From positions 1-20,207 of the IMG/VR virus record IMGVR_UViG_3300032093_001060: a stretch of DNA of 20,207 nt. One strand, given 5' to 3'. A model generated the notes under the pieces. The model searched no databases. It saw only the letters and a program-made list of their open reading frames with translations, and was not told where the DNA came from. This DNA comes from a virus. Below are positions 1 to 20,207 of this stretch, piece after piece. Numbering within the stretch: position 1 is the stretch's first letter; each line of letters starts with the position of its first letter. Both the position numbers and the translations under genes were made by a program.

Positions 1-510
1 ATGGGTTGGTATGACGAGGAGATGAGTCCAGAAGTATTTACTAATTCAGATATGAACGATGTTGTAGCATTGTTTAACCATGATGCAAACATGGTGCTTG
101 CTAGGACTAAATCTGGTACATTAAAATTAAACTTAACTGGAAATGCTTTAGAGTATTCTTTTGAAGCACCAAATACAACTTTAGGCAACGATCTTTTAGA
201 AATGGTTAAACGTGGAGATGTTTACCAAAGTTCATTTGCCTTTAGTGTAGAAAAAGAAGATTGGGAGGAAAATGGCGGTGGTAAGCCAAAGAGAATAATC
301 CGCAGTATTAAAAAGGTATATGATGTTTCTCCGGTGACTTACCCAGCCAACCCTGACACAATGGTTGCAAAAAGGAGTTATGAGCAAATAGCTGGAAAGG
401 TAGATGAGGATTTACAAAGTGTAATTGATATATCTGTTAAATCAGAGATTAATATTGATAACGAGTTACGCAGGAATGCCCTGCATTTACTAAAATTAAA
501 AACAATTTAA
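1..510 (+). CDS. HK97-family prohead protease (5' partial)
   Basis: This is a serine protease that matures the prohead by cleaving the capsid scaffold domain. Family-typical features are an FNHD motif (H27 of the visible part), a K-R-G-D-V segment near 70-74 followed by SSFAF (likely catalytic serine S78), and a DVSPVTYPAN block near 109-118. The family normally begins with a stretch ending in a G-Y-A-x-x-F-type motif some tens of residues before the histidine. That stretch is absent, so the ATG at base 1 is probably an internal methionine and the true start lies before the window. The gene stops one base before the major capsid start, the usual protease-capsid order. The C-terminal tail after about residue 125 is not conserved in the family as far as I can tell. 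The family call is firm; the 5' end is not. Confidence 0.9.
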   Translation: MGWYDEEMSPEVFTNSDMNDVVALFNHDANMVLARTKSGTLKLNLTGNALEYSFEAPNTTLGNDLLEMVKRGDVYQSSFAFSVEKEDWEENGGGKPKRIIRSIKKVYDVSPVTYPANPDTMVAKRSYEQIAGKVDEDLQSVIDISVKSEINIDNELRRNALHLLKLKTI

Positions 511-511
511 A

Positions 512-1738
512 ATGAATTCTAAGGAATTAAGAGAAAAGCGGGCTTCCGATTATGCGATAATGGAAGACCTACAAAAAAGAGCAGCAGCCGAAGGTCGCTT
601 AATGTCAGCTGATGAGTTGGCACAGTGGGATCAAGCGGATGCCTCTTTTAAAAGTTATACAGACCAGATTTCTCGTTTAGAAAGATGGAATGAAATCAAC
701 TCTGAGTCAAGAGGATTAAGCGAGGTTGAGCAAACAGTTGCTGCAATGCCTACTAATCAAAGAGAGATTGTAAAGTCTCCTGAATATCACTCTGCATTCA
801 TGAAGGCTATTGCCAAGAGAGAGTTAAACAACACTGAGCGTTCATTGCTTCGTGAGATGCGTGGTACTGCAACTATTACGACTGCAGAGACTGGCTTGGC
901 TGGTGGTTATGTCATTCCTTACCAATTCTCAAACGAGTTGGAAAGAACAATGGCATATTATGGACCAATGTTACAGGTTAGCCGTATTATAACTACTCCT
1001 CAAGCTGGCACATTGTACTGGCCAAAGGTAAATGACACTGGAACAAGTGCTAACTGGCATACAGAAGGTAATGCTGTGACTGTACAAGACATGACCTTTA
1101 CAAGAGAGACTTTTGCAGCTCACGTTTGTAACACATTGGTTAAGGTATCTGTTGAGTGGGCAAATGATGAGTTTGGTCTATTAAATAGCGAATTACCTAT
1201 CATGTTAGGTGAGCGTTTAGGTAGAGCGTTAAACACTGCGTTTACAACTGGTGATGGCTCTGGTAAACCAACTGGATTTAAAGACGCTGCTCCATCCGGT
1301 GTAGAATCTGCATCTACTGGCGCGTTTACTGCTGCTAACCTTGTTGACCTTGTTCACTCTGTTGACATTGCTTACCGTAACTCTCCATCTGCTGCATTTA
1401 TGATGCATGACCAGATTTTGAGTGCGGTTAGAAAGTTAAATTATGATACTGCAAACAATCCATTGTTCCAGCCATCATTGAGAGAAGGTACACCTGATAG
1501 ATTATTGGGATACAATTTCTTTGTGAATAATGATTTACCATCTACACAAGCTGCAGATGCAAAGATTATTTACTTTGGAGATTGGAGCAAATATATAATC
1601 CGTGCGGTTGCTAATAATGTCCTTGTGCCATTGCGTGAGCGTTTCATGGATGAGATGGAAATAGGTTTCTTAATGTATGCTCGTTATGATGGCAAGTTGC
1701 TTAATACGGCAGCAATTAAGCACCTTAAGAATCTGTAA
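512..1738 (+). CDS. Major capsid protein, HK97 fold
   Basis: This is the main shell protein of the icosahedral head. The 408-aa length fits precursor HK97-type capsid proteins. Residues 1-70 are charged and helical (many E, K, R, D, Q), as expected for an N-terminal delta/scaffold domain removed by the protease encoded just upstream. The Phage_capsid-type body follows from about residue 115, with the segments GGYVIPYQFSNELE, LYWPKVNDTG, a TxGDGSGKPTGF block around 247-258, and LLGYNFFVNNDLPS near 330-343. The maturation cleavage site cannot be placed from sequence alone. The start lies one base after the protease stop. A perfect 8-bp hairpin follows the stop and may limit read-through. Identity is very likely. 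Confidence 0.95.
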   Translation: MNSKELREKRASDYAIMEDLQKRAAAEGRLMSADELAQWDQADASFKSYTDQISRLERWNEINSESRGLSEVEQTVAAMPTNQREIVKSPEYHSAFMKAIAKRELNNTERSLLREMRGTATITTAETGLAGGYVIPYQFSNELERTMAYYGPMLQVSRIITTPQAGTLYWPKVNDTGTSANWHTEGNAVTVQDMTFTRETFAAHVCNTLVKVSVEWANDEFGLLNSELPIMLGERLGRALNTAFTTGDGSGKPTGFKDAAPSGVESASTGAFTAANLVDLVHSVDIAYRNSPSAAFMMHDQILSAVRKLNYDTANNPLFQPSLREGTPDRLLGYNFFVNNDLPSTQAADAKIIYFGDWSKYIIRAVANNVLVPLRERFMDEMEIGFLMYARYDGKLLNTAAIKHLKNL

Positions 1739-1760
1739 ACTTTCATTGGGGATCTAATCT

Positions 1761-1784
1761 GGAGGACTTGAAACATAGTCCTCC
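1761..1784 (+). terminator. Hairpin after the capsid gene (terminator-like)
   Basis: GGAGGACT (1761-1768) pairs perfectly with AGTCCTCC (1777-1784) around an 8-nt loop, followed by ATTTTAAAAT. The T tract is weak, so this may attenuate transcription or protect the 3' end of the abundant capsid message rather than fully terminate. The next gene starts at 1803 with no obvious promoter, so some read-through is expected. Confidence 0.55.
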
Positions 1785-1802
1785 ATTTTAAAATATAATA
1801 AA

Positions 1803-2363
1803 ATGGGTTGGAAAGTAACGACTGCACCGGTAAATGAACCTTGGACATTGCAAGAGGTTAAAGATTATTTAAAGATTGATGACTCAAACGAGGACACAAT
1901 GATAAATACTTTAATTAAAGGTGCAAGGATGGTGGCAGAAAGTTATCTTAACCAAGCATTAATAACACAAACAATAACGGAGAAATTTGATAGGTTGTCT
2001 AATCCTACTATTTATCTTAGTGTATCTCCAGTTATTGCAGTTACTAATTTCCAGTACGCAGATAGCCAAAATACTACGCAAACCTTTGCATCTACTAATT
2101 ATGTCGTTGACACATTCAGTAAGCCTGCAAGGTTAACGCTTGGCTACGGCAAGACATGGCCAACACTTTATGGGAATATAAATGATGTTACGATTACTTA
2201 TACGGCTGGCTACGATACAGAAAGTAGCGGTGTACCATACCAAATAAGACAAGCTATTTTATTAATGATAGCTGATACATACGAGAATAGACAAGATTAC
2301 GTTAGAAAGCTACCAACGGCTTCTCAATATCTTTTAGACCAATATAGAGTTCAATATTTCTAA
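1803..2363 (+). CDS. gp6-like head-tail connector protein
   Basis: This protein likely forms the ring beneath the portal that joins head and tail. The N-terminal segment W-T-L-Q-E-V-K-D-Y-L-K-I (about 14-25), followed by a D/N/E-rich turn, an acidic helix and AESYLNQALITQT, is the hallmark of the HK97 gp6 / phiE125 gp8 group of connectors. The C-terminal part (VPYQIRQAILLMIADTYENR, about 144-163) is the matching terminal helix. At 186 aa it has the usual family length. It follows the capsid gene across a 64-bp gap with a hairpin, and its TAA overlaps the next ATG (TAATG at 2361-2365), so translation of the head-closure gene is probably coupled to it. Confidence 0.85.
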   Translation: MGWKVTTAPVNEPWTLQEVKDYLKIDDSNEDTMINTLIKGARMVAESYLNQALITQTITEKFDRLSNPTIYLSVSPVIAVTNFQYADSQNTTQTFASTNYVVDTFSKPARLTLGYGKTWPTLYGNINDVTITYTAGYDTESSGVPYQIRQAILLMIADTYENRQDYVRKLPTASQYLLDQYRVQYF

Positions 2364-4300
2364 TGAAATACAACAAAAATGAAATTATTGGTCGAATGCG
2401 TGATAGGATTACCATCCAAAATGTCACACGTTCAAAATCAGATACAGGCTTTGCCCAGGAGTCATGGGCAGATAGTGCCATAGTTTGGGCGAATGCCGAA
2501 AGCAAGTTACCTCCATCCAATGAAACGGTAATTGATGGGAAGAATACTGCTAAAAATATAAGTGACTTTACAATAAGATATACGACAGGCATAGATGAAG
2601 AAAGTCGTATTATATGGAATGACAAACTGTATCAAGTTAGAAATATAAAGGTAAGTCACGATAGAAGATTTATAAGTTTTCAAGGCGAATTCTACGACTC
2701 ATACATACTTACCGGTGTTTCCGTTGCTGCCATCCTTTCAGCCAATGCAAGCCTATCTTCCAATGTTAAGGTGATACATAATGTGCTTGCTGCTATGAAT
2801 GCAATAGCAACAACGAACGCTGAAATAGTTGTTAGCCAACAAGGTCAAGTATTACTTGACTCTTCCCTCTCCGCATCTGGCAATGTTTCTGCTGATGCTA
2901 CAAAAGTGATAAAAATTAATAGCGATGTTACTGCAAATGGCACTTTAGCTGCTTCGGTGACAAAAGCTATAAATATAGATAGCACACTAAATGTAAATGC
3001 TACTTTAGTTGGCGATGCTTTAGTGAGCAAAACATTATTAAGTACATTAAATGCAAGTGCTACGACATCGGCTGCGGTTGATGTTGTGACGCAAGGTTTA
3101 GTAAGTGTAGATGCAGCTTTAACAGGATTAGGCACTGTTTCTGCTGATATTTTCCGTACAGTTACATTAGAAAGTAGTTCAAGCACAAGTGCAACAACAG
3201 AATTAAACGCTACGCTTACCAAAGTCATTGAGGCATCAATGAACGCTGCTGCAATTACTGAAAGTGCTGCACAGTTAACGATTGCCGTTAACGCTGAAAC
3301 TAATGCAATTGCTACAACATCAGCAGATGCTACACTATCATATACAGTCAATGCCGAGTTAAACGCTACGGCACAAACAACGGTTAATGCACAGATAACG
3401 AGGATTATTTCTGCAGACATGACTGCAACGGCACAGACAAGTGTTGAGGCTGGCATTGGTGTTACATTTGTTTCTTCATTAATGGCTGCTGGTTCTGTGA
3501 CTAATGCTGAATTGTTTAGAACGGCAACGCTTGAAAGTTTTTTAACTGCAAACGGCACAACGACATCAGCAATTACAACGGCTAAGAATATTTCGGCAAG
3601 TGTAAGCGGAGCGGCAACGGTGACGAACAGTAATTTACAATTATTTGACCCTAATTTTTCATCAGTACAATTATTATTGCATGGGAATGGAACAAATGGA
3701 AGTACTACATTTACCGATAATTCAAACAACAACTTTAGTTTAACAAGAGGTGGAAATACAGTTATTTCAACTGCGCAAAGTAAATTTGGAGGAGCAAGTA
3801 TTTTATTTGATGGAGCTGGAGATTATTTACAAATACCTAATAATTCAAATCTTACATTAGGTACTGGTGATTTTACTATGGAATTTTGGATATATCCATT
3901 AAGTCAACCTGGTTTATTTAATACAATTATTGGAGGCGATGCAACGTCTCAACCAATAGTAAATTTAAGAGGTAGTGGCACGAGTTCAAGTATTAGTATG
4001 AATGTTTTTGGAAGTGCCGATATATTTAATGAATCCTTTACATTTACTCAAAATAATTGGTATCATGTTGCAATTTCAAGAAGTGGTACAAGTCTAAAAG
4101 TATATGTTAATGGAAATCAAATAGGTCCTACAATTACAAATAGTACAAATATATCAGCTCCAATAACGTGTGTAGGAGGTCTTATTTCCTATGCACAAAA
4201 TTTTAATGGTTATATAGATGATGTAAGAATAACAAAAGGAGTTGCAAGATATACTGGGTCAACATTGACAGTACCTACAAGGGAATTTTTAGACCAATAA
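2363..4300 (+). CDS. Head-closure protein fused to repeat region and LamG-like domain
   Basis: Three parts are visible in one uninterrupted 645-aa frame. Residues 1-112 resemble the SPP1 gp16 / HK97 head-closure adaptor family, with the opening GRMRDRITIQNVTRS, a central W-A-x-A-E, and IIWNDKLYQVRNIK. That family normally ends at about 110 residues. Residues ~115-425 are Ala/Thr/Ser/Asn-rich tandem repeats of about 20 aa. Residues ~427-640 are a concanavalin A-like LamG domain, with LLLHGNGTNGSTTFTD, SILFDGAGDYLQIP, DFTMEFWIYP, WYHVAISRSG, YVNGNQIG and YIDDVRITKGVARYTGS. I infer that the adaptor anchors the chain in the neck and the repeats form a stalk that displays the LamG domain, perhaps as a neck whisker or decoration that binds glycans. 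The start overlaps the preceding stop. The LamG part is more A/T-rich than the repeats, which hints at a separate origin. Confidence 0.8.
   Translation: MKYNKNEIIGRMRDRITIQNVTRSKSDTGFAQESWADSAIVWANAESKLPPSNETVIDGKNTAKNISDFTIRYTTGIDEESRIIWNDKLYQVRNIKVSHDRRFISFQGEFYDSYILTGVSVAAILSANASLSSNVKVIHNVLAAMNAIATTNAEIVVSQQGQVLLDSSLSASGNVSADATKVIKINSDVTANGTLAASVTKAINIDSTLNVNATLVGDALVSKTLLSTLNASATTSAAVDVVTQGLVSVDAALTGLGTVSADIFRTVTLESSSSTSATTELNATLTKVIEASMNAAAITESAAQLTIAVNAETNAIATTSADATLSYTVNAELNATAQTTVNAQITRIISADMTATAQTSVEAGIGVTFVSSLMAAGSVTNAELFRTATLESFLTANGTTTSAITTAKNISASVSGAATVTNSNLQLFDPNFSSVQLLLHGNGTNGSTTFTDNSNNNFSLTRGGNTVISTAQSKFGGASILFDGAGDYLQIPNNSNLTLGTGDFTMEFWIYPLSQPGLFNTIIGGDATSQPIVNLRGSGTSSSISMNVFGSADIFNESFTFTQNNWYHVAISRSGTSLKVYVNGNQIGPTITNSTNISAPITCVGGLISYAQNFNGYIDDVRITKGVARYTGSTLTVPTREFLDQ
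2710..3640 (+). repeat. Diverged tandem repeats of about 60 nt (about 20 aa)
   Basis: Within the head-closure fusion the protein cycles with a period of about 20-21 residues. Each unit has the rough pattern [V/L/E]-x-[S/A]-x-[L/V]-x-A-x-[A/G]-T-x-[S/N]-A-x-x-T-x-x-[I/L]. Examples are VNAETNAIATTSADATLSYT and VNAELNATAQTTVNAQITRI, which are adjacent, and two units that contain F-R-T-[V/A]-T-L-E-S. I count roughly 13-14 units. DNA identity between units is low, so these are old or selected protein repeats and not recent slippage. Confidence 0.7.
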
Positions 4301-4310
4301 ACCTAACACG

Positions 4311-5285
4311 ATGAAAATAGCCATTTTTACAAACATCAACTCCCCTGCTACCGACTTTTACCGAACGGTTGGCTGCTATGCCTACATGGGGCATGATATA
4401 AGATACCTTGCCATTGAATCGGCAAAGTGGTATGATTTAATGGATGTTGATGTAGTAGTGGCTAAATCTCCTAATGGAATGCCTTACTTTGAGATGCTAA
4501 GAGAGTGTAAAAGGATGGGTAAGAAGATTATTATTGACCATGACGATAATCTACACGAAACAACACGCACTAACCCTGCACACCTTGGACTAAGCCATGA
4601 GGCAATGCGAAAAACGGTTGAGAATTGCTTTGGCTTTGCTAACCACATTATTTATTCTACTCATGCCTTGCAAAAGTATTATATGAAATATCATGAAGGC
4701 ATTGCAAGCACAGTTATAAATAATGGATGGAATCCAATCATTCAGCCATTTATGCCAGTGCCTAAGATAGAAGATAAGATAAGATTTATATGGAGAGGCT
4801 CAATGCACCACTTGGATGACATAGGTAGCATAGCAAGTTATATTAATGAGTTAGCGAAAGATGAAAGCTGCGATGTTGCCATGCTTGGCATTCAAGATTT
4901 TATCATGGCTCATCTATTTCCAAAGGTGAAAACAAAGGAATGGAATAGTAGTTTATTTGGCTACTTTGAAACATTAAACAATAGCCAATGTCACTACGGC
5001 TTATTTCCGTTACTCAAAAACGATTTTAACTTTGCAAAGAGCAATATATTTGCCATTGAGATGTTAGTCGCTGGTGGTGTAACGATTGCGCCAAAGGGCA
5101 TACCAGAGTACAACATTCCAGGTGTAATAAAGTATGAGAAGTTTGGCGATGTCATGGAGGCAGTGAAAAACAAAGACTTTGACAGAGAGGCAATAGTAAA
5201 GGAGGGAAGGGAATATTTGAACGATGTGCTTAGAGTGGATAAGCAGAACAAAAAAAGAGAACTAATTTTAAATAATTTAAACTAA
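4311..5285 (+). CDS. Glycosyltransferase-like protein
   Basis: This 324-aa protein is probably a GT-B-type sugar transferase. The N-terminal Rossmann-like half opens with MKIAIFTNINSPATDFYR, followed by a strand ending VVVAKSPNG and the segment KKIIIDHDDNLHE (about 73-85), which is characteristic of phage-encoded glycosyltransferases in structural modules. The C-terminal half has FIWRGSMHHLDDI (a strand plus Gly), CHYGLFPL, and SNIFAIEMLVAGGVTIAPKGIPEY. The last resembles the E-x-x-A-x-G-x-P donor-binding region of GT4-like enzymes. The start is 10 bp after the LamG-bearing gene and the stop 6 bp before the next gene, so it is in the late operon. It could glycosylate a capsid, neck or tail protein or alter host surface sugars; donor and acceptor cannot be told. 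No signal peptide or membrane segment is seen. Confidence 0.75.
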   Translation: MKIAIFTNINSPATDFYRTVGCYAYMGHDIRYLAIESAKWYDLMDVDVVVAKSPNGMPYFEMLRECKRMGKKIIIDHDDNLHETTRTNPAHLGLSHEAMRKTVENCFGFANHIIYSTHALQKYYMKYHEGIASTVINNGWNPIIQPFMPVPKIEDKIRFIWRGSMHHLDDIGSIASYINELAKDESCDVAMLGIQDFIMAHLFPKVKTKEWNSSLFGYFETLNNSQCHYGLFPLLKNDFNFAKSNIFAIEMLVAGGVTIAPKGIPEYNIPGVIKYEKFGDVMEAVKNKDFDREAIVKEGREYLNDVLRVDKQNKKRELILNNLN

Positions 5286-5291
5286 TAAACT

Positions 5292-5687
5292 ATGGCGGCT
5301 TTTTCAAATTATTTGGAAGACCAAATAACAGGATGGATTGCAGGTACATCAATGACTGCTCCGACTGCTACATTTGTACAATTGTATAATGGTGATCCAA
5401 CAGACGCAGGATCCGGTGGTACTGCTCTTTTTACAAGATACCAAGTTGCATCTGGTGCAGGTTCTTGGACAAGAGGTACAGGAGGAAATGGTACAATTAC
5501 GAATGCATCTGCTTTTACTATTACATCAAGTGCAACAGCTACTGCATCTGCTACTCACGTTGCGGTATGGGATGCATCTGCAGCTGGTAATTTACTATTT
5601 TATGGTGCTTTGACAACTGCTAAAACAATTGCATCTGGTGATGAGGTTAAATTTAACACAAGTGCTTTAACGTTAACAGTTGCTTAA
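5292..5687 (+). CDS. Small Gly/Ala/Thr-rich phage structural protein
   Basis: This 131-aa protein has the layout of a common but poorly characterised phage structural family. It has an N-terminal helix (MAAFSNYLEDQITGWIAG), then TAPTATFVQLYNGDPTDAGSGG, a Gly-rich stretch, THVAVWDASAAGNLLFYGALT near 87-107, and a closing TIASGDEVKFNTSALTLTV. Such proteins usually lie between capsid and tail genes and are variously labelled tail fibre or decoration proteins; I cannot choose between these. The composition predicts an all-beta fold. The gene ends in a strong hairpin with a T tract, like the capsid gene, which would fit a product made in large amounts. Confidence 0.65.
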   Translation: MAAFSNYLEDQITGWIAGTSMTAPTATFVQLYNGDPTDAGSGGTALFTRYQVASGAGSWTRGTGGNGTITNASAFTITSSATATASATHVAVWDASAAGNLLFYGALTTAKTIASGDEVKFNTSALTLTVA

Positions 5688-5689
5688 AT

Positions 5690-5719
5690 AATAGGAGAAT
5701 GCTTATGTGTTCTCCTATT
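5690..5719 (+). terminator. Hairpin with T tract after the small structural gene
   Basis: AATAGGAGAA (5690-5699) pairs with TTCTCCTATT (5710-5719) around a 10-nt loop, and AAATTTTTAC follows. This is a plausible intrinsic terminator or attenuator in the late operon. The next gene begins at 5732, so read-through must occur unless a promoter overlaps here. Confidence 0.6.
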
Positions 5720-5731
5720 TAAATTTTTACA

Positions 5732-6316
5732 ATGACTTATATCACGCAGAGCCAAATATCAAGGTTAAAAAGAGCAAGTGGAACAGGTGCTAAGACAAGA
5801 GGTATTTTTGCTAATGGCTTAGCTGAAACTGTTATAGAACTTAATGATATATTAAGTAAAATAACCATTGATAAAAGGATGGATGTTATTAATGCTGGAA
5901 TGCCTGCTGCAATAAATGTATATAAGTCTCTTATTCCTATATCTAAAAAAGAACATAAAATAAGTACGTTTGCTAAAGGTGTAGGAAAGTCTGGAGGTAA
6001 TGCTGATTATAGATATATAGTTAAGCCTGGTAACCTTCAAAGATCAATAAAAGGTTTAAGCCAATTATTAAAAAAATACAAGTGGAATAGTGGAGCAATT
6101 GGTCCTCATTATTTAGCACAACCAATAGGTTCTACTTTAAATAGTGAACAAAAATACGATGGCTTTTATGCTCACATGGTTTACGGCTCTGCAAAAGCAT
6201 GGAGGCAAAAAATAGTTTTAAAAGCAAAAAATATGTCTGCATCTGTTGTTTATCCTAAGATGGTAGCAGAGGCAAAGGAAGTAGTTAAGATGTACCCTAA
6301 AAAGTTTTGGGAATGA
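5732..6316 (+). CDS. gp10-like neck / tail-completion protein
   Basis: I infer a neck (tail-completion) protein of the HK97 gp10 type from position and pattern. It is a basic 194-aa protein with a helical N-terminal half (ETVIELNDILSKITIDKRMDV), then R-S-I-K-G-L-S (about 109-115), a hydrophobic-Gly strand, and F-Y-A-H-M-V-Y-G-S (about 144-152), the F/Y-x-x-x-x-E/Y-x-G-T-type segment typical of that family near the C terminus. It sits immediately before the tail-terminator-like gene, the expected place. The insertion around 85-105 makes it a little longer than typical members. Its stop overlaps the next start (ATGA at 6313-6316), which suggests translational coupling. Confidence 0.65.
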   Translation: MTYITQSQISRLKRASGTGAKTRGIFANGLAETVIELNDILSKITIDKRMDVINAGMPAAINVYKSLIPISKKEHKISTFAKGVGKSGGNADYRYIVKPGNLQRSIKGLSQLLKKYKWNSGAIGPHYLAQPIGSTLNSEQKYDGFYAHMVYGSAKAWRQKIVLKAKNMSASVVYPKMVAEAKEVVKMYPKKFWE

Positions 6317-6702
6317 TAGGAAAGGTAATATACGGAAGGTTAAGCGCAGAGCCTACAGTTATAGCGATTGTAGGGCAAAAAATATATCCTGATTTGACAC
6401 CTCAAGATGTGCAATATCCTTTCTGTGTTTACACTATTGTTAATTCTACTCCAGTTGATTACAAGGATGGACAAAGTAATTTGGAGGAGGTGCAATTTCA
6501 AATAGATTGCTATACTCAAAGCTATGATACTACGCAAGAACTCGCAAACAACATAAGAAATAGCCTTGATAGATTTGTAGGGACTGTAAATGGAGTTGAA
6601 GTGCAAACCATTAAATATATGTCCAGCGATTCACAAGTATATAATCCTACCTTAAATGTATATTGGATGTCAGTTGATTTTATGGCAAGAATGAAAAGAT
6701 AA
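6313..6702 (+). CDS. DUF3168-like tail terminator protein
   Basis: The product (129 aa from this start) fits the DUF3168 / tail-terminator group that caps the tail tube. It shows an initial helix (IGKVIYGRLSAEPTVIAIVG), then KIYPDLTPQDVQYPFCVYTIVNS, which matches the family's 'P-x-x-x-x-x-P-Y-x-x-y' pattern, and a strand VQFQIDCYTQSYDTTQELANNIRNSLD followed by a final beta hairpin. A TTG at 6307 would add two residues. I prefer the ATG at 6313 because it makes a 4-bp ATGA overlap with the upstream stop, an arrangement used elsewhere in this window. The position between neck protein and tail tube supports the role. Confidence 0.75.
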   Translation: MIGKVIYGRLSAEPTVIAIVGQKIYPDLTPQDVQYPFCVYTIVNSTPVDYKDGQSNLEEVQFQIDCYTQSYDTTQELANNIRNSLDRFVGTVNGVEVQTIKYMSSDSQVYNPTLNVYWMSVDFMARMKR

Positions 6703-6704
6703 TT

Positions 6705-6974
6705 ATGAAACTAAGATTAATAAAACCGTGGAACGGTAAGCCAGTAGGCGCAACAGGTGTATTCCTTTCCGACTTTGGCAAGCAACTTGTAGCGGATGGC
6801 ATTGCTGAGCATCTTGATGATGACTTTGTAGTAGAGCAAATGCCTGAAAAGAAAAAACAAGAACCACCTCAACCTATTTATGTTCCTGTGCCTATGCCTA
6901 TGGAATATTTCCAGGATGAGAATGAATTGGAAAAAATTGATGTTAATATAGATTTGTCAAAAGCTAAAAAATAA
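6705..6974 (+). CDS. Small phage protein of unknown function
   Basis: This 89-aa protein opens with KLRLIKPWNGKPVGATG, then FGKQLVADGIAEHL. That pattern is widespread in small proteins encoded near phage structural genes and suggests a compact N-terminal beta domain. After about residue 40 it becomes acidic and proline-rich (PPQPIYVPVPMPM), then ends in an acidic-basic tail, so the C-terminal half is probably disordered. It lies 2 bp after the tail-terminator gene and 4 bp before the tail-tube gene. No function can be assigned; a minor neck or tail component or an assembly factor would fit the position. Confidence 0.7.
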   Translation: MKLRLIKPWNGKPVGATGVFLSDFGKQLVADGIAEHLDDDFVVEQMPEKKKQEPPQPIYVPVPMPMEYFQDENELEKIDVNIDLSKAKK

Positions 6975-6978
6975 TAAA

Positions 6979-7407
6979 ATGGCAACAACTGGAATTATTA
7001 ACGGTACGTTGATGCGACTATACAAAGATAGTACTGCTATCGGTTACGCGACATCCTGCCAAATGAACATCACTGCTGCTATGCGTGAAATCTTAACCAA
7101 AGATAGCGCAAGCGGTGGATGGAGAGAAGTTAAAAAAGGTCAGCTTTCAGGCACACTGTCAACAGAGGCATTGTATGCTGGGCCTGGCGATTCATCTACA
7201 AACTACTTGTTTGATGATCTCTTTACAGATTTGATAAGCGGCACTGCTTTAACTATTAAGTTTACTACTGATGTTAGCGGTGATAACGTGTTTACAATGT
7301 CTGCCATCTGTACATCATTGGATTTAAACGCAGCCGTAGAGGAAAATACAAGCTACTCAGCTTCGTTTGAAGTTACAGGTGCAATTACAAAGTCAGTTAA
7401 ATCTTAG
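6979..7407 (+). CDS. Major tail tube protein
   Basis: The tail tube is built from stacked rings of this protein. The 142-aa sequence is beta-rich, with an early strand pattern (TLMRLYKDSTAIGYATSCQMNIT), then REILTKDSASGGWREVKKGQLSGTLSTEALY (about 35-66). This 'tKds..gg..ev..g..s.tis.e.l' pattern is shared with the TP901-1 / Phage_tail_2 tail tube family. A C-terminal strand YSASFEVTGAI follows. The position directly upstream of a tail assembly chaperone and tape measure gene confirms the identification. It is expected to be among the most abundant virion proteins. Confidence 0.85.
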   Translation: MATTGIINGTLMRLYKDSTAIGYATSCQMNITAAMREILTKDSASGGWREVKKGQLSGTLSTEALYAGPGDSSTNYLFDDLFTDLISGTALTIKFTTDVSGDNVFTMSAICTSLDLNAAVEENTSYSASFEVTGAITKSVKS

Positions 7408-7425
7408 AATTAAAAATTACCTAAA

Positions 7426-7755
7426 ATGAAAACAATAAAAATAGCTAATGCGGACATTCCAGTAAAATTTGGTATGTTCGTTTTAGGTACATTTTTAAGG
7501 GAGAGGAATCTTAAGCTAAGTGACCTCTCCCAACTTGGCGAAGACCTTTTATTTGCCCTTGAACTTGCCTTTGCCGGTGTGCAAGCAGGATACAAAGCAA
7601 AAGGAGAGAAATGTCCATATACCTTAGAAAAGTTTTGCGATTTGGTAGACTTGGACAAAGGAGGAATAAATAGGATAACAGAATTGATAACAAACGAGAT
7701 ATCAGTTCCTGAAGATCCTGAAAGAAAAAACGAGATAGCGGAGGCGGTGAGTTAA
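7426..7755 (+). CDS. Tail assembly chaperone, short form (gpG-like)
   Basis: The short form of the tail assembly chaperone is thought to coat the tape measure protein while the tail tube polymerises. It is 109 aa with a mixed helical composition (IANADIPVKFGMFVLGTFLRERNLKLSDL, then EDLLFALELAFAGVQAGYKAKG). It sits between tail tube and tape measure genes and carries a canonical -1 slippery heptamer near its 3' end. The position, the length and the linked overlapping frame are the basis for the call; primary sequence in this family is poorly conserved. Confidence 0.8.
   Translation: MKTIKIANADIPVKFGMFVLGTFLRERNLKLSDLSQLGEDLLFALELAFAGVQAGYKAKGEKCPYTLEKFCDLVDLDKGGINRITELITNEISVPEDPERKNEIAEAVS
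7725..7731 (+). promoter_or_regulatory. Programmed -1 frameshift slippery site A_AAA_AAC
   Basis: The heptamer AAAAAAC is phased exactly as X_XXY_YYZ in the chaperone frame (AAA 7726-7728 = K, AAC 7729-7731 = N). A shift by -1 continues at CGA (7731-7733) into the open frame that ends at 8069. Six bases downstream, GCGGAGG (7738-7744) can pair perfectly with CCTCCGC (7803-7809). This gives a 7-bp, GC-rich stem with a long loop at a spacing typical for stimulatory structures. The stem is unusually GC-rich for this AT-rich DNA. Confidence 0.8.
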
Positions 7756-8069
7756 CACTGGAGTATATCGAACGATTTTGCTTTGGAGTCTTAAGATTTC
7801 CACCTCCGCAATTTTATGAAATGACATTAAGAGAGGTTATAATAGCCATGCAAGGTTATAATAATCAATTTGAAATAGAGCAGCAATTTGAGTGGGAACG
7901 TGCCAGGTGGCAAACAACACTTTTATTAAATGTTCATACGGCAAAAGGAAAGTCGATTAAGCCAAAAGATTTAATTGAATTTCCTTGGGAGACAGATAAT
8001 GTAAAACCAATAAAACGAAGTTTAACAGAAATTGATAAATCAATTTTTGAGAAATGGGATAAAGAGTAA
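7731..8069 (+). CDS. Tail assembly chaperone frameshift extension (gpT-like)
   Basis: This is the -1 frame downstream of the slippery site. The frame is open from 7722 and encodes, after the slip, R-D-S-G-G-G-E-L-T-L-E-Y-I-E-R-F and on to WDKE. The fusion would have about 102 residues from the short form plus 112 from here, 214 in total. In lambda and HK97 the matching gpG-gpT extension links the chaperone to the tail tube protein. The first ATG in this frame is at 7821, but clearly coding-like sequence precedes it (GVLRFPPPQFYE). Frameshift expression is therefore more likely than independent initiation, which would give 82 aa. The stop lies 3 bp before the tape measure start. Confidence 0.75.
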   Translation, partial: RDSGGGELTLEYIERFCFGVLRFPPPQFYEMTLREVIIAMQGYNNQFEIEQQFEWERARWQTTLLLNVHTAKGKSIKPKDLIEFPWETDNVKPIKRSLTEIDKSIFEKWDKE

Positions 8070-8072
8070 AAT

Positions 8073-10184
8073 ATGGCAGGCGGTTCTACTTTAATGCTAA
8101 AACTTGGCATAGATGTTTCCAACCTTTCCAGAGAACTGGCCAAGGTGGAAAGTCGCATGGCTAAGTTTGGCTCACAAATGCAATCTATAGGCAGCACAAT
8201 GACGCAGTCTATTACGCTGCCATTGATTGGTGTTGGTGCGGCTTCTTTAAAGGCATTTGCTGACATGGAGAAGTTGGAGAAGGGATTAACTGCTATTATG
8301 GGTAGTAGTGAAGGAGCAAAGGAAGAGTTAGATAAATTAAGGAAAGTTGCCGAGAATCCTGGTCTTGCTTTACCTGAAGTTGTTAAAGCTTCAGCTTCTT
8401 TGCAATCAGTAGGAATGTCTGCCGATGCTGCCAGAGAAACTATTACACAGTTTGGTAATGCAGTAGCAAGGTCTGGAGGTGGTGCAGAACAGTTTAGTGG
8501 AGTTACGTTGGCATTAAGTCAGATAAGTGCAGTTGGTAAAGTTACACAAGAAGATCTTAATCAGATAAAAGAAAGGTTGCCAGAGTTTGCCAGAGTGATG
8601 AAAGAGGAATTTGGCACAGTTACTGCAGAAGGTATAAGGGCAATAGGTGTAAGTAGCGAGGAATTTATTACGCGATCCGTATCTGCCTTAAGTAAGTTGG
8701 AAAGGGCGCAAGGAGGGTTAGGGAATACGTTTGATAATTTAAAGGATAATGTAACGGCTTCTTTGGCAGAATTTGGTAAAGCAATTAATGAATCATTAAA
8801 TTTACAAGCCGTTGCAGAAAGTTTAAGCAAATATATACAAGGATTAGTAGATGGATTTAAGGCGCTTAATCCAGAGACGCAAGGCTTTATAGTTAAGGCT
8901 GCTTTGGTAGCCGCATCTATAGGTCCTATTATATTTATTGTGGGTAAATTAATAAGTACATATGGTGCTTTAGTTGGTGCTACAAAATTTGTGGTGCAAG
9001 GAATTGGTAATATAAGTAAAGCATTTACCTACTTAGCAGCTAACCCAATGATTTTAGTTGTTACTGCATCAATTGCTGCGCTTGGTGCGATTGCCTTATA
9101 TGTATATGATAATTGGCAAGCATTTACTGATAGATTTAAAAATATATGGATAAATATTAAAAATAGCGTGATGTCAGGTGTGGCATCAGTTTTAAAAAGT
9201 ATAGATAATTTACAAAAATCTCTTGGATTAAAATTATTTAATCTTGATGGATTAACTGAATATCAAAAAGAGCAAAGAATTGTTGCTACTGAATTTAAAA
9301 GTATTGGAGAAACGGTTGATAGTTTAAAAGGTAAACTTGCTTCATTGTTTACTACTGGTGCAAAAGCAAGTGGAGGTGGCGGAGGTATAACTTCACCAAC
9401 TTTACCAACTGAACCAACTGCAATTAATACAGGTGGTACAGTCGGTAAAGCAGCTACTTTACAACCTTCTACACAGCCTTTAGGTATTACAACAATGTTG
9501 CCAACATTAGATGTGTTGCCAACAAAATTAACAAGCGTTACAGCTGAAGCAGAAAGATTAAAAGAAACAATATTAGCTTTAAATGATGCTACTACAAAAT
9601 TTGTTCCTCCTATTCCTGCTATTGTAGCTTTTAAAACTGAAATAGAGTCTTTAGGATTAAAAATGAATGAATTAGGTAACGCATCAATAAATATTAATTC
9701 TGCTATATCATCAGGTATTGGACTTTTAGCAAATGAGTTTGAAAAAGGTATAGGTTCATTTAATGATTTTGCTAATGCAGTAGTTAAAGGTGGTTTAAGC
9801 ATTATAAAGTCATTGATACAACAAGGTGTTGCTGCAGCAGTAGCTAACACTTTAAAAGGGCCTGCTGGTACATTAGGTCCAGTTGGTGTAGCTATTGCAG
9901 GTGCAGCTGGAGCTTTAGCATCTGGATTATTTACTACAATAATTTCAAAAATATCTCCTCCCAAACTTGCAGAAGGCGGCTTGGCTTTTGGACCAACGAT
10001 GGCAACGGTGGGAGATAATAGAAACGCAAGGGTTGACCCTGAAGTTATAGCACCTCTTTCAAAATTAAAGGCTATGCTTGGCGATGTAGGAGGCATGGGC
10101 GGAGTGTTGGAAACAAGGATAAGTGGCAATGATTTGATTATTTTATTAAATCGTTCACAAAAGACTTTAAATAGAGTTCAATAA
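8073..10184 (+). CDS. Tail tape measure protein
   Basis: This protein sets tail length and fills the tail lumen, and it is probably ejected at infection. The 703-aa protein opens with a motif common in tape measure proteins (MLKLGIDVSNLSRELAKVESRMAKFGSQMQ), followed by SMTQSITLPLIGVG. Long helical stretches and an N-terminal tape-measure domain follow (MGSSEGAKEELDKLRKVAE... LPEVVKASASLQSVG). Hydrophobic, membrane-compatible segments lie near 271-300, 325-347 and 560-630. The C-terminal segment LAEGGLAFGPTMATVGDNRNARVDPEVIAPLSKLKAML (about 633-670, key residues E-G-G, V-G-D, P-E-V-I-A-P-L) is a recurrent tape-measure ending. A Gly/Thr/Pro-rich linker lies near 430-470. By the usual rule of about 0.15 nm per residue, the tail would be near 100 nm. 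Its stop overlaps the next start (TAATG). Confidence 0.92.
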   Translation: MAGGSTLMLKLGIDVSNLSRELAKVESRMAKFGSQMQSIGSTMTQSITLPLIGVGAASLKAFADMEKLEKGLTAIMGSSEGAKEELDKLRKVAENPGLALPEVVKASASLQSVGMSADAARETITQFGNAVARSGGGAEQFSGVTLALSQISAVGKVTQEDLNQIKERLPEFARVMKEEFGTVTAEGIRAIGVSSEEFITRSVSALSKLERAQGGLGNTFDNLKDNVTASLAEFGKAINESLNLQAVAESLSKYIQGLVDGFKALNPETQGFIVKAALVAASIGPIIFIVGKLISTYGALVGATKFVVQGIGNISKAFTYLAANPMILVVTASIAALGAIALYVYDNWQAFTDRFKNIWINIKNSVMSGVASVLKSIDNLQKSLGLKLFNLDGLTEYQKEQRIVATEFKSIGETVDSLKGKLASLFTTGAKASGGGGGITSPTLPTEPTAINTGGTVGKAATLQPSTQPLGITTMLPTLDVLPTKLTSVTAEAERLKETILALNDATTKFVPPIPAIVAFKTEIESLGLKMNELGNASININSAISSGIGLLANEFEKGIGSFNDFANAVVKGGLSIIKSLIQQGVAAAVANTLKGPAGTLGPVGVAIAGAAGALASGLFTTIISKISPPKLAEGGLAFGPTMATVGDNRNARVDPEVIAPLSKLKAMLGDVGGMGGVLETRISGNDLIILLNRSQKTLNRVQ

Positions 10185-12406
10185 TGGCGGTAAGGTATCA
10201 AACGACTGTTTACAACGAGAAGAAAAGGAAGATAACTATATCTATTAAAGATAAAGATTATTCTGGTGCAGTCGGTTCTTTTGATACTATCAATATTCAG
10301 CTTCAATATGACAGTGAAACAAGCCAAGGCATGGAGCGTTTTGCTCCTATTATCGGATCTCGATTAAGATTAAATTTAATTATAAATTCTGCAGCTTTAC
10401 AAACTTTGCTTAATGACATAGGATTTGCCGTTGAGGGTAGGTTTAGCATGGAGTTGACAAGTTATGAGGATGATAATACAACAGTACTATTTAAATGGTA
10501 TGGATATATAGTTACTGATTTAGTAGAGTTTGAAGATGTTACAACGGATATAGGATTCACTGCACAAATTGAGGCGGTTGATGGCTTAGCGTGGTTGAAA
10601 ACATTGTTGTATAAAAGTGAGGTAGGTCCTTATTTAGGTCAAGATACAGTAGTTCAGCATATTTGTAATTGTTTAAATCAACTGGATTTCGTACAGGAGA
10701 ATTTAGTAGCAAATAACTTGCCAATACTACACACTGTATTTAATTGGCATGAAAATAGTATAACTTATTCAGCAAATAATGACTTTGCACTGCGCACAGT
10801 TATAAGTCACAGAGCCTTTTATCACAGAGATACAAAGAATAATTATACCTATCAAAGTTGCTACGATGTATTGAAAAAAATATGCCAGACATTTGGAGCA
10901 AGGCTTTTATTTAGTGGAAATCAATATTGGTTTATTCAAGTTAACGAATATCTTAATCCAAAGAATCATAGATATTTTAAATATAATGGTTTTGGCATTC
11001 AGAGTAGTGGTACATTTAATTTAGATTTTACTACTTTAAATCGGCAAACTGATTTAGCCAATAGTAAATTAATGCGTTTAAGCGGTGGCAGATGGTCATA
11101 TTATCCTCCGTTAAAAAATGCAGTTATACGCTATAACTATTTTGGAAAACAAAATTTACTTGCCGGGAAAGAATATACCTACGCTACAAATGCGACACCT
11201 GAGCAAGTTATCACTCCCACATTGGATAGCACAAATGTAGAGGCAAGGTTAAGTTATACAGGCATTTTAAATTTTTACGCTGCGGTAATTTCTCCTGCTA
11301 CTTTTGAGCCTTATCAATTTGTATTTGCTATTAAATTAGCATCTATAATTAATTCATTTCCTTTACAGGGTTTTGCATCTGCTAATTGGACATTGGGCAG
11401 TGGTTGGTTAATTGCTGATGGCATATTGGAGGGAACATTGGCTGCGACAGAAGCTTATTATACTACTTTTAGCGTTACTGCTAATAGAAAATATTACGTT
11501 AATATAAAAGTAAAATTAGATAATACTGGAGAGTTAAGGCTACGTTTAGGAGGAGTTACAAAAACAATAACTGAAAGTGGAGATTATGAATATATCATAG
11601 AATCAATAAACACAAATACATTAAAATTAGATTCTATATCTACTCCTAATTTTACTGGTAAAATAACATCCTTACAAGTAAAACAAGAAAATAAATATTT
11701 AAAAAGAAATGTCAATTATACAACTGGTTTTAATTTTCAGTTAGATGCTGCCAGTTGGGAGACATCAGCAGCAGAATATGAATTTAATGTAGAAACTGTA
11801 TTTGCTGATAATGCTTTTGTAGTTAATAAAACAATATCATTTGATACTTTAGATATTCCTGAGACTGCTGAATATGTTTGGTCAATGCGTTTAAAGGAGA
11901 TGCGCAATGAGGCAGGAACAAATATTATAAGCAATTACGCACTTTCATATACTATTAATAATAATTATTTAGAATTTCTTCCGGATGGCACTATTGGCGG
12001 ACAAGCAGATATAAAAGAATACGGATCAGATAACGATGAAAAATCTTCTGTAGTATTTGATTTAGATACATACTTAGGCGATGGAATATCCGCAACAACA
12101 AATGGCGCTTTAAAAGTTAAAGAAGACGCTGGTACATTTAAGCTAAGTAATACCTGGGATGTTTCCTCCGGGCAAGGCTTTAACAAAGTGACGCAGCTTC
12201 TTGTGAATGAAGTAATAAAAGGACAGTTAAGACCTTTACCAAGAATGATAGATATGCCATTTCAAAATTTAAGCATAGATGATGTTTATTTACCTCACAA
12301 AGTAATTGAATACTCATCCGGATATTATGTATTTGAGCGTGGTTTATACGACTTAAACACAGATATTTGGAGAGGTGATTACTTTAAAATAGATGAGCAT
12401 GCCTAG
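10184..12406 (+). CDS. Large tail-tip / baseplate protein
   Basis: This 740-aa protein follows the tape measure gene, where distal tail and hub proteins are encoded. Residues 1-150 are beta-rich (VYNEKKRKITISIKDKDYSG, RFSMELTSYEDDNTTVLFKWYGYIVTD). Next comes a helical part, HICNCLNQLDFVQENL, and SCYDVLKKICQTFGARLLFSGNQYWFIQV near 222-250, which resembles the hub-type fold of tail proteins. Residues ~393-505 form a distinct insert (ANWTLGSGWLIADGILEG ... YYVNIKVKLDNTGELRLRLGG) with the look of a carbohydrate-binding beta sandwich. The last ~200 residues return to tail-type sequence. I cannot assign it to a named family such as Dit or Tal, so the role as tail hub/baseplate is inferred from position. 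It overlaps its neighbours at both ends (1 bp and 14 bp). Confidence 0.7.
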   Translation: MAVRYQTTVYNEKKRKITISIKDKDYSGAVGSFDTINIQLQYDSETSQGMERFAPIIGSRLRLNLIINSAALQTLLNDIGFAVEGRFSMELTSYEDDNTTVLFKWYGYIVTDLVEFEDVTTDIGFTAQIEAVDGLAWLKTLLYKSEVGPYLGQDTVVQHICNCLNQLDFVQENLVANNLPILHTVFNWHENSITYSANNDFALRTVISHRAFYHRDTKNNYTYQSCYDVLKKICQTFGARLLFSGNQYWFIQVNEYLNPKNHRYFKYNGFGIQSSGTFNLDFTTLNRQTDLANSKLMRLSGGRWSYYPPLKNAVIRYNYFGKQNLLAGKEYTYATNATPEQVITPTLDSTNVEARLSYTGILNFYAAVISPATFEPYQFVFAIKLASIINSFPLQGFASANWTLGSGWLIADGILEGTLAATEAYYTTFSVTANRKYYVNIKVKLDNTGELRLRLGGVTKTITESGDYEYIIESINTNTLKLDSISTPNFTGKITSLQVKQENKYLKRNVNYTTGFNFQLDAASWETSAAEYEFNVETVFADNAFVVNKTISFDTLDIPETAEYVWSMRLKEMRNEAGTNIISNYALSYTINNNYLEFLPDGTIGGQADIKEYGSDNDEKSSVVFDLDTYLGDGISATTNGALKVKEDAGTFKLSNTWDVSSGQGFNKVTQLLVNEVIKGQLRPLPRMIDMPFQNLSIDDVYLPHKVIEYSSGYYVFERGLYDLNTDIWRGDYFKIDEHA

Positions 12407-12770
12407 TTATACAGAAAGAACAGTTTTATCGAAACCTCGCGACTTTGCAGAAGTTGCTAATAACGCAGGAAGTGGCGGAGTAGTTAATAATAATGTTAAT
12501 GAAAGCATTACCAATGTAACTGTAACAGGTTCTTTAATTTCTATATTTTCAGAGGAATTTATTGCAGTTAATTCCAATGTTTTAACGTACACTAAAAACG
12601 ATGGAGTTTTGCCAACCACAAATACAGATGCATCTATCCAAGTTTATCAAAATGGGCAGAAATTAATTGCATCTCAATATACCATTACTCAACCAAGCAC
12701 AATTACAATAGATAGTAATACGCATTACGATGGTTCAAATTATATAATTTTTGCAATAATTATAAACTAA
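12393..12770 (+). CDS. Small tail-associated protein
   Basis: This 125-aa protein has no clear family. It begins with a polar segment and a G-S-G-G-V-V-N-N-N-V linker (26-35), then becomes beta-rich (ITNVTVTGSLISIFS, TNTDASIQVYQNGQKLIASQYTI, IIFAIIIN), like short accessory tail or fibre-attachment proteins. The start overlaps the previous gene by 14 bp, and a second ATG at 12399 is possible. An AGAGGTGA stretch at 12371-12378 is one of the few Shine-Dalgarno-like elements in the window, though its spacing to either ATG is long. The stop overlaps the fibre-gene start as TAATG. Confidence 0.65.
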   Translation: MSMPSYTERTVLSKPRDFAEVANNAGSGGVVNNNVNESITNVTVTGSLISIFSEEFIAVNSNVLTYTKNDGVLPTTNTDASIQVYQNGQKLIASQYTITQPSTITIDSNTHYDGSNYIIFAIIIN

Positions 12771-15025
12771 TGGAAATACAAGCACCTAAGAAAGAAAGAA
12801 AGATTTTAAAATCTATTGGTCGCATTGCTGGTGTTTTAGCGCAAGAACTTGTACTTGGTTTAGGAAGAAAATACATAGGTAAAATGATAAACAAAATTAA
12901 GATTCCAAAGAAAAGAGAAACGCTATCCTTTCTCATCCTCCTTTCCTGCACCTTTGCCTTTGCCCAGTATCCAGCGACAGGCAATAAACAAAGATTGGGT
13001 TATCAAACAACTGGAGATGGATTGGTTTTTAGAGGAAGGTCAAGCGATACAACAGCATTAAAACCTTCTACTATTAATAATGCTTACCATTTATTTGATA
13101 CAGTAAACAATGTCTTATTTAGTTACATTAAGACTAAAGGAGGATGGAAGTTTAATAATTCAGACACGGTAATTATTCAAGGTGCAACAATGCCATTTGA
13201 TTCTATTACCTTTAATACGGCAAAGGATGGCACAGTAGGAGTGGGTGAAGTAGAATACAATGATTCGCAAGGCTCTTTGATTCAAGGCTTAAAAGGTGGC
13301 AATGTGACCAATGTAATAGGGCAGCAACTACATCAAAGAGTAAGCAATGTTACTGGCTCAACATTATCTAAGGGTACTGCGGTTTATTTGTCAGGTAGCC
13401 AGGGAAACAGAATAACGGCAGCCAAGGCACTTGCAACAAGCGATCCAACATCGGCAAATACATTTGGTATAGTGGCTGAAAGCATAGCAGACAATGCAAG
13501 TGGCTATGTTATTACAGAAGGATTAATTACCGGAATAAACACATCAGGATTAACAGAAGATTCTGCGGTTTACTTATCTCCAACAGTTGCAGGAGGATTA
13601 ACATCAACCAAGCCACAAGCACCTAATCATAATGTTTATATTGGTGTTTGTGTTAAGAGTAATGCTGGTTCTGGTGAATTGTTCGTCAAAATAAAAAATG
13701 GCTTAGAATTAGATGAATTGCATGATGTGTTAATTACATCGCCTGCAAGTAATGCAAGTTTGTATTATAAAAGTAGTGAAGGTATTTGGCGAGACACAAC
13801 TGCAGCACTTTTGGTAAGTGACACAGCTACCATGCTTACAAATTATTTAAGGTCAGGTGTTGCAGCTTCGACATATCAAACAAAGTTAAATGGCACTGGT
13901 TTTGTAAAAGCAAGCGGTACAACCATAACTTATGATAATTCAACTTATCTTACATCCTCAACTGGTGTTACCACTTTTTCAGCAGGTACTACTGGCTTTA
14001 CACCATCCTCTGCTACATCTGGCGCAGTGACATTGGCTGGCACATTAGCAATTGCCAACGGAGGCACAGGTGCTACATCAGCCTCTGCTGCAAGGACTGC
14101 TTTAGGTGCAACGGTTCGAGGTGCAAATACTTTTACTTTAACAGATATAGGAGCAATTTCATTTTTAAGATACAATGCAGATAATACGGTTAGCCAAAGG
14201 GCAGCCGATGGAATGCGTAGTGATTTGGGAGGTACAACAATAGGCCAATCAATGTTTACATTAACCAATCCTTCTGCTATTACTTTCCCAAGGTTTAACG
14301 CTGATAATACGGTGAGCGCATTAAGTGCTACAGATTTCAGAACTGCTATTGGCGCAGGGACAGGTAATGGAAATGGTACTGTTACAAGCGTTACAGGAAC
14401 TTTACCTATTTCATCAAGTGGAGGAACTACACCAAATATAACTATTGCTAATGCTTCAACTACTGCATCTGGTGTAGTTACTACATCAACTCAAAGTATG
14501 GCAGGAAATAAAACATTTACGGGAGATTTGGCAACAAGTGGAGCATTTAGCGCAACAGGTTTTAGCACATTAACAGGCGGTGCAAGTGTAGGTACAATGG
14601 CCACAACATCTTCATTAACTCATGTTCTTGGTGTAAATAGTAGTAATACAATAGGTGAAATATCCATAGGTAGCGGATTAAGTTTAACAAGTGGTTCTTT
14701 ATCGGTTACAAGAGGTGATAATGGTTATTTATCATCAACATCCACAACAATATCACTAATAAGTGATTACGGTTTAATTGAGCAATTATATTTAAAAATA
14801 AATCAAAGTTCTACGGTTACAATTACATTACCAACTGCAAGTTTAAATACAGGTATGGCGATTACTATAAAAAATATAGGAAATGGTGCAGTTAATTCAA
14901 ATGCAAATAATATTGAACCTTTAAATAGTTCAACATTAGATGCAATAATATTAACATCTGGTGGAGGTAAATTTACTACTCTTGTAAGCGATGGTTCTAA
15001 CTGGTTAAAAATGGCTGGAAATTAA
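12770..15025 (+). CDS. Tail-fibre-like protein with internal signal-peptide-like segment
   Basis: This 751-aa protein is probably a receptor-binding fibre or tip protein. Residues 1-45 are basic and amphipathic. Residues 47-66 (KKRETLSFLILLSCTFAFAQ) have the charged, hydrophobic and AFA-Q parts of a Sec signal peptide. From residue 67 on it is a Ser/Thr/Gly-rich beta chain typical of phage fibres. It has GNVTNVIGQQLHQRVSNVTG near 174-193, two 41-aa tandem repeats (445-526), and a C-terminal domain ending LVSDGSNWLKMAGN, a common fibre end. If translation began at the internal ATG at 12884 (residue 39), the product would be a 713-aa protein with an N-terminal signal of ordinary length. The overlap with the upstream stop (TAATG) favours 12770. 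Confidence 0.75.
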   Translation: MEIQAPKKERKILKSIGRIAGVLAQELVLGLGRKYIGKMINKIKIPKKRETLSFLILLSCTFAFAQYPATGNKQRLGYQTTGDGLVFRGRSSDTTALKPSTINNAYHLFDTVNNVLFSYIKTKGGWKFNNSDTVIIQGATMPFDSITFNTAKDGTVGVGEVEYNDSQGSLIQGLKGGNVTNVIGQQLHQRVSNVTGSTLSKGTAVYLSGSQGNRITAAKALATSDPTSANTFGIVAESIADNASGYVITEGLITGINTSGLTEDSAVYLSPTVAGGLTSTKPQAPNHNVYIGVCVKSNAGSGELFVKIKNGLELDELHDVLITSPASNASLYYKSSEGIWRDTTAALLVSDTATMLTNYLRSGVAASTYQTKLNGTGFVKASGTTITYDNSTYLTSSTGVTTFSAGTTGFTPSSATSGAVTLAGTLAIANGGTGATSASAARTALGATVRGANTFTLTDIGAISFLRYNADNTVSQRAADGMRSDLGGTTIGQSMFTLTNPSAITFPRFNADNTVSALSATDFRTAIGAGTGNGNGTVTSVTGTLPISSSGGTTPNITIANASTTASGVVTTSTQSMAGNKTFTGDLATSGAFSATGFSTLTGGASVGTMATTSSLTHVLGVNSSNTIGEISIGSGLSLTSGSLSVTRGDNGYLSSTSTTISLISDYGLIEQLYLKINQSSTVTITLPTASLNTGMAITIKNIGNGAVNSNANNIEPLNSSTLDAIILTSGGGKFTTLVSDGSNWLKMAGN
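14102..14347 (+). repeat. Two tandem 123-nt (41-aa) repeats in the fibre gene
   Basis: Unit 1 (14102-14224) and unit 2 (14225-14347) both encode LG-x-T-x-x-x-x-x-x-F-T-L-T-x-x-x-A-I-[S/T]-F-x-R-[Y/F]-NADNTVS followed by A-x-x-R. A partial third match begins with IGAGTG. The same 'ADNTVSxLSAxxFRTAIGA' type repeat is frequent in fibre proteins and probably forms a trimeric beta shaft. Confidence 0.8.
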
Positions 15026-15036
15026 ATAGTATAAAT

Positions 15037-15441
15037 ATGAAATCAATAATTTACAACCTTTTAAAACTTGGTTATGACGGTATAGTTTATTCTATTTGTT
15101 GTGGAGTAATTTTCTCGTTTTTTCTGCCTATCCAACATTTTTTGAGTTTTACAATTTTTGTAGTTTTTTCAGATACAATTACAGGTATTCTTGCGGCAAA
15201 AAAAAGGAATGAAAAAATAACAAGTAAAGGCTTATATCGTACTTCACAAAAGATTGTTGTTTATTTTGTGGGTATCATGATTTTTCACGGTGCTAGTGTT
15301 ACTTTTGGGTTACCTTCGCAAATAGTATATAGTGTTAGTTTCTTAATTTCATTCACTGAGTTATATAGTATTTCGGAGAATATAAAATCAATAACTGGAG
15401 CAAACATTGGTACAATTATTCTTAGATTTTTCAGACGTTAA
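15037..15441 (+). CDS. Phage holin (Phage_holin_4-like)
   Basis: Holins open the inner membrane so the endolysin can reach the peptidoglycan. This 134-aa protein has several membrane segments: about 13-45 (GIVYSICCGVIFSFFLPIQHFLSFTIFVVFSDTITGILAAKK), about 74-92 (VVYFVGIMIFHGASVTFGL) and about 97-112 (VYSVSFLISFTELYSI). The pattern F-x-D-T-x-T-G-I-L-A-A-x-K followed by TSKGLYRTSQKI is typical of the Phage_holin_4 / TcdE-like holins (D-x-x-T-G-x-x-x-A). The sequence S-E-N-I-x-x-x-x-G near the C terminus also fits. An amidase gene lies 1.2 kb downstream. The start follows the fibre gene by 11 bp and has an A/T-rich leader without a Shine-Dalgarno site. Confidence 0.85.
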   Translation: MKSIIYNLLKLGYDGIVYSICCGVIFSFFLPIQHFLSFTIFVVFSDTITGILAAKKRNEKITSKGLYRTSQKIVVYFVGIMIFHGASVTFGLPSQIVYSVSFLISFTELYSISENIKSITGANIGTIILRFFRR

Positions 15442-15452
15442 AAACAAATAAA

Positions 15453-15749
15453 ATGATTGAAACAAATTTAAAAAGTGCGTTAAAAAACGCAGACACAGTT
15501 AAATCACCCATAGGTGATATTGCTTGTTACTCACTTAATTTTGCAGAGCTAGCAGGAGAGGTGAATATTTTTATGGAAAACAACAAAATTAAATTCACGT
15601 GGCGTGAATACATCCAACTTGCTCAAATCATTTGGGACAAAATCAAAGAGACAAGCAAAGAATGTGCTGGCAAAGAGATAGAGGTAAAATTACCTCCTAA
15701 ATTATCGCTCGTAGCTGCATGTTTTTCGCTTATCGGCTTTAAATTATAG
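15453..15749 (+). CDS. Unknown 98-aa protein in the lysis region
   Basis: I do not recognise a family. The protein is mixed in character: MIETNLKSALKNADTVKSPIGDIACYS at the start, a helical middle (WREYIQLAQIIWDKIKETSKECAG), and a short hydrophobic end (LSLVAACFSLIGFKL). The last segment is too short for a confident transmembrane helix. It starts 11 bp after the holin stop and ends before a strong hairpin, so it is the last gene of that transcription segment. A holin regulator or other lysis accessory would be reasonable, but this is only from position. Confidence 0.6.
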   Translation: MIETNLKSALKNADTVKSPIGDIACYSLNFAELAGEVNIFMENNKIKFTWREYIQLAQIIWDKIKETSKECAGKEIEVKLPPKLSLVAACFSLIGFKL

Positions 15750-15779
15750 GCGCAGAAAGATTCGCTACCTTAGTGCCGA

Positions 15780-15807
15780 GGGGATAGGATGTATTCTTAT
15801 CCCCTTT
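15780..15807 (+). terminator. Intrinsic-terminator-like hairpin
   Basis: GGGGATAGGA (15780-15789) pairs with TTCTTATCCCC (15795-15804, one G-T pair) to give a 10-bp stem with the 5-nt loop TGTAT, followed by TTT AAA. The T tract is short. It separates the holin and 98-aa genes from the phosphoesterase-amidase pair and may tune their relative expression. Confidence 0.6.
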
Positions 15808-15820
15808 AAAATAAACAAAC

Positions 15821-16654
15821 ATGAAACTTAACAAGATATTTCCGAACACGCATGAATTTAAAGATTATCAAGTTTATGGCAAAGAAAGATGGATGCTTTT
15901 TATATCCGATGTTCACCTTGATTCTGTACATTGTGACCGTGATAAATTAAAGCAACACCTTGATTTAGCACTTAAACGCAATGCACCAGTATTTATCTTC
16001 GGTGATTTGCTAGATTTGATGCAAGGCAAGTATGACCCGCGTAGTAATAAAGGTGACCTTAATCCTAAGTACAACTCTTCAAAGTATATTGATGAGGTAA
16101 TTAATGATGCTGTAGACTTTCTTACTCCTTATAAAGACGTACTTGCTTTCTATTCCCCAGGCAACCATGAAACATCGGTTGAAAGGAGGATAGAGTATGG
16201 AATTGCGGATAAAATTGCTTATAAACTTGATATTTCTAAAGGCAATTATTCAGGATATATTTATTGTAGGTTTTTTGGTTATTTGGAAGATACTGGTTCT
16301 TTGCCTTTGATAATTTCCTACCATCATGGGTACGGAGGTGGAGGGCCTGTTACACGAGATGTTATACAGACAAATAGAAAAGCGGTTTACCTTCCAGATG
16401 CACAAGTTATTATCTCTGGACACACTCATGACAGATGGATAGTTCCAATAACACGGCAAAGATTGTCACGATATAAGGAATATGTTGACCAGCAATGGCA
16501 TATTAAAACTGGGACTTACCAAAATGCTCCAACAGAATTTAATGGATATGTTGTAGAGAAGGGTTTAGCACCTAAAGCTGGTGGTGGCATATGGATGAAT
16601 TACACGATAGATAATACAAAATCCTTAGTTTATAATTTTCAATTTGCAGAATGA
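15821..16654 (+). CDS. Calcineurin-like metallophosphoesterase
   Basis: All motifs of the binuclear metallophosphoesterase superfamily are present in order: D-x-H (D30, H32 in FISDVHLD), G-D-x-x-D (61-65), G-N-H-E (114-117), a second-half histidine pair (H168-H169 in SYHHGYGG), and G-H-T-H (200-203). The fold hydrolyses phosphomonoesters or diesters with two metal ions. The substrate is not readable; the 277-aa length and compact single domain fit small phosphatases or nucleases. There is no signal peptide, so it acts in the cytoplasm. The stop overlaps the amidase start (ATGA, 16651-16654), tying its synthesis to the endolysin. A role in lysis, in nucleotide or nucleic-acid turnover, or as a cargo gene are all open. 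Confidence 0.88.
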   Translation: MKLNKIFPNTHEFKDYQVYGKERWMLFISDVHLDSVHCDRDKLKQHLDLALKRNAPVFIFGDLLDLMQGKYDPRSNKGDLNPKYNSSKYIDEVINDAVDFLTPYKDVLAFYSPGNHETSVERRIEYGIADKIAYKLDISKGNYSGYIYCRFFGYLEDTGSLPLIISYHHGYGGGGPVTRDVIQTNRKAVYLPDAQVIISGHTHDRWIVPITRQRLSRYKEYVDQQWHIKTGTYQNAPTEFNGYVVEKGLAPKAGGGIWMNYTIDNTKSLVYNFQFAE

Positions 16655-17310
16655 AACCAAACGAATTTTTAATATGTCTTGATGCCGGGCATGGTGGCAT
16701 TAACAAGGGTACAGGTCCTGAAAAATATGTCACCTATCCATCAAAGTGTTATCAGCACAGAGTAGGTAAGTTTCATTCCTATGGCTGGTTTTTTGAGGGA
16801 GTGTTTAATCGCTCATTAGCTAACTATTTAGAGCAATACCTTATAGACTATGGCTTTCAGGTAAAAAAGATTTATGAGCCAGTCACAGATACATCTTTAA
16901 ATAAACGCTGCCAACTTGCCAACTCTTACGCTTCTATGGCTAAGCACTCCATCTTAGTATCCATTCATGGCAATGCTGCAACTCCGACTGCCAGAGGATG
17001 GGAGATATTTACATCCCCAGGACAAACTAAATCGGATCTCCTTGCAACTTGCATTGGTGACCAAGTGCGTACTGCCACTCCTGGCTGGGTGCATAGAGCT
17101 GATTACATAGATGGTGATTTGGACAGAGAGGCAAGGTTTACGATGCTTACTGGTATATCTATGCCAGCAGTATTATCTGAAAATGGTTTCTTTACTAATT
17201 ACAATGATGCTTGCCTAATGATTGACAATAGTTGGCAGCAAAGTATTGCCAAGGCTCATGCAAAAGGAATATTAGATTATGCCGTTCAGCAAGGTGTGGT
17301 ATGGGAATAA
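16651..17310 (+). CDS. N-acetylmuramoyl-L-alanine amidase (endolysin)
   Basis: This enzyme cuts the amide bond between N-acetylmuramic acid and L-alanine in peptidoglycan and releases progeny. The Amidase_3 motifs are clear: LDAGHGG with zinc ligand H14, FFEGVFN with zinc ligand E49, SIHGNA with zinc ligand H106, and VLSENGFF with catalytic E177. The 219-aa protein is a single catalytic domain without a cell-wall-binding module, as is usual for phages of Gram-negative hosts. There is no signal peptide, so it depends on the holin for export. It starts inside the end of the phosphoesterase gene and is the last plus-strand gene before a convergent terminator. Confidence 0.93.
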   Translation: MKPNEFLICLDAGHGGINKGTGPEKYVTYPSKCYQHRVGKFHSYGWFFEGVFNRSLANYLEQYLIDYGFQVKKIYEPVTDTSLNKRCQLANSYASMAKHSILVSIHGNAATPTARGWEIFTSPGQTKSDLLATCIGDQVRTATPGWVHRADYIDGDLDREARFTMLTGISMPAVLSENGFFTNYNDACLMIDNSWQQSIAKAHAKGILDYAVQQGVVWE

Positions 17311-17314
17311 AAAA

Positions 17315-17340
17315 AGGCGCAAGTTTTTGCTCCTGCGCCT
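17315..17340 (-). terminator. Convergent terminator between amidase and minus-strand genes
   Basis: AGGCGCA (17315-17321) pairs with TGCGCCT (17334-17340). Read on the minus strand, the stem runs directly into a T7 tract (complement of the A run at 17309-17315), a textbook intrinsic terminator for the minus-strand operon. On the plus strand the nearest T run is at 17350-17354, so it may work weakly for the late operon too. Confidence 0.85.
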
Positions 17341-17369
17341 CAAAACACCTTTTTAAACACTCACAAACA

Positions 17370-17663
17370 TTAATTAACAACTATCTTAACCATTATTTTA
17401 TTAATTAATCTAACTGCAGATTCTTTTACATCTTCCTTTTCACTATTCATTTTTGTTATCTGCCAGAGCAAAGATACCATTCTTTCTGGATTCATGTACT
17501 CATAATATTTTCTATTATTTTCGTCAATGCTATTATAAAAAGATACAAGCGTAGCTGCTGAAGATACAACATTGTTTGTCTTAATTGGTTTAGGATATTT
17601 TGTTACCATAGCTTCACAAAGTGCTATTTGTTTTTTGTCTAAACCATAATTTTTAGTTGCCAT
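17370..17663 (-). CDS. Unknown 97-aa protein
   Basis: I do not recognise a family. The protein has a basic start (MATKNYGLDKKQIALCEAMVTKYPKP), a helical middle (SFYNSIDENNRKYYEYMNPERMVSLLWQITKMNS) and a basic C-terminal helix (VRLINKIMVKIVVN). There is no signal peptide or membrane segment. The start overlaps the stop of the 58-aa gene by 11 bp, so it is probably translated from the same transcript as the resolvase gene. It is the last gene of the operon. Confidence 0.6.
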   Translation of the reverse strand: MATKNYGLDKKQIALCEAMVTKYPKPIKTNNVVSSAATLVSFYNSIDENNRKYYEYMNPERMVSLLWQITKMNSEKEDVKESAVRLINKIMVKIVVN

Positions 17664-17829
17664 TTGTTCCTATTTTTAAGAGTGATAATTTTGTTTTTTC
17701 TTGTTTCATTCTTTGCTCAATAATTCCCATAAACCATTTGTCTTGGTGTCTGCGATCTTTCATTGATTCTGCAAAATAAATTTGTTGTAGATTATGTATT
17801 CTTTTTCTAATTACTTTTTCCTGTATCAT
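17653..17829 (-). CDS. Small 58-aa basic protein, overlapping both neighbours
   Basis: This reading frame is easily missed because of its size. It starts with ATG at 17829-17827, which overlaps the resolvase stop (ATGA), and runs to TAA at 17655-17653, inside the start of the 97-aa gene. The product is highly charged and helical (begins MIQEKVIRKRIHNLQQIYFAE, then RRHQDKWFMGIIEQRMKQEK). Because it fills a 162-bp gap exactly and is linked at both ends, it is probably real. The family is unknown; nucleic-acid or protein binding would fit the charge but is a guess. Confidence 0.65.
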   Translation of the reverse strand: MIQEKVIRKRIHNLQQIYFAESMKDRRHQDKWFMGIIEQRMKQEKTKLSLLKIGTNGN

Positions 17830-18287
17830 TTGAAATAGGCTTTAGCAATCAACGCTAATTGAAATGCGTCAATTTCATCTTGAGATAATTTTTTGTTACC
17901 GGTCAATTCAAGTTTCATTCCTTTAATTACAGACATTGCATAATCCAATGTCCATTTGCTTCCTTTGTCTTGTGGTGATATTCCTTTTACAGTGTGTCCG
18001 TACAATTCTAACCAATCAATCGTAAATCGGCTTGCGCCTTGGTTCATGCCTACATTGCGGCTTATTTTCGTTCGTGATCTGCCATCTACATATTTTCTAA
18101 ATGTAATATTTTGTAGGGATGAATCCTCCACAACCACCACTATATCAGTTGCCCAGGTTAATGCATCTTTTGCCCAGTCAGCAAGTTTTTTATATTTGCC
18201 AAAATAGACTTTATTCTCATCAATGATACACACTGCAAAACCGTTAAGCCTCATTGAAGGATCAATCCCTACATATTTTTTTACCAT
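17826..18287 (-). CDS. RuvC-like Holliday junction resolvase
   Basis: This 153-aa RNase H-fold nuclease probably resolves branched DNA during phage replication, recombination or packaging. Acidic residues sit in the places expected for RuvC-type resolvases: D9 in VGIDPSMRLNGFAV (strand 1), E54 at the end of IVVVVEDSS, and D137 and D140 in LSQDEIDAFQLALIA. A basic segment (FRKYVDGRSRTKISRNVGMNQGA, 63-85) precedes the central helix, as in the family. It is slightly shorter than bacterial RuvC (about 170 aa). It overlaps the upstream membrane-protein gene by 7 bp and the 58-aa gene by 4 bp, so the operon is tightly packed. Confidence 0.85.
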   Translation of the reverse strand: MVKKYVGIDPSMRLNGFAVCIIDENKVYFGKYKKLADWAKDALTWATDIVVVVEDSSLQNITFRKYVDGRSRTKISRNVGMNQGASRFTIDWLELYGHTVKGISPQDKGSKWTLDYAMSVIKGMKLELTGNKKLSQDEIDAFQLALIAKAYFK

Positions 18288-19165
18288 TGTACTTTCTTTT
18301 TTATAAAGTTTTTTCTCGTATACCTAACAAGGAATTTCAACAAGTCAACGTAATCCATAGTCTTACCTTTATAAGTCCATAACTGCGTCTTTTTATTGTA
18401 CTTTAAAGTTTGCGTACCATAAGTCATAAATAAATCATTATCACTTACAGGTAATGTATAGCCATCCCAAAAGTTCCAGGAAGATAAGAAATCAGTTGTA
18501 ATAGTGTCAATGTAATGCTTATCCTCGTGTCTATCGTAGTAAGTTCTCTCTAATTTATCTCCTCCAATCTTTTCAACGCTCATCCAGTTAAATGCCATGA
18601 AATGGTTGCTTTGTGCTGGTAATAAATAAACGGCAAACATAAAGCAAACGGCCATTGTAAATTTAATCGGCTGAGTGCTGCTGATGTTTGTTGTAGTAGT
18701 TTCCCTTACAACTCTCCTCCTCCTTGACCTTGGCTCTTTTACACCAATGCCGTATGCTTCTATGCCTTTTTCTATAAACTGAATTTCCAACACATAGCCA
18801 AAGCAGATTATCGCTCCAATGAAGAAAAACATAGCGTAAAACTCGGCACCAGTGCTTTGCCCTTGGATACTAAACCATAACTCTAACAATGCTATTACTG
18901 TAGCAGCAGCAGCAACACGCGGAGGATATTTACTGCGCTTGTCGGATGGGTTTAAGAAATCAATAAAGACAACTGCAAATCTGCCAAACTGAAGCATAAG
19001 AGATGCTGGAATGGAAAGCATTAAAGGCAAAGGTAAAAAGTACACGTTGAGTGCTGCGGTGATTAGGTAAGTAAAAATAATACCTGTAAAAATGATTTTA
19101 GGCATTGAGGATGTAATATCCTGAAATAGCCATTCAAAGTTTTGATTGTTGAAATTGTTTTTCAT
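18281..19165 (-). CDS. Multi-pass membrane protein of unknown function
   Basis: The product is 294 aa from the chosen start (MKNNFNNQNFEW). Four to five hydrophobic segments are visible: about 23-45, 46-70, 83-100, 107-128 and 167-180. An Arg-rich cytoplasmic-type cluster (KEPRSRRRRVVR, about 143-153) lies before the last one. About 110 soluble residues follow, rich in aromatic, Asp, Thr and Lys residues (WNFWDGYTLPVSDNDLFMTYG). An upstream ATG at 19222 would add 19 residues, but it lies before the likely transcription start, so 19165 is preferred. No family is recognised. As first gene of its transcript, ahead of a resolvase gene, it may anchor a phage process to the membrane or alter host uptake; this is speculative. 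Confidence 0.75.
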   Translation of the reverse strand: MKNNFNNQNFEWLFQDITSSMPKIIFTGIIFTYLITAALNVYFLPLPLMLSIPASLMLQFGRFAVVFIDFLNPSDKRSKYPPRVAAAATVIALLELWFSIQGQSTGAEFYAMFFFIGAIICFGYVLEIQFIEKGIEAYGIGVKEPRSRRRRVVRETTTTNISSTQPIKFTMAVCFMFAVYLLPAQSNHFMAFNWMSVEKIGGDKLERTYYDRHEDKHYIDTITTDFLSSWNFWDGYTLPVSDNDLFMTYGTQTLKYNKKTQLWTYKGKTMDYVDLLKFLVRYTRKNFIKKKVQW

Positions 19166-19193
19166 GTTTGTGATGTTTTTTGTTAATGATGAA

Positions 19194-19223
19194 CAAATAT
19201 ACAAAGTATATTTATAATTCAAA
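19194..19223 (-). promoter_or_regulatory. Bacteroidota-type promoter for the membrane-protein/resolvase operon
   Basis: On the minus strand TTTG (19223-19220) is followed after 18 bases by TATATTTG (19201-19194), a perfect match to the Bacteroidota -7 element TAnnTTTG with a TTTG-type -33 element. Transcription would start near 19188, giving a leader of roughly 23 nt before the ATG at 19165. It lies directly after the terminator of the upstream minus-strand unit, as expected for a new transcript. Confidence 0.7.
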
Positions 19224-19238
19224 ATAAAATAAAAAAAA

Positions 19239-19265
19239 AAGTGGGAAATAAATTACTTCCCACTT
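19239..19265 (-). terminator. Strong intrinsic terminator after the dCTP deaminase unit
   Basis: AAGTGGGAA (19239-19247) pairs perfectly with TTCCCACTT (19257-19265) around a 9-nt loop. On the minus strand the stem is followed by a run of ten T residues. It ends the transcript carrying thyX, the dCTP deaminase gene and the 62-aa gene. Confidence 0.9.
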
Positions 19266-19279
19266 GAATGCACAGAAAA

Positions 19280-19468
19280 CTACTCCTCCCTAAAAATTTC
19301 TTCTCTTCGCTTGTACATCTCATCTGCTGGTACAATCGTTATTTCCTTTGCGCTTGTTTCTATTCGCAATTTTTTAAACTCCTCAATTGCTTCCTCAATG
19401 TTATTGCCAGGCACACTCACAGTGCCTTCTTTATATCTAATAACATATCTTTTTTCTTTCACTTCCAT
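19280..19468 (-). CDS. Unknown 62-aa charged protein
   Basis: This small protein is rich in E, K and R. It has a beta-like first half (KRYVIRYKEGTVSVPGNNIEEAIEEFKKL) and an acidic-basic second half (KEITIVPADEMYKRREEIFREE). The pattern suggests a small alpha/beta fold. It begins 2 bp after the dCTP deaminase stop and ends 15 bp before the terminator, so it is cotranscribed with that gene. An open frame on the opposite strand over the same bases encodes an implausible Phe/Cys/Ser-rich product, so the minus-strand reading is preferred. Confidence 0.65.
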   Translation of the reverse strand: MEVKEKRYVIRYKEGTVSVPGNNIEEAIEEFKKLRIETSAKEITIVPADEMYKRREEIFREE

Positions 19469-19470
19469 GT

Positions 19471-20004
19471 TTATTTATTTAAATAGTTTTTTGATGCTAC
19501 TGGTTCACTGCCTTGGTTTGAATATTTGGCATCTGCCTTGCTTGCATAATCGGTGTATGGCATTTCGCTAATGTCGTGATAACAGATTTGTGCAATCTTC
19601 ATACCTGGATATATCTTAACTGGCTGGATGCAGGCTAATTCCAATGTCCAATGTCCTTTAAAATTCACATCACCAAATCCTGCGGTAATATGAACAAATA
19701 AACCAAGCCTTCCTAATGATGATTTGCCTTGAATAATTGGAACGTGGCGAAGTGTCTCCGTATATTCTACAGTTGAGGCAAGATAAAGAATGCCTGGTTG
19801 TAAAATCATACCTTCATCTGGTATAATCATTGGGGCATAATGGTTCTTTTTCCTGACATCAAGAATATGATCTGTATACATTAATAGCGTTTTTGACAAA
19901 GTTAAATCAACGCTATTAGTTCCAATATTTTCTTCTATCAATGGATCAATAACGATGTTTTTTAATGCAATTTCGTCAATAATAGTTTTGTCTGTTAATA
20001 TCAT
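19471..20004 (-). CDS. dcd: dCTP deaminase
   Basis: This enzyme deaminates dCTP to dUTP, a route to dUMP and then dTMP. Family motifs are visible (numbering from the chosen start): IGTNSVDLTL (27-36), GKSSLGRLG (93-101), TAGFGD (107-112), TLELACIQP with catalytic glutamate E122 (120-128), GMKIAQICY, and a C-terminal tail with KYSNQGSEP like the K-Y-x-x-Q-x-x-P lid of Dcd proteins. At 177 aa it is close to the usual 180-190. The start MILTDKTIIDEI aligns with the common Dcd N terminus. The in-frame ATG at 20031 would add nine residues and overlap thyX by 17 bp, so 20004 is preferred but not certain. Whether it also hydrolyses dUTP cannot be told. Confidence 0.85.
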   Translation of the reverse strand: MILTDKTIIDEIALKNIVIDPLIEENIGTNSVDLTLSKTLLMYTDHILDVRKKNHYAPMIIPDEGMILQPGILYLASTVEYTETLRHVPIIQGKSSLGRLGLFVHITAGFGDVNFKGHWTLELACIQPVKIYPGMKIAQICYHDISEMPYTDYASKADAKYSNQGSEPVASKNYLNK

Positions 20005-20014
20005 TTTATTATAG

Positions 20015-20207
20015 TTATAGGTGAAACGCATCTAAAGATAATATAAATTTATTTGTTAGCTTCAATTCATGGAGCATCTCCATGGCTATATACCTGGTCT
20101 CTGCCTGGGCATTTGCGTCAATGCGTAGCTTAAACATATTAATGTAAGCGTAGAGAGATCCGGTCCAAATAAAAGTAGTATTTAGGTTTAAAGGTAAAAT
20201 AGTTCTG
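20015..20207 (-). CDS. thyX: Flavin-dependent thymidylate synthase, C-terminal part (partial)
   Basis: The last 63 residues of a ThyX-type protein are visible, running off the window edge. The segment ILPLNLNTTFIWTG (about 3-16 of the fragment) followed by MFKLRIDANAQAETRYIA matches the ThyX C-terminal pattern 'LPL-x-x-x-T-x-x-x-W-T-x-N ... L-R-x-D-x-x-A-Q-x-E-[I/T]-R'. ThyX makes dTMP from dUMP using FAD, NADPH and methylene-tetrahydrofolate. The N-terminal part with the R-H-R-x-x-S motif lies beyond the window. The stop is at 20017-20015, 10 bp before the preferred dcd start, so the two are probably one operon for thymidylate supply: Dcd leads to dUMP, ThyX methylates it. Confidence 0.85.
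   Translation of the reverse strand, partial: RTILPLNLNTTFIWTGSLYAYINMFKLRIDANAQAETRYIAMEMLHELKLTNKFILSLDAFHL

Follow-up and report, generated by a model that had tools for sequence, protein, structure and literature searches.

The analysed window is a virus record of 20,207 bases that carries a structural gene module of the siphovirus type. The features relevant to this study are collected in Table 1. Directly behind the gene for the head-tail adaptor, whose product scored 89 bits against TIGR02215 (cut-off 39) and is normally the usual partner of a stopper, lies a reading frame that starts with ATG and runs through 645 codons in a single frame with no internal stop. It joins a head-closure domain, a stalk of tandem repeats and a LamG-like module. 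The absence of a stop or frameshift between these parts, as claimed in the preliminary description, was thus confirmed, and the boundaries proposed there for the outer parts (residues 1-115 and 427-640) proved about right. Further downstream, positions 15821-16654 encode a phosphoesterase-like protein that matched LpxH-type UDP-2,3-diacylglucosamine diphosphatases weakly, below the cut-off. A search for a close cultured relative found the closure-plus-stalk part in none of the cultured relatives, and neither the glycosyltransferase nor the 740-aa tail protein was found in any of them. Two pattern-based scans of GTDB genomes yielded no prophage or host.

Table 1. Coordinates of the features of the structural module within the window.
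Feature	Position	Strand	Evidence or remark
MCP	512-1738		
Head-tail adaptor (Ad1), directly 5' of the fused gene	1803..2363	+	Phage_connect_1 (E 8.5e-11); phrog_442 (E 5.6e-32)
Fused head-closure/stalk/LamG gene, 645 aa	2363..4300	+	ORF, Pfam, PHROG, NCBIfam
Head-closure (stopper) domain, residues 1-116 (profile match 9-104)	2363..2710	+	
Repeat stalk, residues ~117-430, ~15 units of ~20 residues	2711..3652	+	
Exchangeable C-terminal module	3623..4297	+	Start approximate (codon ~421, identity collapse versus relatives)
LamG/ConA-like domain, residues 483-625	3809..4237	+	Laminin_G_3
Short common junction AATAAACCTAACACG, 5' of the next gene	4296..4310	+	Homology to relatives with other tips restarts here
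Glycosyltransferase-like gene bounding the exchanged segment	4311..5285	+	phrog_7162 (E 6.5e-19); synteny
gp80-like gene (Pfam 'Podophage GP4 fiber I protein gp80')	5292..5687	+	PF23140 (E 8.8e-28); phrog_240
Tail terminator, ring expected beside the stopper	6307..6702	+	Tail_completion_gp17 (E 6e-16); phrog_347 (E 2.6e-20)
Major tail protein	6979-7407		
Tape measure	8073-10184		

Residues 9-103 of the fused protein matched the Pfam family PF05521 (Phage_HCP) with an E-value of 7.4e-15 and 55.9 bits (cut-off 25). The protein also matched NCBIfam TIGR01563 (gp16_SPP1) with 27.9 bits (cut-off 20.6) and phrog_25. A family profile of the N-terminal domain matched PDB entry 2kz4 (E 5.8e-10), titled protein SF1141, which has been named a putative stopper (PMC9701221). 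The AlphaFold model of the domain was weak (mean pLDDT 47.0); when this low-confidence model was submitted to Foldseek, SPP1 gp16 ranked first (E 4.2e-3), and the first nine matches were all head-closure or other neck or connector chains, with TM-scores of 0.23-0.44. The identity of the first 115 residues as a stopper, as initially proposed, thus has good support from sequence and gene order and weak support from fold. The closure domain occupied one place per genome in the 12 genomes or genome fragments compared, in the same slot between the adaptor and tail genes as in the window, and its dN/dS values were 0.00-0.03. In public phage records, four head-closure relatives of the ordinary kind, with the same gene order, measured 101-112 aa, in agreement with the size of about 110 aa initially given for such proteins. 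The 645-aa protein departs from this compact single-domain norm, which is one of size and not a functional criterion. It could be argued that a closure-like domain has been reused to anchor a tail or baseplate fibre while another protein closes the head, since stoppers and tail-tube components have a common beta-barrel fold (PMC9701221) and another lineage carries a similar cassette on an anchor that is not a closure domain. The single, canonical slot behind the adaptor, the strong constraint on the domain and the scores above curated cut-offs all speak against such a reuse, which we regard as very unlikely.

The long fusion was found in all of the 58 distinct complete IMG/VR relatives (511-743 aa), which came from many metagenomes; relatives were counted as distinct sequences, as many loci were repeat retrievals of one contig. 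This recurrence in independent contigs ruled out a chimera or assembly error. Analysis of the stalk revealed a 20-residue period (z = 9.5 versus shuffled sequences) with harmonics at 40 (7.2) and 60 (5.6) residues, which bears out the tandem repeats noted initially. The repeat units were rich in alanine, threonine, serine and valine and contained one proline. In comparisons with eight relatives, the dN/dS of the stalk was 0.10-0.24, indicating purifying selection; on the basis of these low ratios, both the closure domain and the stalk are translated and constrained. The full-length AlphaFold model (mean pLDDT 39.9) was too poor to describe the stalk, and the short strands it contains may be taken as a hint of the stalk fold. 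Cleavage of the closure domain, or separate production of the C-terminal part, would leave the stopper alone, with the stalk and tip released or placed elsewhere in the virion. Proteolysis is invisible from sequence, in-frame ATG codons occur at residues 353 and 374 and GTG or TTG codons at 379, 384, 420 and 439, and a methionine lies near the junction in 23 of 44 relatives. However, the stretch between residues 374 and 506 of the window protein, which includes the beginning of the LamG module, is free of ATG codons, every complete relative has the fusion as a single frame, and the stalk is under purifying selection. We therefore consider separate parts unlikely and assume that the protein would act as one unprocessed chain.

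The C-terminal part had been described as LamG-like, and profile analysis established it as a ConA-like, lectin-type domain: residues 483-625 matched Laminin_G_3 with an E-value of 2.5e-22 and 80.1 bits (cut-off 27.6), the module matched PDB entry 4qvs (E 3e-6), and Foldseek with a low-confidence model of this part returned ConA-like matches. At least five unrelated tips were found on the same kind of stalk, namely LamG, Gly_rich_2, ArabFuran-like and two others. The 58 distinct complete members carried 45 Gly-rich, four 'YPMVG', four LamG, three ArabFuran-like and two repeat-propeller-like tips, a count that omits one further entry, a 62-aa piece. Tip types were assigned by sequence motifs, and profile scans covered a single example per non-LamG type; these scans returned PF21722 (Gly_rich_2), PF09206 and PF21959 (DUF6923), and the YPMVG example had no Pfam match. 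As the LamG tip is present in four of the 58 members only, the term 'lectin whisker' applies to the window member and not to the family.

The C-terminal module is a swap cassette exchanged between relatives. Nucleotide identity remained near 95% up to about codon 420, fell to the random level and recovered at the next gene. Compared with seven relatives (L004-L009 and L013) in blocks of 20 codons, identity was mostly 82-100% (lowest 63%) up to about codon 420 and dropped at once to 40-47% and below past that point. In 11 longer relatives, the fused gene was matched over only 57-68% of its length, whereas the capsid, adaptor, terminator and major tail genes, where present, mostly matched fully. 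The window and L003, both with a LamG tip, showed a synonymous divergence of 0.02 in the tip versus 0.16-0.18 elsewhere, as expected if the tip had moved recently. A tblastn search for LamG, ArabFuran and YPMVG modules elsewhere in the same genomes found none. The exchange of unrelated adhesin-type modules at the C-terminus fits an externally displayed binding arm.

Most of the non-LamG tips were followed by an ORF of their own; the LamG tip of the window was without one. Gly-rich tips mostly preceded a gene of about 120-145 aa (phrog_7759, E 2.4e-43), which was absent in L024 and L027. YPMVG tips were followed by a 74-aa gene, ArabFuran tips by an 82-88-aa gene and propeller tips by a second glycosyltransferase-like gene. 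In L034, L047 and L024, the glycosyltransferase gene is preceded by a stretch similar to the 3' end of the accessory gene of Gly-rich tips, which suggests that an older cassette was replaced or lost. The Gly-rich accessory gene had no sequence match in the PDB, and its assignment to a known chaperone was dropped on that ground; a chaperone role would be a guess by analogy. Homologues of this gene (phrog_7759) were likewise located 3' of a Gly-rich reading frame in phages Bellamy, CRP-143 and Greip. The occurrence of the pair in phages of Pelagibacter, Synechococcus and Roseobacter (L146, L148 and L150) suggests that an adhesin with its helper is widespread. The glycosyltransferase-like gene was directly 3' of the exchanged segment in most relatives and 94-98% identical in most of the close ones. 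In one relative it was reduced to its first ~33 codons (L018:2795-2893), and several further relatives gave no match to this gene. Its product might glycosylate the Ser/Thr-rich stalk.

Four loci (L185, L198, L208 and L209) represent a second, diverged head-closure lineage with a stalk and tips and a different MCP sequence; two versions of its closure domain matched PF05521 with E-values of 4.5e-16 and 7.6e-16. In a third lineage (24 loci), repeats and tips of the same kinds followed a different N-terminus of about 150 aa. Such an N-terminal anchor on a similar stalk and tips was seen in L206:1682-3949 and L230-L253, with the terminase large subunit gene close upstream. Profile searches assigned the anchor to no clear family, and its comparisons with the closure and adaptor profiles, and, despite a suggestive layout, with the tail terminator profile, were negative, these being weak tests based on shallow alignments. 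The anchor may be another neck protein, a role to which no profile match points. In each of the three lineages, the gp80-like gene came after the cassette region, and its product may belong to the appendage as well. Direct evidence that a cassette passed between lineages with unrelated anchors came from L235, of the third lineage, and L049, of the window's family, which shared 1,905 bases at 97.4% identity, comprising the stalk end, the tip and the accessory gene. We tentatively propose, as a possibility that falls somewhat short of probable, that a common pool of tip-plus-accessory cassettes circulates among unrelated phages and plugs onto the virion-anchoring protein of each lineage, i.e., the stopper in two diverged head-closure lineages and another protein in the third. 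If this were true, receptor binding at the neck would be a standard and evolvable feature of these phages.

Our best reading of the fused protein, which we hold to be moderately probable, is a stopper with a covalent adhesin arm that is displayed at the neck, has its tip swapped as a cassette and binds host-surface or environmental glycans. Judging from family and gene slot, the first ~115 residues would close the neck. The stalk would lead outwards and hold the C-terminal binding domain at its end, with several arms per neck; as the SPP1 connector contains six gp16 subunits, which form a DNA-retaining ring in the neck (PMC9701221), a virion with the same copy number would carry six arms. Recombination between the stalk and the next gene, both of them conserved, would swap the tip, in many cases along with the small accessory gene. 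As the tips are swappable, the function that fits best is attachment to an external target that varies. The most likely ligands of the tips are glycans of the host surface or the environment, and such binding would aid first contact. Because the third lineage carries its cassette on another anchor, location on a stopper is by itself no general proof of a neck site. The arm also need not be the main receptor binder, since the tail-fibre-like gene at positions 12770-15025 (751 aa) is likewise strongly mosaic between relatives. It is conceivable that an arm at the neck serves purposes other than host adsorption, such as the assembly or control of other fibres or a loose attachment to mucus or particles. 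Proposed roles of this type have been reviewed for the T4 neck fibres (fibritin whiskers), and the neck fibre of the Anabaena myophage A-1(L), which has a carbohydrate-binding module, showed no host binding (PMC10966104), so that a neck fibre with such a module need not bind the host. Repeated swaps between unrelated tips are, however, expected of a variable external target and not of a fixed assembly role, and an arm without a part in adsorption therefore appears rather unlikely. The proposed adhesin arm at the neck is relevant because searches for receptor-binding diversity in long-tailed phages usually focus on the tail tip. A DNA-retaining stopper with a swappable binding arm would unite head closure and surface recognition in one chain, would offer host-range predictors a gene that is otherwise overlooked, and would allow the movement of adhesin cassettes between unrelated phages to be traced. 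These uncultured phages probably hold grasping arms at the neck, the tips of which are swapped to change binding.

Searches of databases and of the literature, the latter with partial coverage, found no published report of a closure-adhesin fusion. The protein shares with stoppers of the SPP1 gp16 type (PF05521/TIGR01563) the profile match, the slot between adaptor and tail and the single copy. Those stoppers normally comprise one domain of about 100-112 aa, whereas here about 530 further residues form a stalk and an exchangeable tip. The closest functional parallel, by analogy and not by membership, would be the neck passage structure (NPS) of Lactococcus phages such as TP901-1, an elongated neck protein that ends in carbohydrate-binding modules (PMC10747895) and for which the exchange of unrelated C-terminal domains has been reported (PMC10684548). 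Both the elongated arm and the exchangeable C-terminal domain recur in the fused protein, with binding putative. In contrast, the NPS stands as a protein of its own, which binds the collar through its N-terminal domain and has been shown to be displayed at the neck, while here the arm belongs to the stopper chain and the stopper domain alone points to the neck. The neck fibres of A-1(L) also end in a carbohydrate-binding module (PMC10966104), but they consist of three separate proteins (gp82, gp81 and gp80) on a pentadecameric neck protein, unlike the single chain described here. Gly-rich domains are the receptor-recognition tips of the tail fibres of Pam3, which are assembled with the chaperone gp25 (PMC9608196). 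The combination of a Gly-rich adhesin tip with an adjacent chaperone gene in Pam3 (gp24/gp25) and S16 (gp38) resembles the Gly_rich_2-type tip and small gene of most relatives; in Pam3 and S16 that tip is borne by a tail fibre, and here by the closure protein.

Follow-up and report, generated by a model that had tools for sequence, protein, structure and literature searches.

A fibre-like phage protein with a conserved Sec-type signal peptide hints at virus assembly that may end outside the cytoplasm

The assembly of tailed phages is taught as a cytoplasmic process, and the known phage fibres with an S74 (endosialidase-chaperone) domain are virion proteins assembled in the cytoplasm. Phage genes with Bacteroidota-type signal peptides are already in print, as the portions of two papers used here make clear (PMC10367356, PMC5723332). 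Two Bacteroides phages carry two and one such genes (PMC5723332), and the nearest precedent found for the gene reported here (gene A) is a P. gingivalis phage paper, in which phage-encoded proteins have a Bacteroidota-type signal that exposes a glutamine, as in gene A, but are described in the portion used as genes of unknown function and not as fibres (PMC10367356). A glutamine at +1 is the mark of the Bacteroidota Q-rule, with a phylum mean of 71% of signal peptidase I substrates in the section used (PMC5837995), and members of this phylum glycosylate non-cytoplasmic proteins at D-S/T-hydrophobic motifs, according to excerpts of another paper (PMC12871550). The phage DGR target proteins covered by the excerpts of a further source are without signal peptides (PMC6199706).

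Two systems outside phages are also similar. The mosaic adhesive trimer (MAT) fibres of Bdellovibrio are phage-fibre-like trimers in which a signal is followed by a beta-rich domain of about 130 aa, as in gene A; they differ in being the predator's cellular genes, not phage genes, and the excerpts of that paper mention no extended signal (PMC10769870). In autotransporters with an ESPR, a charged N-terminal extension precedes a normal signal core on large exported proteins, again as in gene A, according to the portion of the source used (PMC2805444). Both the sequence and the phylum differ from those of the gene A extension, however, and gene A has neither a beta-barrel translocator nor an ESPR match in Pfam at E 0.1, so the relation to ESPR is a likeness and not membership. 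In the literature searched, much of it in partial form and the original Cellulophaga virion proteomics paper aside, we found no description of virions whose tail fibres bear signals.

The window (the whole stretch of DNA analysed here, a virus record of 20,207 bases) has a siphophage-type late region with a major capsid protein, head completion protein, tape measure, holin and amidase, and homologues of its major capsid protein are present in annotated phages. Gene A had been picked out from the letters alone in an earlier, sequence-only reading, and the ORF list confirms the 751-aa frame as described there (Table 1). We infer a Bacteroidota host from the Q-rule, from the glycosylation motifs and from homologues encoded by Flavobacterium and Cellulophaga phages.

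Table 1. Positions of gene A, its parts and its neighbours in the window
Feature	Position	Strand	Basis or remark
Full coding sequence of gene A (fibre-like protein, 751 aa)	12770..15025	+	ORF list, relatives, fibre-like body
N-terminal extension, residues 1-48, basic, conserved (ME-I-APKKERKFLK...GxGxKxIxK)	12770..12913	+	dN/dS 0.26, never stand-alone
Signal-peptide core and c-region, residues 49-65, predicted cleavage after A65	12914..12964	+	Comparison of relatives
Mature N-terminal domain from Q66, residues 66-185; first part common to paralogue B	12965..13324	+	Model m372821086746, pLDDT 65.6
Fibre body domain, residues 181-365; in other phages also behind a non-signal N terminus	13310..13864	+	
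Distal part, residues 366-751; length and C-terminal end vary among relatives	13865..15022	+	
Four D[ST][AILVMT] motifs, residues 93, 110, 132, 144	13046..13207	+	
Three D[ST][AILVMT] motifs, residues 264, 342, 351; 0/11 non-signal homologues	13559..13828	+	
TAATG, stop of upstream gene overlapping start of gene A	12768..12772	+	64/66 loci
Internal ATG (Met39), not conserved	12884..12886	+	Comparison of relatives
g125, small protein without signal; module recurs inside gene A of relatives	12393..12770	+	
740-aa tail protein	10184..12406	+	Homologous to phi18:1 gp59, phi10:1 gp088 (MS/MS structural), Flavobacterium phage 11b protein
Holin (Phage_holin_4_1), gene next after gene A	15037..15441	+	

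An initial scan of viral contigs yielded 80 loci, 66 of which contain the gene start. These 66 have a common layout: a basic stretch of about 45 residues is followed by a hydrophobic core, then by a site of the cleavage type and a conserved domain that mostly starts Q-Y/F-P. In gene A itself the signal-peptide-like stretch ends with FAFA, directly before Q66. Position -1 is Ala in all 55 distinct N-termini, and -3 is Ala in 51 and Ser in 4. When the set is widened to 134 distinct N-termini from the combined scans, -1 is Ala (126) or Gly (8), -3 is Ala (59), Leu (51), Ser (20), Ile (3) or Val (1), and +1 is Gln (112), Ser (18), Ala (3) or Cys (1); both 55 and 134 are counts of distinct sequences, and the loci of the several scans overlap in contigs. 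The h-region of the 55 sequences is non-polar at 623 of 626 residues, with 3 polar, and extension and signal are under purifying selection (dN/dS 0.26 and 0.34, with 0.12-0.22 for the mature part; 55 sequences). Although the core varies in sequence, it keeps its character, and the cleavage site is retained; a signal peptide in use looks like this.

A rule based on hydrophobicity, charge and cleavage site flags all 34 de-duplicated A-type proteins but only 5 of 85 others; the rule is strict and flags only 6 of 22 proteins of paralogue B. One of the five flagged others is a misfiled A-type protein. The N terminus has the positive n-region, uncharged h-region and small -1 residue of a Sec and signal peptidase I substrate, and the Gln at +1, present in the window protein and in 112 of the 134 distinct relatives, agrees with the Q-rule. 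The cysteine of a lipobox is not at +1 (Cys60, found in 32 of 55, lies within the core), and Pfam and NCBIfam scans found no T9SS C-terminal domain in the gene A protein; with no conserved lipobox and no T9SS domain, there is no visible outer-membrane anchor. By comparison of relatives, then, the signal peptide is real, and export of the product is well supported at the sequence level and very probable. The sequence-only reading was right about the ORF and the signal peptide, the latter now extended to a core, -1 residue and +1 Gln conserved across relatives far above chance, and its basic extension holds as well (net charge +6 over residues 10-38). Its amphipathic character was not supported, as the hydrophobic moment of 0.28 (0.21 in shuffles) is reached by 27% of shuffles, and the ATG at 12884, though present, is not conserved.

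That ATG mattered for one explanation of how a virion protein might carry a signal, in which the gene yields two products, a full-length virion form and, by internal initiation at residue 39, a secreted one. The ATG is retained by 28 of 55 distinct relatives, but the aligned codon is not a start in the other 27, there is no ATG, GTG or TTG within codons 30-50 in 23 of the 55, and one relative (L012) has no start codon anywhere in codons 2-65. The start ATG, in turn, overlaps the stop of the preceding gene in 64 of 66 loci, and gene A has a single conserved start, at this upstream ATG. Two products from this gene are hardly credible, and the sequence comparison largely refutes them. The sequence-only reading had also offered a small phage gene fused to the gene for an exported host protein; if this happened recently and the host gene was a fibre gene, the gene would be a chimera in transition with the signal as a relic. 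Paralogue B fits that idea, since it shows a signal-plus-fibre unit without the extension. Two scans with the extension alone gave 313 and 314 relatives, of which the best 80 each were used. Signal and fibre follow the extension in frame at every locus parsed (78 of 78 and 80 of 80), and none showed a short separate gene for it. Moreover, extension and signal are under purifying selection, and the genome collection scan returned a single match, on a phage-like contig of 4,053 bases filed in an Actinomycetales MAG, all of which makes a recent chimera very improbable. Thus the signal peptide of the earlier interpretation stands, the internal start does not, and for the fusion the aligned homologues gave no partner gene. 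An older fusion is possible, because paralogue B has the mature N-terminal domain of gene A behind a plain signal without extension.

In relatives the gene order is 740-aa tail protein, g125, gene A, holin, g98 and amidase, and gene B (about 350-545 aa) is inserted in many of them. The signal peptide of gene B is textbook-like, for example MKQLLFLLLFPCLALA followed by Q. Some relatives also contain gene C (about 200 aa), likewise with a signal peptide; the window carries gene A and neither B nor C. Gene A is mostly 650-1,390 aa where complete and has the extension, whereas gene B is shorter and lacks it, a pattern that recalls the long autotransporter signals as treated in the portion of the source used (PMC2805444). 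The extension probably acts as part of an extended signal peptide. The S74 chaperone domain (Peptidase_S74) is found at the end of the three gene B proteins scanned and of one gene A relative (in locus L165), while the window gene A protein differs from S74 fibres in having no S74 match in the Pfam scan. The extension is present in 241 loci, a count that includes repeats where a contig was fetched twice. Upstream lie the tail protein and g125 in 125 of them and, instead of these, a portal and connector gene in 74; in the other 42 the upstream sequence is too short. The cassette therefore occurs in two kinds of phage genome.

The body of gene A is fibre-like. Within residues 141-420 it is similar to proteins annotated as tail fibre or tail proteins (E 2e-28 for the best of these), and the best overall match of the body is an unannotated phage record (E 2e-38); the PHROG tail fibre match reaches E 0.0024 only. 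Its placement between tail-tip and lysis genes is that of a tail fibre and is syntenic with phi18:1, whose gp61, an MS/MS structural protein without signal, stands at the position of gene A in the window. The collection of cultured phages scanned contains none with both extension and signal, and its only N-terminal match is a Nitrincola phage protein that starts without signal. AlphaFold gave a mean pLDDT of 34 for residues 1-417 (24 sequences), with helices noted at 10-40 and 48-63, and 65.6 for residues 66-185 (54 sequences). A Foldseek search of the latter model against PDB found nothing below E 0.7, and there was no PDB sequence match for the protein.

In order to see virion proteins of related phages, the GenBank records of Cellulophaga phages phi40:1, phi13:1, phi10:1, phi18:1 and phi18:3, annotated from virion MS/MS, were compared. 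Proteins were counted as structural when the record note named MS/MS, read "part of structural" or ended at "part of"; phi18:1 gp52 (incomplete note) and the phi19:2 rows (annotated by similarity) were left out. The signal rule flags 7 of 57 such proteins in the five phages (4 of 45 and 3 of 12), which is a lower bound by that rule, given its strictness towards B proteins. The earlier premise that virion proteins are normally cytoplasmic is therefore not safe in this phylum, where at least 7 of 57 MS/MS structural proteins of Cellulophaga phages have Sec signals. The seven are phi10:1 gp091-gp094 and phi18:3 gp085-gp087, each a run of adjoining genes, and phi10:1 gp088, just upstream of the first run, is homologous to the 740-aa tail protein of the window (E 5e-6). 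Like gene A, they are fibre-block genes of Bacteroidota phages with a Sec signal followed by Gln; unlike gene A, they are without the 48-residue extension, and the phi10:1 proteins gave no match to gene A among the matches listed. The large fibre-like protein of Flavobacterium phage 11b has no signal, and the fibre block of Croceibacter phage P2559Y contains no signal-bearing gene.

Host glycosylation motifs gave a further line of evidence. The window protein has 7 D[ST][AILVMT] motifs, with 3.4 expected, and the gene A family has 355, compared with 144.2 expected by shuffling (O/E 2.46; 35 de-duplicated proteins). The same holds for gene B (81 and 32.5; 22 de-duplicated proteins), gene C (11 and 2.5; 3 de-duplicated proteins) and a second clade of gene A (232 and 83.3; 22 proteins), whereas families taken as non-exported have 79 motifs and 63.2 expected (53 proteins, with the holin family, 11 observed and 1.8 expected, left out of this pool). 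The phosphoesterase family, which was kept in the pool, is also high (6 observed, 2.5 expected). In gene A the enrichment is specific to Asp at the first position (0.40-1.50 for the other residues tested), and the third residue is hydrophobic in 75% of cases after D[ST] versus 45% after other [ST].

The sharpest control is the g125 module, which standing alone without signal has 2 motifs and 4.6 expected (1,378 residues), while g125-type modules inside gene A have 19 and 3.5 (825 residues; 11 of 11 de-duplicated modules), with g125 counted as non-exported on absence of a signal alone. Within residues 181-365, the motif is present at sites 264, 342 and 351 in 20, 34 and 31 of the 34 A-type proteins, respectively, but at these sites in 0 of 11 homologues whose N terminus is not a signal; site 225 shows the opposite (0 of 34 versus 7 of 11), and site 329 has the motif in no A-type protein versus one such homologue. 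The loci of these control fibres (L070-L080) share no other gene with the window in the six examined, so their hosts may differ, and g125 within the same phages is the better control. Sequence comparison thus ties motif enrichment to export in A, B and C, and an exported gene A product is likely to be O-glycosylated. The signal-bearing virion proteins of phi10:1 differ from gene A in this respect (5 motifs versus 10.8 expected), which indicates that glycosylation is not a general purpose of fibre export; for 45 MS/MS-annotated Cellulophaga structural proteins the numbers are 65 and 85.3.

Our main reading, to which we give a probability of about 0.45, is tentative: gene A may encode a receptor-binding-type late tail fibre whose chain is synthesised as a single Sec preprotein, matures in the periplasm and is attached to the tail at about the time of lysis. 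The 48-residue extension and the hydrophobic core would form one unusually long signal peptide, with the extension remaining on the cytoplasmic side, where it might tune targeting or delay folding of a long, repetitive fibre. Host signal peptidase I would cut after A65, and Q66 would become pyroglutamate under the Q-rule. In the periplasm the chain would form trimers, and the host would O-glycosylate it at D-S/T-X sites. Once holin and endolysin open the cell, the fibre would reach the tip of the tail, with the Q66 domain common to A and B as a candidate dock to the tail. Cleavage, glycosylation, virion incorporation and late docking are steps that we infer; by analogy with the phi10:1, phi18:3 and phi18:1 records, the product, if exported, is somewhat more probably part of the virion than not. 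We know of no route for a periplasmic fibre onto a cytoplasmic tail. The signal of gene A and those on particle proteins of related phages suggest that the virus may be completed in part beyond the cytoplasm. More speculatively, and with the odds against it, some Bacteroidota tailed phages might complete their virions extracytoplasmically with Sec-exported, cut, pyroglutamate-capped and sometimes host-O-glycosylated fibres that dock at lysis, encoded in a mobile cassette; the cassette would move between unrelated phage families because the assembly pathway belongs to the host envelope. If true, some fibres would be built in the periplasm and could carry host glycans, which would bear on host range, on the engineering of Bacteroidota phages and on the place where assembly is completed.

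In the main rival reading the protein is exported without becoming part of the virion: A, together with B and C, would be a late fibre that lies in the periplasm or on the surface or is released, and that serves to block receptors, to coat debris or to modify the dying cell's envelope. All the export evidence fits this equally well: B and C are likewise exported by sequence, the same cassette sits behind portal and connector genes as well as behind tail genes, and the Q-rule proteins of P. gingivalis phages are read, in the portion of that paper used, as possible outer-membrane modifiers (PMC10367356). Exported proteins could also co-purify with virions, and the Cellulophaga MS/MS evidence is record annotation. 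We nevertheless consider it rather unlikely, since no outer-membrane anchor is visible, seven signal-bearing proteins of phi10:1 and phi18:3 are annotated as structural from virion MS/MS, and, apart from the 125-aa g125, the window offers no fibre candidate other than gene A from the 740-aa tail protein to the holin. A role in lysogenic exclusion does not fit the overlap with the upstream late tail gene. The opposite possibility, a cytoplasmic virion fibre whose extension and hydrophobic helix form a tail-docking or membrane-inserting segment resembling a signal, would account for an extension conserved like a binding site and for homologous bodies on non-signal N termini in other phages. It is improbable, because the cleavage-site residues and +1 Gln are held while the core drifts, B joins the mature domain of A to its textbook signal peptide, and the glycosylation motifs are linked to export.

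Among the signal-bearing Cellulophaga proteins, phi10:1 gp093 and phi18:3 gp086 have 83% identity over residues 1-118, signal included, and the two phages are placed in different families despite this similarity.

The small upstream protein g125, which carries no signal peptide, and the signal-bearing fibre-like protein encoded by gene A have modules in common, as the g125 module is found again inside gene A of relatives, often in two copies. In total, 22 such modules were counted inside gene A, spread over 11 of 35 representatives. At the aligned position of residue 225 in gene A, a glycosylation-type motif is present in 7 of 11 non-signal homologues, phage proteins sharing the body domain of A, versus none of the signal-bearing A-type sequences, and this site runs opposite to the general motif trend between the two groups.

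Features discussed in the window and in compared loci
Feature	Location	Match
Fused protein: Phage_HCP head-completion domain, long repetitive stretch and laminin-G/concanavalin-like domain	2363-4300	domain matches
Glycosyltransferase-like gene, within head-tail gene block	4311-5285	PHROG 7162
g125	12393-12770	
Residue 225 site of gene A	13442-13450	
Gene C, 200-aa protein, exported by sequence, between fibre B and holin	L041:4734-5333	
phi10:1 gp095, pectate lyase, adjoining signal-bearing structural proteins	L206:17389-18879	

Gene C, a third signal-bearing gene, is also present in nine other loci (L167, L171, L182, L184-L188 and L191), and the copies scanned gave no Pfam or NCBIfam match above cut-off and no strong PHROG match. 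In Cellulophaga phage phi10:1, the N terminus of gp095 is signal-like; its record has no MS/MS note, unlike those of the adjoining signal-bearing structural proteins.

A relative of gene A together with a portal-like and a connector-like gene lies on contig L161, which is filed in an Actinomycetales MAG and is probably a mis-binned phage contig.

In the window itself, the head-completion fusion looks as if a decoration fibre had grown out of a neck protein. The glycosyltransferase-like gene may be compared with Cellulophaga phage phi18:1, where a putative glycosyltransferase lies ahead of the capsid gene.
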